A stretch of 64,000 nucleotides of DNA from Fidelibacterota bacterium (GCA_013204025.1 JABMOW010000089.1:1-64000), one strand, 5' to 3'. Shown: positions 1-64,000, numbered from the stretch's first letter. Notes: generated from the letters alone by a model not told the origin. A program made the numbers and translations.

Positions 1-956
1 AATCTCCTGATTGCATTTCTGCGATCTGAAAAAACACCGCCTAAATAAAGGCTGGTTACGAACAGTTCAAATGTAAGTAATATTTCTAATTTAAGAATAT
101 TACCTATTTTATCAGGAGATAATAAGTCTGAAATGACATTAAATACTAACCCTCCGGAAAAAATGATAACGAATGCAAGAAAGAAATTGACCACTGTAAG
201 TTTGTATAGATCAAATCTTGAACTGATAAAGAGAATGTAAGGCAGTAAAATACTATAAATTATTATTCCCAGCGTTGCGCTGGAGTTGATAAATAGAATG
301 ATCCCGGTTATAATTAACGCGAAAAGAAGGATCGCCAATAAAATATCTTCGAATTTCTTTCTGATCATTTGCGCCCCGGGGAATACGCGCCACACCAGTA
401 TAAATGAAGAAAAGGTCACTATTCCCAGACTATTTCGAAGGACCCAATAATAATATTCCGAAACTGCATCATTTAGTGATAGATCTCTAAACAGCACAAA
501 GGTTAGTATTCCAAGAATACCTCCAGCGGAGGGACCAAAAATGGCAGCCGCTACCAATCCATTTATTTCCTTTAAGGTGGAAATTAATCTTTTATTATCG
601 GTGATATAATAAAATATACCGGTTCCAACAACCACTTCTAAAACCTGTGAGGCAGCATTTCCCAGAATAACCGGGAGGGGAAACCCCATGCTGTATCCAA
701 CCAGAGTAGAGCCCACAAATACCGCTGGCAAAAGATTTCTTCCGTATGCGATGCACAATGCCATCGCAATACCGGAAGGAGGCCAAAGTAGTATAACGCC
801 GTAGTGAATTCCTGCTGCATATAGACCGATAAAAGCAAAAGCAAGGTAGCACAGGATTAAAATGATGGAGATGCTCAACCATTGAAACGAATATAGAGGT
901 AGGGCAGCTTGGCCAGATGTTTTAGAAGTAAGCTCCTCTATTTTGTGATTAGTCAT
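1..956 (-). CDS. MASE1-like integral membrane sensor protein (C-terminus beyond window)
   Basis: This gene is not in the ORF track because it runs off the left edge; reading the minus strand from the ATG at 956 gives about 318 codons without a stop. After a short soluble N-terminus there are roughly eight hydrophobic segments. The stretches LLWPPSGIAMA, GNAASQVLEV and AAIFGPSAGG resemble the MASE1 membrane sensor domain, which in known proteins is joined to a histidine kinase, PAS or GGDEF output domain; any such domain here would lie outside the window. Its start overlaps the end of the upstream response-regulator gene by 8 bp, so the two are probably co-translated in a minus-strand signalling operon. 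The MASE1 call is by motif memory; membrane topology is clear. Confidence 0.75.
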   Translation of the reverse strand, partial: MTNHKIEELTSKTSGQAALPLYSFQWLSISIILILCYLAFAFIGLYAAGIHYGVILLWPPSGIAMALCIAYGRNLLPAVFVGSTLVGYSMGFPLPVILGNAASQVLEVVVGTGIFYYITDNKRLISTLKEINGLVAAAIFGPSAGGILGILTFVLFRDLSLNDAVSEYYYWVLRNSLGIVTFSSFILVWRVFPGAQMIRKKFEDILLAILLFALIITGIILFINSSATLGIIIYSILLPYILFISSRFDLYKLTVVNFFLAFVIIFSGGLVFNVISDLLSPDKIGNILKLEILLTFELFVTSLYLGGVFSDRRNAIRR

Positions 957-2442
957 CATTTTTGGTGGGTTCAATAGTGTCAAAAGGGCTTGTGTATTTT
1001 TTTGGTAATTCCAGTTTCTCAAGGAGAGAGTTGATTTCCTGTTTTAATTCAACCATTTTATGTTCACGGTTCATCATCAATGAATTAAAATTTGAAAGCT
1101 CGTAGTTTTTTTTATTTAAATCGTCAATAATGTTTTGTCTTTCGACTTGCAATCGAATCCGATCCACAGTAAACGCTAATGTAGAGGCGATAGAAATAAA
1201 ATATTGTTCCTGCTGTTTTGTCGGTAATTGCACGCCTTCATCACCAAATGAACCAATGCCAAGGGAGCCCAGTAATTGATCAGATAGTTTGACAGGAACA
1301 TTAATAATCGTACGATTCCCAATTTGGTTCACAATCTCCTTATTCGTACGGGGATCGGTTTGTGCATCTTCAATAATAGCAATGTCAGTTAAAGATGCAA
1401 CCTCTTCCATATAAGGATCACCTTTCATTGGAATTAATGGAATTTGAGTCATAATGCTTTGTCTAGCTTTACCGGTTGCTGCAATCAACCTGGCATATTC
1501 TCGTTTTTCATCGAATATATAAAACCAGCAACTGTTATATCCTGTGATCTCTTTGATTTCATTTCCGATAGAATCCAATAGCTCATTATAGGAATCTGTA
1601 CGAACCATATTGCGAGATATTTTAGCCAATGAGAGAGCAAGAATCTCGTTTATTTTTTGTAGTTTTTCATGCGTAACTCGTTCTGAAATATCACGGAGAA
1701 CCCCTTGAATACCACACATTTCACCATTTTCATCATATAAAAAATTTGAGTTGGCAGAAACAAAAATAAGCTCACCGCTCTTTTTAATTAACTCCATTGT
1801 ATAATCTTTGGTGGAACCGGTTTTCTTTAATTCTGCGAGAAATCTTCCCTGTTCACCCGAATTATAATAATAGTTTGATGCTTTTGTGCCGATGACTTCT
1901 TCGGGTTCGTATCCAAAATTTCTGATTAGTGGATTTATAGTCGTCATAATCATGTTTTTATCTGTGCGATAATAAATATCAGGAAACGACTCAAAAATCT
2001 CCCGATAAAGTTCTTCGCTGTCTTTTAATTCGGCAATCAATCTTTCTTTATCATTTTTCAATTTCTGTTTTTCAATGGCGGAAAATATAGTTTGAGGCAA
2101 TTTGCTAATATGCCCATGTGTTTTGATCACATAATCCGATACGCCCATTTTCATAGCTTGTATCGCAATTTCCTCAGTGCCTGTACCGGTAACCACGATA
2201 ACAGGTATTTTGGAATCTCTCTCTTTAACTTCCTTTATTACATCCAATCCCGTGTATCCCAAAATATTAAAATCAGTCAGGACGAGATCGTAGTTAAGCT
2301 TTTCCAGATGGGATAAAAACTCATATTTAGAATTAGCAATTTCGAGGTTAAAGTTCATGCCATTTTTTTTCAGGGCATGTCTAATTAGTTCAATATCGTG
2401 TGGATTGTCATCAATATAAAGTATGTTCAATGTATTGTCCAT
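949..2442 (-). CDS. Response regulator with REC, PAS and GAF domains
   Basis: The 497-aa cytoplasmic protein begins with a CheY-like receiver domain (residues about 5-125): acidic pair D11/D12, phosphoacceptor D57 in LVLTDFN, T85 in VVTGTGTEE and K107 in DYVIKTHG. A PAS domain follows at about 141-260 (ending GVLRDISER), then a GAF domain at about 265-450, and a C-terminal coiled coil. There is no DNA-binding, kinase or GGDEF domain, so it probably passes signal by protein contact, most simply to or from the neighbouring kinases. A ribosome binding site, GGGAG, precedes the ATG. It sits between a PAS histidine kinase upstream and the MASE1 protein downstream, which it overlaps by 8 bp. Signal and target cannot be read from the sequence. 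Confidence 0.88.
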   Translation of the reverse strand: MDNTLNILYIDDNPHDIELIRHALKKNGMNFNLEIANSKYEFLSHLEKLNYDLVLTDFNILGYTGLDVIKEVKERDSKIPVIVVTGTGTEEIAIQAMKMGVSDYVIKTHGHISKLPQTIFSAIEKQKLKNDKERLIAELKDSEELYREIFESFPDIYYRTDKNMIMTTINPLIRNFGYEPEEVIGTKASNYYYNSGEQGRFLAELKKTGSTKDYTMELIKKSGELIFVSANSNFLYDENGEMCGIQGVLRDISERVTHEKLQKINEILALSLAKISRNMVRTDSYNELLDSIGNEIKEITGYNSCWFYIFDEKREYARLIAATGKARQSIMTQIPLIPMKGDPYMEEVASLTDIAIIEDAQTDPRTNKEIVNQIGNRTIINVPVKLSDQLLGSLGIGSFGDEGVQLPTKQQEQYFISIASTLAFTVDRIRLQVERQNIIDDLNKKNYELSNFNSLMMNREHKMVELKQEINSLLEKLELPKKYTSPFDTIEPTKNDD

Positions 2443-2556
2443 TTTGTCTCCCAGATGTATCTATTGATTGTTTTTTCCGAAACAGAAAGATATTTTATCT
2501 TGGATCCGGATAAGATCATCAATGTAAAGAAATGATTTACACTTCATTTTAAAAAT

Positions 2557-3657
2557 TTAATTTTCAGATTGCAATTTTATGAAAAAGCTGCTTCCTACTC
2601 CGTATTCGGATTCTACCCAGACTTCACCTTTTATGAGTTCAACCATTTTTTTTACATTCGCCAATCCGATCCCAGTGCCTTCATATTTTTTACCATTGTA
2701 TAAACGCTGGAATGGATTGAAAATAAGTGCGAGGTTTTCTGGCTCAATTCCAATCCCATTGTCCGTGATCTTCAGGATAACCCAGTTCTCTTTTGTTTCT
2801 GATGAAATTTCAATTTTTGGATCAACATCGTTCTTTCTGAAAATCATCGCATTTTCGATTATATTCATTAATATTTGTTGAAGCAGGGTGGCATCTGCAA
2901 GCACTTGGTGAAGTGGAGTATGCGTAAATAATTCACATTGTTGCTCTGACATCCGCTCTCGAAATATTTGGCGTAAAGAATCAATTAAGGCAGTAACATC
3001 GATAGGTTTCATGCGAACTACTTTATTCATTAGCTTTGCATGTTCAAGAAGATCGTTAATGAGTTTATCCATATTGACACATGCTTCATTAATAATATTC
3101 AAAAAATTTAGACCTTCGCTATTCAGTGATTCTTTATGCTCATCGAGTAATATTTTTGAAAAACCTGTAATCGCTCTTAAAGGTGCTCGCAGGTCGTGAG
3201 ATACCGAGTATGAAAACGCTCCCAGGTCAGCAGTTCGTATTTCAACCTGTTCCTCCAAAGACTTTTTAATTTCCAGAAGTTCGAGTTCAGTTTTTTTTGA
3301 GACTGTAACATCCAACAACGAAAGCAGAACTGCTTCGACTTTAGCATCTTCAGATTTTATGGGGTAAAGAGACCAATCCCAATATGTGACTCCCCATTCA
3401 GGATGATCAGGAAATTCAAATGATTTAGCAGCTATGGTGAAAATTTCACCGGTTTCTACTACATTTTTAAAAATAGTCTCGTTTTCTTCATGCGGATATA
3501 ATTTGAAGTGGTTTTTTCCAATGAAATAGGAATCAGCGTGACCTGCTCCCTCGGCATAAGCTTTGTTTACACGAATAAAATTAAAGTCTTTATCCATATA
3601 CGCTAAAGCCATGTGCGTAGTATTAAAAATGGTTTCGAGTGTCTGTTCTTTATTCAT
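2557..3657 (-). CDS. PAS-domain sensor histidine kinase
   Basis: A 366-aa soluble histidine kinase with no membrane segment. Residues about 5-125 form a PAS domain, a short coiled coil spans 125-148, and the HisKA box is SHDLRAPLRA with phosphoacceptor H154. The HATPase_c domain follows, with an N-box-like IIENAMIFRK, the G1 box DNGIGI, an F box NPFQRLY and the G2 box EGTGIGLANV. The SHDLRAPLRAI style of H-box is typical of bacteriophytochrome-like kinases, but no GAF/PHY chromophore region is present. It is first in the minus-strand operon, 114 bp upstream of the REC-PAS-GAF regulator, its likely partner. No receiver domain is attached. Confidence 0.92.
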   Translation of the reverse strand: MNKEQTLETIFNTTHMALAYMDKDFNFIRVNKAYAEGAGHADSYFIGKNHFKLYPHEENETIFKNVVETGEIFTIAAKSFEFPDHPEWGVTYWDWSLYPIKSEDAKVEAVLLSLLDVTVSKKTELELLEIKKSLEEQVEIRTADLGAFSYSVSHDLRAPLRAITGFSKILLDEHKESLNSEGLNFLNIINEACVNMDKLINDLLEHAKLMNKVVRMKPIDVTALIDSLRQIFRERMSEQQCELFTHTPLHQVLADATLLQQILMNIIENAMIFRKNDVDPKIEISSETKENWVILKITDNGIGIEPENLALIFNPFQRLYNGKKYEGTGIGLANVKKMVELIKGEVWVESEYGVGSSFFIKLQSEN

Positions 3658-4181
3658 GTCTTATCTTTTTAATAAAATATTATTATAAGCAGTAAGCAAG
3701 GAACAATTAAAAAAGCAATTTCATCTTGTTGAGTGATGTCATATGTAGAGTAAGCAGTTGGGCGTTTGAATATTTATCTGAAGAGGGTGGATGTGGAGTC
3801 GCATATTTAGACATATTAATATTCGGATTTGCACATAACTATATTGATTTAATTTCATTTAAAACTGTTCTCATTTTGTTATATTTTAATCTCCCGAGTC
3901 TGTATAAAAATTACAACAATTTTCACCGAGTTTGATTACACATTCATGTATTAAAAATAATTGAGAATAACCCCAAATTATTAATTATCCGAGCTATGTA
4001 TCAGCGGAAAACGATTCAGATACTTTGGTAAATAATATTTGAAAATTGATTTTTCTCAATGATAGCATCATTTTTATTCAGTTAGAAGATACGGTTATAA
4101 TCCGTTATTTTATACTTCAAGGATTATTAATGATAATCCAATAATAATTTATCTAGAAATTAAATATTTAAGAATTTCAAT
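3658..4181. other. Divergent intergenic region, 524 bp
   Basis: This AT-rich stretch separates the minus-strand signalling operon from the + strand run that begins with the RNase HII gene, so it should hold promoters for both. The one ORF in the track here (3726-3935, 69 aa) has no recognisable domain, no good ribosome binding site and lies where promoters are expected; I treat it as chance. A TATAAT hexamer at 4096-4101 with no good -35 partner and an inverted repeat at 4121-4139 are the only signals seen. No RNA gene was recognised. Confidence 0.6.
4096..4139 (+). promoter_or_regulatory. Possible promoter element and inverted repeat before rnhB
   Basis: TATAAT lies at 4096-4101, and a perfect inverted repeat GGATTAT-5 nt-ATAATCC at 4121-4139 falls where the 5' leader would begin, about 40 bp before the ATG at 4182. 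The matching -35 position is only weakly conserved. In AT-rich DNA both may occur by chance, and promoter consensus in this lineage may differ from TTGACA/TATAAT. Confidence 0.25.
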
Positions 4182-5153
4182 ATGGACCAATTTGACAGAA
4201 AGTTCAGAAAAAACAATAAAACACTTCTTTGTGGTGTGGACGAAGCAGGCAGAGGGCCTCTGGCGGGACCCGTGGTTGCTGCTGCAGTTATTCTAAATTC
4301 TGATACAATCATCGAAGGTGTAGACGACTCAAAAAAATTGACTCCCAAAAAACGAGAACAATTATATCACGCTATTACTGATAATTCAATCTCAATCGGC
4401 ATCGGAGTAGTCCATGAACGTGAAATTGATGACCTAAACATTCTTAATGCCACATATAAAGCGATGGCAGCCGCAATCGATAATATGAAATTCAAACCTG
4501 ATATAATTTTAGTAGATGGCCGCCCCGTACCGTTAACACATCCAGATATAAAAAATATTATCAGAGGAGATTCGCTTTCACAGTCCATAGCCTGTGCATC
4601 CATCATAGCAAAGGTCTATCGAGACAGAATGATGATTAATTACAGCAAAGTATATCCTGAATATGGATTTGATTCTCATAAGGGATATGGCACAAAACAG
4701 CATCTATTAGCTCTGAAGAATTTTTGGGCGACACCTATACACAGGAGATCATTTGCCCCGGTTAAAAAGTTTATCCCTGGATCAGAGCATTATCAAAACC
4801 GTCAATGGCTGGGGAATCTCGGAGAGCAGTATGCAGCAAGCGCGTTAGTGAAATTAGGATACAAAATTCTTGCTATCAAATATTCAGTTCAAGGGGTTGG
4901 TGAAATTGACGTTATCCATAAAGAGAAGGATGAAATTGTTTTTTCGGAAGTTAAGACTGGATATTCCTTCCAAGATGATAATCCGCTTTCAAGAATCGAT
5001 CATAAAAAACGGGATCGTATTTTAACAACAGCCGGTAAATATCTTGATAAAATTGGTTTTTCGGGTCATCCTCGGTTCGACGTAATTTCCGTGCAATTTT
5101 CCGGGGGGAAACCCAAAATTAAACGAATTAAAGGAGGTTTATCTTTTGACTAA
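4182..5153 (+). CDS. rnhB: Ribonuclease HII fused to a YraN/UPF0102 nuclease-like domain
   Basis: Residues 1-200 are RNase HII, which removes ribonucleotides from DNA and RNA from RNA-DNA hybrids. It starts at GVDEAGRGPLAGP, and the four acidic catalytic residues can be placed as D20, E21, D112 and D130. Residues about 205-323 match the YraN/UPF0102 family: GNLGEQYAASALVKLGYKIL and then GEIDVI...VFSEVKTG, the PD-(D/E)XK-like core (D243, E256, K258). RNase HII alone is about 200 aa and YraN about 120 aa; the 323-aa length is explained by an in-frame fusion with no stop between them. In many bacteria rnhB and yraN are separate neighbours. The end overlaps the next gene by 8 bp. Confidence 0.93.
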   Translation: MDQFDRKFRKNNKTLLCGVDEAGRGPLAGPVVAAAVILNSDTIIEGVDDSKKLTPKKREQLYHAITDNSISIGIGVVHEREIDDLNILNATYKAMAAAIDNMKFKPDIILVDGRPVPLTHPDIKNIIRGDSLSQSIACASIIAKVYRDRMMINYSKVYPEYGFDSHKGYGTKQHLLALKNFWATPIHRRSFAPVKKFIPGSEHYQNRQWLGNLGEQYAASALVKLGYKILAIKYSVQGVGEIDVIHKEKDEIVFSEVKTGYSFQDDNPLSRIDHKKRDRILTTAGKYLDKIGFSGHPRFDVISVQFSGGKPKIKRIKGGLSFD

Positions 5154-6822
5154 ACAGTGGCTGGGAATTCTGATCATTTCCATTTCTTTTGCCAGAGTAC
5201 CTGATGCGACCGGCAAATACGGAGCAGTGACATCATCCAATGAATATGCTTCCCGAATCGGACTTGAAGTTTTAAAAAATGGTGGGAATGCCATTGATGC
5301 AGCAATTGCTACAGGATTTGCACTTGCAGTTGTTCATCCTGCCGCTGGAAATATCGGTGGTGGTGGATTTATGCTCATTCGGTTTGCAGATGGTACGGTA
5401 ACATCCATTGATTTTCGTGAAACAGCGCCTGCTACTGCAACCAGAGATATGTTTCTTGATGAAAATGGTGACGTCATTCCCGGAAAAAGTTGGAATACCT
5501 CATGGGCAGCAGGTGTCCCCGGTAGTGTTTCTGGTTATGGATTGGTTCATGAGAAGTATGGATCCATGTCCTGGAAAAAACTATTAAAACCGTCTATCCA
5601 ATTAGCAAAAAAAGGGTTTAGACTCGATTACCAGAGCTCTAAATCATTTGAAGGCTATCGTCAATTCCTCGGTGCCGATCCGATGTCAGATGCCACCTTT
5701 TTATTCAAAGAACAAATATCGGTGGGAGATCTGTTTGTACAGTCTGATTTAGGACAAACGCTTAACCGAATTTCAAAAAATGGACCAGACGAATTTTACA
5801 ACGGTAAGACAGCAGACATGATTTTACAGTGCATGGACCGAACCAATGGTCTAATTACAAAGGATGATCTAAACAATTATCATGCAATCGAACGAGAACC
5901 TATAAAATTTGAGTACCGCGGATATTCTGTTTATTCAATGCCTCCACCCTCATCTGGCGGGATCGCCCTTGCTGGAATTCTCAATCAACTTGAAAACATA
6001 AATTTATCAGAAATATCATATCACAGCGCAGAACATATTCATTATATGACAGAAGCTGAAAGAAGAGTTTACGCAGACAGATCAACAATGCTAGGGGATA
6101 TGGATTTTGTACCCGTCCCTATCGAGGAGCTGATCTCACAAGATTATGCAAATGAAAAATGGTCATCCATCGATTCGGTATTAGCTACACCCAGCACCGA
6201 TATCCATCCAAAAGAGCAGGTGGAGTATAATGAATCAGGAGAGACAACTCACTTTTCGGTAGTTGATAAATGGGGAAATGCAGTCAGTGTGACCACAACG
6301 ATCAATGGATGGTTTGGTAACGGGATCACTGTTGATGGCGCAGGATTTTTACTAAACAATGAGATGGATGATTTTTCTTCCAAACCAGGCGTACCAAATG
6401 CATACGGGTTGGTTGGATCACGAGCCAATGAAATTGCCCCAGGAAAAAGAATGCTCAGTTCAATGACACCTTCAATTGTCGAAAATGCTGATGGTAATCT
6501 ATTTTTAGTAACTGGTTCACCCGGGGGATCAAAAATAATCACCACAACCATGCAGGTAATTTCAAATGTCATCGATTTCGAAATGAACATCGAAGATGCA
6601 GTGGAAGAGCCACGATATCATCATCAATGGCTTCCTGATGTGATTTTTGTCGAACCTAATGGATATTCCATTGAAACGATTGAAAAAATGGAAGTCAATG
6701 GATATCACTTTGCACTCAGCGGTGTCATGGGGGAGGCAAATTGTATAATGGTTGACCCAACATCAGGCCTGATACATGCGGCCGGAGATAGCAGACGTGG
6801 TGCTTCTGCGTTAGCATATTAA
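5146..6822 (+). CDS. ggt: Gamma-glutamyltransferase (glutathione hydrolase)
   Basis: The 558-aa protein has the layout of a self-cleaving gamma-glutamyltransferase, which hydrolyses or transfers the gamma-glutamyl group of glutathione-like substrates outside the cytoplasm. The large-subunit part includes KNGGNAIDAAIA and GGGGFMLI with the substrate Arg in DFRETAPA. The autoprocessing site is GETTHFSVVD, with nucleophile T367 as the new N-terminus of the small subunit, followed by LNNEMDDFSSKPG and SPGGSKI. A short hydrophobic N-terminus (GILIISISFA) suggests export, although the signal peptide is weak. It overlaps rnhB by 8 bp. The physiological substrate is not known from sequence. Confidence 0.93.
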   Translation: MTKQWLGILIISISFARVPDATGKYGAVTSSNEYASRIGLEVLKNGGNAIDAAIATGFALAVVHPAAGNIGGGGFMLIRFADGTVTSIDFRETAPATATRDMFLDENGDVIPGKSWNTSWAAGVPGSVSGYGLVHEKYGSMSWKKLLKPSIQLAKKGFRLDYQSSKSFEGYRQFLGADPMSDATFLFKEQISVGDLFVQSDLGQTLNRISKNGPDEFYNGKTADMILQCMDRTNGLITKDDLNNYHAIEREPIKFEYRGYSVYSMPPPSSGGIALAGILNQLENINLSEISYHSAEHIHYMTEAERRVYADRSTMLGDMDFVPVPIEELISQDYANEKWSSIDSVLATPSTDIHPKEQVEYNESGETTHFSVVDKWGNAVSVTTTINGWFGNGITVDGAGFLLNNEMDDFSSKPGVPNAYGLVGSRANEIAPGKRMLSSMTPSIVENADGNLFLVTGSPGGSKIITTTMQVISNVIDFEMNIEDAVEEPRYHHQWLPDVIFVEPNGYSIETIEKMEVNGYHFALSGVMGEANCIMVDPTSGLIHAAGDSRRGASALAY

Positions 6823-6858
6823 ATCTTATGGAACAGTTACCCATCCTATTCATTAACA

Positions 6859-7938
6859 ATGCAAAATATTACGGAATCACATTTGAAAAATAAGAAAATA
6901 TTGGGTTTATCCAGAAATTTTTGGCGAGAATTTCGAATACTGCTAACACTCATCATCATCGCTCTGACTATAAAAGCTACCATCGTTGAAATATATGTTG
7001 TACCAACCGGATCGATGGAAGATACAATACTTACCGGGGATATGCTGGTAGGGAATAAATTCATCTACGGTTTGCGTACTCCAAAACAGATCAGCCTAAT
7101 CTGGACAAGAATGGGATTTAGTATTCCTTGGGTTAGACTGCCCATATTTAAAGAAGTAGAAACTGGTGATGTAGTCATCTTTGAATTTCCCAGAGATCCA
7201 TTCCAGAAGTATGTTAAGAGATGCATCGGCACTCCGAATGACAAGGTGGAAATTAAACAGGGAGATATTATTATTAATGACCAAAAAATGGAATTTCCTG
7301 TAGAAGGAAAATTCACCAAAGGTCAATTCTTTCCTCCTGATAAAGATCAGACAATTTTCCCATACTTTACAGGAAATCAGGATAATATTCAGCCGTTCAC
7401 AGTACCTTATCAAGGAATGAATATTGAATTTTCAGAAGTTACAGACTGGGTGTCCACGATAACATTATTGCTTCAAGATGGGAACGAAGTCGCACTTGGT
7501 GATAGAAGTTTTACACTTATCGATCCTTCAGAATTGGCAAGAATGGTAGGGTTTTTAAAATACAAACTGCTTGAGATCCTAAAACCCAGCTCTAAAAATA
7601 AAATCAGATCTGATCAACTTACGGCTCAACGAAATTACATGTCAAAAGTGATCCAAGAAAATCATAGCAATAATATTTACAATCCGTGGGAGATTAGATT
7701 CAGGGAATCAGATCATGATCTGGTAATGAGCCATCTTAAGATAAACGATGTTTCACTGAGTGAGCTAAAAAGATATACGCTCAAACATAACTTTTACTTT
7801 TTCATGGGAGATAATCGGGATAACAGTTCGGACTCCAGGTTCTGGGGATTCGTTCCAGATCACCAGATTTTAGGTACTCCTTTATTTTCTGTTGTTAATT
7901 TAATGAAATTTAAATTCAGGCTCAGGTTTGTATCATAA
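6859..7938 (+). CDS. lepB: Signal peptidase I, long form
   Basis: Type I signal peptidase (S26 family), which removes signal peptides at the periplasmic face of the membrane. A single N-terminal membrane segment (about 24-42) is followed by the Ser box VVPTGSMEDTIL with nucleophile S52, the Lys box YVKRCIG with general base K120, and the C-terminal MGDNRDNSSDSRFWG box near residue 310. At 359 aa it is longer than many homologues because of a roughly 180-residue stretch between the Lys box and the GDNRDNS box; that part is rich in charged residues and has no recognised domain. It is followed closely by three small unknown genes. All catalytic residues are present, so it should be active. Confidence 0.94.
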   Translation: MQNITESHLKNKKILGLSRNFWREFRILLTLIIIALTIKATIVEIYVVPTGSMEDTILTGDMLVGNKFIYGLRTPKQISLIWTRMGFSIPWVRLPIFKEVETGDVVIFEFPRDPFQKYVKRCIGTPNDKVEIKQGDIIINDQKMEFPVEGKFTKGQFFPPDKDQTIFPYFTGNQDNIQPFTVPYQGMNIEFSEVTDWVSTITLLLQDGNEVALGDRSFTLIDPSELARMVGFLKYKLLEILKPSSKNKIRSDQLTAQRNYMSKVIQENHSNNIYNPWEIRFRESDHDLVMSHLKINDVSLSELKRYTLKHNFYFFMGDNRDNSSDSRFWGFVPDHQILGTPLFSVVNLMKFKFRLRFVS

Positions 7939-7952
7939 TGATGGAGTCATAA

Positions 7953-8309
7953 ATGATTAACATTATTTCTTATATCTTTAAACTACTTTTTTCTGCCATC
8001 CTTGGCGGATCAATGACATATTCTCCATCGATTGCTCATCAGGATACTTCAGTCATTAAAACTGCCATTTTATGTGTGATTTCCGCAGCAATATTTGGAG
8101 GAATTATTCTTACTCCTGATCATCTACAAAGCGGATTGGCTTTTGGAAGTCTCGTAATGCTTTCTGCTATTGTTTATAAGGTTGATATACCCATTATTAA
8201 AGCAGTAGCAGCAATTGTTGCTGGAATGCTTATCGGGTTGGGATTTCCGATTTTTGGAATACTATTTACAATACTAATGATTTTCTTAAATCGATATACG
8301 TTACGATGA
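7953..8309 (+). CDS. Small four-helix integral membrane protein, unknown function
   Basis: This 118-aa protein is almost entirely hydrophobic, with about four transmembrane segments (near 3-22, 33-54, 63-80 and 85-114). It begins 14 bp after lepB and is likely in the same transcript. No family motif is recognised. Codon use resembles its neighbours and it has a plausible upstream GGAG-type ribosome binding site, so it looks like a real gene. Possible roles such as a small permease subunit or protein-complex anchor cannot be supported from sequence alone. Confidence 0.75.
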   Translation: MINIISYIFKLLFSAILGGSMTYSPSIAHQDTSVIKTAILCVISAAIFGGIILTPDHLQSGLAFGSLVMLSAIVYKVDIPIIKAVAAIVAGMLIGLGFPIFGILFTILMIFLNRYTLR

Positions 8310-8339
8310 AGTTTTGTAGTATTATTCAAAAGTGTCGGG

Positions 8340-8369
8340 ATATTATAAAATAATATGATAATTTATCAT
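8340..8369. repeat. Two adjacent AT-rich palindromes upstream of the 8430 gene
   Basis: ATATTAT-AAA-ATAATAT at 8340-8356 is immediately followed by the odd palindrome ATGATAA-T-TTATCAT at 8355-8369, about 60 bp before the next start. They could be an operator or a weak transcript-end hairpin for the membrane-protein gene, but the low complexity makes chance likely. Confidence 0.3.
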
Positions 8370-8429
8370 TGGAACTTTCCTAAATAAATCAAAAAATTAC
8401 CGTCTCAAATTTTAGGTAATATTAAGTAG

Positions 8430-8744
8430 TTGATAGTGAAAGCACTTGGCGATATTGAAAAATTAAAATTATACGGACAGGATTTCGATAACGGATTGAA
8501 ATCCGTTTTATTAGAAGTAAATAAAAAATATGGTGACATACTTTTTGAAGAGCTAATAAACCGTATTGAACTAACCATCTCACTTTTTCAAGATGAGATG
8601 GGTTCTATCAGAACAGAAATCGATAATTCATACACTGAAATTCCCAGGATATCCGAGATTGTAAATATTCAGGAAAAGCATATTTCGGATGATTCTTCTT
8701 CCGATGATATTCCGGAGTGGGAATACAGATTGAACAACAATTAA
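8430..8744 (+). CDS. Small acidic protein, unknown function
   Basis: A 104-aa soluble protein with no recognised domain. The track start is TTG at 8430; a GTG at 8436 (giving VKALGDIEKL) is an equally good start. The middle is predicted helical (LFEELINRIELTISLFQDEMG) and the C-terminus is acidic and serine-rich (DDSSSDDIPEW), which looks disordered. It lies 15 bp before the coiled-coil membrane-anchored protein, so the two may work together, for example as a soluble partner and its anchor. That link rests on position only. Confidence 0.6.
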   Translation: MIVKALGDIEKLKLYGQDFDNGLKSVLLEVNKKYGDILFEELINRIELTISLFQDEMGSIRTEIDNSYTEIPRISEIVNIQEKHISDDSSSDDIPEWEYRLNNN

Positions 8745-8759
8745 ATAATAAGGAAAACC

Positions 8760-9251
8760 ATGCAAAGAGCTATTTGGATTGTTACATTTTTCATCATACT
8801 TGCCGGAGCCTATTTCTGGCTTTTTGTACATGAAAACGAAGTTCTTCAAGTAAAGGATATTATTACTAATATCGATGATCAAAGCCAAAGAATTAATGTT
8901 ATCGATGAGCAGGAAAGACGACTCGAGTTAAAATACATTGGACATGGTCAACATTTGAAGGACATACAGGACGAATTTAAAAAACACTATCGGGATTATC
9001 TTGCAAAAATTGATTCTATAAATGGTGTGTTTGGGGATGTTAAATACACAATAGACCAATTAGAAGAAAAATTGAATAGGGATATAATTAGTGTTAAAAG
9101 CGATATTACAGATCTATCGGATACTTTTGATAGCTATAAACGATCTAATCAAAGAAGTGTGATGGATTTGATGAATGATGTGACAACCATGAAAGATGAT
9201 ATCACAGCAATTCAAAATACATTAATTGAACAACAGCCAGAAAAAGACTAA
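8760..9251 (+). CDS. Membrane-anchored coiled-coil protein, unknown function
   Basis: A 163-aa protein with a single N-terminal membrane segment (about 4-23, IWIVTFFIILAGAYFWLFV) and a long heptad-rich region through nearly all the rest, which should be periplasmic. There is no lipobox and no catalytic motif. A good ribosome binding site (AAGGA) precedes the ATG. It closes the lepB-led run and is followed 20 bp later by a strong terminator. Structural or scaffolding roles are common for such proteins, but no family is recognised. Confidence 0.7.
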   Translation: MQRAIWIVTFFIILAGAYFWLFVHENEVLQVKDIITNIDDQSQRINVIDEQERRLELKYIGHGQHLKDIQDEFKKHYRDYLAKIDSINGVFGDVKYTIDQLEEKLNRDIISVKSDITDLSDTFDSYKRSNQRSVMDLMNDVTTMKDDITAIQNTLIEQQPEKD

Positions 9252-9272
9252 AGTTTGATGATGCAGTTTTAT

Positions 9273-9303
9273 AAAAGGGAAGCCCTGACAGCTTCCCTTT
9301 TTT
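9273..9303 (+). terminator. Rho-independent terminator after the lepB run
   Basis: An 11-bp stem AAAAGGGAAGC / GCTTCCCTTTT with a 7-nt loop is followed by a T run. It ends the transcript containing lepB and the three small genes. Confidence 0.92.
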
Positions 9304-9491
9304 ATTGTTTTAACTATTGATATCTTGCTAAAATATTTAGTTATTTTAAATTTATTCAAAATATTTATGCAAATCAAACTCGGTATTTACCTATTAGAAT
9401 GATCTCTATGAAAATAATAATATTCGTAAATTAACCGGGAATACGAGATCAGAAATCCGAATAAAAGAAATAATATTCAGGGAGAATAATT

Positions 9492-9842
9492 ATGATGAAA
9501 TTAGATGAAATTATAGGCGATGTAGTTTTTATCGCATTTCGAGAAGGTGAAAGATACTCATCTATCGGGATGGCTGAAAATAAAGGTCATTTCCTTATAA
9601 AAGGATTTGATGAATTTGGAATTTGGGTCTCACATCCCGGTCTCGTTATTGTCACCACGGATGCAGCGGATAGCAAACCTATCCCACCGGATAAAATTCA
9701 AAAAGAAGTGATAGCTGCTAATTTTTTAATTACCTGGGATAATATTCTTACAATCATGCATTATCCTGATCGGAAAGGATATGATTTTCCAAGTGAGTTT
9801 GAAAAAAGCATAGGATTTGAGATACCCGAAAAAAAGAGATAA
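9492..9842 (+). CDS. Conserved-looking 116-aa protein of unknown function
   Basis: A soluble 116-aa protein starting with MMKLDEIIGD after the ribosome binding site AGGGAG at 9480-9485. It contains mixed beta-type segments (VVFIAFREGERY, GIWVSHPGLVIVTT) and no Cys or His cluster. The family is not recognised. The stop codon overlaps the start of the cold-shock-domain gene in TAATG, so the two are translationally coupled. Two segments, VVFIAFREG and GHFLIKGFDEFGIWV, suggest a small beta-barrel such as an SH3/OB-type fold, but this is only an impression. Confidence 0.75.
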   Translation: MMKLDEIIGDVVFIAFREGERYSSIGMAENKGHFLIKGFDEFGIWVSHPGLVIVTTDAADSKPIPPDKIQKEVIAANFLITWDNILTIMHYPDRKGYDFPSEFEKSIGFEIPEKKR

Positions 9843-10042
9843 TGAATATGAAAAATGGATTTGTGAAAATCTGGAAAGAGTTTGATGGCTGGGGATTTAT
9901 CGAAGATGAGGAGGGTTTCGATTATTTTTTCCATAAAAACCAGATTAGAAAAGGACAACAAATACATGAGGGAGATCAGGTAAAATTTGATGTTCAAGAA
10001 GGACAAAAAGGCCCAGAAGCTAAAAATGTTTCCAAATCCTAA
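9842..10042 (+). CDS. Cold-shock-domain protein (CspA-like)
   Basis: A 66-aa single-domain OB-fold protein. It shows the cold-shock pattern: GFVKIW at the start, an RNP1-like GWGFIEDEEG, RNP2-like DYFFHKNQI, then GDQVKFDVQEGQKGPEAKNV. RNP1 differs from the usual KGFGFI/KGYGFI and the loop is acid-rich, so nucleic-acid binding may differ from CspA. The ATG at 9842 overlaps the previous stop by one base; a second ATG lies at 9848. It is followed by its own terminator, which makes this a two-gene operon. Confidence 0.88.
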   Translation: MNMKNGFVKIWKEFDGWGFIEDEEGFDYFFHKNQIRKGQQIHEGDQVKFDVQEGQKGPEAKNVSKS

Positions 10043-10073
10043 TCTGCAGAAAAATCAAAATATATTGAGTATT

Positions 10074-10101
10074 AAAAAGGAGGGGTGCCCTCCTTTTTTT
10101 A
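10074..10101 (+). terminator. Rho-independent terminator after the cold-shock gene
   Basis: Stem AAAAAGGAGGG / CCCTCCTTTTT with a 3-nt loop and a trailing T run, 30 bp after the cold-shock stop codon. Confidence 0.9.
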
Positions 10102-10145
10102 TTTCTAAAGTTAACTTATTTAAATCGAGTTTGTCAAAACGTTGA

Positions 10146-10673
10146 ATGGTAGATGATCTAAAATTGATAGAGCGATTTAAACAGGGCGATGAATCTGCTT
10201 TTAACGAATTAGTACTGAATCATAAAGACTGGGTTCTCAATTTCGTTCTACAGTTGTCTTATAACAAAGAAGACGCACAAGATTTAGCGCAGGAAGTTTT
10301 TGTCAAAGTTTATTTCAATATTAGAAAATTTCGGGGTGATGCGAAATTCAATACATGGCTGTACAAAATAGTCGTAAATCAGATGAATAGTTATTTCAAA
10401 AAGCAGAAATTGCTTTCTTGGTTTCAACATGATTATGAAGATCAAATCGATCATGCCAGTGATGAACCGAATAGTAGTAAAGACCGAAATAGACTGATTC
10501 AAAGTGTTAAACTGTTGGCAAAAATGCAAAGAAATGTTGTCCTGCTCAGAGTATTTCAAGATATGACTTTTAAAGAGGTATCAGAAGTATTATCAATTTC
10601 AGAAAACTCAGCAAAGGTTTCGTTTTACAAAGCAAAACAGAATTTGAAAGGACTAATAAATGGATATAAATGA
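10146..10673 (+). CDS. ECF-family RNA polymerase sigma factor
   Basis: A 175-aa extracytoplasmic-function sigma factor. Region 2 is at about 8-85, with DAQDLAQEVFVKVY and the -10 recognition stretch FNTWLYKIVVNQ; region 4 is at about 118-172, ending in a helix-turn-helix (MTFKEVSEVLSISENSAKVSFYKAK). There is no sigma 1.1 or region 3, as is usual for ECF factors of about 160-190 aa. The next gene overlaps its end by 14 bp and encodes a one-pass membrane protein, the normal position for an anti-sigma factor. The downstream LTXXQ protein suggests control of envelope stress. ECF promoters are often autoregulated; no promoter could be assigned here. Confidence 0.94.
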   Translation: MVDDLKLIERFKQGDESAFNELVLNHKDWVLNFVLQLSYNKEDAQDLAQEVFVKVYFNIRKFRGDAKFNTWLYKIVVNQMNSYFKKQKLLSWFQHDYEDQIDHASDEPNSSKDRNRLIQSVKLLAKMQRNVVLLRVFQDMTFKEVSEVLSISENSAKVSFYKAKQNLKGLINGYK

Positions 10674-11001
10674 TACAAATTATTTTCTTAAGGGATTACA
10701 TCTTAAAATCAAGAAAAAGAAAAAAATGAGATTCGGACGAACATCTGTACTATTAGTTCTACTTGCCACAACCATTTCAGTACAGTCTACAAAGATGATT
10801 TATGAAACAAAATTGGATGAATTATGGATGTCTATCCCATCATTTAGCATGACATATGAATGGGAAAATATTGAAGAAATTGGTGAAATGGAATCACTGG
10901 AATATCTGATTGATGCAATGGAACTGGATGAATTAGTAGAGTTCATCGATGAAGAATACGATGCAGCTACTTGGTTAAAATCAATTAAACTAGAGGGATA
11001 A
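10660..11001 (+). CDS. Single-pass membrane protein, candidate anti-sigma factor
   Basis: The 113-aa product has a 25-residue cytoplasmic N-terminus with a lysine cluster (KIKKKKKM), one membrane segment (about 29-43, SVLLVLLATTISV) and an acidic periplasmic tail (MEDELVEF-like, rich in E/D). It overlaps the ECF sigma gene by 14 bp. By position it is the anti-sigma factor, but the cytoplasmic part is far too short for a classic zinc anti-sigma domain and has no HxxxCxxC motif. It might instead tether or sense through the periplasmic tail. Function is inferred from context only. Confidence 0.65.
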   Translation: MDINDTNYFLKGLHLKIKKKKKMRFGRTSVLLVLLATTISVQSTKMIYETKLDELWMSIPSFSMTYEWENIEEIGEMESLEYLIDAMELDELVEFIDEEYDAATWLKSIKLEG

Positions 11002-11004
11002 ACA

Positions 11005-11478
11005 ATGAAATATTTAAGTATCATAATACTGTTATTTATTTCCACTTTTGGATGGGCTCAACCTGCTCGACCTGATGGAAATGATGCACAGATGTTAAAA
11101 AAATGGAAACTGGTAGAATATCTTGAACTTTCCGAAGATCAATCCATCAGATTCTTTCCTAGAATTGAAAAATTTGAAAATACAATGGAAGATATCCGTA
11201 AGGAAAGGCGACGTCTGTATGAAGACATTGAGAATGATCTGGATAGAGGAAATGACATCGAATTATCAGAACTGAATGAAGTACTAGAGAAATACAGAGA
11301 TTTGGAACAAAAAGAATTGCAACTAAAACATGAACACATTTCAAATATGAAAGACATTCTCACTCCAACTCAAATCGCAAGATACTCTATTTTTGAGCAC
11401 AAATTTAGAATCCAGATGAAGGAAAATATTAACAAACGAAAAAATGATCCTCCGAAAAGATCAAAAAATAGATTTTGA
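11005..11478 (+). CDS. Periplasmic LTXXQ (Spy/CpxP-like) protein
   Basis: A 157-aa exported protein with a clear signal peptide (LSIIILLFISTFGWA, cleavage near residue 19). The mature part is helical and highly charged, with ELSEDQSIRFFPRIEKFEN and a final LTPTQIARYSIFE, the LTxxQ element found twice in Spy/CpxP-type periplasmic chaperones and sensors; the first copy here is degenerate (LSEDQ). Such proteins often sit beside ECF sigma genes as periplasmic sensors or chaperones. It lies 3 bp after the candidate anti-sigma gene, so the order sigma / membrane protein / LTXXQ fits an envelope-stress switch. Confidence 0.85.
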   Translation: MKYLSIIILLFISTFGWAQPARPDGNDAQMLKKWKLVEYLELSEDQSIRFFPRIEKFENTMEDIRKERRRLYEDIENDLDRGNDIELSELNEVLEKYRDLEQKELQLKHEHISNMKDILTPTQIARYSIFEHKFRIQMKENINKRKNDPPKRSKNRF

Positions 11479-11492
11479 GAAAGATAAATATC

Positions 11493-12527
11493 ATGCAAAA
11501 AATAATTAGCTTACTTTCGATTTTACTCCCACTATTATTAGTAAACTGTGATAACACTCAATCATCTGAAGCAAATCATAATTTAGAAGAACTCCTCACC
11601 GACTTGGTTGTTTCTGATGGCGATTTAAGCCTTGATGCATTATCCGATGAGGAAGTTGCAAATGAACTATTTATAGATGGTGACGCCGATGAATTAGGCA
11701 GATATGAACTCGTTGAGAATTACGAATTTCCAATAAAGTGGGGGAGGTTTATTCAATCTATCGAAGGCAACATCGTGTTTGATCCGTATGACCTTGAAAC
11801 CGATACCATATATGCTTCGATTGAAAGAGTGATCATTGGTAACCTCGTTGTCGTAAGTGGAGATACTTCTACAACTGATTCAGGTTTTGTTTTCACACCA
11901 ATAGATACAACCTCAAAGCCATTTGAAATGTTTTCGACAAGGAGAGTAAGATTCGTCAGAATGTTCGGAAATGAAGATCCATTTCATGGGTGGAGAATCA
12001 GGGGTAAAACTCCGGTGGTCATCAATTCTGTTGCATCGACTGTTGGAATTTCATCCATTTCTCTCAATCGACAGACGGCAGTATTTGAGTTTGAACCGAT
12101 ATTTTCATATTCACCTTCGGATAGTACAGTTGATCCTTTTTTAACAATTCAAAACATACCACGCTTGTTTAATCATGAATTTATCAAAGCATTAGCATTG
12201 ATTGATAATACTAATCCGAATATGGGTGAATATCCTGGTTCCGGAGAAGGTGTATTTTTGCATTATGGTAGGTTCCACCATTTTAAAGGCAGGCATCCCA
12301 TGTTTGACGATGGCGGGATTATCAGCTATAATGGGCACTATTCTTTTGATGAGACAGAAAATGATAACGAGTTTACTCGCATATTCAAGGTGCGGAGGTC
12401 TCAAAATAGTCAAAATGGAATTGCTTATAAAATGTATTTTGATACCATTGACTACGAAACATTATTAAATCCCGAAGGTGAATATCACTCAACTATTATT
12501 GGAATCCCGTATATCATCCAAAATTAA
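11493..12527 (+). CDS. Secreted lipoprotein of unknown function
   Basis: The track starts at TTG 11475, but the ATG at 11493 is preferred because it follows GAGAAAG and gives a normal lipoprotein signal (MQKIISLLSILLPLLLVNC, lipobox LVNC). The product is about 344 aa. The mature N-terminus is acidic (LEELLTDLVVSDGDLSLDALSD); the rest looks beta-rich with EYPGSGEGVFLHYGRFH and GHYSFDETENDNEFTR. No family is recognised. It is the last gene of the ECF sigma cassette and may be a regulated output or another sensor. A long hairpin follows. Confidence 0.75.
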   Translation: MQKIISLLSILLPLLLVNCDNTQSSEANHNLEELLTDLVVSDGDLSLDALSDEEVANELFIDGDADELGRYELVENYEFPIKWGRFIQSIEGNIVFDPYDLETDTIYASIERVIIGNLVVVSGDTSTTDSGFVFTPIDTTSKPFEMFSTRRVRFVRMFGNEDPFHGWRIRGKTPVVINSVASTVGISSISLNRQTAVFEFEPIFSYSPSDSTVDPFLTIQNIPRLFNHEFIKALALIDNTNPNMGEYPGSGEGVFLHYGRFHHFKGRHPMFDDGGIISYNGHYSFDETENDNEFTRIFKVRRSQNSQNGIAYKMYFDTIDYETLLNPEGEYHSTIIGIPYIIQN

Positions 12528-12549
12528 AAATCCGTCAATCGTAATCTTC

Positions 12550-12606
12550 GGAATTTTCCCGTGTGTAATTCATTTCCAATTGCACCGGGGAATTTCCTAT
12601 TTTTAG
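12550..12606 (+). terminator. Long imperfect hairpin, probable terminator of the sigma cassette
   Basis: GGAATTTTCCCG at 12550-12561 pairs with CGGGGAATTTCC at 12586-12597 with one mismatch, and inside it GTGTAATT pairs with AATTGCAC around a 7-nt loop. About 19-20 base pairs are formed, followed by TATTTTTA. It separates the sigma cassette from the folB/folK run. Confidence 0.68.
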
Positions 12607-12639
12607 AGGATAAAAACGGACAAAATCCTTATAAATTAA

Positions 12640-13257
12640 ATGGTTGATCAAATAGAAGATAAAGTATCCAAAGCCCATTTCTGGGACCAAAAATACCGAT
12701 CAGGTGAAACCAGTTGGGACTTAAATGGACCTACTCCGGCAATTTCAAACTGGATTGATCAATTTACTTCTGAAAAAAAGATCTGTCTATTAGGAGCAGG
12801 AAACGGATATGATGCTGTGGAAATTTCAAAACATGGACATCAAGTGTACGCTGTTGATTTTTCAGAAATAGCTATTTCAAATATGAAAAACTATGCTCGA
12901 ATCCATAAAAGATCTGTGCATCCCATCCTGTCAGATTTGTTTGATCTACCAGAAGAGTACAATGAGTGCTTTGACATTGTAATAGAATACACCTGTTTTT
13001 GCGCAATCAATCCCGGTAGAAGGAAAGAGTATCGCGATGTTGTTTGTCGGATTCTAAAACCTGGTGGGATCCTAATGGCGTTATTTTTCCCAATTAATAA
13101 GCCACTTTCTGATGATGGCACACCATTTGGAGTTGATTTAGCACAAACAATCTCATTATTTGAAGAAAAATTCTTATTGAAGTCTAAACAATATTCTCCA
13201 TTAACGATTCAACCTAGAGTTGGGAATGAAGTATTAACAGAATTACAGAAAGTTTGA
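12640..13257 (+). CDS. SAM-dependent methyltransferase, TPMT-like family
   Basis: A 205-aa class I methyltransferase. The N-terminus AHFWDQKYRSGETSWDL is typical of thiopurine methyltransferase-like proteins; motif I is CLLGAGNGYDA, the acidic end of strand 2 is VYAVDFSE, and the post-core part is EYTCFCAINPGRRKEYRDVV...LKPGGIL. These enzymes methylate sulfur, selenium, tellurium or halide acceptors in known cases; the substrate here is unknown. It stands 1 bp before folB, but folate and TPMT chemistry are not obviously linked, so the grouping may only be transcriptional. Confidence 0.85.
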   Translation: MVDQIEDKVSKAHFWDQKYRSGETSWDLNGPTPAISNWIDQFTSEKKICLLGAGNGYDAVEISKHGHQVYAVDFSEIAISNMKNYARIHKRSVHPILSDLFDLPEEYNECFDIVIEYTCFCAINPGRRKEYRDVVCRILKPGGILMALFFPINKPLSDDGTPFGVDLAQTISLFEEKFLLKSKQYSPLTIQPRVGNEVLTELQKV

Positions 13258-13258
13258 T

Positions 13259-13615
13259 TTGTACAAAATAAAACTAAATAATATTGTACTTTTTGGATAC
13301 CATGGCTGTTATCCAGAAGAAAGAAAAATGGGACAGCGATTTGAAATTGATGTAGAAGCATTGTCGACTAACAACGAAGTTCTTCAATCAGATGATGTCA
13401 GTCAGGTTGCTGATTATACAAAATTATTCCAATTGATTGAACACGAGTTCAAAAGGAAGAAATACAATCTTATCGAAACACTAGCGAACGAAATCTCTAA
13501 CTCTTTGTTGACCGTACCGAATATTTGTGAAGTCACTGTCAGAGTAAGGAAACCGCATGCACCAATTGATTCACATTTCAGCGACATTGAAGTTGAGGTG
13601 ACGAATAAACAATGA
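13259..13615 (+). CDS. folB: Dihydroneopterin aldolase
   Basis: FolB converts 7,8-dihydroneopterin to 6-hydroxymethyl-dihydropterin in folate synthesis. The 118-aa length fits. Visible signatures are NIVLFGYHGCYPEERKMGQRFEID, with the catalytic Glu in PEERK, DYTKLFQLI and the late VRVRKPHAPI with the conserved Lys. The start is TTG at 13259, one base after the previous stop, and no ATG fits better. The last codons overlap folK by 4 bp (ATGA), giving the usual FolB-FolK order. Confidence 0.93.
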   Translation: MYKIKLNNIVLFGYHGCYPEERKMGQRFEIDVEALSTNNEVLQSDDVSQVADYTKLFQLIEHEFKRKKYNLIETLANEISNSLLTVPNICEVTVRVRKPHAPIDSHFSDIEVEVTNKQ

Positions 13616-14127
13616 TTTTTGAAACAGCATTCCTTGGTCTTGGTTCGAATATCGGTGTAAGAGAAAACCATCTCAAAAAGGGGATTGCGGATATAAATGC
13701 TTTCGATTGCATAGTTGTCGAACAAGTATCTGTAATCTATGAAACAACCCCGATGTACTACGCAGATCAGAATCTATTCTTAAATCAGGTTATCCAGATC
13801 CAAACGCCATATTCTCCTTCTGAATTACTGGATTTGATAAAAAATATTGAAATTTTGCTTGGCAGAAATCTTGAAGGTCTTCGATATGGTCCACGGGTTT
13901 TGGACATTGACATTTTATCTTATGAAAATACCATGTGCTCTTCAGAAATGCTCACGGTGCCTCATACTGGCATAGCGGAGCGAAAATTTGTATTAATCCC
14001 ATGGTCAGATATTGCACCTGATTTCATCCCTCCGGGATATAATCTGACTGTGGCAGAGATGCTTTTGAATATCCACGATCAATCAGAAGTTACTCCCTAT
14101 ATCCAACCAGAAAAGGTTCTTTTATGA
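13612..14127 (+). CDS. folK: 6-hydroxymethyl-7,8-dihydropterin pyrophosphokinase
   Basis: HPPK transfers pyrophosphate from ATP to hydroxymethyl-dihydropterin, the step after FolB. The 171-aa protein shows FLGLGSNIGVRENHL at the N-terminus, YETTPMYYADQNLFLNQV and the hallmark RYGPRVLDIDILSY with the metal-binding Asp pair, then PHTGIAERKFVLIPW. It overlaps folB at the start and the deoxynucleoside kinase at the end, each by 4 bp. No folP is present in this window. Confidence 0.95.
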   Translation: MIFETAFLGLGSNIGVRENHLKKGIADINAFDCIVVEQVSVIYETTPMYYADQNLFLNQVIQIQTPYSPSELLDLIKNIEILLGRNLEGLRYGPRVLDIDILSYENTMCSSEMLTVPHTGIAERKFVLIPWSDIAPDFIPPGYNLTVAEMLLNIHDQSEVTPYIQPEKVLL

Positions 14128-14765
14128 AAACGACGTATCACATTGCTATTGAAGGCACGATTGGAGTGGGAAAAACCAGTCTGGCTAGAGTCCTGGCCGA
14201 AAGACTTGATGCCAGATTGATTAAAGAAGAATTCGAAGAGAATCCTTTCCTTAGTGATTTTTATCGTGAACCTGAAGGGTACTCGTTTCAAACCCAGTTG
14301 TTTTTTCTTCTATCTCGATATCGTCAACAGCTTGACCTTCAGCAAGTAGAGCTTTTTACAAAAAGGATTGTGTCAGATTATATGTTCGCTAAAGATCGTT
14401 TATTTGCATCTCTGAATCTGAATGATAAAGAAATGTCGCTTTATAATTCTGTCGCTAATCTTCTTGAGAAAAATGTCATCAATCCGGATTTAGTTATTTT
14501 CCTTCAGTCTGACACGTCTAGGTTAATGGATAATATTAAAAAAAGAGGTAGAGAATACGAGATGTCAATAGACTGGAACTACATTGATGCATTGAATCAG
14601 ATATACAATGAATATTTTTTCAGATATGATAAAAGTCCGCTATTGATTATCAATACAAATGATATCGATTTTGTTCATAAAGATGAGGATTTGAAAGAAA
14701 TCCTGGAGTTTATCCGTAAACCGGTTATGGGCACAAAATTTTATAATCCATTAAAAAGTATGTAA
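14124..14765 (+). CDS. Deoxynucleoside kinase (dAdo/dGuo kinase family)
   Basis: A 213-aa dNK-family P-loop kinase, which phosphorylates deoxynucleosides for salvage. Walker A is EGTIGVGKTSLA near the N-terminus, followed by KEEFEENPFLSDFY, QTQLFFLLSRYRQ and the DYMFAKDRLFA motif (equivalent to the D-R-S region). The lid Arg motif is KKRGREYE. Which base is used cannot be read reliably. The folK-dNK order seen here, coupled by ATGA, is common in related phyla. Confidence 0.9.
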   Translation: MKTTYHIAIEGTIGVGKTSLARVLAERLDARLIKEEFEENPFLSDFYREPEGYSFQTQLFFLLSRYRQQLDLQQVELFTKRIVSDYMFAKDRLFASLNLNDKEMSLYNSVANLLEKNVINPDLVIFLQSDTSRLMDNIKKRGREYEMSIDWNYIDALNQIYNEYFFRYDKSPLLIINTNDIDFVHKDEDLKEILEFIRKPVMGTKFYNPLKSM

Positions 14766-14942
14766 ATGCCTATTTCGAAACTAATATTATACCTAATCAT
14801 AGGTTGGATCATTTATTCCTATTTCATTCGTAAATCACGAAATAAGGATAAGAAATCTGGTGTAGAAGATCAAAAAAAACCAGAAAATGGCAAAAAGAAA
14901 GGACTAGATATTAAAGACGCTGAATACGAGGAAATAGAATGA
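14766..14942 (+). CDS. Small membrane protein (58 aa), below the ORF-track cut-off
   Basis: This gene is missing from the track because it has only 58 codons. It starts with ATG directly after the kinase stop and its TGA overlaps the next ATG (ATGA), so it fits exactly between its neighbours. The product has one N-terminal membrane segment (KLILYLIIGWIIYSYFI), a basic stretch (RKSRNKDKK) and an acidic end (DAEYEEIE). The shape, a helix followed by a charged tail ending in YEEIE, recalls the DUF4834-type small proteins of Bacteroidota, but this match is from memory and weak. Function is unknown. Confidence 0.72.
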   Translation: MPISKLILYLIIGWIIYSYFIRKSRNKDKKSGVEDQKKPENGKKKGLDIKDAEYEEIE

Positions 14943-15982
14943 AAGCGGTTAGAATCCATGAACACGGTAGCACAGACGTTCTTCGATGGGAAGAAATCCA
15001 GAAAATTGAATGCCCTCAAAATAAAATTAGAGTAAAAATCAAAGCAGCTGCATTGAATCATTTGGACATTTGGATTCGTAATGGATTACCCGGATTTTCA
15101 TTGCCATTACCGTTAATCATGGGTTCTGATGGGGCAGGCATCATTACCGAAGTGGGTTCCCAAATCAATGATTTTAAACCAGGTGACGAAATTGTTGTAC
15201 AACCAAATCGGTTTTGCGGACAATGTGACGCTTGTGTCAGAGGACAGGAGAACTATTGTCAACAGTATGGAATTCTTGGAGAAACTGAAAATGGTGTTCA
15301 AGCATCAGAAGTTATTTTAGATCCGATCAATATTTATTCAAAACCCCATCATCTTACTTTTGAAGAGGCTGCGTCTATGCCTCTAGTATTTCTAACAGCC
15401 TATCAGATGATCGTAAAACGAGCTCAACTGCAATCAGGTGAGACGATGCTTGTTTATGGAGCAACATCCGGTGTGGGTTCCGCAGCTATACAAATCGGAA
15501 AATTCCTGCATGCAAATGTAATTGCAACTGTGGGCGACAATAAAAAGGTAAAGCATGCTGAAAAAATGGGCGCAGATTTGGTTATTAATCATCATCAAGA
15601 GGACTGGTATAAATTACTTAAAGGTAAAGAAATTAATGTAATATTCGAGCACATTGGACCGGCTACATGGGCATATAGCATGAGATTGCTCGCCAAGGGT
15701 GGCAGGCTCGTGACATGCGGAGCCACAACAGGTCCTAAGGTGGAAATTGACCTACGTCATCTGTTTTCAAAACAGCAGAGTATTTTAGGCTCAACAATGA
15801 GCGACCTTAATACTTTTAGAGAAGTCCTTGATTTAATCCATGTAGGGCATTTTTTTCCATTTGTTGATAAAATCTTTCCGTTTTCCCAAGTTATACAGGC
15901 GCATCAGAGGATGGAAAGAAGAGAACAATTTGGGAAAATCGTGTTATCTTCCAACGCACAAGATTTGACTTATAATGTTTGA
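14939..15982 (+). CDS. Zinc-type MDR oxidoreductase (quinone oxidoreductase-like)
   Basis: A 347-aa medium-chain dehydrogenase/reductase. It has the GroES-like N-terminal part (AALNHLDIWIRNG, MGSDGAGIITEVG), the structural zinc cluster FCGQCDACVRGQENYC with four Cys, and a Rossmann nucleotide site VYGATSGVGSAAIQIG. The usual catalytic-zinc Cys of alcohol dehydrogenases is replaced by the NHLD motif, so a quinone- or enoyl-type reductase is as likely as an alcohol dehydrogenase. It overlaps the downstream 2Fe-2S protein gene by 8 bp, which suggests a redox partnership, though this is not proven. Confidence 0.87.
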   Translation: MKAVRIHEHGSTDVLRWEEIQKIECPQNKIRVKIKAAALNHLDIWIRNGLPGFSLPLPLIMGSDGAGIITEVGSQINDFKPGDEIVVQPNRFCGQCDACVRGQENYCQQYGILGETENGVQASEVILDPINIYSKPHHLTFEEAASMPLVFLTAYQMIVKRAQLQSGETMLVYGATSGVGSAAIQIGKFLHANVIATVGDNKKVKHAEKMGADLVINHHQEDWYKLLKGKEINVIFEHIGPATWAYSMRLLAKGGRLVTCGATTGPKVEIDLRHLFSKQQSILGSTMSDLNTFREVLDLIHVGHFFPFVDKIFPFSQVIQAHQRMERREQFGKIVLSSNAQDLTYNV

Positions 15983-16301
15983 AAAACATATATTTATTTG
16001 CAATAATGAGCGCGATCCCTTCGCCAACCGAGATAGTTGTGGAAGTGAAGGGAACCAAATCAGAGTTGAATTGGCGAGACTAATACATGAATATGGTGTT
16101 AGAGGTAAGGTTAGAGCCAATAAATGTGGTTGCCTTGATGCATGTGAATTAGGACCTGTCGTCGTGATTTATCCTCAAAATATTTGGTATGGAAATGTCA
16201 AAACTGAAGATGCTGAAGAAATTTTTAAACAATCTATCCAACAGAATCAAATTGTTCAACGGCTTTTAATCAAACCCGATGATTGGGAAAATCGAAAATG
16301 A
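15975..16301 (+). CDS. Thioredoxin-like [2Fe-2S] ferredoxin
   Basis: A 108-aa protein of the thioredoxin-like 2Fe-2S ferredoxin family. The cluster ligands are C9 and C22 (C-x12-C) and C53 and C57 (C-x3-C, in NKCGCLDACELGPVVVIYP); C51 is extra. The helix-strand order fits the fold. Such proteins shuttle electrons or serve as small redox subunits. The coupling to the MDR oxidoreductase upstream (8 bp) and to the outer-membrane protein downstream (4 bp) places it in a continuous transcript. Confidence 0.88.
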   Translation: MFEKHIFICNNERDPFANRDSCGSEGNQIRVELARLIHEYGVRGKVRANKCGCLDACELGPVVVIYPQNIWYGNVKTEDAEEIFKQSIQQNQIVQRLLIKPDDWENRK

Positions 16302-16822
16302 AAAAATATCTACTCTTATTTATCATCATTATTTTGCAATTCAGTTTTGCTCAATATCATCATGGAATATCATTTCGAAGAACGAATAAGGGTACAGCTA
16401 TTAATTATTCCTTATCAGCATTGGTTAAACATGATATTAAATATATTTTTAGAACGGGGTTTCATATCGAAAATTCAGGTTCAGGATTTACTTTTGACTC
16501 CAATAACTATGACCTTGTTGAAGTTCCACTCAAACAAATCACATACATACCTATTTCTGCAGAATTAAATTACACGCTGTTCAGAGATTCGATGGAAAAT
16601 AGCTTCTTGCCACTGCTTTGTGTTGAACTGGGATCTTCAACAGGACTTGGCAAAATCAAAGATACATTCACACATAAGTATGAATCTCATCTTTTTGGAG
16701 CAGTTGGATTGGGGGCAGAATTTTCACATGATCAGCAGAAATTTCAAGTGACACTCAGATATTATCAGTCAGAAAAACTGAATGGAAATGTTCTACTGGA
16801 TTTCACTTTTTATTGGAAATGA
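16298..16822 (+). CDS. Exported beta-rich (outer-membrane-like) protein
   Basis: The ATG at 16298 overlaps the ferredoxin stop (ATGA) and gives a good signal peptide (KKYLLLFIIIILQFSFA); the track start at 16283 would add five residues before it and is less likely. The 174-aa product has alternating strand patterns (AELNYTLFRD, HLFGAVGLGAEFS, FQVTLRYYQS) and ends in an aromatic strand (LLDFTFYWK), as small outer-membrane beta-barrels do. No family is recognised. Confidence 0.72.
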   Translation: MKKYLLLFIIIILQFSFAQYHHGISFRRTNKGTAINYSLSALVKHDIKYIFRTGFHIENSGSGFTFDSNNYDLVEVPLKQITYIPISAELNYTLFRDSMENSFLPLLCVELGSSTGLGKIKDTFTHKYESHLFGAVGLGAEFSHDQQKFQVTLRYYQSEKLNGNVLLDFTFYWK

Positions 16823-16862
16823 GAAACCAATTCGTTTCTACAATTAATATTAAGGATTTGAT

Positions 16863-17204
16863 ATGAGTGATTGTTTATTTTGCAAAATCGTTAATCAAGA
16901 AATCCCTACAAATATTATCGCCGAAAATGAAAATGTGTTGGCATTTAACGATATTAATCCCCAAGCGCCTGTTCATGTACTTATTATTCCAAAAGAGCAT
17001 ATTCCAACAACACTCGACTTGAATGAAAATAATTACCAAGTCCTGTCAGAAATGGGGAAAATGGCTAATGAAATCTCTAAAGATTTTGAACTTCAGGAAG
17101 GGTACCGTTGGGTGGTAAACACAAATAAATATGGTGGGCAGGCAGTTTATCATATACATTTACATCTTCTTGGGGGGAGACAGATGTCCTGGCCTCCAGG
17201 ATAG
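16863..17204 (+). CDS. HIT-family nucleotide-binding protein (HinT-like)
   Basis: A 113-aa histidine-triad protein. It shows CLFCKIVNQEIPTNII at the N-terminus with a C-x2-C pair, FNDINPQAPVHVLIIPKEHI, and the catalytic triad AVYHIHLHLLGG. HinT proteins hydrolyse purine nucleoside phosphoramidates such as AMP-lysine. The length and order match. A short gap separates it from smc. Confidence 0.95.
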   Translation: MSDCLFCKIVNQEIPTNIIAENENVLAFNDINPQAPVHVLIIPKEHIPTTLDLNENNYQVLSEMGKMANEISKDFELQEGYRWVVNTNKYGGQAVYHIHLHLLGGRQMSWPPG

Positions 17205-17264
17205 ACTGTTGTGATTACTCATTATTGAAAAATCAGACTATGCAAAATATGAATAACTAATTAA

Positions 17265-20200
17265 ATGTACATATCCAATTTACACATTAACGGATTTAAA
17301 TCCTTCATGACTAAGACAGACCTCAAATTTGGGGAAGGTATTACAACAGTTGTGGGTCCAAACGGGTGCGGGAAAACCAATATCGTGGATGCGATTCGAT
17401 GGATATTGGGTGAACATAAAAATTCATTACTTAGATCCACACGGATGGAAGATGTGATTTTCAACGGAACAAAGACAAGAAAACCACTTGGATTTTGTGA
17501 AGTATCATTGTCTATTCACAATAACAGAGGTGTGCTCCCAGTAGAATATACAGATGTGGAAGTCACCCGTCGGTTATTCCGGAGTGGTGAAAGTGAATAT
17601 TTACTAAATAAAGTACCTTGCAGATTAAAGGATATTTACGAACTATTTGTCGACACTGGTATGGGAGCCCATGCTTACTCTGTGATTGAACTTAATATGA
17701 TTGATTCGATTTTATCATATAATCCTGAAGACCGACGAAAGATGTTTGAAGAGGCAGCCGGAGTTAATCACTATAAGCAACAACGAGGGTCAACTTATCG
17801 GCAGTTAGACTCGACACTCATGGACTTGGATAGAGTTAATGATATCATTAGTGAAGTTGAAGATAAAGTAAATCATTTAAGACTACAATTAAAACGGTTT
17901 GAGAGGCATAAATCTCTCGTTGAAAACTTGAAGAATTCCGAGATCTATTTATCTCAGATTCAAATTCAAATATTGCGAGAAAAAAATAATCCGGTAGCAA
18001 GTAGACTTCAGGCACTGAAATCAAGTTACTCTTCAATTGCAGGACAACTCTCTTTTGACGAGGCCTTGATAGGTAACGTTCAGAAAAAGTTCGAATTGCA
18101 GAAATCATTATTCGTTGAAGTAAATCAAAGGTCTTCAGAAATTGAAAAGAACCTTCGTGAAACAAACGATAATATTTTAATCTCGACAGAAAAAGTAAAA
18201 TCCAGCGAATCCCGTCTTCTCCAATATGGAGATGAAATGAAAATCGCCGAGGGACGAATTCAGACACTTACCGAACAAATAAATGAAATTGATTCAAAAA
18301 TTCAAGACATTCAACCACAAATAACCACTTACGAATCAAATTACGTCGAGAAAAATTCTCAACTCACTCAAGTTAATGACCAACTCCGAAATAAGAGTAC
18401 AGAATTCCAAAGAATAAGAGCCAACATAGATAATGCTTCAAAGTTGCTTTATAAAAATGAAGCAAGATTTTCCCAAATAAAAAAATCCGTTGAAGAAAAA
18501 AACGTTTCGATAGATAAAATACTGACTCAAAAATCTGCTATGCTAGACAAAGTGGGTAATTTTGATTTTGATATTAATGAAAAAACATCTCAAATATCAG
18601 GGCAAGAAAAAAAGAATAATACAATTTCTTTTGAATTTGAAGAGATGAGGGAAAAGAGATTAGCTGTTGAAGATGAATTATTATCTTTAAGGGAGAAAAA
18701 GTTATCAGTTCAGTCTCAACTAAAAAGCGAGCAATCTCGATTTCAATTTTATACAGATATTCTTCAAAAATTTGAAGGCCAGACTGATGGAGCAAAATAT
18801 ATCCTTTCAAACCCCTCTGTTTTTAAAGGTGTGCTTGGGCCAGTAATTGATTTAGTGGATACTGAAGAAAAGTATCGTAGAGCGATAGAATCCGGGCTTG
18901 GTGAGTCAACAAATTATTTAATTGTCGACACTTATAAAAATGCAATTAGTATTATAGAAACAATTCGTAAAACGCAGGATTTGTCAATTTATCTAATTCC
19001 ATTAGATCGAATTCCTGTGACAGATGACCACAATGAGAAATTTCCAAGTGGACTTTTTGCCGATACGGTCATCAATTGTGAAAGTAAATTCAAGAATCTG
19101 TTTAAATTTCTTTTAAGAGAGAAATTGATTGTTGAATCGCTTGGAGACATCAGAAAAGAATTAAGTGATAAGTACGATATAATAACTTTAAATGGTGATC
19201 AATATCGTAAAGACAGTCTAATTAAAGTCAATTCAAAGAAGAACATTGCTTCAATTGGCAGACGAAAGCAAATTGAAGATATAAAAAAGAAAATTTCCAC
19301 ACTCACAGACGCTGAAAAGCATTTACTATCAGATACATCAGAAAAGGAAAAATCAGCAAACCAGCTTCGCGAGATTATAAAGCATAAGAGCCTTGATCTT
19401 GATTCAGGTATTAAATCACTACAAGCACTGGAATCAAAACGGTCAGAAATTATTTTCCAGCAAAAGCATGCACAATCAGTTTTGGTTAACTTGGATAAAG
19501 AAATATCAGATACAAAGAATAAAATTCTTGAGCTTTCATCTGAGCATGAAGATATTAGATCGAAAATTGAAAATAGCAAAGTCGTTATTAAAGAAAATAC
19601 TCATAAACACAAACTATCCGAATCGGAGATCAACGAGTTAAGAATATCATATAGCAAAATCCAACAAGAAGTACAAGATGCGCGGGTAAAAATGATAGAA
19701 ATTAAAAAGGAAATCGAAGGATTGGAATTCCGATTTAAATCGGGATCAGACCAAATCTCTGAATTGGAAGCCAGGAAAAACTTCATTTCTTTAGAACAGG
19801 TTAAATCAACAGAATTCATAAATAAACTTTCAAATGAACTGAGTAAAGCACAAGAAAATAAACAGAATCTAACCCTCCTCCAGGAAGACCAATTAAAAGA
19901 AAAAAACAAAATTGAGATCGAATATAATCAATCACTCGAAGAGTTGCAGGAGGTACAACGTACCGTCAGAGATCAACAAAAAGTCAAAGAAAAGAATATG
20001 TTGGAAATTCAAAATTATGAGATACAAATTGTTGAAAGCACAAAAGAAATTGAAATTATTCAACGTAGAATTAATGACATCTATGATTGTGAAGTACCAA
20101 ACGAACTTTTAGACCTTTCAGATGTAGATCCAAGCGATATTAGTTCTTCAATCGATTCTGTTAATCGTTCGATACAAAAAATTGGTCCTATTAATATGGA

Positions 20201-20801
20201 AGTAAAGAATGAGTATGAGAATGAATCAAATCGATTAACTTTTTTACAGCAACAACTTAAAGACCTCATTGATTCTGAACATACGCTTCGTGATACAATT
20301 AATCGAATTGACGGCGAAGCTCGCAATCAATTCATGCAAACGTTCGAAGAAATTCGTAAGAATTTTAAAATCACCTACACAAAGTTTTTCAGCGGGGGCG
20401 AAGCGGATATCCGGCTAATAGGCGATGATGACCCTCTTGAATCCGATATTTCAATTATCGCCAAACCACCAGGAAAACGGACGCAAACACTACGAATGTT
20501 GTCTGCAGGTGAGAAATCTTTGACTGCCATTGCCTTGCTATTTGCTATTTATTTAGTAAAACCTAGTCCATTTTGTATATTGGATGAAGTTGATGCGCCC
20601 TTAGATGATATCAATATTAAAAAGTTCACAGATGTGTTAAGTGAATTTTCTGATAAAACACAATTTATTGTCGTCACGCATAATAAACTGACTATGGAAG
20701 CATCCGATTTTTTATATGGCATCACACAAGAAGAAGAAGGTGTCTCTAAAGTAGTATCCGTGAAATTCAAAGACGATCATGACACTGCAGCAGTCGCATA
20801 G
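17265..20801 (+). CDS. smc: Chromosome segregation ATPase SMC
   Basis: A 1178-aa SMC protein, which dimerises and, with ScpA/ScpB, compacts and resolves chromosomes. The N-terminal ABC half has Walker A GPNGCGKTNIVDAIRW and the following NSLLRSTRMEDVIFNG. Two long coiled coils surround a hinge at about residues 515-640 (FKGVLGPVIDLV, ...YLIVDTYKNAI). The C-terminal half has the ABC signature LSAGEKSLTAIALLFAIY and Walker B PFCILDEVDAPLDD. Length is normal for bacterial SMC, so the gene is intact. scpA and scpB are not in the window. Confidence 0.97.
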   Translation: MYISNLHINGFKSFMTKTDLKFGEGITTVVGPNGCGKTNIVDAIRWILGEHKNSLLRSTRMEDVIFNGTKTRKPLGFCEVSLSIHNNRGVLPVEYTDVEVTRRLFRSGESEYLLNKVPCRLKDIYELFVDTGMGAHAYSVIELNMIDSILSYNPEDRRKMFEEAAGVNHYKQQRGSTYRQLDSTLMDLDRVNDIISEVEDKVNHLRLQLKRFERHKSLVENLKNSEIYLSQIQIQILREKNNPVASRLQALKSSYSSIAGQLSFDEALIGNVQKKFELQKSLFVEVNQRSSEIEKNLRETNDNILISTEKVKSSESRLLQYGDEMKIAEGRIQTLTEQINEIDSKIQDIQPQITTYESNYVEKNSQLTQVNDQLRNKSTEFQRIRANIDNASKLLYKNEARFSQIKKSVEEKNVSIDKILTQKSAMLDKVGNFDFDINEKTSQISGQEKKNNTISFEFEEMREKRLAVEDELLSLREKKLSVQSQLKSEQSRFQFYTDILQKFEGQTDGAKYILSNPSVFKGVLGPVIDLVDTEEKYRRAIESGLGESTNYLIVDTYKNAISIIETIRKTQDLSIYLIPLDRIPVTDDHNEKFPSGLFADTVINCESKFKNLFKFLLREKLIVESLGDIRKELSDKYDIITLNGDQYRKDSLIKVNSKKNIASIGRRKQIEDIKKKISTLTDAEKHLLSDTSEKEKSANQLREIIKHKSLDLDSGIKSLQALESKRSEIIFQQKHAQSVLVNLDKEISDTKNKILELSSEHEDIRSKIENSKVVIKENTHKHKLSESEINELRISYSKIQQEVQDARVKMIEIKKEIEGLEFRFKSGSDQISELEARKNFISLEQVKSTEFINKLSNELSKAQENKQNLTLLQEDQLKEKNKIEIEYNQSLEELQEVQRTVRDQQKVKEKNMLEIQNYEIQIVESTKEIEIIQRRINDIYDCEVPNELLDLSDVDPSDISSSIDSVNRSIQKIGPINMEVKNEYENESNRLTFLQQQLKDLIDSEHTLRDTINRIDGEARNQFMQTFEEIRKNFKITYTKFFSGGEADIRLIGDDDPLESDISIIAKPPGKRTQTLRMLSAGEKSLTAIALLFAIYLVKPSPFCILDEVDAPLDDINIKKFTDVLSEFSDKTQFIVVTHNKLTMEASDFLYGITQEEEGVSKVVSVKFKDDHDTAAVA

Positions 20802-20883
20802 AAAGCAAATTAGTGACGCGATATTTTGTAGTTTCTGAAGAAAATATGGCAATAATTACTAGAGCGCTGCTATTTACTTTGAG

Positions 20884-21570
20884 ATGTTAAGACAGTTTTA
20901 TATTTCTGTAGAGAATCTTCTCTTCCCACAATACTGCGTAAAGTGTTCAGTAAATATCTCTGATAATGATATTTTTATTTGTCCTGTGTGTATTAAACAA
21001 TTCAGTAAGTCGGGGTTAGGGAATTGGGTGAATGAGTTAACCTGCAATGATCAGCTAGATTTTGCTTTTTCCCCTTTTTGGTTTGATGAACTATTAAATC
21101 AGTGCATTCATCGTGCGAAGTATAATCACTCTAAACGATTGTTAAAGAGTATCGCTCTAAGTACTAAAGATATTCTGTATCCCTTACTGGCCACATATCA
21201 CATTGAAGCGCTGATACCCGTACCACTTCATCATGTAAAACGAAGGGAGAGGGGTTATAATCAATCTGATATAATCGCATTCGGCTTTTCGCAATTCCTC
21301 AAAATTCCAGTGGATACTAAAACACTAAAACGATCGAAATGGACAAATTCACAAACAAAATTAAATACTCATGAACGCAATGAGAACATCAAACATGCGT
21401 TCCAACTCAAAGGTGAATTACCATTTAAACGAGTTGCCATTATTGATGATGTGCTGACAACGGGTTCAACCACAAGTGAGTGCGCTCGGATTTTAAAACA
21501 AGGAGGAGCGGAATTTGTTGGTGCGATATCTCTTGCAACACCCAAAATGAGGTTAGAAAATCAAGATTAA
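20884..21570 (+). CDS. comF: ComF-family phosphoribosyltransferase-like protein
   Basis: A 228-aa ComF-like protein. The N-terminal part has a four-Cys zinc finger (CVKCS...CPVC), and the C-terminal part has the phosphoribosyltransferase PRPP loop VAIIDDVLTTGSTTSECA together with PVPLHHVKRRERGYNQS. ComF is required for natural transformation in several bacteria; the exact role in this lineage is unknown and no other competence gene is adjacent. It stands between smc and pgk. Confidence 0.92.
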   Translation: MLRQFYISVENLLFPQYCVKCSVNISDNDIFICPVCIKQFSKSGLGNWVNELTCNDQLDFAFSPFWFDELLNQCIHRAKYNHSKRLLKSIALSTKDILYPLLATYHIEALIPVPLHHVKRRERGYNQSDIIAFGFSQFLKIPVDTKTLKRSKWTNSQTKLNTHERNENIKHAFQLKGELPFKRVAIIDDVLTTGSTTSECARILKQGGAEFVGAISLATPKMRLENQD

Positions 21571-21630
21571 TAGCTTGTAATCGATTTTGAATCAAATGGA
21601 AATTACATGCTAATATTTTATCAGAAATAA

Positions 21631-22821
21631 ATGAATTTATTAAAAAATATCAATATTGAAGGAAAACGTGTTCTGATCAGGGTAGATTATAATGTCCCTG
21701 TATCTGAGGGCAAAGTCGTCAATAATTTCAGAATAACTCAAGCGATTCCGACTATTGAGTATTGTCTCTCACAAAATTGTTCGATCGTGCTCATGTCTCA
21801 TTTAGGTCGTCCAAAAGGAATTGCAAATCCAGAGTATTCTCTCAAGCCCGTTCAACTTGAGATGGAAACACTTTTGGGAAGAGAAGTGTTATTTTCTGAT
21901 GATTGCACTTCTCATAAATCCATCATTACATCGAATAAATTAAATCCGGGCGAAATTCATTTACTTGAAAACCTAAGGTTTCACAAGGGCGAGACGGGAA
22001 ATAATGATAAGTTTTCAGCACAACTTGCTCAACACGGAGATGTGTACATCAATGATGCTTTTGGAACTGCTCATCGTGCCCATGCCTCTAATGTGGGCGT
22101 CGTCAATCATTTTACTACTTGTTCCAGCGGATTGCTCCTCGAAAAAGAACGAAAATATCTATCAGCGGCTATTGAATCACCAAATCATCCATTCGTTGTT
22201 GTGTTGGGTGGAAGCAAGGTTTCTGGCAAAATTGAACTTATCTCTCACTTAATGTCATTTGCAGATACTTTTATAATTGGTGGGGCGATGGCATATACGT
22301 TTTTGAAGGTTCAAGGGAAAAACGTTGGTGCTTCTTTGGTAGATGAAGAAAATATTACAATTGCAGAAAATATTTTGAATGAAGCAAAATTAAAAAATAT
22401 TAAAATTATTCTCCCTTTGGATTCAGTCGTTTCGAAAGAAATCTGTGAAAACGACGATTGGCGGATATCAAACTTTGATGATATGACCGATATGGAACTT
22501 GGTGTAGATATTGGACCTGAATCAGCCGCACTTTTTCACGATATCATAGCGCAGTCAGAAACGATTTTGTGGAATGGTCCAATGGGTGTGTTTGAGAGTC
22601 CATCTTTTTCAACAGGGACACATTCGGTGGCTTCTTCAATTTCAGATAGAACTCATTCCGGGACAATTACAATTGTGGGCGGAGGAGATTCAGCAACAGC
22701 CGTTGAATCATTTAATCTGATGTCCGGATTTTCGCATGTATCCACTGGGGGTGGTGCATCTTTAGAACTATTAAGTGGGAAATATCTTCCTGCATTTAAA
22801 GCATTGGATGAACATGTCTAA
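21631..22821 (+). CDS. pgk: Phosphoglycerate kinase
   Basis: A 396-aa glycolytic enzyme that makes ATP from 1,3-bisphosphoglycerate. Signatures: RVLIRVDYNVPVSEG, SHLGRPKG, ENLRFHKGETGN, VVLGGSKVSGKIELI and the nucleotide-binding GGGDSATAVE. The last bases overlap tpiA by 8 bp, so the two are made together, followed by secG. Confidence 0.97.
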   Translation: MNLLKNINIEGKRVLIRVDYNVPVSEGKVVNNFRITQAIPTIEYCLSQNCSIVLMSHLGRPKGIANPEYSLKPVQLEMETLLGREVLFSDDCTSHKSIITSNKLNPGEIHLLENLRFHKGETGNNDKFSAQLAQHGDVYINDAFGTAHRAHASNVGVVNHFTTCSSGLLLEKERKYLSAAIESPNHPFVVVLGGSKVSGKIELISHLMSFADTFIIGGAMAYTFLKVQGKNVGASLVDEENITIAENILNEAKLKNIKIILPLDSVVSKEICENDDWRISNFDDMTDMELGVDIGPESAALFHDIIAQSETILWNGPMGVFESPSFSTGTHSVASSISDRTHSGTITIVGGGDSATAVESFNLMSGFSHVSTGGGASLELLSGKYLPAFKALDEHV

Positions 22822-23575
22822 CCGTAAATATTGTGTTGCGAATTGGAAAATGAATATGACTATCGAAACCGCGGTTTCGTTTGTGAGAGAGTTTCAACAA
22901 TTGCCAATGCATAATAAAGCAGAACTTGTAATTTGTACCGACTTTGTTTCCCTCGCGAAAGTTGCAGATGAAATTCATAACAAGTATGTACAATTAGGCG
23001 CTCAGAATGTATACTTTGAAAAAAGCGGTGCTTACACAGGCGAAATTTCAACTGATATGCTATTAAAAGCAGGCGTTAAGTATGTCATCATTGGGCACTC
23101 CGAGCGTCGACATATCTTTAATGAATCGAACAAAATGCTGATTAATAAAGTTCAAACCGTTTTATCTGCAGGACTGATTCCAATTTTTTGCGTAGGCGAA
23201 AACCTAGAAGATCGTGAACAAAATTTGACAAACGAAGTTTTAACTTCACAAGTTAACCAGGGACTTGATCAAATTAGATTTACAGATTTTCAAAAAATTG
23301 TGATTGCCTATGAGCCAGTGTGGGCAATTGGGACAGGTTTGAATGCTGACAATAGTCAGATAGAAGAAGCCCATCAAATTATACGATCTGCCTTGAAATC
23401 GAAAGGGTATTCCGGTGATGGAACATCCATATTGTATGGGGGCAGCGTTAATACTAAAAATGCTGATGAGCTTCTCAAAGTCCGTGGTGTAGATGGATTT
23501 TTAATTGGTGGTGCATCATTAAAGGTCTTAGATTTTTTTACTATTTACCAGAATTTTAATAAGGAAATGAATTAA
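22814..23575 (+). CDS. tpiA: Triosephosphate isomerase
   Basis: The track start at 22775 lies well inside pgk. The ATG at 22814 (MSNRKYCVANWKMN) starts at the usual place for this family and overlaps pgk by 8 bp; an ATG at 22808 is also possible. The product is 253 aa. The active-site Lys is in NWKMN, the catalytic His in IGHSERR and the catalytic Glu in AYEPVWAIGTG; the phosphate loop is YGGSVNTKN. The pgk-tpiA-secG order is widespread in bacteria. Confidence 0.96.
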   Translation: MSNRKYCVANWKMNMTIETAVSFVREFQQLPMHNKAELVICTDFVSLAKVADEIHNKYVQLGAQNVYFEKSGAYTGEISTDMLLKAGVKYVIIGHSERRHIFNESNKMLINKVQTVLSAGLIPIFCVGENLEDREQNLTNEVLTSQVNQGLDQIRFTDFQKIVIAYEPVWAIGTGLNADNSQIEEAHQIIRSALKSKGYSGDGTSILYGGSVNTKNADELLKVRGVDGFLIGGASLKVLDFFTIYQNFNKEMN

Positions 23576-23577
23576 TT

Positions 23578-23940
23578 ATGTTATATACTTTTCTAGTAAT
23601 TGTTTTTGTAACTGTTTGCTTAATGCTAATTGGGATAATCCTTATCCAGTCCAGTAAAACTGGTGGAATGGGCACTGCTATGGGTGGAGCGGCGGTAACA
23701 GCTGCTTTCGGGGGCCAAGGTGCAGATAAGCTGTTAACAAGAATTACAACAGGATTTGCAGTGACATTCATGGTTTTAGCGCTCCTGCTAAGCTGGTTGG
23801 ATACACCGGGATCAGAAAATAGTGCAGGATCCGAAAGCATCATCAGTCAAAAGGCAGACTCTGATATGCAGGGAACAGCCCCAGCTCTTGATATTATCCC
23901 GGAACCTGAAGCGACCCCAGCTTCTGAAGAAGAAAATTAA
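23578..23940 (+). CDS. secG: Preprotein translocase subunit SecG
   Basis: A 120-aa SecG, the small subunit of the SecYEG channel. Two membrane segments (about 3-21 and 55-74) flank a glycine-rich cytoplasmic loop (SSKTGGMGTAMGG). The tail after the second helix is long, acidic and rich in Pro, Glu and Ala, beyond the usual 75-110 aa core. tRNA-Leu follows 6 bp after the stop codon. Confidence 0.93.
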   Translation: MLYTFLVIVFVTVCLMLIGIILIQSSKTGGMGTAMGGAAVTAAFGGQGADKLLTRITTGFAVTFMVLALLLSWLDTPGSENSAGSESIISQKADSDMQGTAPALDIIPEPEATPASEEEN

Positions 23941-23946
23941 TTATTT

Positions 23947-24033
23947 GCTGAAGTGGTGGAACTGGTAGACACGCTGTCTTGAGGGGGCAGTGGGATCACT
24001 CTCGTGCGGGTTCGAGTCCCGCCTTCAGCACCA
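23947..24033 (+). tRNA. tRNA-Leu (anticodon GAG), with encoded CCA
   Basis: The acceptor stem is GCTGAAG (23947-23953) paired with CTTCAGC (23023-equivalent positions 24023-24029), followed by ACCA, so the CCA end is encoded. The anticodon stem CTGTC/GGCAG closes the loop TTGAGGG, with anticodon GAG at 23981-23983, and the T arm carries GGTTCGAGTCCC. A long variable arm fits a class II leucine tRNA. It lies 6 bp after secG, as tRNA-Leu(GAG) does in E. coli (leuU). Confidence 0.97.
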
Positions 24034-24039
24034 ATAAAA

Positions 24040-24054
24040 AAGGAGTTTAGTTTG
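24040..24054 (+). promoter_or_regulatory. Ribosome binding site that fixes a TTG start
   Basis: AAGGAG (24040-24045) lies 6 nt before TTG at 24052. It sets the start of the TPR gene here and rejects the track start at 24004, which lies inside the tRNA. Confidence 0.8.
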
Positions 24055-25335
24055 AATAGAATTTATCCAATAATTCTTTTAATTTTCGCGTTGGCAATTG
24101 CAAATGAAGATTATACTGTAGCCTCATCGTTATTTGATGCTGGAAGTTTTGGAGATGCACAATCTAGAATTAATGTAGCAATCTCTGCTGAACCAGAAAA
24201 TGCTCAATTTTTCTTTCTGGCATCTAAAATTGCATTTAAGTTAGATAAATTAGATGAAGCGTGGGATCATCTATTAAAAGCCATTGATTTAGATTTGGAC
24301 AATACAGAGTTTCGTGAAGAATCCACACGTTTGACTACAATCAAGAATTCACTAAGTGATGCAAAGAAATCATTTGATAATGGTTATTACGATGAATCTA
24401 TTAGTGGATATGAAAGAATTAACAATCAAATACCTGATTTTGCGATGCCTTACTATCTTAAAGGAATGGTTTATTATACGCAAAAGGATTATGATATGGC
24501 TGCAGAAAGCATTAAAGATGCAATTAAGCATAATCCTTTTGAAGATAAGTATAAGGCTGCTTTAAGCAATGTCGTTGCTATTCTATACAATGAAGGTAAT
24601 GATTATTTTGACAGAAATGATTTTGAAGAAGCAGCAAAGAAATATGAAAAGGCATTGGTAATTAATCCTCAATTCACCGAGGCTTTATTTAAACTTGCTT
24701 ATCTTAATTATAAATTAGGAGATTATCAAAGTTGTCTCAATTATTTAGATAGAAATATTCAAATCGATCCTACCTCATATAAAGCATTTAAGTTGATGGG
24801 GGACACTTACAATAAAATGGGTGATGTCTCGAATGCGATAAATAGTTACATTAATTCCACACAAGCTAACACCCAATATGATAGAGCATATTACGCATTA
24901 GGACAGACGTATCACACAAACGGTGAGAATGATAAAGCTATCGAAGCGCTTTCGCAATGTGTAGAAATTAATCCAACCTATGGCAAGGGACATGAAACGC
25001 TCGGTGCAGTCTATCAGAGTGTTGAAAAACTGGATGAAGCAATCTCAAGTTTTCAATCTGCGATATTGAATAATTCAAAAACAAAGTCCGTTTATTACCG
25101 TCTTGCCTCAGCTTATAATATTAAAAAAGATTATGAAAATGCGCGTGCTGCAGCAAAATCATCCTTGAATCTCGATCAAAAATATGCTGCTGCCCATTTT
25201 GAATTAGGAATGGCTGAAAAATGTTTGGGGAATAAGCCAGCAGCAAAAAATGCGTTTGAGCAGGCTGCAAAGAATAAATCATGGCGCAAAAATGCTGAAT
25301 TTGAACTAAAGTATATCGACCAGAAATGTGAATAA
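24052..25335 (+). CDS. Exported tetratricopeptide-repeat protein
   Basis: With the TTG start at 24052, the product is 427 aa and opens with a signal peptide (LNRIYPIILLIFALAIA). The mature part is TPR repeats throughout, about ten copies, e.g. FMALYYLKGMVYYTQKDYDMA-like helices and AYYALGQTYHTNGENDKA. Such proteins are scaffolds for protein complexes; no enzymatic motif is present. It is transcribed after secG and tRNA-Leu, and a terminator follows. A role in secretion or envelope assembly is possible because of secG, but only by position. Confidence 0.85.
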   Translation: MNRIYPIILLIFALAIANEDYTVASSLFDAGSFGDAQSRINVAISAEPENAQFFFLASKIAFKLDKLDEAWDHLLKAIDLDLDNTEFREESTRLTTIKNSLSDAKKSFDNGYYDESISGYERINNQIPDFAMPYYLKGMVYYTQKDYDMAAESIKDAIKHNPFEDKYKAALSNVVAILYNEGNDYFDRNDFEEAAKKYEKALVINPQFTEALFKLAYLNYKLGDYQSCLNYLDRNIQIDPTSYKAFKLMGDTYNKMGDVSNAINSYINSTQANTQYDRAYYALGQTYHTNGENDKAIEALSQCVEINPTYGKGHETLGAVYQSVEKLDEAISSFQSAILNNSKTKSVYYRLASAYNIKKDYENARAAAKSSLNLDQKYAAAHFELGMAEKCLGNKPAAKNAFEQAAKNKSWRKNAEFELKYIDQKCE

Positions 25336-25363
25336 GATATCCACTCTGCAAAATTAGTAATAA

Positions 25364-25392
25364 TAAAAGGGCGATTAACTCGCCCTTTTATA
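25364..25392 (+). terminator. Rho-independent terminator after the TPR gene
   Basis: A 10-bp stem AAAAGGGCGA / TCGCCCTTTT with a 5-nt loop, 29 bp after the TPR stop. It closes the transcript that includes pgk, tpiA, secG and tRNA-Leu. Confidence 0.9.
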
Positions 25393-25404
25393 TAATTTTA
25401 CCTT

Positions 25405-26088
25405 ATGATTAACGCTGTTATATTTGATATTGATAATACCCTGTTAGACTTCACCAAAATGAAGAACTATTCCATCAATGCCGCTGTTAGAGGCATGATT
25501 GAGGCAGGGATGAAACTCAATCCAGAAAAAGCTTACACCGAAATATTCGAAATTTATGATTCTAAAGGGTATGAATATCAGGAAGTATTTGATGATTTTA
25601 TCACCACGAAATTAGGGCAAATAAATTATAAATTCCTCGCATCTGCAATTGTCTCATACAGAAAAGCACGCGAAGCATCTTTAGTGCTTTATCCTAATGT
25701 CAACCGAACTCTGATTAGCTTGTCAAAAATGGGATTAAAATTAGGCGTCGTCTCTGATGCACCAAGCAGAGAAGCATGGATGAGAATCTGTTTTTTGCGA
25801 ATGCACCATGTTTTTGATGCAGTGGTCACTTTTGATGATACCCACGAACGGAAACCATCCTCTAAACCTTTTAAATTGATCTCCCGATTATTAGAAATTC
25901 CTGCTGAAAATTCTATCATGGTTGGCGACTGGCCCGAGCGAGATGTTATTGGAGCTAAGGAAGTAGGAATGAAAACTGCGTTTGCAAAATATGGTGATAC
26001 ATTTGGGACTCAACACTCGGGTGCAGATTATGATCTTAATGATGTTTCTGAACTTCTGGACATAATTCAGGCAGAAAATAATACATGA
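25405..26088 (+). CDS. HAD-superfamily hydrolase
   Basis: A 227-aa haloacid-dehalogenase-type phosphatase. Motif I is FDIDNTLLDF (D8, D10), motif II is VVSDAPSR and the acidic motif IV is MVGDWPERDVIGAK; a helical cap lies between motifs I and II. It resembles the YjjG/pyrimidine nucleotidase type, but substrate cannot be read. It begins 13 bp after a terminator, so a promoter must overlap it, and it overlaps acpS by 4 bp. Confidence 0.9.
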   Translation: MINAVIFDIDNTLLDFTKMKNYSINAAVRGMIEAGMKLNPEKAYTEIFEIYDSKGYEYQEVFDDFITTKLGQINYKFLASAIVSYRKAREASLVLYPNVNRTLISLSKMGLKLGVVSDAPSREAWMRICFLRMHHVFDAVVTFDDTHERKPSSKPFKLISRLLEIPAENSIMVGDWPERDVIGAKEVGMKTAFAKYGDTFGTQHSGADYDLNDVSELLDIIQAENNT

Positions 26089-26447
26089 TATTCGTCGGTA
26101 ATGATATTGTTGAGATTGAAAGGATAAATACCTTCATTCAGAATCACAAAATCAAAGAGCTAGCACACGTATTCACTCAAACCGAAATTCAGTATTGTCA
26201 ATCTAAAACTTCCCCATCCACGCATTTTGCTGGACGGTTCGCTGCAAAAGAAGCAGTAAAGAAAGCATTGCTTTCTGCATTTCCAGATCTCGTCCTTCCG
26301 ATAAACTCCATTTCAATTAAGAATAAGGATAATGGAGCGCCTTACGTAGTTTTTGAACACAACGCCAGCATACAAAATAAGTCACTTCAGGTTTCAATTT
26401 CTCATTCGGTTTCACATGCAACTGCGGTAGCTATTCTGGAGATCTAA
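26085..26447 (+). CDS. acpS: Holo-[acyl-carrier-protein] synthase
   Basis: A 120-aa AcpS, which attaches phosphopantetheine from CoA to acyl carrier protein. GNDIVEIERI carries the metal-binding Asp, and FAGRFAAKEAVKKAL the conserved Glu and Lys. The stop overlaps the next start in TAATG. The acpS-nnr order is common in bacteria. Confidence 0.95.
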   Translation: MIFVGNDIVEIERINTFIQNHKIKELAHVFTQTEIQYCQSKTSPSTHFAGRFAAKEAVKKALLSAFPDLVLPINSISIKNKDNGAPYVVFEHNASIQNKSLQVSISHSVSHATAVAILEI

Positions 26448-27967
26448 TGAAACCGGTTATTTCTGAATATGAGGCAAAATGGCTTGATGAAATAACTATC
26501 AATTCCGGTTTTTGCGATGGTCCAAAATTGATGCATAATGCAGGACGAGAAACCGCAATCTGGTTTTTGGAAAACATCCCAAATCCATTTAGATGTAAAG
26601 TCATCGTCGTTTCCGGCAAGGGAAATAACGGTGGAGATGGTATCGTCACTCATCACTACTTAAAATTGTTTGGAGTTCAATCATTATTGATGCTCATGGA
26701 CAAATCCCAATTTGATAGGCAACTTATTTCAGATTACCAAATAAAGAAAAACGAAATTGTTTTTTATCGTCCAGATATACACTTTAATGACTTTAACTGG
26801 ATAATTGATGCTCTATTTGGAATTGGTTTGTCACGAGACATTACTCACGATTACAAATCCATCATAAACAAAATAAACGAAGTACCGAATGTGATATCAG
26901 TAGATATTCCATCCGGTGTGTTTACGGATACTGGTCTTGTAGCCGGGATATCCGTAAAGTCAAATCATACAATTACCATGGAATATAAAAAATTAGGTCA
27001 CTATTTGAATAATGGAAAAAACCAATCTGGACAGATTCATGTACTGGAAATTGGTTTTAAACCCATTCCTATTGACGAATTCAATATCATCGAGTATGAT
27101 AAAAAAGATATTCGTTTGTTAATCAGAGATTATGAGCATAATGCGCATAAATATTCACGGGGGAAGGCGCTGATTATTGCGGGTTCTAAAGGAATGACGG
27201 GAGCAGGTATACTTGCTGCAAAGGGAGCGAATAAAATTGGGTGTGGATTGGTTAAATCCATAATACCTGCGTCTTTAAATACTATTTTTGAATCCGAATT
27301 GACGGAAGTAATCACAATCCCTGTTGAAGATGAGTCTACTGGATGCTTATCCAAATTCTACATTTCAATCATTGAAAATCAATTAGATTGGGCAGATGCA
27401 ATACTTGTTGGCCCGGGTTTATCTTGCGATGATGACAGTATAAAACTGATAACAGAGATTCTCAATAAAAAGCCAAATTCACTCATCCTTGATGCAACCG
27501 GATTTGAACCGTTGATAAAAAGGAAAATTACAATTGCGGATCTTCCTGAAAATTGTATTCTTACACCTCATATTGGAGAATTTTCAAAAATATTCCATTT
27601 GGATTCCGAATCTGTAAAAAATGATCCGATATCAGCGATACAATCCATCAAACCAGAGTTAGGGGATAGAATTCTTGTGTTGAAGGGATCACCAACCTTT
27701 ATTACAACGGGGAATGGACATTTATACATGATTTCGAATGGCTCTCCACTTTTAGCAACTGCTGGAACTGGTGATGTACTGGCTGGAATGATAACCGGAT
27801 TGATCGCACAAGGATATCCTTCATTTGAAGCGAGCATCCTCGGTACATATATCCACGCACAAACTTCAATTGAGTTTAGAAAGGCAATAGGCACAAAAGG
27901 AATGATTGCAACTGACATTGTGGATTTGATACCTACAACTATATCCTGGATTATGAATGAGAATTAA
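26447..27967 (+). CDS. nnr: Bifunctional NAD(P)HX epimerase/dehydratase
   Basis: A 506-aa fused repair enzyme for hydrated NAD(P)H. The N-terminal YjeF_N epimerase (about 1-215) has VVSGKGNNGGDGIV and DIPSGVFTDTG. The C-terminal ADP-dependent dehydratase (about 225-505) has HKYSRGKALIIAGSKGMTGA, GPGLSCDDDS and the ATP-type loop AGTGDVLAGMITGLIAQG. Both domains look complete. Confidence 0.95.
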   Translation: MKPVISEYEAKWLDEITINSGFCDGPKLMHNAGRETAIWFLENIPNPFRCKVIVVSGKGNNGGDGIVTHHYLKLFGVQSLLMLMDKSQFDRQLISDYQIKKNEIVFYRPDIHFNDFNWIIDALFGIGLSRDITHDYKSIINKINEVPNVISVDIPSGVFTDTGLVAGISVKSNHTITMEYKKLGHYLNNGKNQSGQIHVLEIGFKPIPIDEFNIIEYDKKDIRLLIRDYEHNAHKYSRGKALIIAGSKGMTGAGILAAKGANKIGCGLVKSIIPASLNTIFESELTEVITIPVEDESTGCLSKFYISIIENQLDWADAILVGPGLSCDDDSIKLITEILNKKPNSLILDATGFEPLIKRKITIADLPENCILTPHIGEFSKIFHLDSESVKNDPISAIQSIKPELGDRILVLKGSPTFITTGNGHLYMISNGSPLLATAGTGDVLAGMITGLIAQGYPSFEASILGTYIHAQTSIEFRKAIGTKGMIATDIVDLIPTTISWIMNEN

Positions 27968-28307
27968 CTCTCTGCAGTTCTGGCTCATGGTATTTTATGT
28001 CATGATAATATTTGGATTAACTTCAATCCCGGGTAGTTCATTCAGTCGCTTGACATTTTTAGCACTCCATGATAAAATTGTCCACTTCAGTGAATATCTG
28101 ATTCTCGGATTTTTGTTTTATAATGCATTGAAACCGGAATATCAAAATACAAAAGGGTTATTTATTACATTTGTATTTTTAATTATCATTCCCGTTATTG
28201 ACGAAAATATACAGAGATTAATTCCCGGAAGATTTCCTGATTATATGGATGGTGTAGCTGATATCTGTGGTGGAATATGTGGTGCTTTCATACGATCCCG
28301 GAAATAA
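27957..28307 (+). CDS. VanZ-like family membrane protein
   Basis: A 116-aa protein with about four membrane segments. Motifs TSIPGSSFSRL, HDKIVHFSEYLILGFL and IPVIDENIQRLIPGRFPDYMDGVADICGG, especially HFxEY and the final Asp-rich stretch, are typical of the VanZ/YfiM-like family. The role of most chromosomal members is unknown. It overlaps nnr by 11 bp and is followed 1 bp later by recN. Confidence 0.85.
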   Translation: MRINSLQFWLMVFYVMIIFGLTSIPGSSFSRLTFLALHDKIVHFSEYLILGFLFYNALKPEYQNTKGLFITFVFLIIIPVIDENIQRLIPGRFPDYMDGVADICGGICGAFIRSRK

Positions 28308-28308
28308 C

Positions 28309-29931
28309 ATGCTGTCAAACCTGTTTATTAAAAACTTCGCAATAATAGATGAACTCAACATTGATTTTAAATCTGGTTTGAATTTAGTGACCGGTGAAAC
28401 GGGTGCAGGAAAAAGTATCATTGTTAATGCTGTAAAACTCCTTTTGGGAGGGAAGTTTTCAAAAGAATTATTCCGCACAGGTGAAGATAGAACCACCATA
28501 GAAGGGTTATTTAAGAATGGTGATAAAGATCTTTTCGTACGTCGAGTATTCCTTTCTAATGGCACATCACGAACCTTTTTAAATGATGAACCATCCTCTC
28601 TTGAAAAGGTAAAAAATATCACTAAATTTATGGTTGACCTTCATGGGCAACATGAGCAACAGCGATTACTGGACCCTGCCCAACATATCGATTACTTGGA
28701 TTCATGGGGATCCTACCAGCAAGAACTTATTGAACTTTGCCAATTGTATTCCACAATGGAAACAATTATAAAAAAAATACGAACTCTGAAAGCAAAAGAG
28801 AAAAAGACGTATGAGAAAAAAGAATTATACGAATTTCAACTTCAGGAAATTAGTTCATTCAATTTATCCATTGAAGATGAGTTAAAGTTACAGGATACTT
28901 TCAAAGTAATAACCAATGCCAATACATTGCAGGAGGCGATGACAACTATCCTCCAACTTGCTGATGAAAATGACCATTCTATTCATGATTCACTTTCACA
29001 AATAGAAAAAATATTGAATCGCTCCATTAAAATTGATAGCAATTTAGAATCTTACTCCACCCGCATTGATCAACTCATAATCGAAATTGAGGATATTGTC
29101 AGTGAATTGACTCAATATGTTAATTCCTTATCATCAAATGAACAGCTAATGGAAGATATCAACCAGAAAATTAGTTATGTAGAGATGCTCAAAAGAAAAT
29201 ATGGTGGTAGCTTTGAAAAAGTAATAGAACATAGAGAATTTCTTCGGGAATGGCTACAGGAAAAAGATAACTATACAAATGAAATAAAATTACTGGAAGA
29301 AAAATTAGTAATAACCCGTCATCAATATTTGGAGGCAGCTCTCTTTATTTCGCAAAGTCGAAAAACGACTGCCATTTTGTTTGAAGGTGAGATAATTCGC
29401 ATTTTATCTATGATGGACATGAAAAATACAATTTTTACAGTCAATTTTATACCTCTGAGTGAAAATCAATTCAGTGCACTTGGCATTGATAGTTGCCAGT
29501 TTTTTATTTCCACAAACATTGGAGAAGATGTAAAACCTCTAAGCAAAGTGGTTTCTGGTGGAGAAATTTCCCGTATTATGCTTGCCATAAAAATAGCCTT
29601 ACAAGGAAAGGACAAAACCTCTTCTTTAATTTTTGATGAGGTCGATACAGGAATATCAGGGGCTACTGCAGAAAAAATTGGGGAAATGATTTATCAGCTA
29701 TCATCACATCAACAGATTATTTGTATCACTCATTTGCCACAAATTGCTTCTAAAGGTGATTATCATTTAAGAGTTTATAAAGGCGATAGCAAAGGAACTA
29801 CTTCGACAAAAATACAATCGTTGAATTTTGAAGAGAGGATACTTGAAATTGCCGGATTGATCAGCGGTAAGACAATAACTGACTCAGGAAAGCAGCAAGC
29901 CATAAAACTATTAGAGGAATCTCATGGATAA
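28309..29931 (+). CDS. recN: DNA repair protein RecN
   Basis: An SMC-like ATPase for double-strand break repair. The track start at 28267 lies inside the VanZ gene; ATG 28309 gives MLSNLFIKNFAIIDEL, the standard RecN start, and 540 aa. Walker A is TGETGAGKSIIVNAV, the following DLHGQHEQQ is the RecN hallmark, a coiled-coil middle follows, and the signature VVSGGEISRIMLAIK and Walker B SLIFDEVDTGISG complete it. It overlaps murA by 8 bp. Confidence 0.96.
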   Translation: MLSNLFIKNFAIIDELNIDFKSGLNLVTGETGAGKSIIVNAVKLLLGGKFSKELFRTGEDRTTIEGLFKNGDKDLFVRRVFLSNGTSRTFLNDEPSSLEKVKNITKFMVDLHGQHEQQRLLDPAQHIDYLDSWGSYQQELIELCQLYSTMETIIKKIRTLKAKEKKTYEKKELYEFQLQEISSFNLSIEDELKLQDTFKVITNANTLQEAMTTILQLADENDHSIHDSLSQIEKILNRSIKIDSNLESYSTRIDQLIIEIEDIVSELTQYVNSLSSNEQLMEDINQKISYVEMLKRKYGGSFEKVIEHREFLREWLQEKDNYTNEIKLLEEKLVITRHQYLEAALFISQSRKTTAILFEGEIIRILSMMDMKNTIFTVNFIPLSENQFSALGIDSCQFFISTNIGEDVKPLSKVVSGGEISRIMLAIKIALQGKDKTSSLIFDEVDTGISGATAEKIGEMIYQLSSHQQIICITHLPQIASKGDYHLRVYKGDSKGTTSTKIQSLNFEERILEIAGLISGKTITDSGKQQAIKLLEESHG

Positions 29932-31177
29932 AATAATTATCAGGGGTGGCAAACCACTATTTGGTGAAGTAAATATCGGTGGCGCAAAAAATGCTGTTCT
30001 TCCTATCATGGCGGCAACTGTTATTAGTCCCGGTCATTATAATTTAACAAATGTTCCCAATTTGCGGGATACCCGTACAATGGCAGAACTACTTCGGGTA
30101 ATTGGTGCAAAAGTGGAGTATAACAATCACAAGATGGAGATTGATTCCACGACATGTAATAATCCAGTAGCGCCATACGACTTGGTCAAAACAATGAGAG
30201 CCTCATTCGATATATTAGGGGCTTTGATAAGTCGTTTTGGATATGCAGAAGTTTCTATGCCAGGTGGGTGCGCATGGGGTCCCAGGCCTGTTAATTACCA
30301 TATTGATGCACTCAAAAAATTAGGGGCGCATTTAAATTTAGATCACGGAAATATTATTGCTTCAGGAAAATTAACTGGTAATGAAATTAAATTTAAATTC
30401 CCGAGTGTTGGAGCGACAAAAAATGCTTTGATGGCAGCAGTTAAGGCCAATGGAAAGACAATCATCCGGAATGCAGCCAGGGAACCTGAAATTGACACTC
30501 TGGTTGATTTTTTAAATTTATTGGGTGCTGTAATTACAGGCAAAAGCACAAGTACCTTGATGATTGAAGGAGTTAATGCCCTTGACGATAATCTTGACTT
30601 TGAAATTATTCCAGATAGAATTGAAGCAGGAACTTTTTTGATTGCCGCGGCATTAATCGGAGGTGAGATCACGTTGACAGGTGTTAATCCAAATCACTTA
30701 TCGGCTGTAATTAATAAATTAAAAGCATCCGGAACTGAAGTTATTATATTTGAAAATAAAATTAAAGTGTGTGCTTCAAAAGAAATCAAAGCCGTAGATA
30801 TGACAACTGCACCTTATCCAGAATTTCCAACCGACTTGCAAGCGCAATGGATGGCGTTGATGACAAAATGTACATCATCAGTCACAATCATTGATGAAGT
30901 TTATTTTGACAGGTTCACACATGTAGCCGAACTCTCCAGGTTGGGAGCAAATATAAAATTGGAGAGAAATGTAGCAACTGTAACTGGAATTGATACACTT
31001 ATTGGTGCTCCGGTTATGTCAACTGATATCCGTGCCAGTGCTTCATTAATATTGGCATGTCTGGCAGCTGATGGCGAAAGTGAGATTTCAAGAGTTTATC
31101 ATATTGACAGAGGATATGAAAATATTGAGAAAAAATTCCAAAAGCTTGGTGCTGATATCAACCGAATCAGTAATTAA
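29924..31177 (+). CDS. murA: UDP-N-acetylglucosamine 1-carboxyvinyltransferase
   Basis: The 417-aa enzyme catalyses the first committed step of peptidoglycan synthesis by adding enolpyruvate to UDP-GlcNAc. The start GGKPLFGEVNIGGAKNAVLP and the active-site loop MPGGCAWGPRPVNYH are present; the catalytic Cys is C116 (C115 in E. coli), so the protein should be fosfomycin-sensitive by that residue. The C-terminus carries DIRASASLILACL. Overlaps recN by 8 bp. Confidence 0.97.
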   Translation: MDKIIIRGGKPLFGEVNIGGAKNAVLPIMAATVISPGHYNLTNVPNLRDTRTMAELLRVIGAKVEYNNHKMEIDSTTCNNPVAPYDLVKTMRASFDILGALISRFGYAEVSMPGGCAWGPRPVNYHIDALKKLGAHLNLDHGNIIASGKLTGNEIKFKFPSVGATKNALMAAVKANGKTIIRNAAREPEIDTLVDFLNLLGAVITGKSTSTLMIEGVNALDDNLDFEIIPDRIEAGTFLIAAALIGGEITLTGVNPNHLSAVINKLKASGTEVIIFENKIKVCASKEIKAVDMTTAPYPEFPTDLQAQWMALMTKCTSSVTIIDEVYFDRFTHVAELSRLGANIKLERNVATVTGIDTLIGAPVMSTDIRASASLILACLAADGESEISRVYHIDRGYENIEKKFQKLGADINRISN

Positions 31178-31185
31178 ATATTATA

Positions 31186-31204
31186 ATGTAATGTTTTGTT
31201 ACAT
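31186..31204. repeat. Short inverted repeat after murA
   Basis: ATGTAA-7 nt-TTACAT at 31186-31204, in the 100-bp gap between murA and the sorted protein gene. It could be an operator for the next gene or a weak transcript end; no T run of note follows. Confidence 0.3.
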
Positions 31205-31277
31205 CATTTATTTAAAGCATATTGCAAATCATCATTGAAGTGTATTAATTTTTTCACATAAATCGAGGGAAAATAAA

Positions 31278-32030
31278 ATGAAACAATTACTCAGCATAAT
31301 CGCATCCATCGCCATGATCAGTTTCGCATTTACAGGAAATGCAAGCGTAGGTATGGTAAAATCAACCTTGCAAAAGGGTGATAATAACTCAGCAGTAAAC
31401 ATCGTTATCAGTTCTGATGAAGATGTTTTTGGTCTTCAATTCGATATTCTTTTCAATGACAGTGAATTACAGTTTGTTAATGGTGAATCCTTGTTAGATG
31501 GATTCTCTTTTCACTATAAAGATAAAGATAATGGGGTTGTCAGAGGACTGCTTTTCAGCCTAGAAGGCACCAAATTAATAGAAGCCAATGGTGTTGCAAA
31601 CATGGTTGAACTTGTGTTTGAACCTAAAAATAACTTTTCTGGTTCAAGCTTTGTAGAATTCCAAAATGTTATTCTTGCAGGAACTCATGGACAAGAGATT
31701 TTGGTATCAAGTTCCGGTCATGAAGTTTCTTTTGGTAACAGTCTAGTGCCTGAAAAGACATCTTTATCCGACAATTATCCAAATCCATTCAATCCTACAA
31801 CGAATATTCCGTTTTCACTATCCGAACCAGGATATGTAGCAGCCGTTATTTATGATATAAATGGTGCTGAAGTACGTAATCTGGTAAGCGGCTACAGAGA
31901 AGCAGGAAATTATAGTTTCGTATGGAATAGTCTTAATAATGATGGTCTGTCAGTTTCAAGTGGTCGTTATATTTTGAAAATAACAGCTTCGAATTATTCT
32001 GATTCAATAACCATGACTTTATTGAAATAA
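31278..32030 (+). CDS. Secreted cohesin-like protein with C-terminal sorting domain
   Basis: A 250-aa exported protein. A signal peptide (LSIIASIAMISFAFTGNA) leads into a beta-sandwich at about 24-150 whose pattern, VFGLQFDILFNDSELQFVNGE, resembles a cohesin domain. The last 80 residues hold the type-IX sorting module: NYPNPFNPTTNIPFSL, VIYDINGAEVR and the final SGRYILKITAS...MTLLK. It is a single-gene unit with a terminator after it. The cohesin call is from pattern only; a plain surface adhesin-like domain is the alternative. Confidence 0.78.
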   Translation: MKQLLSIIASIAMISFAFTGNASVGMVKSTLQKGDNNSAVNIVISSDEDVFGLQFDILFNDSELQFVNGESLLDGFSFHYKDKDNGVVRGLLFSLEGTKLIEANGVANMVELVFEPKNNFSGSSFVEFQNVILAGTHGQEILVSSSGHEVSFGNSLVPEKTSLSDNYPNPFNPTTNIPFSLSEPGYVAAVIYDINGAEVRNLVSGYREAGNYSFVWNSLNNDGLSVSSGRYILKITASNYSDSITMTLLK

Positions 32031-32053
32031 CAGTATTCCCGCATCTAACCAAT

Positions 32054-32086
32054 AAAAAAACGCCTCCGTCTGGAGGCGTTTTTTTA
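32054..32086 (+). terminator. Rho-independent terminator after the cohesin-like gene
   Basis: AAAAACGCCTCC / GGAGGCGTTTTT, a 12-bp stem with a GTCT loop and a long T run. Confidence 0.93.
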
Positions 32087-32161
32087 TAGAGTATGTTTTT
32101 CTTCAATTGTATTTCTTAAATAACTGTAAGTAGTTTTGATAGGTTTAAAATTCTAATTAGT

Positions 32162-33511
32162 ATGGACTTAAAAATTGTAATTATTGGTGCAGGGGAAGTC
32201 GGATATAATCTGGCTCACACACTTGCTAAAGAAGACTATGATATCACTGTTATTGATATTAATCCCGAAAAATGTAAGCGGATCAGTAATAGTATTGATG
32301 CCCGAGTCATTGAGGGGGATGGCGCTTCTCAAAGAATACTGCAAGATGTTGGTATGGATGATATCGATTTCTTGCTTTGCCTTACCAGAATTGATGAAGT
32401 TAATCTTGTTGCATCCCGGATTGGTAAAAAGATGGGGGCAAAGAGAGTAATTTGTCGTTTGAGGAATACAGAATATCGCCATCGCAATGCCGTAATTACA
32501 CCTGAACAGTTCGGCATTGACATGGTTACTTATCCTGAGAAGGCAGCCCAGGAAGAAATTGAAATGCTCATCCGACAGCCCTCATCAGTTGAAATTCAAG
32601 AATTTTTCAATAACCGATTAAAAATGATAGGTATTCAGCTTGAATCCTCGTCTCCATTAATTGGAAGAACAGTTCAGAATGTCGAAATATCAAACCCTTT
32701 CATTCATCACAAACTCGTAACAGTTATTCGTGATGAGCACAGTTTTATTCCCCATCAGTATACAAAATACAAATCTGATGATATCGTGTTTTTTGTGGGC
32801 AAAGAAAATGAAATATCCGATATTCAGCAGATGGCAGGGAAACCTGGAATCCCAATTGAAAACATCATCATTTTCGGTGCCGGAAAAATTGGACGATTAC
32901 TTGCAAAATCACTACAGAATGATTACAATGTGCGACTTGTCGATCATGATGGCGAAAAGGCAAAACCGATCAGCACCAAGCTTTCAGAAACATTAATGCT
33001 TGTTGGAAGTGCTACCGATCTTGAATTTCTTGAAGGAGAGAATGTCGGTAAAATGGATGTTGCAATCGCTGTCACTGAAAACGAACAAACAAACATTATG
33101 AATGGCTTGATTTGCAAACATCTTGGTGTTAAGCAAGTAATTATTCATATTACGACTACGAGCCATCTTCATGCAGTCAGACGGTTAGGCGTCGATGCGA
33201 TAGTTAGTAAAAATATATCAGCAGTAAATGAAGTTATCAGATTTATTCGAAGTGGACAGAGCGTGTTCGTAAAACGCTTTGAAGATATTGATGTTGAATC
33301 CATCCAATTAACTGTTAGCCCAACCTGTAAGTTCCTTCGACGTAAGTACACTATTGAAAAAATATCCGGAGAAATTGCGATTGGAGCAGTTCTAAAAGCC
33401 GATGGAGGAATTGAAATACCCAATCGCTTTACGGTTATTCATTCGCAGGATGAATTACTTATGTTTGCAAAACCTGCCCTCATCGAAAAAGCACAAGAGT
33501 TGTTTATTTAA
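32162..33511 (+). CDS. trkA: Trk potassium uptake regulatory subunit TrkA
   Basis: A 449-aa cytoplasmic gating subunit for the TrkH K+ channel. It has two RCK_N nucleotide-binding domains, each with a GxGxxG motif (IIGAGEVGYNLAHTL near the start and IFGAGKIGRLLAKSL near residue 240), and two RCK_C parts. Length and double RCK layout match E. coli TrkA. The trkH gene follows 4 bp later. Confidence 0.95.
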   Translation: MDLKIVIIGAGEVGYNLAHTLAKEDYDITVIDINPEKCKRISNSIDARVIEGDGASQRILQDVGMDDIDFLLCLTRIDEVNLVASRIGKKMGAKRVICRLRNTEYRHRNAVITPEQFGIDMVTYPEKAAQEEIEMLIRQPSSVEIQEFFNNRLKMIGIQLESSSPLIGRTVQNVEISNPFIHHKLVTVIRDEHSFIPHQYTKYKSDDIVFFVGKENEISDIQQMAGKPGIPIENIIIFGAGKIGRLLAKSLQNDYNVRLVDHDGEKAKPISTKLSETLMLVGSATDLEFLEGENVGKMDVAIAVTENEQTNIMNGLICKHLGVKQVIIHITTTSHLHAVRRLGVDAIVSKNISAVNEVIRFIRSGQSVFVKRFEDIDVESIQLTVSPTCKFLRRKYTIEKISGEIAIGAVLKADGGIEIPNRFTVIHSQDELLMFAKPALIEKAQELFI

Positions 33512-33515
33512 AATA

Positions 33516-34976
33516 ATGCATTATCGTGCTATTCTACATATTTTGGGAGCGATACTGGTCTTTCTTGGGCTATCCATGTTCCTCAGCCTCTTTTGGAGTC
33601 TATACTACCAAGAACCCGATTTTTATCCAATATTAAAGTCCATTTTAATAACCGTAAGTTTGGGCGTTCTTCTATTTGTCTTTACGAGATCAAAGCATAT
33701 TGAACTGAGCACAAGGGATGGTTTTGCCATCGTAACTAGTGCATGGTTTATAACCGCAGTTTTTAGTGCCTTGCCGGGATTTCTATCGGGTGCGATTCCA
33801 ACATATACAGATTCCTTTTTTGAGGCGATGTCAGGGCTGACAACGACTGGAGCAAGTATATTGGGACATCCCAGTACAAACCTCATCGAAAACCTACCAC
33901 ATGGGATTCTATTTTGGAGAAGTTTTACCCATTTTATTGGAGGTATGGGTATTATTGTTTTCAGTATTGCAATATTGCCATTACTAGGATTCGGTGGCGT
34001 ACAATTATTCAGAGCTGAAGTCGCGGGTCCCGTCGCTGATAAACTCACTCCTCGAGTTAAACAGACTGCCAAATATCTTTGGGGTATTTACGTTGGTTTT
34101 GTCCTCGTTGAAACTTTGTTTTTAAAACTTGAAGGAATGTCGCTTTTTGACTCACTGTGCCATTCATTCGGAACCATGGCAACGGGTGGGTTTTCAACCA
34201 AAACTGCGAGTATTGGTTATTTCAATTCCCCCATGATTGAGTGGACGATCATATTTTTCATGTTTGCCGCTGCCACAAATTTTTCGCTCCATTTCAGTGC
34301 ATTGTCCTATCGAAAAATAAGGTATTTTAAAGATGCAGAATTCAAGTTCTATTTCGGATTGATTCTATTCCTATCCATCATAATTACATTAAATATCTCA
34401 CAAAATATTTATGGTTGGAAATTAGAAAACTTCCGCCACGCAGCTTTCACGACGGTTTCTTTGATAACATCAACTGGATTCGGTACAGAAGATTTTGAAA
34501 CTTGGCCACCACTTTCAAAGACGATCGTCTTTTTTATGCTTTTCATTGGAGGTTCAGCAGGCTCTACCACCGGAGCGCTTAAAATTATCCGCACAGTGTT
34601 GGTTTTAAAATTTCTTGCAGTGGAAATTAGACGCCTGATTCATCCAAAAGGTGTTTTTTTGCTAACAATCGGCGGAAATGTTGTGCCTGACAATGTAGTG
34701 AACAATACGCTCGGTTTTTATTTATTTTATATTTTTATCTTCGTTGTCACATCATTTTTATTCTCATCGATGGGAATTGATCTGGTATCGGCTACCACAG
34801 CAAGCGCATCTGCATTAGGTAATATGGGACCAGGCCTTGGTAGTATCGGACCATCAGAAAACTGGGGTCATTTCCCGGTATTAGCAAAATGGATTGCCAG
34901 CTTCTGCATGTTACTTGGTCGATTGGAAATATTTACGATTACTGTTTTATTCAGCAGAACTTTTTGGAGACAATAA
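33516..34976 (+). CDS. trkH: Trk potassium uptake transmembrane protein TrkH
   Basis: The track start at 33402 would run through the end of trkA; ATG 33516, just after the trkA stop, gives a 486-aa channel protein. The four half-pore loops characteristic of the SKT family are visible: AMSGLTTTGASIL, SFGTMATGGFST, SLITSTGFGTEDFETWP and ALGNMGPGLGSIGP. It imports K+ with TrkA in control of gating. Confidence 0.95.
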   Translation: MHYRAILHILGAILVFLGLSMFLSLFWSLYYQEPDFYPILKSILITVSLGVLLFVFTRSKHIELSTRDGFAIVTSAWFITAVFSALPGFLSGAIPTYTDSFFEAMSGLTTTGASILGHPSTNLIENLPHGILFWRSFTHFIGGMGIIVFSIAILPLLGFGGVQLFRAEVAGPVADKLTPRVKQTAKYLWGIYVGFVLVETLFLKLEGMSLFDSLCHSFGTMATGGFSTKTASIGYFNSPMIEWTIIFFMFAAATNFSLHFSALSYRKIRYFKDAEFKFYFGLILFLSIIITLNISQNIYGWKLENFRHAAFTTVSLITSTGFGTEDFETWPPLSKTIVFFMLFIGGSAGSTTGALKIIRTVLVLKFLAVEIRRLIHPKGVFLLTIGGNVVPDNVVNNTLGFYLFYIFIFVVTSFLFSSMGIDLVSATTASASALGNMGPGLGSIGPSENWGHFPVLAKWIASFCMLLGRLEIFTITVLFSRTFWRQ

Positions 34977-34977
34977 A

Positions 34978-35142
34978 ATGAAGTATCCAGACTTGGAAAT
35001 TATACATGGAATTTCGTTAATGTCCATCAACCAAACTGATCATTTAAATGTCCTAAAAAATAATGACATTGATGAACTCTTTTCTCAATCACTTTTTCTA
35101 CAATCTATCAGGTCTTATGGATTTGAATTGAGATTAAGTTAA
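34978..35142 (+). CDS. Possible small protein (54 aa) after trkH
   Basis: The track gives a longer ORF from 34894 that overlaps trkH in another frame; the part after ATG 34978 starts one base after the trkH stop and encodes 54 aa (MKYPDLEIIHGI...FELRLS). No domain or membrane segment is seen. The tight spacing and following hairpin support it, but it may be chance. Confidence 0.35.
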   Translation: MKYPDLEIIHGISLMSINQTDHLNVLKNNDIDELFSQSLFLQSIRSYGFELRLS

Positions 35143-35145
35143 AGC

Positions 35146-35181
35146 GAAGGATCTTCCAAATTATCCTTCACATTGTTCTTT
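35146..35181 (+). terminator. Possible terminator after the trk genes
   Basis: GAAGGAT / ATCCTTC, a 7-bp stem with a 10-nt loop, followed by a T-rich stretch (TTGTTCTTTTATC). Weaker than the other terminators in this window. Confidence 0.5.
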
Positions 35182-35244
35182 TATCTTCTTTTAGTACCAG
35201 TCTCACTTATGAATGAATGGAAATGAATTAATAAATTCGCCCCA

Positions 35245-37050
35245 GTGAATATTAACAAAATTCGTAACTTTTGCATCATCGCTCACATTGACCATGGAAA
35301 ATCCACTTTGGCGGATCGTCTGTTGGAGCAAACTCATACCATCAACTCTCAAGATATGAAAAACCAGGTTTTGGACGACATGGACTTGGAGCGTGAGCGA
35401 GGGATTACTATAAAATCTCATCCAATTCAGATGGAATATACTCATCATGATGGTGAATCATATCTGCTAAATTTAATCGATACACCCGGGCATGTGGACT
35501 TTACCTATGAGGTTTCCAGAAGTCTTGCTGCATGCGAAGGAGCCCTCTTGTTGGTTGATGCTGCTCAGGGAGTTGAAGCTCAAACTGTAAGTAATGCATA
35601 TCTTGCCATAGATGCCAATCTTGAAGTCATCCCAGTTATTAACAAAATCGATGTAAAAGCTGCTGATATTGAAAGTGCCGTACAGCAAATTAGTGAATTA
35701 TTGGGTTGTGATCCTGATAGCGTCCTTAAGATCAGTGCAAAGGTGGGAATTGGGATTCAAGATGTTTTCGATGCTATCATAGACAGAATTCCCACACCTA
35801 GACCCTCTCAAATAGATGAAACCCGTGCATTAATATTTGATTCTTCCTTTGATCAATTTCGAGGTGTAATTCCTTATGTTCGAATATTTGACGGATTTTT
35901 AAAAAAAGGAATGACTGCCCGATATTTTGCGAATCCTCATTTAGTACATGAAATTACTGAAGTCGGTGTCCTCAAACTGAAGAAACAGCCTTGTGAAGAA
36001 CTTCAAGCAGGCAATGTTGGATATATCATTACTAATATTAAGGATGTCCGCCAGATAAAAGTCGGTGACACCTTAACGGTAAAAGAAAAACGATCAACAA
36101 CACCATTACCCGGTTATCGTCCTATCAAACCGATGGTTTTTGCCGGATTATATCCTGTGGATACAAATGACTATGAGAACCTTCGATTAAGCCTTCAAAA
36201 ATTGGAATTAAATGATTCAGCATTAGCTTTTGAACCTAATACCTCTGCTGCTCTAGGTTTTGGATTTAGATGCGGATTTCTCGGTCCACTGCACATGGAA
36301 ATTGTACAGGAAAGACTTGAGCGTGAGTTCGACATGAATCTGATCACTACTTCTCCAAACGTACGCTACAAAATACTGTTGCGATCCGGAGATACATTAA
36401 TCGTGGATAATCCTGCCGATATGCCTGAAATTGGAAACATTGATAAAATATTTGAACCATACATTAAAGGTGAAATTATCACTCCTCAGGAATACATTGG
36501 GGCAGTGATGAAATTGGGAATTGAGAAAAGGGGAATTTATGTCTCTACTCATTATCTCACACAGACGAAGGTACAAATAGTTTTTCAACTTCCGTTGGGT
36601 GAGGTAATCTACGAGTTTTTCGAAAAATTAAAATCAATCAGTAGAGGGTATGCTTCTTTTGATTATGAATTGATTGATGACCGTGTAGGGGAATTGCAGA
36701 AACTTGATATCCGAATTGCAGGCGAACCGGTGGATGCACTTAGCCTAATTGTACACAAAGACAACACTTACAGTCAGGGTTCGCTACTGTGCAGAAAACT
36801 AAAAGAAGTGATCCATCGACAGCAATTTGAGATCCCAATACAAGCAGTTGTGGGTAGTAAAATAATTGCCAGAGAAACTATCAGAGCATATCGTAAGAAT
36901 GTAACAGCGAAATGCTATGGAGGAGATATCTCCCGGAAACGGAAATTGCTGGAAAAGCAGAAAAAAGGTAAAAAAAGAATGAAACAAGTCGGGAATGTTG
37001 AACTCCCACAGGAAGCATTTCTGGCTGTACTAAAGATTGGAGAGGATTAG
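35245..37050 (+). CDS. lepA: Elongation factor 4 (LepA)
   Basis: A 601-aa ribosome-associated GTPase. The start is GTG at 35245. G1 is AHIDHGKSTLADRLL, G3 DTPGHVDF, and G4 NKID; the C-terminal LepA-specific domain includes RKNVTAKCYGGDISRKRKLLEKQKKGKKRMK. Length matches E. coli LepA (599 aa). Confidence 0.97.
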   Translation: MNINKIRNFCIIAHIDHGKSTLADRLLEQTHTINSQDMKNQVLDDMDLERERGITIKSHPIQMEYTHHDGESYLLNLIDTPGHVDFTYEVSRSLAACEGALLLVDAAQGVEAQTVSNAYLAIDANLEVIPVINKIDVKAADIESAVQQISELLGCDPDSVLKISAKVGIGIQDVFDAIIDRIPTPRPSQIDETRALIFDSSFDQFRGVIPYVRIFDGFLKKGMTARYFANPHLVHEITEVGVLKLKKQPCEELQAGNVGYIITNIKDVRQIKVGDTLTVKEKRSTTPLPGYRPIKPMVFAGLYPVDTNDYENLRLSLQKLELNDSALAFEPNTSAALGFGFRCGFLGPLHMEIVQERLEREFDMNLITTSPNVRYKILLRSGDTLIVDNPADMPEIGNIDKIFEPYIKGEIITPQEYIGAVMKLGIEKRGIYVSTHYLTQTKVQIVFQLPLGEVIYEFFEKLKSISRGYASFDYELIDDRVGELQKLDIRIAGEPVDALSLIVHKDNTYSQGSLLCRKLKEVIHRQQFEIPIQAVVGSKIIARETIRAYRKNVTAKCYGGDISRKRKLLEKQKKGKKRMKQVGNVELPQEAFLAVLKIGED

Positions 37051-37122
37051 TCAATCATTCTGTCGAAGCATTTTTCAAACTCTCAAGGTTATTTTCAGGT
37101 AAGTCGTTCTCATTATTATGGA

Positions 37123-37779
37123 ATGCTTTCAGTCATACCGCTTGTACTTATTTATACGTTATTCGGGGTTTGGATCAATTGGGGTAACACTTTTGAATTA
37201 CGGAATGGTGCTGATGTATTAATCCGGAGGTTCTTCTATTTCATGGGTAGTTGGGGAGAGGTTGGATACATCCTATCGCTAAACATGATGATTTTTGGTG
37301 TTGTTATTTATTACAGAAAACTGTTTGCTAAATCTTTAAGCCCATCTGTATTGACGGGTATTGTTATTGAAGGTGCAATCTGGTCATTTTTATTACTTTC
37401 AGGTTTGCATTTTGCTGGTGAGTTCCTATTATCTTTTCCTAACGGATTCTCGATGGTGGAACAATTTTATCTTTCGGTTGGCGCAGGAGTTTATGAAGAG
37501 TTTCTATTTCGATTTTGTCTATTGTCAGTTTGTAAACTGACTCTGTTTAAAGTGTTGGGATTTACTCCGGTATTGTCGTTGATATTAGCGCTTATACTTT
37601 CAAGTATTGCTTTCTCGGGCATTCATTATATGGGGGAATTGGGTGATTCTTTCACAATGAACTCTTTTCTCTTTCGAACGTTTGCAGGAGTGCTTCTAGG
37701 CAGTATTTTTGTTTCCAGAGGATTCGGAATTGCGGCTTACTCTCACTTTTTTTATGATATTTTAGTTACAGGATTATAA
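37123..37779 (+). CDS. CPBP-family intramembrane metalloprotease
   Basis: A 218-aa protein with about six membrane segments. The three active-site motifs of the CAAX-protease/bacteriocin-processing (ABI) family are present: EE in VYEEFLFRFC, the His in FSGIHYMG, and the final HFFYD. Such proteases cleave within or near the membrane; substrate unknown. The ATG at 37123 is the only good start in this frame. It follows lepA by 72 bp. Confidence 0.87.
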   Translation: MLSVIPLVLIYTLFGVWINWGNTFELRNGADVLIRRFFYFMGSWGEVGYILSLNMMIFGVVIYYRKLFAKSLSPSVLTGIVIEGAIWSFLLLSGLHFAGEFLLSFPNGFSMVEQFYLSVGAGVYEEFLFRFCLLSVCKLTLFKVLGFTPVLSLILALILSSIAFSGIHYMGELGDSFTMNSFLFRTFAGVLLGSIFVSRGFGIAAYSHFFYDILVTGL

Positions 37780-37801
37780 AGTTACATTAAGGAAATATGA
37801 T

Positions 37802-38665
37802 ATGATTCGAAAAATGTTGGTTGTGTTTATAACTGCTGGTTTCTCTTTTGGACAGGTAGCTCCATTTGAAAATTTTGTGATCGGATTCTGGCCTGAATTT
37901 GACCATCCTGGAGTTTTGGTACGCATCCAAATAGAGATTTTGCAGGAAAACCTGCCTTATGACATCTCTCTGGAATTACCCGTAGGATCAAAAATGGCAC
38001 TCCAAAGAAAAATTAATTCGATGGGTGAAACAGAGATGATAACACAGGAAATTATTGAAGCTGACGGAAAAGCTATAATGCCGATTCATATTACTGAAAC
38101 TCAATATTTGGCACAATTTTATTTTAATCCATTCGATGAATCGGATTTGCGTAAACTGGATTACAATTTTAAAGCTGATAAAGAACTCGGGCATTTTCAT
38201 GTACTCATACAGGAACACAAACTCGCAGAAAACTTCTCAACGAATTTTACAGATGCCGAGATATTTCAAAATGATTATCTACTCACATTTTATCGACAGC
38301 ATTTCGAACAATTAAAAAAAGGGGATGCCTTAAACATTCAGTTTAGCTATGAGAACCCTACGCATCGAACAACAAAGGATGTTTTGCAGAGCAGTATGGC
38401 TGATCACCCTGACACTGAACAAAGTCCCACATCAAACCAAGACACATCAAATTTACCCGGTCAATTTAGCAGTGTTAAACTATATGTAATACCAATTGTT
38501 GTATTTCTAGTTATAATCCTTGGAATAATTATTAGAGGAAATCTAAAACCAAACACCATACCAGTTTCAGATTCAACAAAAGGTTTTTGTACCGGTTGCG
38601 GTGCGCAAATAGAAACTGGAAATCAGTTCTGTACCGGATGCGGGAGAAAACAAGATGTATCCTGA
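37802..38665 (+). CDS. Membrane protein with C-terminal double zinc ribbon
   Basis: A 287-aa protein: signal-peptide-like N-terminus (MLVVFITAGFSFG), a large periplasmic beta-rich domain (about 20-215), a Ser/Thr/Asp-rich linker, one membrane segment (about 222-241, VIPIVVFLVIILGIIIRG), and a cytoplasmic zinc ribbon of two CxxC pairs (GFCTGCGAQI...NQFCTGCGRKQ). The layout, with a zinc ribbon at the cytoplasmic end, suggests a sensor or scaffold that signals across the membrane. No family recognised. The end overlaps lgt by 11 bp. Confidence 0.72.
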   Translation: MIRKMLVVFITAGFSFGQVAPFENFVIGFWPEFDHPGVLVRIQIEILQENLPYDISLELPVGSKMALQRKINSMGETEMITQEIIEADGKAIMPIHITETQYLAQFYFNPFDESDLRKLDYNFKADKELGHFHVLIQEHKLAENFSTNFTDAEIFQNDYLLTFYRQHFEQLKKGDALNIQFSYENPTHRTTKDVLQSSMADHPDTEQSPTSNQDTSNLPGQFSSVKLYVIPIVVFLVIILGIIIRGNLKPNTIPVSDSTKGFCTGCGAQIETGNQFCTGCGRKQDVS

Positions 38666-39467
38666 ATTACTGCGATTTGGTGATTTTGTAATATCATCCT
38701 TCGGAATGATGATGGTGGTAGCCTTCCTGACGGGAAATTATCTTCTACGAAGAGATATGATGATCATTCACAAAGACGCCACTCTTGCAGATGACCTTAC
38801 ATTCCGTGCAGCAATCGGTGGTATTTTAGGTGCGAAAATTTACTACATCATCGAAAATCTACCTTCTGGAGATGGCCTTGAAAACCTGAAAGGTCTGGGG
38901 GATATATTTGCAGGTATTTTTACATTTAGTCTAAGTCGCATTGCCGAGGGTATTCAGAATTTCGGTGCCGGGATGGTTTTTTACGGTGGATTTATTGGCG
39001 GTTTACTGGCTGTCTCATTATTGATTAAAAAGAAAAAACTAAATTGGAAATCCGTCGCAGATTGGATTGCACCCTATCTTGTATTGGGTCATGGCATCGG
39101 CCGGATTGGGTGTTTTTTGGTGGGAGATGATTACGGTATCGCTACAAAATTACCGTGGGGAATAGCATTTCCAAATGGAGTACCTCCTACGGTTCTTCCT
39201 GTACATCCAACTCAGTTGTATGAAATGGCTGCATATTTTTTAATTTTCGGATTCTTATACAGAAATCGACTGAAGAAAAAGTTTGAAGGTGAAATCATCT
39301 TTATGTATATGGTACTGGTAGGAATAGCACGGTTTGTCATCGAATTCGTCAGAACAAATCCGAAATATATTATCTTTTCAGGAGCTCAGTGGATATCTCT
39401 GATTCTAATCGGTGTTGGCATATTTATGATAAACAAACACAGTAAAGATACTGTATCAACTGATTAG
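38655..39467 (+). CDS. lgt: Prolipoprotein diacylglyceryl transferase
   Basis: A 270-aa multi-pass enzyme that adds diacylglycerol to the lipobox Cys of lipoproteins, several of which are encoded in this window. The signature HGIGRIGCFLVGDDYG and HPTQLYEM are present, and about seven membrane segments are seen. It overlaps the zinc-ribbon gene by 11 bp. Confidence 0.95.
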   Translation: MYPELLRFGDFVISSFGMMMVVAFLTGNYLLRRDMMIIHKDATLADDLTFRAAIGGILGAKIYYIIENLPSGDGLENLKGLGDIFAGIFTFSLSRIAEGIQNFGAGMVFYGGFIGGLLAVSLLIKKKKLNWKSVADWIAPYLVLGHGIGRIGCFLVGDDYGIATKLPWGIAFPNGVPPTVLPVHPTQLYEMAAYFLIFGFLYRNRLKKKFEGEIIFMYMVLVGIARFVIEFVRTNPKYIIFSGAQWISLILIGVGIFMINKHSKDTVSTD

Positions 39468-39472
39468 AGATC

Positions 39473-40354
39473 ATGGAATCCATCAATTGTCCGTTGTGTC
39501 AACAACCATCTCAATCATCGTGGATTAGGGTTTCCGATAGATTAAATCCTGATCCAGATAAAAAGTACAATATTTCCAAATGCGAATGTGGATTTATGTT
39601 CCTGAATCCAAGGTACAATGAAGATGAAGTGAGTGAATTCTACCAGTCTGATGGATATGATCCCCATGCTTCCGATTCTGCTAGTTTATATCGCCAAATT
39701 TATAAAATGGTGATGAAATTAGCTCTGTTTTTAAAATTCAAAACAATTAATCAATATGTTCAGAATGGAAGGTTACTTGATATTGGCGGTGGGAGTGGAG
39801 ATTTCTGTCGATATTTTAAAGACAAGGATTGGGATGCTACAATGCTGGACACAAGCGAAAATGCCAGACGGAATGCAGAAACACTGGGAATAGCAACAAT
39901 CAGTACATTTTCCCAAATTCAGGATGATATTCAGTATGATTTGATTACAATGTGGCATTCATTGGAGCATATTCACGATTTAGAGTCTCTCTTTGAAAAT
40001 ATCCGAACACACTTGAAACCAAATGGGTATTTAATCATCGCTGTTCCCAATATTCGTGCAAATGAACAAAGTTATTATGCTGATACTTGGGCACCATTTG
40101 ATGCTCCCAGACATCTCTACCATTTTTCTCCCGAAACCCTTAAACAGTTGCTAGATAAGAACAATTTCAAAATCATTCAATCACTCCCCTTGTATCAGGA
40201 TACTCCATACAATATCTTGCACAGTTTACCAGACAGATCTGTTGATCAAATTTTAAAAGCGCTTTATGTGTGGATGAGTTCATGGGCAAAAATATTTTTC
40301 AAAGGAAATTATTTCTCATCTTCAATGGAGGTTGTATGTACTATAAAATCTTAA
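39473..40354 (+). CDS. SAM-dependent methyltransferase with N-terminal Cys motif
   Basis: A 293-aa class I methyltransferase. The N-terminus has a zinc-knuckle-like pair (INCPLCQQ and SKCECGFMFLNPRY), motif I is LLDIGGGSGDFCRYF, and the FPL-type end LIIAVPNIRANEQ and DAPRHLYHFSPETL match the Methyltransf_23 set common in polysaccharide gene clusters. The acceptor is unknown. The end overlaps the following lipoprotein gene by 19 bp. Confidence 0.85.
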   Translation: MESINCPLCQQPSQSSWIRVSDRLNPDPDKKYNISKCECGFMFLNPRYNEDEVSEFYQSDGYDPHASDSASLYRQIYKMVMKLALFLKFKTINQYVQNGRLLDIGGGSGDFCRYFKDKDWDATMLDTSENARRNAETLGIATISTFSQIQDDIQYDLITMWHSLEHIHDLESLFENIRTHLKPNGYLIIAVPNIRANEQSYYADTWAPFDAPRHLYHFSPETLKQLLDKNNFKIIQSLPLYQDTPYNILHSLPDRSVDQILKALYVWMSSWAKIFFKGNYFSSSMEVVCTIKS

Positions 40355-41322
40355 TTATTTCTTTTCTATTATTTGTCGGTTGTGATACAAAGAAGGTAGC
40401 AATCGGTGAAGCAAATATGATAACCATTTTTTGCTCTGAAGAAGATTTGGTATTTGTTCAACCGGTTTTCAATGAATATTTTTCTAAATCCCTTAATCTT
40501 CCACAACCTGAAAAACTCTATGAACTTCAATGGAAAGATCCCATAGAATTCTCTTCATTTAATAATCGTCATAATCTTGTGGTAGCATCACTCAAAAATC
40601 CAATTGACGAGAGTGGAGATTTGCTCTACAAAAAGTTGTTCCAAAACTTTTCTTCAGATGATTCGCTCGTCGCAATATTCGACTTGTACAATAAAATCCA
40701 ATTGTTGTTTGGAATTTTTGCAATGGATGTTCAGCAATTGCAACAACAGTTGGATTTTAACACTGAATTTATTATGGATAATCTGAACAAGAATCAACGT
40801 AAATCCGTTCTCTATTCTGCATACGATACCGGGAAAAACAAAGAGCTATCCTTAAAAATTCAAGAATGGTTTGGATATGACATATTTATCCAGAAGGATT
40901 TTAAGTTGATTAAGGAAAATCTACAGTTGCCTTTTTTATGGATAGGCAGAGGATATCCCTACCGGTGGTTGACATTTCATGAAATCGAGTTGGAAGAGAT
41001 TTCCTCTCCTGACCTAACGTGGAATGTTATCGATGCACTTCTCGAATCTACATTGGAGAACATTGAGGTAACGAAAGATTTCAGGTCGAATGAGTTGGTT
41101 ACAATTGACGGTAGATTGCTCCCAATCTTACGAGGGAATTACTACCATAGTGAAAGCGAATCTGGTGGACCGTTTTTTACAATTCTGTTTCACGAAACAG
41201 ACACGAGATATTTGATCGTCAGTGGATTTGTCAATTATCCTGGCCATTCTAAAATATTCCTGATTAAACAGCTTGAAGCATTAATATTGGATGGAAAGTT
41301 TTTAGAAAGGGGTGACCAATGA
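40336..41322 (+). CDS. Lipoprotein, DUF4837-like
   Basis: The track start at 40270 lies deep in the methyltransferase gene; ATG 40336 gives MYYKILIISFLLFVGC, a standard lipoprotein signal with lipobox FVGC, and 328 aa. The mature sequence includes LWIGRGYPYRWLTFHEIELEE and LIVSGFVNYPGHSK. The overall look (exported lipoprotein, IRGNYYHSESE near the end) resembles the Bacteroidota family DUF4837, but that assignment is from memory. Function unknown. It overlaps purE by 4 bp. Confidence 0.7.
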   Translation: MYYKILIISFLLFVGCDTKKVAIGEANMITIFCSEEDLVFVQPVFNEYFSKSLNLPQPEKLYELQWKDPIEFSSFNNRHNLVVASLKNPIDESGDLLYKKLFQNFSSDDSLVAIFDLYNKIQLLFGIFAMDVQQLQQQLDFNTEFIMDNLNKNQRKSVLYSAYDTGKNKELSLKIQEWFGYDIFIQKDFKLIKENLQLPFLWIGRGYPYRWLTFHEIELEEISSPDLTWNVIDALLESTLENIEVTKDFRSNELVTIDGRLLPILRGNYYHSESESGGPFFTILFHETDTRYLIVSGFVNYPGHSKIFLIKQLEALILDGKFLERGDQ

Positions 41323-41780
41323 AAAAAATTGCCGTTCTTATTGGAAGCGAATCAGATAGAGATACCATTTTTGTAGCTGCACCCTATTTTGAATATTTTG
41401 GATTGAACTGGGATCTACAAGTTTTATCTGCGCATCGTAATCCTGCTGAAGTTACTGAATTTTCCAGAACTGCCAGAGAAAATGGTTACGCTGTCATTAT
41501 TGGAGCTGCTGGTATGGCTGCTCATCTTGCTGGCGCGATTAAAGCTCACACGACTTTACCGGTTATTGGTGTACCCTTGTCAGGTGGTATTTTAGATGGT
41601 ATGGATGCACTTTTATCAACCGTTCAAATGCCAAAAGGGGTTCCTGTTGCTACATTTGCTGTGGGTAAGGCAGGAATTATAAATGCTGCTATTTTTTCAG
41701 CAGAAATACTCGCTCTGAGCGATGATGAACTGGCGACAAAACTGAACCGTTTCAAGGAATCTGGCTGCACATTGAAATGA
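41319..41780 (+). CDS. purE: N5-carboxyaminoimidazole ribonucleotide mutase
   Basis: A 153-aa class I PurE for de novo purine synthesis. Signatures: VLIGSESDRDT, SAHRNPAEV with the conserved His (H39), IGAAGMAAHLAGAIKAHT and GVPLSGGILDGMDALLSTVQMPKGVPVATF. purK is not next to it. Coupled by ATGA overlaps to the lipoprotein gene and rmlD. Confidence 0.96.
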   Translation: MKKIAVLIGSESDRDTIFVAAPYFEYFGLNWDLQVLSAHRNPAEVTEFSRTARENGYAVIIGAAGMAAHLAGAIKAHTTLPVIGVPLSGGILDGMDALLSTVQMPKGVPVATFAVGKAGIINAAIFSAEILALSDDELATKLNRFKESGCTLK

Positions 41781-42673
41781 AGAAAATCCTAATCACTGGT
41801 GCCAATGGTCAGCTAGGTAGATCCTTGATGAATACTCTGTCAGGAAAGTATCAGGTAATGGGTACGAAAATTGAAAACGAACCTATTGCTAATCCAGGGA
41901 TGCCATTGATTCAAATGGATATCACCAATCGAACAGAGGTTGAAGCCGGAGTAAACCTATTTAAGCCGGATATCATCATCAATACTGCCGCTTTTACAAA
42001 TGTTGATCGCTCTGAAATTGATCAAGATCTTGCATGGTCAGTAAATGTGGGGGGGATTGAAAACTTAATTCGTGCAAGTGATTCTGATACAAAATTCATT
42101 CACATATCCAGCGATTATGTATTTGATGGAGAGAATGGGCCTTACCGTGAGTCAGACGAAGTGAATCCCACCTCGTATTATGGTAAATCAAAATTATGGG
42201 GAGAACAAAAGTTATTGGATTCAGAAAGAAAGTATTTGATCCTGAGGCCTAATGTTTTATACCAGACAACTACACATGATCAGGCGAGTTTTTTCGCGTG
42301 GGTTTATACTTCACTATTAAATAAAAAACAGATTAAAGTAGTCACCGATCAAACAAGTAACCCAACCTGGGTACATCCATTTACAGAAGTCCTTTTGAGA
42401 TCAATTGACTCCGATCTGTGTGGTCTCTTTCATTACGGAAGCGCAGATTACATTTCAAGATTTGATTTTGCACAACTCATTGCAAATATTTTCAACTTAG
42501 ACTCATCACTTATTGCACCAATCATTACTGCAGATTTAAACCAGGCTGCACCCAGACCAAAGCACAGCGGACTGATTTCGGATAAAATTCAAAACAAATT
42601 GGATGTTGAAGTCCTTACGGTAGAACAGTGCCTACTCCAGATAAAACGGTTATGGGAACGTGTATCTGATTGA
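41777..42673 (+). CDS. rmlD: dTDP-4-dehydrorhamnose reductase
   Basis: A 298-aa short-chain reductase that completes dTDP-L-rhamnose synthesis. Rossmann motif ITGANGQLGRSL, NTAAFTNVDRSE, DYVFDGENGPYRESD and the catalytic YYGKSK are present. The other rml genes are not in this window. It overlaps purE by 4 bp and precedes two glycosyltransferase genes, the second of which looks like a rhamnosyltransferase, so the sugar and its user may be made together. Confidence 0.9.
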   Translation: MKKILITGANGQLGRSLMNTLSGKYQVMGTKIENEPIANPGMPLIQMDITNRTEVEAGVNLFKPDIIINTAAFTNVDRSEIDQDLAWSVNVGGIENLIRASDSDTKFIHISSDYVFDGENGPYRESDEVNPTSYYGKSKLWGEQKLLDSERKYLILRPNVLYQTTTHDQASFFAWVYTSLLNKKQIKVVTDQTSNPTWVHPFTEVLLRSIDSDLCGLFHYGSADYISRFDFAQLIANIFNLDSSLIAPIITADLNQAAPRPKHSGLISDKIQNKLDVEVLTVEQCLLQIKRLWERVSD

Positions 42674-42760
42674 ACCATTTCAAATAACCCTTCGTAAAGG
42701 AAATTGTTTGTCCGGTTTTGCAGTTGTCATTAAATTGTCATCTCATACAGGAAAATTATT

Positions 42761-43474
42761 TTGAAATCTCTTATAATATCCCCTACATATAACGAATTAG
42801 ATAATATCGAAGAGTTGATCCGAAAATTCCACCATCATGCTTCTGATTGCGATATTTTATTTGTGGATGATAATTCTCCTGATGGTACAGCAGACTTGAT
42901 AAAAAGAATCCAAGAAAAAGACCCACAAATAAATCTTATTGTTCGAGAGAGAAAACTCGGTTTAGGTACTGCATATTGTCGTGGATTTGAATGGGCATTG
43001 GAACATGATTACGAAAGAGTTATCCAAATTGATGCAGACCTCTCGCACAATCCGGAAGATATTCCCAGATTGTTAGAAAAATCCATAAGCTACGATGTGG
43101 TTATCGGTAGCAGATACATCAATGGTGTAAATGTTGTGAACTGGCCACTCCGTCGACTCATACTCAGCAAATTTGCGAATATTTACGCGCGTATTTTAAC
43201 CGGTTTGCCAATTGCAGATTCTACTGGCGGATTCAAATGTTTTAATACAAAGGTATTGGCTGCCATAGATTTAGAATCGATTAAATCACAAGGATATGCC
43301 TTCCAAATCGAGATGAATTATTTAGCCTGGATCAAAAAATATACCATATGTGAAATTCCCATCATCTTTGCAGATCGGACAGTGGGAAAATCAAAAATGT
43401 CAAGGAAAATAATCTATGAAGCCGTCTGGATGGTTCCTAAGCTTGCATTAAAACGGTTGTTCCGAATGATATGA
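42761..43474 (+). CDS. Polyprenol-phosphate glycosyltransferase (Dpm1-like)
   Basis: A 237-aa GT2 enzyme that transfers a sugar from a nucleotide donor to polyprenyl phosphate. The motifs SPTYNELDNIEELI, VDDNSPDGTADLI and QIDADLSHNPEDIPRLL are typical of dolichol-phosphate mannose synthase relatives; VGKSKMS fits the conserved end. There is no C-terminal membrane pair. Start is TTG at 42761 after AGGA. It overlaps the next gene by 4 bp. Confidence 0.92.
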   Translation: MKSLIISPTYNELDNIEELIRKFHHHASDCDILFVDDNSPDGTADLIKRIQEKDPQINLIVRERKLGLGTAYCRGFEWALEHDYERVIQIDADLSHNPEDIPRLLEKSISYDVVIGSRYINGVNVVNWPLRRLILSKFANIYARILTGLPIADSTGGFKCFNTKVLAAIDLESIKSQGYAFQIEMNYLAWIKKYTICEIPIIFADRTVGKSKMSRKIIYEAVWMVPKLALKRLFRMI

Positions 43475-45531
43475 AAATTTCCGTTATTATCATCAGTTAC
43501 AACGTATGCGCCTATTTAAGGCAATGTCTGAAGTCAGTGTCCAAAAGTACAGGTAATGCTGAATATGAAGTCATTGTCATTGATAATAATTCCATTGATA
43601 CATCTGTTAAAATGGTTCAACAAGAATTTCCACAAGTTAAAATAATCGGTAATACCGAAAACACGGGATTTTCAAAAGCGGTCAATCAAGCAGTTAAAAT
43701 TGCAAACGGTGATTTTATCTGTCTTTTAAATCCGGATTGTGTCATCAAAACTGATACTTTGTCAGTTTTATCAGAATATCTCACTCAAAACGCAGATGTG
43801 GGTGTGGTAGGATGTAAAGTTCTAAATTCTGACGGAAGTCTTCAACTAGCATCTAGACGAACATTCCCCAAGTTAGTGGTCACATTACCCAGATTATTTG
43901 GCCTACATCGGATATTTCCTAAAAATCGCATCTTTGGTAAATATAACCTTACGCATATCGATGATACCGTTATCCAGGATACCGATGCTGTTAGTGGTTC
44001 ATGTATGATGTTCTCACGTACAACTGTTGACACAGTGGGGCAATTTGATGAACGATTTTTTTTGTATTTTGAAGACACAGACTTCTGCTACCGTGTCAAG
44101 AAGGGTGGATATCGCGTAGTATATAACCCAGATACTCAAATCATCCATTATAAAGGTGAAAGCACAAAATTCGCTCGATCTGTATCAGAGGAAAACTTTC
44201 ATCAATCCGCTTATTTATTTTTCAAAAAATATTCTCATGAATTCCCTTTGTGGAATGTATTCAGATTTTTTGTGTGGATTGCGATAGGCTTTCGAAAAGT
44301 TGGTAGTCATTTATTTACCCATAAATCTTCAATAATATCATGGTTTTTGGACAGTTCACTCGTGCTAATGGCGTTTTATGGATCTATGGCATTTTGGTAT
44401 CCGCACCATTTTGGCATACCTGTGTCTATTAGTTATGTCGCTGAACATTGGAAGCTGTGGACAACATACCTAATCATCTGGCATGCAGTTGCTATTTGGC
44501 TTTCGCTTTATAAAAAAAACAATCTTTCATACGGGCGTCCTTTAGTGGTTAGCGCTATTTCATTTATCGGTGTATCCACCGTCACGTATTTCATTTCGGT
44601 ATTCGCATATTCCCGCGTAGTATTGTTATTTACATTCTTAATTTCTGCATTTTTACAGGCGATGTGGCGAATTATGGTTCATTTATTTTATAGACAGCAA
44701 TGGATAAGAGTATCACACGTTCCGCCATTTTTTACTCGTAATGCGATCATATTGGGCAATCCTACTGCTGCTGCCAATATCTCTAAGTTACTGGATCAAT
44801 CGCCCTCCTTGTTTTACAAAGTACTGGGAGTAATCTGCGATCAGTTCGTTGGCAAAAGTGATCCAAAGATCAAGTACCTAGGACCGGTTAGACAACTTTG
44901 TGCTATTGCCAAACAATATCAGGTCAATGAGATTATCATTTTGGAGGAATCCTATTCTGTTAGCGATATTATTGAGCAGATTCAGGCACTTTCAGGGATG
45001 AATATTGTTTTCAAATTCGTTCCGGACGGACACCATTATCTGATCGGGAAGGGCGTGGTTGATAATATCGGTGGAATTCCACTTGTTGGTATAGATTTTC
45101 CGTTATTTGACCGACTGCATTTGTTTGCTAAAAGAATATTTGATACGATTCTTTCTTTATTGATGATCTTGTTGACGCTACCAATTCATATCTACTTATG
45201 GATATTGATGAAAGCTAAAAAAGTAAAAATTTGGTCACCAGATCATATCGGAATTCAACTGTTGGAATTTGATGTAGCAAACCCATTGCTTCAGAAACTT
45301 CCTTATTTGTACTCGATATTTGTGGGAAAAATCAGTTTTGTAGGTAGCGAGGTTGTTGATTATTCTAAACCTGATCCCGGGATCATCATTAAGCCAGGGA
45401 TAACTGGATTATCACAATTAAAAAATGGTTCCGTTCAAGATGCAAACAATCATTTTGAACAATATTATATCCAAAATCAAAATTTGGTTTTTGATTTAGA
45501 AATTTTACTTAAATCTATTTTGAGGATCTGA
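43471..45531 (+). CDS. Fusion: GT2 glycosyltransferase plus degenerate phosphoglycosyltransferase-like domain
   Basis: A 686-aa two-part protein. Residues about 1-250 are a GT2 enzyme of the rhamnosyltransferase (WbbL) kind: ISVIIISYNV, VIDNNSIDTS, LNPDCVI and FDERFFLYFEDTDFCYRV. Four to five membrane segments follow (about 285-420), then a CoA-binding-like Rossmann part (NAIILGNPTAAANISKLLDQSP) and a C-terminal part like a polyprenyl-phosphate sugar transferase: FAKRIFDTILSLL, GKISFVGSEVV, KPGITGLSQL and a final DLEILLKSI. The KFRTM-type segment and its acidic dyad that normally carry catalysis are not recognisable, so this half may be inactive or divergent. Acceptor unknown. Confidence 0.85.
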   Translation: MKISVIIISYNVCAYLRQCLKSVSKSTGNAEYEVIVIDNNSIDTSVKMVQQEFPQVKIIGNTENTGFSKAVNQAVKIANGDFICLLNPDCVIKTDTLSVLSEYLTQNADVGVVGCKVLNSDGSLQLASRRTFPKLVVTLPRLFGLHRIFPKNRIFGKYNLTHIDDTVIQDTDAVSGSCMMFSRTTVDTVGQFDERFFLYFEDTDFCYRVKKGGYRVVYNPDTQIIHYKGESTKFARSVSEENFHQSAYLFFKKYSHEFPLWNVFRFFVWIAIGFRKVGSHLFTHKSSIISWFLDSSLVLMAFYGSMAFWYPHHFGIPVSISYVAEHWKLWTTYLIIWHAVAIWLSLYKKNNLSYGRPLVVSAISFIGVSTVTYFISVFAYSRVVLLFTFLISAFLQAMWRIMVHLFYRQQWIRVSHVPPFFTRNAIILGNPTAAANISKLLDQSPSLFYKVLGVICDQFVGKSDPKIKYLGPVRQLCAIAKQYQVNEIIILEESYSVSDIIEQIQALSGMNIVFKFVPDGHHYLIGKGVVDNIGGIPLVGIDFPLFDRLHLFAKRIFDTILSLLMILLTLPIHIYLWILMKAKKVKIWSPDHIGIQLLEFDVANPLLQKLPYLYSIFVGKISFVGSEVVDYSKPDPGIIIKPGITGLSQLKNGSVQDANNHFEQYYIQNQNLVFDLEILLKSILRI

Positions 45532-46487
45532 TGTCTAATTACATTCTAGATTTCGAAGCACCTTTAAAAGTGATTGATGAAAAAATTGATATGCTCCGTT
45601 TAACCGGTACAAAAACGGGTGAGAATGTTTCATCTAATATCAAAAAATTGGAAGCTAAACTTGAACAAAAGAAAGCGGACATATACTCTAAATTGTCACG
45701 ATGGGACAGAGTTCAGCTTGCCAGACATCCAAACAGACCTCATTCTCTGGATTACATTCGAATGATTTCGGAAGATTTTTTTGAACTACACGGAGATCGT
45801 TATTTTGCTGAAGATCCATCTGTTGTCTGCGGTTTAATGACAATGGAGGATAAACCATATATGGTGATCGCTCAGCAAAAAGGCAGAACCACCAAAGAGA
45901 ATCTGTACCGGAATTTTGGGATGTCCAGACCGGAAGGATATCGAAAAGCGCTTCGTATTATGAAACTTGCTGAAAAATTTAATGTGCCAATCCTCACGCT
46001 TATTGATACAATGGGTGCGTATCCCGGGTTAGGTGCTGAAGAACGGGGACAAGCAGAAGCGATTGCACGGAACCTATTTGAAATGCCTTTATTAGAAGTC
46101 CCGATCATCAATTTGGTTATCGGTGAAGGAGCATCTGGTGGCGCTCTAGGCATCGGAGTAGGTGACAGGCTATTCTGTCAGGAAAACACATGGTTTTCGG
46201 TTATATCACCTGAAGGATGCGCTTCGATTCTGTACAGAGATTCTTCAAGAGCATTTGAAGCAGCTGATGCTATGAAAGTTACAGCTGCAGATCTCATGGA
46301 AATGGGAATTGCTGATAAAATTATTCCTGAACCCAACTACGGCGCTCATTATGATTCTGATGGGGCAGCTAAAGTTGTAAAGGAGACGCTCATTAAGGAA
46401 TTCCAATATTTGTTGAACATGGACAAAGAAGAGCTCCTCCGGCAAAGATTTGTGAAATATGAGCGAATTGGGAGTTGGAAAGAATAA
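45531..46487 (+). CDS. accA: Acetyl-CoA carboxylase carboxyltransferase subunit alpha
   Basis: A 318-aa subunit (E. coli AccA is 319 aa) that transfers carboxyl from biotin to acetyl-CoA. Signatures: ISEDFFELHGDR, FGMSRPEGYRKALRIMKLAEKF, LIDTMGAYPGLGAEERGQ and VISPEGCASILYRD. TGATG overlaps the previous stop by one base. accD is not in the window. Confidence 0.96.
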   Translation: MSNYILDFEAPLKVIDEKIDMLRLTGTKTGENVSSNIKKLEAKLEQKKADIYSKLSRWDRVQLARHPNRPHSLDYIRMISEDFFELHGDRYFAEDPSVVCGLMTMEDKPYMVIAQQKGRTTKENLYRNFGMSRPEGYRKALRIMKLAEKFNVPILTLIDTMGAYPGLGAEERGQAEAIARNLFEMPLLEVPIINLVIGEGASGGALGIGVGDRLFCQENTWFSVISPEGCASILYRDSSRAFEAADAMKVTAADLMEMGIADKIIPEPNYGAHYDSDGAAKVVKETLIKEFQYLLNMDKEELLRQRFVKYERIGSWKE

Positions 46488-46566
46488 CAAATACCGTATC
46501 AATTAACTTTGTATCTAAATCCTAAACGCATTCAAAATATTAAAGTTCTAAAGGAGATATTTTTTT

Positions 46567-46674
46567 ATGCCGATTACCTCACTTACAGCATTATTGATTT
46601 ATGAAGTGAGCGAACCCGTATCTCATTGGGAGTGTTTTCAACTTAAACGTAAATTTTCATCCCATTTTTATTAG
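46567..46674 (+). CDS. Possible 35-aa small ORF with strong ribosome binding site
   Basis: In the 236-bp gap between accA and the thiolase gene, AAAGGAGAT (46550-46558) precedes ATG 46567 by about 9 nt, the best Shine-Dalgarno sequence in the area, and an ORF of 35 codons ends at TAG 46672. The peptide MPITSLTALLIYEVSEPVSHWE... has no recognised motif. An inverted repeat CTCACTT/AAGTGAG (46578-46610) lies inside it. It may be a leader peptide, a small protein or a decayed gene start. Confidence 0.4.
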   Translation: MPITSLTALLIYEVSEPVSHWECFQLKRKFSSHFY

Positions 46675-46723
46675 AAATATAATCGTTAAAAACATTGGAA
46701 TAATTATAACATAAGGAAATCCT

Positions 46724-48151
46724 ATGATTACATTTAGTCAAAAACAACTCAAAATTCCTCAAATGAGTAAACCGGTATACCTGGTTACCGGTGGAATGTC
46801 AAAATTCGGTAGAGCAATTCCCGAAATGAGGACAGAAGAGTTAGTAGTCGATGCCTTTACAGAAGCAGCCGAATTTATCAAAAAATCCCCTGCAGAGTTA
46901 AAGAAATACATTCACTCCTGCTATTATGGTCATTTTGCAGACCACTTTGGAGATCAGTTACTTGGCGAGGCGTTAATCCATGATCGTTTAGGCCTTGACC
47001 CATTGGGTAATGTGGGGATCAAAACAGGAGGTGCTACCGGAGGCTCAACTCTATGGGAAGCATTCAAGGCGGTAGCGTCTGGATATTCTGATTGCGTTTT
47101 AGCAATGGGTTGGGAACGAATGGACGAAGTACCAACTGACGAAGGGAATAACTACATCGCATGTGCAGCCGATAAAGATTGGGAAACGCCATTAGGTCAC
47201 ATCTATACGGGCTATTACGCCGTGATGGCTCAAAAATATTGGCAAGTCTTTGGGAAGTCAGAAGATTCCTTCAGAAAAACAATGGCTGAAATTGCAGTTA
47301 AAAACCGTGGTTACGCTCGAATGAACCCTCATGCGCAGGGTCCAATGAAAATTACTGTTGAGGATGTTTTGAAATCACCAGTGGTCGCATATCCGTTAAG
47401 GGCATTGGACTGTTGTCTGATGAGTGTGGGCGCAGCGTGTGCCATCTTATGTGATGAAAAAACTGCATACGAGCTAACAGATAATCCATTACTGGTCTAT
47501 GTTACTGCAGGAAGTCATACGCTTCGTGTAGCAGACCGCCGAAACATGGAAATTCCTCTATTACCGAACGAATCTGCAGACCAATACAAAGACCTTGGTG
47601 AGCGATTCCCGGGTAGTGACAGATATCCAGGATTTACCGGTTTTCTTGCTGCAAGAATGGCGGCTTATTATGCATATGGGATGGCAAATATTTACGATCC
47701 TACAGAAGATCTGGATCTGGTGGAATTGCATGATGCGTTTACGATTAGTGATATCCAGACATATGAAGACGTGGGAATTCGACCCTATGGCGAAGGCCGA
47801 ACTTACGTGGAGTCCGGCGATTGCTATCACACGAATCCAAATACCGGCAAACCAGGGAAACTTCCTGCTAATTTATCCGGTGGCTTGATTGGAAACATGC
47901 ATGCAGTAGGTGCAACGGGAATCATGCAGGCTGTCGAAGTGGGGCAGCACATCTGGGGACGTTGGGCAGAAATGCATGAAAATCAGAAAAAATGGGATGC
48001 ATATGGACGCACCAAACCCAAAGATTGGCAAAATCTTCAGGTGGATAACGCCAAAAGAGGAATGGCCATCAGCCATGCTGGCGTCGGATCGCATGTAACT
48101 GCTACTATTTTAGTCCATCCTGACCATCAATTAAAAGGAAGAAACTCATGA
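46724..48151 (+). CDS. Thiolase-fold protein lacking the nucleophilic Cys
   Basis: A 475-aa thiolase-superfamily protein of the SCP2/archaeal type. The first active-site loop, normally CASG, reads GGATGG (G103 where the nucleophilic Cys should be), NEAF is LHDAFTISD, the third loop NMHAVGATG keeps its His, and the fourth, usually CxG, reads HAGVGSH. It therefore cannot do normal thiolysis, but could bind acyl-CoA or act like the Ltp2 aldolases, which are Cys-less thiolase relatives that work with DUF35 partners. The next gene, overlapping by 4 bp, encodes such a DUF35 protein. Start follows AAGGA with suitable spacing. Confidence 0.85.
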   Translation: MITFSQKQLKIPQMSKPVYLVTGGMSKFGRAIPEMRTEELVVDAFTEAAEFIKKSPAELKKYIHSCYYGHFADHFGDQLLGEALIHDRLGLDPLGNVGIKTGGATGGSTLWEAFKAVASGYSDCVLAMGWERMDEVPTDEGNNYIACAADKDWETPLGHIYTGYYAVMAQKYWQVFGKSEDSFRKTMAEIAVKNRGYARMNPHAQGPMKITVEDVLKSPVVAYPLRALDCCLMSVGAACAILCDEKTAYELTDNPLLVYVTAGSHTLRVADRRNMEIPLLPNESADQYKDLGERFPGSDRYPGFTGFLAARMAAYYAYGMANIYDPTEDLDLVELHDAFTISDIQTYEDVGIRPYGEGRTYVESGDCYHTNPNTGKPGKLPANLSGGLIGNMHAVGATGIMQAVEVGQHIWGRWAEMHENQKKWDAYGRTKPKDWQNLQVDNAKRGMAISHAGVGSHVTATILVHPDHQLKGRNS

Positions 48152-48747
48152 GTAATTCTAATAAACGCGGAACGGTCAAAGTGATCAATGGGCGATACCG
48201 ACCCGATGGATCATTTCATTATAACTATCCCAATACTCCAATTTATGATGAAGCTGGGAAGCTCATGGGAGTTACCAATCCAAGAGACCTCACACACATA
48301 CACGCATATGGAGGTGAATCTCAATTTTTTAGTTCTTTGAAGGATGGAGAGATATGGGGCACAAAATGTGAAAATCCCGATTGTGAACATACTGGCACAG
48401 TAAATCTTCCTTACAAAATCTACTGTCCTGATTGTTTAAAAAAAGCAATACCGGTTAATTTGACAGCCACAGCCATTAAAAGTGCAACCGTGCATACTTT
48501 TATGGTCACCGAAAGAACTGGCGCATTCAACACGCTGGAAAAGCCTATTCGATTTATCAATATTGAGTTTGAGGGTGTTGATACAATTCTGATGAGCTAT
48601 CTTTCCGTTGGTGAACCTAAAGTAGGGATGAGGGTTGTACCGATCTTTAGAAAAGTAGAACCGACTTTCACAATTCTCGATCTATCGTGGGTACCACTGG
48701 GAACATCGGTGGAAAAATTGCCTGATGGCTTTTCATTCTCTAAATAG
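48148..48747 (+). CDS. DUF35-type Zn-ribbon/OB-fold protein
   Basis: A 199-aa protein of the DUF35 (rubredoxin-like Zn ribbon plus OB-fold) family. The ribbon is GTKCENPDCEHTG...YKIYCPDCLKK with four Cys, followed by an OB-like part (KSATVHTFMVTERTGAFN, GVDTILMSYLSVGEPKVGMRVVPIFRKVEPTF). These proteins are usually encoded beside thiolase-fold enzymes and form a complex with them, e.g. archaeal acetoacetyl-CoA thiolase/HMG-CoA synthase or the Ltp2 aldolase. It overlaps the thiolase-like gene by 4 bp. The N-terminal part (IYDEAGKLMGVTNPRDLTHIHAYGG) is longer than in many members. Confidence 0.88.
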   Translation: MSNSNKRGTVKVINGRYRPDGSFHYNYPNTPIYDEAGKLMGVTNPRDLTHIHAYGGESQFFSSLKDGEIWGTKCENPDCEHTGTVNLPYKIYCPDCLKKAIPVNLTATAIKSATVHTFMVTERTGAFNTLEKPIRFINIEFEGVDTILMSYLSVGEPKVGMRVVPIFRKVEPTFTILDLSWVPLGTSVEKLPDGFSFSK

Positions 48748-48767
48748 ATGATTATTTAATTACAAAA

Positions 48768-48797
48768 AAGCAGGGGTATGGAAACATATCCCTGCTT
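48768..48797 (+). terminator. 13-bp hairpin with GAAA loop between DUF35 and enoyl-CoA hydratase genes
   Basis: AAGCAGGGGTATG (48768-48780) pairs with CATATCCCTGCTT (48785-48797) with one G-T pair around a GAAA tetraloop. It is followed by ATGTTTA, so the T run is poor for a terminator. It may be an attenuator, an mRNA-stabilising element, or a terminator with weak release. Confidence 0.6.
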
Positions 48798-48812
48798 ATG
48801 TTTAGGAGTAAC

Positions 48813-49589
48813 ATGTCAAAACTAATCAGATTTACGTGTCAGGATGATGGAATTGGATTCTTAACTTTAGCCAATCCGCCAGTTAATACACTTTCCAGTG
48901 AAATGGTGTCCCAGCTATCAGAAGTTATCAATCGGATAACTACCGATAAAGACATCAGGGCTCTGATCGTCATGTCGGCGGAAAAACATTTTTGTGTGGG
49001 ATTGGACCTCAAAGAACAGTCAAACATCTCTAAAGAGCAATCCGTAGCCGATGTTGACCGAATGCGGGATACATACACCCAGCTTTCAGAACTATCCATC
49101 CCAACCATTTGTGGTGTTAGCGGAGCCGCATTGGGTGGTGGTGCTGAATTAGCGTTGAGTTGCGATTTTCGTATTCTCGATGAATCAGCAACAATCGGCT
49201 TCCCGGAAGCACAATTGGGGATCATTCCCGGAGCTGGTGGTACCCAGAGACTTCCCAGGTTGATTGGACCATCCAAAGCCAAATACTGGATATTTTCCGG
49301 TAAAATATTCTCGTCTGAAGAAGCATTGGATGATGGAGTAGCCGATTTCCTTGTAGATGATGGCACTGTGCTGGAATCTGCAATTGAGTTAGCCGTTGAA
49401 TTGCTCACGTCTGGACCTATTGCTCTGAAAGCGGCGAAATACTGCATCGATTCAGGATTGGAAGTCTCGATTGCGGAAGGATTACAAATTGAGCAAACTC
49501 ATTTTAGCGCTCTTGTGGAAACAGAAGATCGCGATGAGGGACTTAAAGCCTTCCTTGAAAAAAGAGACGCGGATTGGGAAAATAAATAG
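48813..49589 (+). CDS. Enoyl-CoA hydratase/isomerase family protein
   Basis: The ATG at 48813 (MSKLIRFTCQDDG) follows AGGAG at 48804-48808 and avoids the hairpin; the track start at 48798 lies directly on the hairpin base. The product is 258 aa, crotonase-fold. The oxyanion-hole motifs are LDLKEQ and GVSGAALGGGAELALSCD, followed by FPEAQLGIIPGAGGTQRL with the position of the second catalytic Glu. The substrate is not known, but its place after the thiolase/DUF35 pair suggests acyl-CoA chemistry in the same pathway. Confidence 0.9.
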   Translation: MSKLIRFTCQDDGIGFLTLANPPVNTLSSEMVSQLSEVINRITTDKDIRALIVMSAEKHFCVGLDLKEQSNISKEQSVADVDRMRDTYTQLSELSIPTICGVSGAALGGGAELALSCDFRILDESATIGFPEAQLGIIPGAGGTQRLPRLIGPSKAKYWIFSGKIFSSEEALDDGVADFLVDDGTVLESAIELAVELLTSGPIALKAAKYCIDSGLEVSIAEGLQIEQTHFSALVETEDRDEGLKAFLEKRDADWENK

Positions 49590-49658
49590 GCTCCCACAAA
49601 TATACTTGCTCTATAGACTGTCATAGAAAAGATCTAATAATAAATCGATAGGTACCCT

Positions 49659-51326
49659 ATGTTTAATAAACGTCATGGATTAGTAGTTATCATCATTTTA
49701 GCTTGGAGTTGTTCCGGAATTTCACATCGGTATGTCCCAAACTGGAATACGGTCAACATTCCCGAAAAACTAGGGAAATATCCAAAAGTAAGAGAATCTG
49801 ATCTTTTGCGAGGGGAATTGTCCAAGTTTAAATCCTGCTATGATGTAACCTTTTACGATCTGGATATAGATGTAAATATTGATAAAAAGAGCATTTCCGG
49901 ATGGGTGGATTTTCATGTCAACACTATGACTACTTTAGATACTCTCCAATTTGATCTATCTGACAAACTCAAGATCGTTTCGATTACGTTCATGAATAAC
50001 AATATCCCATTTTATCGTAAGTCGAATTCAGTATTCGCAGTGTTTCCTCAAACCGAAAAAGGCAGTCAAATGGTATTCCGTGTGACTTATGAGGGGAAAC
50101 CGGTGGAGGCTAAAAATGCGCCCTGGGATGGGGGATTCGTATGGACAGAAGATAAAAACGATAATCCATGGGTAGCAGTGGCTTGCGAAGGAGAAGGTGC
50201 TTTGTTGTGGTGGCCAAACAAGGATCATCCCACAGAAGAGCCTGACAGCATGCAAATTACTATCCATGCCCCTTCTGATCTTTTTGCTGTGGCAAATGGC
50301 ACGCTAGAAGAAGTGAGAAGCAGCTCAAGTGATGGAAAAATGGCTTACAGATGGATGGTTCGGAATCCCATAAACAATTATAATGTGACCTTAAACATCG
50401 GTGATTACGTCTTGGTGGCAGATACACTTATCAATCAGAGTGGTATCCATCAAATGGATCACTACGTGCTGTCATATAATCAAGCTGTAGCACAATCGCA
50501 TTTCAAACAGGCAAGAGATGTGATACATGTATTTGAGAAGTATTTCGGTGAATTTCCCTGGTGGAATGACGGCTATAGATTGGTAGAAACACCCTATCGA
50601 GGCATGGAGCATCAGTCCGCTGTGGCATATGGCAACGAATATAAAAACAATAACAACTATTACATCTACGATTTGGTGGATTACATCATCCTTCACGAAT
50701 CTGCACACGAATGGTGGGGGAACAATATTTCCGCCTGTGACGGCGCTGATATCTGGCTCCATGAGGCATTTGCCACTTATTCCGAGGTGATTTATCTGGA
50801 AGAAAAATTAGGCAAGTTGGTTAGTGTTGACTATTTGATGAATAAACGTCGATACATCCGAAACTCGCTGCCGATGGTGGGCCCGAGAGATGTGAATTAC
50901 TGGGGCTTTGATGATGTTTACTGGAAAGGTGCCTGGGTGCTCCATACCTTGCGAAGTGTAATCAATGATGATGATACTTTTTATGGTATTCTGTATGAAT
51001 TTCAAACTCGATTTGCCAAAAGCATTGTGTGCACAGAAGATTTTATCAATTTAGTAAATGAAATGACCCATACAGATAATACCTATTTTTTTGATCAGTA
51101 CTTGTACGACCGAAAACCTCCGATCTTTGAATACAAAATAACAGATACCAATCTTGAGTACCGATGGACAGACGTTCCTAATTCGTTTATCATGCCACTT
51201 TACATCAACGTAAATGAAGAGCGAATATGGTTACAGCCCACAACAGAATTTCAGATTTTTAATATCCCGCTTCATTCTACAGTTGACATCCCCGGTCGGT
51301 ATTTTTATATGGCGGTAAAGGATTAA
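49659..51326 (+). CDS. M1-family zinc metallopeptidase (lipoprotein)
   Basis: A 555-aa aminopeptidase-type enzyme. The zinc site is H346-ESA-H350 in LHESAHEWWG, with E369 19 residues later (WLHEAFATYSE), and the substrate motif is RGMEHQSAVAYG. The N-terminus VVIIILAWSC is a lipobox-type signal, so the enzyme is probably anchored in the envelope facing the periplasm or surface. The C-terminal domain of larger M1 enzymes is absent. Substrate peptides are unknown. Confidence 0.92.
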   Translation: MFNKRHGLVVIIILAWSCSGISHRYVPNWNTVNIPEKLGKYPKVRESDLLRGELSKFKSCYDVTFYDLDIDVNIDKKSISGWVDFHVNTMTTLDTLQFDLSDKLKIVSITFMNNNIPFYRKSNSVFAVFPQTEKGSQMVFRVTYEGKPVEAKNAPWDGGFVWTEDKNDNPWVAVACEGEGALLWWPNKDHPTEEPDSMQITIHAPSDLFAVANGTLEEVRSSSSDGKMAYRWMVRNPINNYNVTLNIGDYVLVADTLINQSGIHQMDHYVLSYNQAVAQSHFKQARDVIHVFEKYFGEFPWWNDGYRLVETPYRGMEHQSAVAYGNEYKNNNNYYIYDLVDYIILHESAHEWWGNNISACDGADIWLHEAFATYSEVIYLEEKLGKLVSVDYLMNKRRYIRNSLPMVGPRDVNYWGFDDVYWKGAWVLHTLRSVINDDDTFYGILYEFQTRFAKSIVCTEDFINLVNEMTHTDNTYFFDQYLYDRKPPIFEYKITDTNLEYRWTDVPNSFIMPLYINVNEERIWLQPTTEFQIFNIPLHSTVDIPGRYFYMAVKD

Positions 51327-51459
51327 TAGTATTTATTTAGATACATGATATACATTTGATTTAACCAGTGAATTGATTTTGCAAGGCGTTAAATTTTTGG
51401 AGTAATTTTTATCAACAAACTTTAAGATAATATTATCGATTTATATCGAAGGAGAAGAA

Positions 51460-52578
51460 ATGAGAAATGATATTAATTCAAAGACACATTATGCATTTGG
51501 ATTATTTTTGCTATTTGGACTTTTTGGATCCATGTTTGGGCAAATTCAATCTAACGTGTACTACCGTGGTGATTTAAATAGTTGGGGTTCAACGGCAATG
51601 TCGTGGAGAGATTTGGGTACTGATTCATGGATGACCTCAATACAATCTTCAAGTGATAATGGTACCTCTCAATTTAAGTTTGATAATGAAACTAGTTGGG
51701 TTGGAAATGACTGGTCTAGAGGTGACGTAATTTCTATTGGGTCACTTACACAATGGTACAATCCTAATGGCGGGAATGGTATTTTTTCTGCCACTAATGG
51801 AAAGTATTATACCTTTGTTATTAAAGATGTTGCTGATGATACGAATTCTGAAGGATATATTTTTGAATTCGATGGTGCGCCTGTATCGATTTCACATTTT
51901 GATGAAACTGGCTCTGGCGGTGATAATACTCCATTTGATTTTGAAGACTCTGATAGTCTACATTTTAAAATTGACTGCGGTACCACACAACCCCCGGCTG
52001 ATCAAAAGTTTTATATAAGGTACTATTTTGATTCCGATAATGAAGATGGCTATACATCTTTTGGAGCAGCAAATATTGTGGGAACAGCTAATACCGGCTT
52101 TACTGGGTCTAATTATTATGCATTTATAACTGTTAGCAAACCAGGCAATGCTTCAACTGTCACGTCTTATAGTATGACCACCGAGAGCTCCTTTTCTTTA
52201 AACAATTCTAACATTGATTTAACAACTGTGTATTTCGATAATAATAGTGGAGCAAATTATACAAAAACAATTAATGGTGGTTCTTTATCGATTGTAAACC
52301 CAATTGATTTACCATCAGGTTTTCATATTTCCAGTATTTACCCTAATCCGTTCAACCCTGAAACGACCATTCAGTACAGATTAGAAGTTGCATCCGATAT
52401 TACCATTGAGGTATTTGACATCAGTGGGCAGCTTGTTGAAACATTGATCAATGGTTTTTCTATGCCGGGTGAACATCAAATCATCTGGAAACCGAAAGAT
52501 ATCTCCTCTGGCATTTATATGGTTCAGATGACGCTGGGGAGCCAGAGATTCAAAAAGCAAATCACATACTTGAAATAG
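51460..52578 (+). CDS. Surface-sorted protein, starch-binding-like N-terminus
   Basis: A 372-aa exported protein with a signal peptide (LFLLFGLFGSMFG). The N-terminal region VYYRGDLNSWGSTAMSWRDLG and FKFDNETSWVGNDWSRG looks like a carbohydrate-binding (CBM48-like or SusE-type) fold by pattern. The C-terminal sorting module is YPNPFNPETTIQYRL, IEVFDISGQLVETL and the final SGIYMVQM...YLK. A terminator follows. No enzymatic site is seen. Confidence 0.8.
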   Translation: MRNDINSKTHYAFGLFLLFGLFGSMFGQIQSNVYYRGDLNSWGSTAMSWRDLGTDSWMTSIQSSSDNGTSQFKFDNETSWVGNDWSRGDVISIGSLTQWYNPNGGNGIFSATNGKYYTFVIKDVADDTNSEGYIFEFDGAPVSISHFDETGSGGDNTPFDFEDSDSLHFKIDCGTTQPPADQKFYIRYYFDSDNEDGYTSFGAANIVGTANTGFTGSNYYAFITVSKPGNASTVTSYSMTTESSFSLNNSNIDLTTVYFDNNSGANYTKTINGGSLSIVNPIDLPSGFHISSIYPNPFNPETTIQYRLEVASDITIEVFDISGQLVETLINGFSMPGEHQIIWKPKDISSGIYMVQMTLGSQRFKKQITYLK

Positions 52579-52594
52579 ACAAACCGAGTTTCAG

Positions 52595-52620
52595 ATTAAC
52601 CCCGCTTTCGCGGGGTTAAT
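52595..52620 (+). terminator. Rho-independent terminator
   Basis: An 11-bp perfect stem ATTAACCCCGC / GCGGGGTTAAT around a TTTC loop, then TTTTA. It closes the sorted-protein gene. Confidence 0.93.
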
Positions 52621-52635
52621 TTTATATTTATCACC

Positions 52636-53874
52636 ATGTCTGAATCTTTGGCACAAATATTCTCACCCTTTTATTTTATTCTTTGTGCCATATTTCCTGA
52701 ATTTAACGTAGTCGCATTATTGAGTATTGGCAAATTATTTTACGAACCCAGACTGTCAATTATTTATCCCTTTAGTCTGAATCACATTAATTTGCTGATT
52801 CTGATTTTTCACCTGATACTGTTTGGTAGAAAAATCGCTTTCCGCCAATTAAAAATACCCCATTTTATGCCCTTTCTGATTTTCATACTCTGGTTAATTG
52901 TGTCGAGTCTGCTTTTGTCACACTTTCCAGATTATGCACTGGAAAAGCTCATCAGTTTGCTGATCTTTTCGGTTCTTTCAATCATTTTAATTGCAATCCG
53001 TGTTGAGCTGAAAGGAACGATTATTCTTCAAAATGTGCTATTATCGCTCTTATTTATTTCCTCAACGCTGGCAGTATTCGCATGCATCAAATGGATTCAG
53101 GCACCTGGGATTTACCGTCTGTCCGTTTTGGGTGGGGGACCTATCGGATTAGGACGGATGGTTGGAGTTGGGCTCATTATTCTCATGTTATTGAAACGCC
53201 AGCAGCTCGATGGTTTGCTTAAGTACCAGCCGATATTTTGGGTAATGACCGGAGCTTTTTCATTTTCATTACTGCTGACTCTCACCAAAGGTCCATTGAT
53301 TGGACTCATTTTGACATTACTCATGACGGGGAGGATGATTAAGCACGCATGGCTTCCCCGAAAGAAAATCATCATATTAGCAGTTGGGTTGATTTTTCTT
53401 TGTATTTTGATCGATTTATTCCGGCAAACGATCGATCCGGCAGTTAGTATATGGTACGGGAGTTATGTGATCCGAATTGAACATACCATTCACGCGCTGA
53501 ATGCTTTCATTCATAATCCAATTTGGGGGATAGGACTTGGTAATTTTTCAGAATGGGGGAATGGATGGCTATACCCGCATAACTTGATGATGGAGGTCCT
53601 TTCTGAAACTGGTGTGATTGGATTTATTTTATTAGGGATCGTCTTATATCCGATGTTTACCAGATTTATTGCGGAAAAAAACACATATCAGACCGTGTTT
53701 ATCGTTTTAACCCTATTTATGTTTTTGAACCAAATGGTCAGTAGCGATATAATAGGTGCACGGTTTTTATGGTTCTATTATTACTTATATATGATTGCGA
53801 TACAATACGACGATCCGAAATTGAACGTGAATTCATCCACAAACGTAATGACAAATGTAGGAGAAATTAAATGA
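52636..53874 (+). CDS. O-antigen ligase/polymerase-like membrane protein
   Basis: A 412-aa protein with about ten to twelve membrane segments. Stretches such as LTLTKGPLIGLILTLLMTG and NPIWGIGLGNFSEWGNGWLYPHNLMMEVLSETG match the Wzy_C/WaaL (O-antigen ligase) family, whose members join sugar chains carried on undecaprenol to lipid A or to protein. The final H in PHNLMME is the conserved His in such enzymes. It lies between two sorted-protein genes and overlaps the next one by 4 bp. Whether it polymerises, ligates or glycosylates is not readable. Confidence 0.85.
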   Translation: MSESLAQIFSPFYFILCAIFPEFNVVALLSIGKLFYEPRLSIIYPFSLNHINLLILIFHLILFGRKIAFRQLKIPHFMPFLIFILWLIVSSLLLSHFPDYALEKLISLLIFSVLSIILIAIRVELKGTIILQNVLLSLLFISSTLAVFACIKWIQAPGIYRLSVLGGGPIGLGRMVGVGLIILMLLKRQQLDGLLKYQPIFWVMTGAFSFSLLLTLTKGPLIGLILTLLMTGRMIKHAWLPRKKIIILAVGLIFLCILIDLFRQTIDPAVSIWYGSYVIRIEHTIHALNAFIHNPIWGIGLGNFSEWGNGWLYPHNLMMEVLSETGVIGFILLGIVLYPMFTRFIAEKNTYQTVFIVLTLFMFLNQMVSSDIIGARFLWFYYYLYMIAIQYDDPKLNVNSSTNVMTNVGEIK

Positions 53875-54878
53875 AAAGACAGAATTTATTAGTAATTGCA
53901 TTGACTATTTTTACAACACTGTGGTGTCAACTATCCATTACCAATGTTGATGGTGTCGCTCAATATGTTATTGATTTTGATACAACAGTTCCGAGTGTAA
54001 ACAACGGACAATTTGATGGTACTTTTCCATATCCAAATCCACAAACGGGTGATTTAGATGCAGACGCTTGGACCATTAAAAGATCAGTCACCTTGGAAGC
54101 TGATAGTACTTATTATATGGGAACGAATCAAGGTGGTGTCTCGGGACTCGGTGTATATGGATTTGATATTGGCACTAGTGATTTTGCTTTTGGTCTTCAA
54201 CCTGGTACAAGTAAGTTCTGTCCGGGATCTATTGCCTTGGAAATTATCAACAATCTTCCTGACAATGCAACAGTCACTCATATTACCTTGAGTTATGAAA
54301 TTTGGACCTACAACGACAAAAACAGAAGTACTGTATTGACATTTTCTCATTCATATACAAATGTAAATGGTGATTATATCTCAATACCAAGTTTAGACTT
54401 TGCAACTCCCACTACAGCAGATGACGTACCTTCATGGGCGTTAACTTCAAAAGGTATTTGGATTGAAGGATTGAATATTCCAAATGGTTCATCTTATTTT
54501 TTAAGGTGGGATACAGATGATGGAATTGGAAGCAGCACTCGAGATCAAATTGCTCTCGATGATATCACCATATCAGCGGGGAATGCACTTGATATTGATG
54601 ATTTCTATCTTCCTAATGGCTTCGGTCTCTTGGATGCTTATCCGAACCCATTTAATCCTTCGACAAACATTCAGTACAAATTAAATGAGATGGGAAATAC
54701 TGTTATTAGACTATTCAATCTGAATGGTGAACTACTTCAGGAATTGTCCAATACAGTACAAACTACTGGACAGCATTCGATTCGATTTGATGGCTCACAA
54801 TTCCCTAGCGGGGTATATTTGATCGAATTAGAAAGCAAAAACTACCGGGACACTCAAATCATAACCTTGCTCAAATGA
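53871..54878 (+). CDS. Surface-sorted protein, unknown beta-rich domain
   Basis: A 335-aa exported protein with signal peptide (LLVIALTIFTTLWC). The body is beta-rich with Asp/Asn loops (DTTVPSVNNGQFDGT, WDTDDGIGSSTRDQIALDDITIS) and no recognised enzyme motif; it resembles a calcium-type or lectin-like sandwich. The C-terminus is the sorting module: YPNPFNPSTNIQYKLNE, IRLFNLNGELLQEL and SGVYLIELES...ITLLK. The gene overlaps the ligase-like gene by 4 bp. Confidence 0.78.
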   Translation: MKRQNLLVIALTIFTTLWCQLSITNVDGVAQYVIDFDTTVPSVNNGQFDGTFPYPNPQTGDLDADAWTIKRSVTLEADSTYYMGTNQGGVSGLGVYGFDIGTSDFAFGLQPGTSKFCPGSIALEIINNLPDNATVTHITLSYEIWTYNDKNRSTVLTFSHSYTNVNGDYISIPSLDFATPTTADDVPSWALTSKGIWIEGLNIPNGSSYFLRWDTDDGIGSSTRDQIALDDITISAGNALDIDDFYLPNGFGLLDAYPNPFNPSTNIQYKLNEMGNTVIRLFNLNGELLQELSNTVQTTGQHSIRFDGSQFPSGVYLIELESKNYRDTQIITLLK

Positions 54879-54893
54879 TCTCTATGTAAGTTC

Positions 54894-57800
54894 ATGTTCC
54901 ATCGCCACATTTGCCGTCTGTTAGCAATCTTCACCGGATTTCTATTTACCCAGGATAATGTCAATTATCTGATCCTGACATCGCCTGAATTATTATCGTC
55001 TGCGAGTATAATTTCTGATCTCTACGAAGAAGAAACAGAACCTGAATTTCACCTCAATACAATTGTTATTACCACAGATATCATTTACGACCAATACCCC
55101 GGAGTAGTTGAATCAGAGGCGATTCGAAATTTCGTTATTGGTATGATCGACGAAAATGACAGTCTTTCATACTTATTAATTCTTGGCGATGAAACCGTCG
55201 TCCCTCCTTTCTACGATATCTATGGGGTTCCTTCTGATGACTTTTATTCATCTCTACAATTGACGATTCCACAATCGCAATTATCAACTGGACGAATACC
55301 GATATCAGATCCGCAGGTTGCTATCCAAATTGCTAATAAAATCAGGAATTATATAATTAATCCACCAACAGGACATTGGAAAAGTTCTGCTCTGTTAATT
55401 GCTGACGACGCACATAAAGCCGGAGGTGGCGATATAATGGTGGAGATATCCCATGTCAGTAACTCAAACAATATTTTCGAACAGATTAAAGATGTACTTG
55501 AAGTGAATTGTCTTTATGGTACTGAATATCAGCTTTTTTATGGAGGTGGTATTCCAACACTTCCTGAAATGACATCAGATATTTTAGATGCCATCAATTC
55601 AGGAGTTGGCTGGATCAACTATATTGGGCACGGCAACGAAACCACTTTGGCAGATGAATTGATATTAGATATGGAGAGGGACCTCACCTTCATGTCGCCA
55701 CCAGAAGGAAAATTACCCGTTTGGGTTGTTGGTTCTTGCGATCTTGGACATTATGACGATGCAGAATGTCTAACTGAAGCATTAATCTCCAAACCCGATG
55801 GAGCCATTGCTGTGATCACCACCACACGACTAATCCTTTCGCAGCCGGTTGGTGCTTATCTTGACAGATTGTACTCTAATGTTTATAATTACTCCATTGG
55901 TGCATTGAACTTTAGACTGGGTGACTTGGTGAGAGAGTCCAAAACCGGGAGTTCAGATTATGTGTTTCAATTGTTTGGCGATCCAGCGATGCCTATCATT
56001 CTACCGAGGCAGGGGAATATCATAAATTCATACCCTGATACCTTGGAAGTGCTTACACAGAATTCGGTTCATGTTCTTGAAAATTATCAAAATGATCTTT
56101 CACATTTAACGGTTTACGGACCACCTCGATTTATCCACCAGGTTTATGATGGATGGGTTAATCTTGATTATCAGTTACCAGGGGAACGTATTTATTTCGG
56201 TGAATTTGTGGGAAACGCACAATTTTACTTACCTTTGGATTATCCTCTATGCGAATCCTGCCCAGTTGAATTAAAGGTATTTAGTGAGAACATCGAACAA
56301 CCGTTTAACAATAAAATTGAGACCATATCGGGGATTCCAGCCATTGCACCTGGCACCATTACGGATTTTTTCCCTCCCTCTATAATTCTTCGATATGAAG
56401 GAAGTGAAGTGATGGAGAACCAGGTGATAAACTCACCCTTTCTTTTTGAAGTGATAATCCAAGATACCTCAGGGATAAATCTGATGAATCTCCCGGGCCA
56501 TCAAATCCAATATCAGATTGATGGTTCATCACCAGTAAACATCACAGATCAGTTTACGTATAATTCAAATGCGATTGCTGAGGGTGTTATAAATTTGTTA
56601 TTATCAGATGTCCTCTCTGGATCCCATATCTTACAGATCGAAGCGTGGGACAATGCCAACAACCGGGCGGTCTTCAGCCGAACCGTTTGTTTTACCAATT
56701 GCGAATTTCCGGAGGTTAACGAATCCACTTTATGGACATCGATCACATCACTATTGACGCCCAACGGCCTGACCGGTTTTTCCAATGGTGATCAATATGC
56801 AGCAACTACGGGAGGATTGTTGAAACTTTCGTTGTCATCAAATACTTTTGAGAATATCCTCCCAGGCGAAATACTCAAATATTCCAATTTATTGTCGGTC
56901 AATAAAGATAGTCACGGCAATTTATGGTTGGGCTCTGGGTATCCAGGGACATTGCAAATATATCATCCTAATGAGGGACTCCTTCGGGTTATTGACAATC
57001 TTAATTTTGATGAGATATCATCAATTTATTATCACGACAATTCTGCATACGCTATTGGAAAAATAGATGGCGAGCCTTGCATCATAGAATTCCGCTTGGA
57101 TGACAATGACCTGCCATATTATCAAGCGACTTACCAGAGTTTCCCAGTGATACCAAATAGCATTTCACATATCAGTTTCGACGGTGATACCATTTATATT
57201 GCCACATCGGCCGGTGTTTTCGCTGGTTCGATTGGCGAAGGTATGCTTTCATTTAGCGTTAGCTGGGATCAAGTATTTAACGGTTGGCAGCCGAAATTAT
57301 TTTTCCCAGGCGAAAATCCAATTATGGTTACTACGACGGATATTCTGGTAGAAACAAATAGCTCATGGAATTCAATTATTACCAATCTCCAGGGCACGAT
57401 ATTAGATGCTGGATGGACCAGTGACGGTCATTTTTACGTCTTAAGCTCTACACGGTTTTATGAATTTGATAATACTTTCAGCCTAATTTCCGGATACCCG
57501 CTATCACCTCCATCCGAGGCAACTTTTACATCATACTATTCTGATATTGATCATCACATTCTCGGAATAAATAAACGAGGCATTCGGGTAATTAACCGCG
57601 AAACTTTGTCTGCGACTATGTACATCCCCAATACGCTTTTCAGTAATGAAATGAATGCGATTACCTATGCCACCGATGGGTCAGTCGCAGGTGTGAGCAG
57701 GAAAGGAATGTTCCATTTCGCAGAAAACATAATTACCAATTTTATCGCATCTTCACAAACGTCGGGATACGTTTTAGATCAATTGGAAGAGACAACTTTT

Positions 57801-59531
57801 TCGGCAATAAGTATGAACTACTCACCCGGGTCTAATTTGCCATGGAGTATTGTGGAATCGTCTGATGCGAATTTTTTGTTTAGTAATAGTGGAATCAGTC
57901 CAAGTCAACCCGGATTTAGAGGTGGGGTCATAGAGATTGATCCAGTAACCTTTGATATAGCAGTTTATGATACTTCAGACGGAGTGTTAGACGGATTAAA
58001 CGGCATTTATAATCCGTATTGGACCAATCGATACCTTACCATCAATCAGATCAAAAAAGACCACCAAGGGGGCCTCTGGGTCGTAAATCCTTATTCAGAG
58101 GTGTACAATCATATCTCTGCGATTAAACTAACGGATGGATCTGGATGGGCACATGTGACCGGACCTGATGATACATCTTACCTTCCGCAGGAAGTGGCAT
58201 TCGATGGGTTTGGTAGAGCGTGGTTTGCCATTCAATATGATGTACCCATGAATAATAATATCAGTGAATATTCCAACGGAGGTTTGCGTGTTTTAGATTT
58301 TGGGCAAACTTTTGACGATGAATCTGATGATGTGTGGATATCGGTTGTGAATGAAGATATCTTGCCATCCAGCAGTGTTTGGTCAATTGATATCGATCTA
58401 AATAACCATGTGTGGGTGGTCACAAGTGGTGGCATTCAGGGATATGAGATGGAGAATACCGATCAGGGTATCGTTCTAATAGAGCTTTTGGATTGGCCAG
58501 CATATACACAAATTCCGTTTCATATTGGAGATCATATCCGGGTTGACGCTGAAAATAATAAATGGATAACCACAAGGCATCATGGTGTTTTTGGAATCCT
58601 TTGGGATAGCAGCTTACTAGAGAACGGAGCAGGATTCAACATCCAAAACAGCGGGATTTTATCAGACCTGGTATATGATGTCAGTTTTGACGGACAAACA
58701 AATCATGCTGCTTTTTCTACGCTTAATGGTATTTCTATTTATGATATGAGTTCCTTGCCTGAGTACACCTTTGTGCCGGTAGGAGATGCTAATGGCGATA
58801 ATCAAACGGATGTAGGTGATGTGGTTATCATCGTTTTTTATATCCTTGGATTGTCTGAACCCGGATCCTTAAACCATTTTCAGGCAGATATGAACGTGGA
58901 TGGGATGATTAATATCATTGACGTTGTATCCGTAGTTGATTATATCCTTGGACCTTCTTTATTGAAAATACAATATCCAAGAATAGTTAAAATACTAATT
59001 GATCTGAATGAAGTGACCATTAAACCGGATGGAGATATAATCGCCTATCATTTGGTTTTGGATTCTGATTCATTCGATCAAATAGAGGTTTTATCAAAGG
59101 ATTGGATGGGATTTCAAAACGGTTCAGAATTTATCGCTCTAAACTTAACCGCCTGCGAAGAATCGAGTTGTGATAATAATCTAAAGCTTTCCATGCATCA
59201 AAATAATTTTATTGAAAGTGGCCGCGGATGTACTCGGGATGGTTTTTGTATTGATGTACTGGCTCCTGAAAAGTGGACTTTAAAGCCACCTTATCCAAAC
59301 CCATTCAATCCAACTGTCACCATTGTTTATTCCATCCCTGAACGGGAAGAATTAAGCATTCGCATTTATGATATTCTAGGCAGACAGGTGGATGAGTTAT
59401 TCAATGGAATTCAGCAACCGGGGGAGCATTCAATTTCCTGGAATGGGGAAAGATACGCATCAGGATTGTATCTTGTTCGAATCAACTATATGGGAAAATC
59501 CAAAATCAAAAAAATAATGTTGCTAAAATAG
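54894..59531 (+). CDS. C25-family cysteine peptidase with beta-propeller, dockerin and sorting domain
   Basis: A 1545-aa exported protein. Residues about 20-400 form a gingipain/PorU-type C25 peptidase domain: H246 in YIGHGNE and C282 in VVGSCDLGHYD, 36 residues apart, are the catalytic pair. Beta-sandwich domains follow, then a large seven-bladed-type propeller region (about 610-1290) with repeats such as NLWLGSG, GLWVVNPY, HVWVVTSGG and NKWITTRHHG. At about 1298-1360 two calcium-binding repeats GDANGDNQTDVGD and ADMNVDGMINIID form a dockerin-type unit. The C-terminus is a sorting module (PYPNPFNPTVTIVYSI, IRIYDILGRQVDEL, SGLYLVRI...MLLK). An N-terminal signal peptide is present. It may be a surface protease or a sortase-like enzyme for the neighbouring cargo. 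Confidence 0.85.
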   Translation: MFHRHICRLLAIFTGFLFTQDNVNYLILTSPELLSSASIISDLYEEETEPEFHLNTIVITTDIIYDQYPGVVESEAIRNFVIGMIDENDSLSYLLILGDETVVPPFYDIYGVPSDDFYSSLQLTIPQSQLSTGRIPISDPQVAIQIANKIRNYIINPPTGHWKSSALLIADDAHKAGGGDIMVEISHVSNSNNIFEQIKDVLEVNCLYGTEYQLFYGGGIPTLPEMTSDILDAINSGVGWINYIGHGNETTLADELILDMERDLTFMSPPEGKLPVWVVGSCDLGHYDDAECLTEALISKPDGAIAVITTTRLILSQPVGAYLDRLYSNVYNYSIGALNFRLGDLVRESKTGSSDYVFQLFGDPAMPIILPRQGNIINSYPDTLEVLTQNSVHVLENYQNDLSHLTVYGPPRFIHQVYDGWVNLDYQLPGERIYFGEFVGNAQFYLPLDYPLCESCPVELKVFSENIEQPFNNKIETISGIPAIAPGTITDFFPPSIILRYEGSEVMENQVINSPFLFEVIIQDTSGINLMNLPGHQIQYQIDGSSPVNITDQFTYNSNAIAEGVINLLLSDVLSGSHILQIEAWDNANNRAVFSRTVCFTNCEFPEVNESTLWTSITSLLTPNGLTGFSNGDQYAATTGGLLKLSLSSNTFENILPGEILKYSNLLSVNKDSHGNLWLGSGYPGTLQIYHPNEGLLRVIDNLNFDEISSIYYHDNSAYAIGKIDGEPCIIEFRLDDNDLPYYQATYQSFPVIPNSISHISFDGDTIYIATSAGVFAGSIGEGMLSFSVSWDQVFNGWQPKLFFPGENPIMVTTTDILVETNSSWNSIITNLQGTILDAGWTSDGHFYVLSSTRFYEFDNTFSLISGYPLSPPSEATFTSYYSDIDHHILGINKRGIRVINRETLSATMYIPNTLFSNEMNAITYATDGSVAGVSRKGMFHFAENIITNFIASSQTSGYVLDQLEETTFSAISMNYSPGSNLPWSIVESSDANFLFSNSGISPSQPGFRGGVIEIDPVTFDIAVYDTSDGVLDGLNGIYNPYWTNRYLTINQIKKDHQGGLWVVNPYSEVYNHISAIKLTDGSGWAHVTGPDDTSYLPQEVAFDGFGRAWFAIQYDVPMNNNISEYSNGGLRVLDFGQTFDDESDDVWISVVNEDILPSSSVWSIDIDLNNHVWVVTSGGIQGYEMENTDQGIVLIELLDWPAYTQIPFHIGDHIRVDAENNKWITTRHHGVFGILWDSSLLENGAGFNIQNSGILSDLVYDVSFDGQTNHAAFSTLNGISIYDMSSLPEYTFVPVGDANGDNQTDVGDVVIIVFYILGLSEPGSLNHFQADMNVDGMINIIDVVSVVDYILGPSLLKIQYPRIVKILIDLNEVTIKPDGDIIAYHLVLDSDSFDQIEVLSKDWMGFQNGSEFIALNLTACEESSCDNNLKLSMHQNNFIESGRGCTRDGFCIDVLAPEKWTLKPPYPNPFNPTVTIVYSIPEREELSIRIYDILGRQVDELFNGIQQPGEHSISWNGERYASGLYLVRINYMGKSKIKKIMLLK

Positions 59532-59540
59532 AGCAATATA

Positions 59541-60329
59541 TTGTATTTAACTATTAGTTTAATCATTTCCTCAATTATGACACTTGTATTCTGGCATAAT
59601 CCGTTGATAACGTCAAATGGCACTAATCAGGTTGAACCAGGGTTTGCTTTGACATTTGATGACGATACCATATCGGAGTGGTATGAGATTCGACCGTTGT
59701 TGAAAAATAATAATATCAAGGCAACATTTTTTATTTCTTCGAAGGGTAATTTTTCTAAAACTGAAATTGCCATGCTACAGGAACTCATTAAAGACGGACA
59801 CGAAATTGGAGTTCATGGATGGTCTCACGAAAACTCGATTGAAAGGTTAAAATATCAAAACGCCGCAGATTATGTAAATGATGAATTGATAAAGTTGAAA
59901 GAATATCTTCAGCATGTTGAAATAGAGACATCGAGCTTTGCATATGTTAATGGAATCAGAAATAAAAAATTGGATAAGCTTGTTGCTGAACATTTTACGC
60001 ATATTCGAGCAGTGAGTGAATCTCAACGACATGTTCCCGTAAAAAATATCCAAACGGTAGATGATATTTATTTTGAAGGTAGGGGAGAACAAACTATTAA
60101 TTCGTTATGTATCGATTCTTTGCAAAAATTATCGATTGAAGATTTCAATTTTATATTCGACCGGATTGCACACAATAACGAAATTGTTACTTTCTACGCC
60201 CATAAACCGGTTTACAAAAACACAGATTTGACATGGGATGTTCAAATTCAATTTTTGCAGGAAATATTTGATTTGGCGAATCATTTCGGTTTGCGCTCTT
60301 ATCTGTTTAGGGAAATCCCTCATGCTTGA
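59541..60329 (+). CDS. Polysaccharide deacetylase (NodB-like)
   Basis: A 262-aa NodB-fold enzyme. The first metal motif is ALTFDDDTISEWY, and H-x3-H reads EIGVHGWSHENSI; the later strands IRAVSESQRH and EIVTFYAHKP fit the fold. An N-terminal hydrophobic stretch (LTISLIISSIMTLVFWH) suggests export or anchoring. Start is TTG at 59541; an ATG at 59577 would drop the first part of it. Substrate (chitooligosaccharide, peptidoglycan or exopolysaccharide) is unknown. It overlaps the MBL gene by 8 bp. Confidence 0.85.
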   Translation: MYLTISLIISSIMTLVFWHNPLITSNGTNQVEPGFALTFDDDTISEWYEIRPLLKNNNIKATFFISSKGNFSKTEIAMLQELIKDGHEIGVHGWSHENSIERLKYQNAADYVNDELIKLKEYLQHVEIETSSFAYVNGIRNKKLDKLVAEHFTHIRAVSESQRHVPVKNIQTVDDIYFEGRGEQTINSLCIDSLQKLSIEDFNFIFDRIAHNNEIVTFYAHKPVYKNTDLTWDVQIQFLQEIFDLANHFGLRSYLFREIPHA

Positions 60330-61074
60330 ATCCATTCAATTTTTAGGCTATTCAGGAGGCGTCCCAACAACCAATTCGAGTACTTCTTCATGTGTAATTG
60401 ATATTGGTGGATCTTTTGTCCTTGTGGACTGTGCCGAGAACACTTTTATCAATCTGATAAAAGGAAAATACCCTTTGGGGAAAATACACTCCATTTTCAT
60501 CACTCATCTCCATCCTGATCATATGGGAGGATTGATTCCTTTTTTATTTTATAAACATGTTATTCGTAATCAAAGTGAGATTACTTTATACGGTCCAGAT
60601 AATCTTGAATCATATTTAAAAACTAATTTTGAATATCAGGGATTTAATCCTTCTTATCCCATAAATGTCATCAATTTCTCCCGTCAGATGGAATATCAGA
60701 TCCAAAATGATTTTACAATCAAAGCGTTAATGGTTGTGCACGGGTTACCCTGTTTTGCATATCGATTTTATGATGGTAATAAAAGTCTCACGTATGTGAC
60801 TGATACTCGGAAATTTGATCAATTGTACAAGTTTGCACAAGACACAGATTTATTAGTTTTAGAATCAACTTTTCCCGATGGTATGGAGCAACGTGCACAT
60901 GACAAATTCCACCTTTCCATTTCTGATGCGCTTGAGATTGCCAAAACTGTAAACGCCAAACGATTGATCTTGACACACTTCAGTCCCAGAATTGGACAAA
61001 ATAGCCTGTCTAATGTTAGTTACAATGGACATCCATGTTTTATTGGTTTACAGAAAACCAAACTGAATTATTAA
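60322..61074 (+). CDS. Metallo-beta-lactamase-fold hydrolase (RNase Z-like)
   Basis: The track start at 60238 lies inside the deacetylase gene; ATG 60322 gives MLESIQFLGYSGGVPTTNSS, a typical start for this family, and 250 aa. The metal site is ITHLHPDHMGG, with later ligands H in VVHGLPC, D in TYVTDTRKF and H in LILTHFSPR. The pattern recalls RNase Z or a related phosphodiesterase; a tRNA-processing role is not certain because other family members exist in the genome. Confidence 0.85.
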   Translation: MLESIQFLGYSGGVPTTNSSTSSCVIDIGGSFVLVDCAENTFINLIKGKYPLGKIHSIFITHLHPDHMGGLIPFLFYKHVIRNQSEITLYGPDNLESYLKTNFEYQGFNPSYPINVINFSRQMEYQIQNDFTIKALMVVHGLPCFAYRFYDGNKSLTYVTDTRKFDQLYKFAQDTDLLVLESTFPDGMEQRAHDKFHLSISDALEIAKTVNAKRLILTHFSPRIGQNSLSNVSYNGHPCFIGLQKTKLNY

Positions 61075-61176
61075 TTTCCATATAAATATTATTTATTCAC
61101 CACGCACTAACTGAATTTTCAATAAATTATACAGGCGTTTCGCATTTGATATCTTTTTATTAACGAAAATTATTTT

Positions 61177-63003
61177 ATGACCACTGAAGAATTGAAAAGA
61201 TTAGAACAGGAATACTCTAATGCTGCGGGCATTGATAGAATTGATCTATTGCACGACCTTTCAAAGGGTTATTTACATTCCAATCCACTAAAAACTGTCA
61301 GGTATGCTGAAATCGCTCTTGACCTGTCAAGTGATTTACAGAACGAAGAAAAAATTGCCTTATCGTATAAATATCTTGGTAGTGGAAACAATCTGCTCAA
61401 TAACTACAATAGATCATTAGATTATTTTAAACAATCGCTGGCCATCCAAGCCGAACTGAATGACAAAAGCGGTAGTTCAGCCTCATTAAACAATATCGCT
61501 GTGACGTACTCATTGTTAGGGAATAATGAAAAAGCATTAACTCACTATTTACAAGCCTTAGATATTTTTGAAGAAATAAAACATACAAAGGGTATTGCTG
61601 CCTGCGTTAGCAATATTGGGATATTGTACAAAAAATTTGGCGAACTTGATAAGGCTAAATCTTATTATGAAAAATCTCTGAAAGTTGCAGGAGATAATCT
61701 GAACGAATACGGCATTGCAGCTGCGCTTAATAATATTGGTGAAATTCACAATATGGCTGGTGACTATTCATTGGCTTTGGATTTTTTCAACAGATCAAAA
61801 ACTGTTGCAGAGAAGATTGACAATTTCGAATTACAGATTAGTGTGAATAATAATCTTGGGGTTATTCACATGGTACTTGAGGATTACTCCACAGCTATAA
61901 CCGTTTTACTGGATTCTTTTAGGTTGAGTAATGAAGTATCAAAGACCGATGGAATGATCTCATCGTTGATTAATATCTCTAAATGTTACATGTATCTTGA
62001 GAATTATTCCACTGCATTAAGCAACATGACTGAGGCCGTGAAACTGGCAGAGACTCTGAAAGGCTCACCTGATATAATGCTGGAAATCCATTCGTCTTTT
62101 ACCGATATTTATTATCATAAAGGTGATTATCAAAACGCATTTTATTCATTAAAAAAGTATCAGGATAAGAAATCCGAAATAATGAATGAATCAGCCAGAA
62201 TGAATATCGCTGAACTGCATACCAAATATGAATCTGATAAAAAAGAAAAAGAAGCTGAATTATTCCGCTTGAAAAACGTGGAATTAAAATCCAAAAATGC
62301 AGAATTACAGCGATTAAACGCTACCAAGAATAAGTTTTTCTCAATCATTGCCCATGATTTACGAAATCCTTTCCATGCTCTGTTGGGGATGTTAAGTTAT
62401 TTCTCAACACATATTAGCGAATTAGAGCTGTACGAGATTTCCGAAATTGCATCTCAACTGAAACAATCGTCTGAACAGGTGAACAAATTACTTGAGAATC
62501 TATTGGACTGGGCTAAAATTCAAACGGATGATATAATTGCAATCCCTACCCATTTTGATATTGCAGGTTTAGTTGATGAAAATGTTCAACTGCTTAATAC
62601 GATGGCGAATAGTAAACAAATTACTCTTTCGAATTTAGTTAAAAATGGTATTACGGTTTTAGCAGATCAGAGGATGATAAATTCTGTGATCCAAAATTGT
62701 ATTACGAACTCAATTAAGTTCACGTCGAGAGAAGGGCAGATCACAATTATTAGCAAGCAGTTGAAAAAAATAATTGAAATAGAGATCAGAGATAATGGCG
62801 TCGGCATTGACGATGCTAATATTAGGAAGCTGTTTAAAGAGGAAGAGCAAATCCATACTCGGGGTACTGAAGACGAGAAAGGGACAGGTTTAGGCCTCTT
62901 ATTATCCAAAGAATTTATTGAGAAAAATAATGGATCAATTTGGGTGGTTTCAAAAAAAGATGAAGGAACTTCTTTGTTTATAACAATCCCATTGGCAGAT
63001 TGA
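61177..63003 (+). CDS. Cytoplasmic TPR-sensor histidine kinase
   Basis: A 608-aa kinase with no membrane segment. Residues about 20-330 are seven or eight TPR repeats (e.g. SLNNIAVTYSLLGNNEKALTHY), followed by a coiled coil (340-385), a HisKA box IIAHDLRNPFH with phosphoacceptor H393, and a HATPase_c domain with N box VIQNCITNSIKF, G1 DNGVGID and G2 GTGLGLLLSKEF. The TPR part probably senses a protein or small ligand. No receiver gene lies beside it. Confidence 0.93.
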   Translation: MTTEELKRLEQEYSNAAGIDRIDLLHDLSKGYLHSNPLKTVRYAEIALDLSSDLQNEEKIALSYKYLGSGNNLLNNYNRSLDYFKQSLAIQAELNDKSGSSASLNNIAVTYSLLGNNEKALTHYLQALDIFEEIKHTKGIAACVSNIGILYKKFGELDKAKSYYEKSLKVAGDNLNEYGIAAALNNIGEIHNMAGDYSLALDFFNRSKTVAEKIDNFELQISVNNNLGVIHMVLEDYSTAITVLLDSFRLSNEVSKTDGMISSLINISKCYMYLENYSTALSNMTEAVKLAETLKGSPDIMLEIHSSFTDIYYHKGDYQNAFYSLKKYQDKKSEIMNESARMNIAELHTKYESDKKEKEAELFRLKNVELKSKNAELQRLNATKNKFFSIIAHDLRNPFHALLGMLSYFSTHISELELYEISEIASQLKQSSEQVNKLLENLLDWAKIQTDDIIAIPTHFDIAGLVDENVQLLNTMANSKQITLSNLVKNGITVLADQRMINSVIQNCITNSIKFTSREGQITIISKQLKKIIEIEIRDNGVGIDDANIRKLFKEEEQIHTRGTEDEKGTGLGLLLSKEFIEKNNGSIWVVSKKDEGTSLFITIPLAD

Positions 63004-63047
63004 TTGGTATAAATAATTGTATCTTATAAGCCATCTTTTGAAAGTTG

Positions 63048-63131
63048 TACCGAGGGTGGGAATCGAACCCACACGACCCAAGGGTCACCGGATTTTGAGT
63101 CCGGCGCGTCTACCAATTTCACCACCTCGGC
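63048..63131 (-). tRNA. tRNA-Leu (anticodon CAA), CCA not encoded
   Basis: On the minus strand, acceptor GCCGAGG (5' end at 63131) pairs with CCTCGGT (63055-63049) with a terminal G-U. The anticodon loop CTCAAAA closed by CCGGA/TCCGG gives anticodon CAA, and a long variable arm fits class II tRNA-Leu. The T arm is GGGTTCGATTCCC. The discriminator is A at 63048, and the next bases are CAACT, so CCA must be added by enzyme. Confidence 0.96.
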
Positions 63132-63335
63132 ATTTTTCAGGAGCGGAAATTTATTCAGTTATTCATTATAAAACGAACATTATTAGAATGATTGATGATA
63201 ATATTGGACTTCTCTAAACGTTTTCTACATTTAATAATAATTATTCCCACAAAGATTGTTCATTTAATCATTGGATTAATTTATTCAGAATAGGTAGAAT
63301 TTCATCAAGTACATCATATCAAGAAAGGTCAAATC
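63132..63335. other. Intergenic region between tRNA-Leu and the acyl-CoA synthetase gene
   Basis: About 200 bp, AT-rich, between the minus-strand tRNA and the + strand synthetase start. It should hold both promoters. No clear consensus, repeat or RNA gene was recognised. Confidence 0.5.
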
Positions 63336-64000
63336 ATGACATTCAAAACGATCTCTGAGTTATTTTATAGCACGGTTACTTCTCCAACGGACAAGAATAT
63401 ATTTTTCTACAAGAAAGATGGAAGTTGGAATGGCATTTCAAAATCTCAAGTTTTGGATATGGTGTCATGTATGACCTTTGCATTCAGAAAAAACAAAATC
63501 GGCAGCGGAAATAATGTCGCAATCATCTCTAGCAATAATCCTTTTTGGGCAATATCTGATTATGGAATAATTTGTTCAGGAGCTGCCAGCGTAAGCATAT
63601 ATCCGACCTTAATCCCTAACCAAATTAAGTACATTATCAATAATTCTGAATCAGTCAGCGCTTTTGTTGAGAACCAGGAACAATTAGGGAAAGTGCAACA
63701 GATTTGGGACGAATGTCCATTGCTTAACTTTGCAGTTGTTCTGGATAACTCATCGGACGGATCTGACAAAAGAATTCTCAACCTTTCTGATTTTTTCGAC
63801 ACTGGCAGAGCTTTTCAGGAAAGCTCTGATATATCTTTTGAAGATTTAGTCAAGATTCCAAAACCGGATGATTTATTGACTCTCATCTATACTTCAGGTA
63901 CAACGGGAGATCCCAAAGGTGTAATGTTATCTCATCAAAATATGGTTTCTAACGTTCTCGGAACGATGGAAAAAATTGAGTTTTTCGAAGATGACATTTT
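63336..64000 (+). CDS. Acyl-CoA synthetase / AMP-binding enzyme (3' end beyond window)
   Basis: Absent from the ORF track because it runs off the right edge; the frame from ATG 63336 is open for 221 codons. AAGAAAGG at 63321-63328 is a good ribosome binding site. The N-terminal part of an AMP-dependent synthetase is clear: GVAIISSNNPFWAISDYGIICSGAASVSIYPT-like sequence and the P-loop YTSGTTGDPKGVMLSHQN. This family activates fatty or other carboxylic acids to acyl-CoA; the layout fits a long-chain acyl-CoA synthetase. Substrate cannot be read from the part present. Confidence 0.92.
   Translation, partial: MTFKTISELFYSTVTSPTDKNIFFYKKDGSWNGISKSQVLDMVSCMTFAFRKNKIGSGNNVAIISSNNPFWAISDYGIICSGAASVSIYPTLIPNQIKYIINNSESVSAFVENQEQLGKVQQIWDECPLLNFAVVLDNSSDGSDKRILNLSDFFDTGRAFQESSDISFEDLVKIPKPDDLLTLIYTSGTTGDPKGVMLSHQNMVSNVLGTMEKIEFFEDDI

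Follow-up and report, generated by a model that had tools for sequence, protein, structure and literature searches.

What can a thiolase-like protein do when both catalytic cysteines of a thiolase are missing? The question is raised by a pair of genes in a 64,000-nucleotide stretch of DNA from a Fidelibacterota bacterium (GCA_013204025.1 JABMOW010000089.1:1-64000, hereafter the window). The first gene (46724..48151, plus strand, as for every window feature below) encodes a Cys-less protein of 475 aa. It scored 709.9 bits against the cut-off of 695 of NCBIfam NF004982/PRK06365 and is thus a member of this family, the model of which was also matched below E 1e-100 by 15 of 20 aligned homologues. 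The second gene (48148..48747) encodes a DUF35-type partner of 199 aa, and the two reading frames share 4 bp, ATGA at 48148-48151, an overlap already pointed out in an earlier note on this DNA.

We examined the active-site loops of the thiolase-like protein. Its nucleophile loop reads KTGGATGG, in which the codon at 47030..47032 specifies Gly103, and phmmer alignments place this Gly opposite the Cys of the Methanothermococcus acetoacetyl-CoA thiolase (6esq), the Pyrococcus thiolase (7yvy) and BbsB (7pxp). The Nb3-Na3 loop, where SCP2-type and archaeal biosynthetic thiolases carry their nucleophilic Cys, therefore has Gly instead; the Cys-less GGATGG that the earlier note had read is confirmed, and no Cys was found in this loop by alignment. 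The same note had taken GVG near the C terminus (residues 453-455, in ISHAGVGSH; 48080..48088) for the place of the second lost Cys, and this reading did not hold. Among the loci retrieved, DUF35-linked thiolases of the Cys type have NMGGTG as their last loop, and GVG is not diagnostic of Cys loss because these members of the subgroup are Cys-free there too. The second Cys sits in the HDCF motif of SCP2-type thiolases, and the equivalent motif here is HDAF (His336-Asp-Ala-Phe339; 47729..47740) with Ala338 in place of Cys, so that both thiolase cysteines are indeed gone, as the note had concluded. HDAF is weak evidence of a non-thiolase, however, since 7yvy, an archaeal thiolase still bearing its Cys, shares it. 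The GHP-type catalytic His of SCP2-type and archaeal thiolases is present as His393 (47900..47902) in an intact NMHAVGATG loop (residues 391-399), again as noted earlier, and is invariant in our alignment A1. Both KTGGATGG and HDAF are invariant across 82 orthologues, showing that the loss of Cys is neither chance nor a sequencing error. Such a loss might leave the thiolase-like subunit without catalytic activity, acting only as a scaffold or regulator, but 217 positions are invariant in these bacterial and archaeal orthologues, including His and Gly of the catalytic loops, and we consider a dead subunit highly improbable.

The pairing with the partner is constant. The partner lies within 400 bp of the thiolase-like gene in 67 of 76 scored loci, and all 77 partners examined retain its C-x4-C...CxxC zinc ribbon (C74-x4-C79...C93-x2-C96 in the window, 48367..48435). 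A profile of 13 orthologous partners matched the DUF35 structures 3irb (1e-8), Sal-Shy 9myr_B (2e-4), 6esq_E (3e-4) and ChsH2 6ok1_B (1e-3), and among these 13 members zf-ChsH2 was matched in 6 and OB_ChsH2_C in 4. An AlphaFold model of the partner was set aside for its low confidence (pLDDT 51.5, pTM 0.41). The pair thus has the layout of the DUF35-associated thiolase superfamily, a thiolase-fold subunit with an adjacent zinc-ribbon/OB protein, and the two genes would form one enzyme, composed of a Cys-less thiolase-fold subunit and a zinc-ribbon/OB (DUF35) subunit.

In the window the pair is located between accA (45531..46487) and a gene for an M1-type peptidase homologue (49659..51326), which mark the left and right of a syntenic interval and are not part of the proposed enzyme. 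An enoyl-CoA hydratase gene (48798..49589; 263 aa; PF00378, 205 bits) follows 50 bp downstream of the pair; its best NCBIfam match, PRK07657, scored under the cut-off of that model. This type of hydratase is conserved beside the pair in family f1 relatives and is a candidate source of a beta-hydroxyacyl-CoA substrate. Genome G046 has in this interval, again downstream of accA, a 42% homologue of the thiolase-like protein (452 aa, GGGATGG; L008 1519-2877, G046:C6), and the DUF35-like gene that adjoins it has lost the zinc-ribbon Cys.

The order accA, pair, hydratase, M1 peptidase is the same interval as in the L211-type loci, although the window hydratase is not orthologous to the hydratase of that type (27-29% identity). 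Comparison of this interval between congeners showed that the pair occupies the place of an MCC-HMGL (liu) leucine operon. One genome (L214, G043) has accA ... EamA - MCCb - HMGL - hydratase - PpiD ... M1 peptidase, whereas its congener (L211, G056) has accA ... EamA - asnA - DUF35 - thiolase-like - hydratase - PpiD ... M1 peptidase, and the hydratases of the two are 69% identical. MCCb-HMGL-hydratase-PpiD in L214 and L297 is thus matched by DUF35-thiolase-like-hydratase-PpiD in L211, L307 and L298, and since L297 (MCCb-HMGL) and L298 (pair) both come from genus g42, the same exchange is seen there. Genus g83 shows a full operon swap, in which MCCb-hydratase-MCCa-HMGL (L303) is exchanged for the pair alone (L304) between common flanks, an outer-membrane-type protein and lgt. 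In genus g59, MCCb-HMGL is beside EamA in L299 and the pair is beside EamA in L301 and L302, EamA being the only shared flank. We therefore see the exchange within three Neomarinimicrobiota genera and, with less flank in common, within a fourth (g59), and it involves two separate sites on the chromosome. The HMGLs that were exchanged scored 448.8 and 386.8 bits, where the cut-off is 246, and are genuine, and the exchanged MCCb matches solved MCC beta chains, with Pseudomonas MCC beta among its best relatives.

The two systems also exclude each other. In 245 Neomarinimicrobiota genomes, we found the pair in 37, MCCb (counted at 58-100% identity to the reference MCCb of L214) in 46 and both in none (Fisher p 4e-4, genomes treated as independent); in the 94 genomes of high quality, hand-read counts were 17, 18 and 0, respectively (hypergeometric p 0.018, genomes again treated as independent). 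The genomes are mostly MAGs and absence counts are of lower quality than presence counts; the within-genus exchanges are stronger evidence than the genome-wide exclusion test. Mutual exclusion with MCC together with exchange at the same locus, as expected of a functional replacement, was hence found in four genera, g59 with its short flank included. HMGL behaved similarly in a 60-genome set, where all matches above 360 bits (G043, G048, G053, G059) were in genomes without the pair. One pair genome, G056, gave an HMGL-like match of 310 bits beside LeuC/LeuD-like genes. Such matches of ~300 bits (G046, G056, G059:C92), adjoining LeuC/LeuD-like genes, were not counted as leucine HMGL because they are probably another lyase. 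HMGL-like lyase genes adjoining LeuC/LeuD-like genes were seen in L210, L209 and L216, with hydantoinase-like genes too in L210, and probably represent a separate catabolic module. The window's own genome has no MCC and no match to NF004283 (HMGL); the PCC-type enzyme that it carries, encoded next to a subunit of methylmalonyl-CoA mutase, is 34% identical to MCCb.

Among 47 pair genomes from all phyla, 39 are without MCCb at an identity of at least 54% and eight keep it, while 20 have no MCC/PCC-type carboxyltransferase match at E 1e-30. Desulfopila keeps a whole MCC-HMGL operon alongside the pair. Four Thermoplasmata pair genomes bear MCCb, two of them in a hydratase-BC-BCCP-MCCb operon, and none of the four has HMGL over the cut-off (L143, L188 and L189 are MCC-positive, HMGL-negative Thermoplasmata loci). 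HMGL over the cut-off was likewise absent from three further MCC-bearing pair genomes (G093, G099, G103). Other HMGL-free loci have MCC genes next to a Cys-bearing DUF35 thiolase: L312 (G130:C88), L311 (G260:C96) and family f4 (L010-L018, e.g. G022:C404). The MCC genes there are those of the beta subunit, joined in L311 by a hydratase and biotin carboxylase, and in L312 and f4 an HMG-CoA synthase-like gene accompanies the thiolase. This suggests a third HMGL-free arrangement, in which HMG-CoA synthase and thiolase acting in reverse replace HMGL.

Leucine catabolism beyond 3-methylcrotonyl-CoA is usually drawn as a single route through biotin-dependent MCC and HMG-CoA lyase. We think the chances slightly favor that the pair is a CoA-dependent retro-aldolase that replaces the MCC and HMGL arm of leucine/isovalerate breakdown, its most likely reaction being the conversion of 3-hydroxyisovaleryl-CoA to acetyl-CoA and acetone. 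A hydratase would add water to 3-methylcrotonyl-CoA; the resulting beta-hydroxyacyl-CoA, 3-hydroxyisovaleryl-CoA, has a tertiary alcohol and would be cleaved by the pair in a retro-aldol reaction that requires neither an acyl-enzyme nor biotin. Ltp2 acts likewise, forming a ketone from a tertiary alcohol. His393 and His336 may stabilise the acetyl-CoA enolate, and the base would be a family-specific residue that is neither Tyr nor Cys. The simplest reading is that the pair acts before carboxylation, because MCC vanishes too; mere replacement of HMGL should have left MCC in place. Counting against this proposal, the protein lacks the catalytic Tyr that Ltp2 and Sal have, and eight pair genomes keep MCCb. 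Leucine oxidation in Neomarinimicrobiota is itself presumed, for no clear orthologue of isovaleryl-CoA dehydrogenase was found in the phylum (best 43% identity); as genomes with MCC gave no better match, this search does not tell the two kinds of genome apart. The lack of an orthologue would be easier to understand if the pair were a retro-aldolase or lyase for another beta-hydroxyacyl-CoA, e.g. 3-hydroxyisobutyryl-CoA or 2-methyl-3-hydroxybutyryl-CoA. Its exchange with MCC/HMGL would then only reflect a shared insertion site and ecology, and IGEGTSE-type acyl-CoA dehydrogenase genes beside the pair in many Desulfobacterota, Spirochaete and Krumholzibacteria loci also agree with such a substrate. 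An exchange at one locus could be coincidence, yet several genera show it, at two chromosomal places, and we regard another substrate as rather unlikely.

The neighbours of the pair in other phyla bear on both substrate and product. In Desulfoprunum (L095) a cupin-type regulator comes first and is followed by thiolase-like, DUF35, acyl-CoA ligase, acetoacetate-CoA ligase and isovaleryl-CoA dehydrogenase genes; Desulfopila (L063) has the same order and L074 a similar one. Isovaleryl-CoA dehydrogenase-like genes (EIGAGTSEIRR) adjoin the pair in L063, L064, L074, L083 and L095, a label that is based on sequence motifs (YERLVLAGGPLG, EIGAGTSEIRR) and not on a curated model, the NCBIfam matches of this dehydrogenase including no isovaleryl-CoA dehydrogenase model. 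In 11 loci, which come from five phyla or more, the pair has acetoacetate-CoA ligase nearby (921.7 bits in L097, against the TIGR01217 cut-off of 520.9). Co-occurrence at the genome level was dropped as evidence, for 38 of 47 pair genomes are over the cut-off but so are 43 of 60 relatives. Because so many relatives are positive too, and because the window's own genome has its copy among tyrosine-degradation genes, in an operon (L162, G000:C4:74000-92000) with 4-hydroxyphenylpyruvate dioxygenase (HPD) and homogentisate dioxygenase (HGD), we kept only the physical adjacency seen in other phyla. In delta-proteobacteria and spirochaetes the gene immediately upstream of the pair encodes an XRE/cupin-type regulator of 180 aa (cluster c6, 15 loci including L063, L074, L079, L095 and L097), and genes similar to BKACE (beta-keto acid cleavage enzyme) occur beside the pair, acetoacetate-CoA ligase or an MCC operon in L190, L182, L185 and Lokiarchaeota loci (cluster c22).

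An acetoacetate-CoA ligase as neighbour fits acetoacetate more directly than acetone. These neighbours prompted our first hypothesis, that the pair is a non-homologous HMG-CoA lyase, which converts 3-hydroxy-3-methylglutaryl-CoA to acetyl-CoA and acetoacetate and replaces HMGL only. The ligase in the 11 loci would then consume the acetoacetate, and the four Thermoplasmata genomes and G093, G099 and G103, with MCC but no HMGL over the cut-off, are as this hypothesis would have them. We downgraded it because most pair genomes are without MCC: in Neomarinimicrobiota MCC is gone together with HMGL where the pair occurs (0/37), and the 20 of 47 genomes that have no MCC/PCC-type carboxyltransferase match would form no HMG-CoA from leucine. 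Moreover, archaea can route HMG-CoA to mevalonate or through a reversed HMG-CoA synthase, without a lyase. We now consider an HMG-CoA lyase unlikely. With a retro-aldolase that forms acetone, the ligase could still have a role in some anaerobes, where acetone may be carboxylated to acetoacetate and this be activated by the neighbouring ligase. Adjacency to the ligase, together with the fact that the nearest folds are real thiolases, would also suit an unconventional, Cys-free acetoacetyl-CoA thiolase or condensing enzyme acting after the ligase. Both catalytic Cys are lost, however, while related genomes have Cys-bearing DUF35 thiolases, and such an enzyme would be redundant in L047 and L081, where classical thiolases adjoin the pair; we therefore find this very unlikely.

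Orthologues with 77-90% identity are present in Neomarinimicrobiota, Thermoplasmata, Lokiarchaeota, Desulfobacterota, other delta-proteobacteria, Spirochaetes, Phycisphaerae and Krumholzibacteria. On the tree, phylum labels change 14 times where 8 changes would be the minimum, and sequences from Spirochaetes, Planctomycetes and delta-proteobacteria are intermingled. This suggests some transfer, although MAG binning errors and paralogues could give the same pattern. A two-gene cassette thus replaces MCC/HMGL at the same locus in several genera and has orthologues in Lokiarchaeota, Thermoplasmata and sulfate reducers, mostly without MCC. It is possible, at a little under an even chance, that it constitutes a carboxylation-free leucine/isovalerate route that moved between bacteria and archaea, including Asgard, taking 3-hydroxyisovaleryl-CoA to acetyl-CoA and acetone and so bypassing biotin-dependent MCC and HMGL. 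Acetone production by a leucine-degrading marine Vibrio is on record, according to a work cited in PMC4033308. Our searches of the open-access literature turned up no report of a 3-hydroxyisovaleryl-CoA lyase that forms acetone. If the proposed route is true, it would assign a role to PRK06365, a conserved family for which none is stated, add an aldolase whose catalytic residues differ from those of Ltp2 and Sal, and link the decay of amino acids to acetone, which an enzyme would then be releasing in oxygen-poor seas and sediments.

How does the pair compare with known systems? The MCC-HMGL operon shares its chromosomal place and is mutually exclusive with it in Neomarinimicrobiota, but its proteins, biotin carboxylase/carboxyltransferase and a TIM-barrel lyase, are unrelated, and its route ends in acetoacetate, not acetone. 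The studied protein likewise has a thiolase fold and not the TIM-barrel fold or sequence of the classical HMG-CoA lyase (NF004283). Its own NCBIfam model, NF004982/PRK06365, is named 'thiolase domain-containing protein', a name that gives no reaction. AlphaFold predicted a confident overall thiolase fold (pTM 0.85), and the top seven Foldseek ranks include 6esq, BbsB, zebrafish SCP2-thiolase, the Cys-less ST0096 and the Pyrococcus thiolase. The archaeal acetoacetyl-CoA thiolase-DUF35-HMG-CoA synthase complex (6esq) is the best structural match and has the same DUF35 partnership, but its thiolase has the nucleophilic Cys and HDCF, both missing here, and its HMG-CoA synthase has no counterpart gene beside the pair. 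Benzoylsuccinyl-CoA thiolase BbsAB (7pxp; fold rank 3) has the same two-subunit plan, but BbsB, unlike the studied protein, retains its nucleophilic Cys (SACSAG). ST0096 of Sulfolobus tokodaii (4yzo) is archaeal, near in fold and also Cys-less in its nucleophile loop, TSGSGG, which differs in sequence; it has 25% identity and is listed only as a putative acyltransferase. Further Cys-less thiolase-like paralogues, with GGTTGG, GGTTGS or GGATGG in the nucleophile loop and several of them adjoining DUF35 genes, were seen in Lokiarchaeota (L098 14320, L088 13843, L065 12525, L069 10237, L073 12591, L059 3801, L061 3661), and it seems from these sequences that a wider class of Cys-less thiolase-like proteins exists.

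Precedents for the proposed chemistry are the Cys-less, DUF35-partnered aldolases Ltp2 and Sal, which act on beta-hydroxyacyl-CoA (PMC12329534). Both the Ltp2-ChsH2(DUF35) steroid aldolase (6ok1) and the Sal-Shy(DUF35) bile-acid aldolase (9myr) have, like the pair, a thiolase fold, a replaced nucleophilic Cys and a DUF35 partner. They have a catalytic Tyr in YDHF and YDCY, respectively, and Sal has Gly at the place of the nucleophilic Cys (PMC12329534). The studied protein shares with them the absence of that Cys but only 18-21% identity, ranks them low in fold (Ltp2 43, Sal 48), and has His336 of HDAF where they have the base Tyr, and Ala338 where Sal has Cys; no steroid-pathway genes lie near the pair. 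The earlier note, by analogy with Ltp2-type aldolases, had proposed that the pair may be an aldolase or acyl-CoA lyase, not a thiolase, and had suggested a check on the conservation of the active-site Tyr. It had named no substrate, for which we propose 3-hydroxyisovaleryl-CoA. With this Tyr replaced by His336 and a fold closer to Cys thiolases, we rejected membership of the Ltp2/Sal aldolases, while the broader proposal is supported, since the protein is Cys-less and DUF35-linked, thiolysis is unlikely and the exchange with MCC-HMGL fits. Clustering with Cys-dependent thiolases, which the note would have taken as counter-evidence, was seen in part: the nearest relatives are Cys-dependent DUF35 thiolases, yet the protein falls in a separate, Cys-less clade. 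Thus, judging from sequence and model together, the protein seems to represent a branch of the DUF35-linked thiolases that became Cys-less independently, outside the Ltp2 and Sal clades because of their low fold ranks and the His336 at the position of their Tyr.
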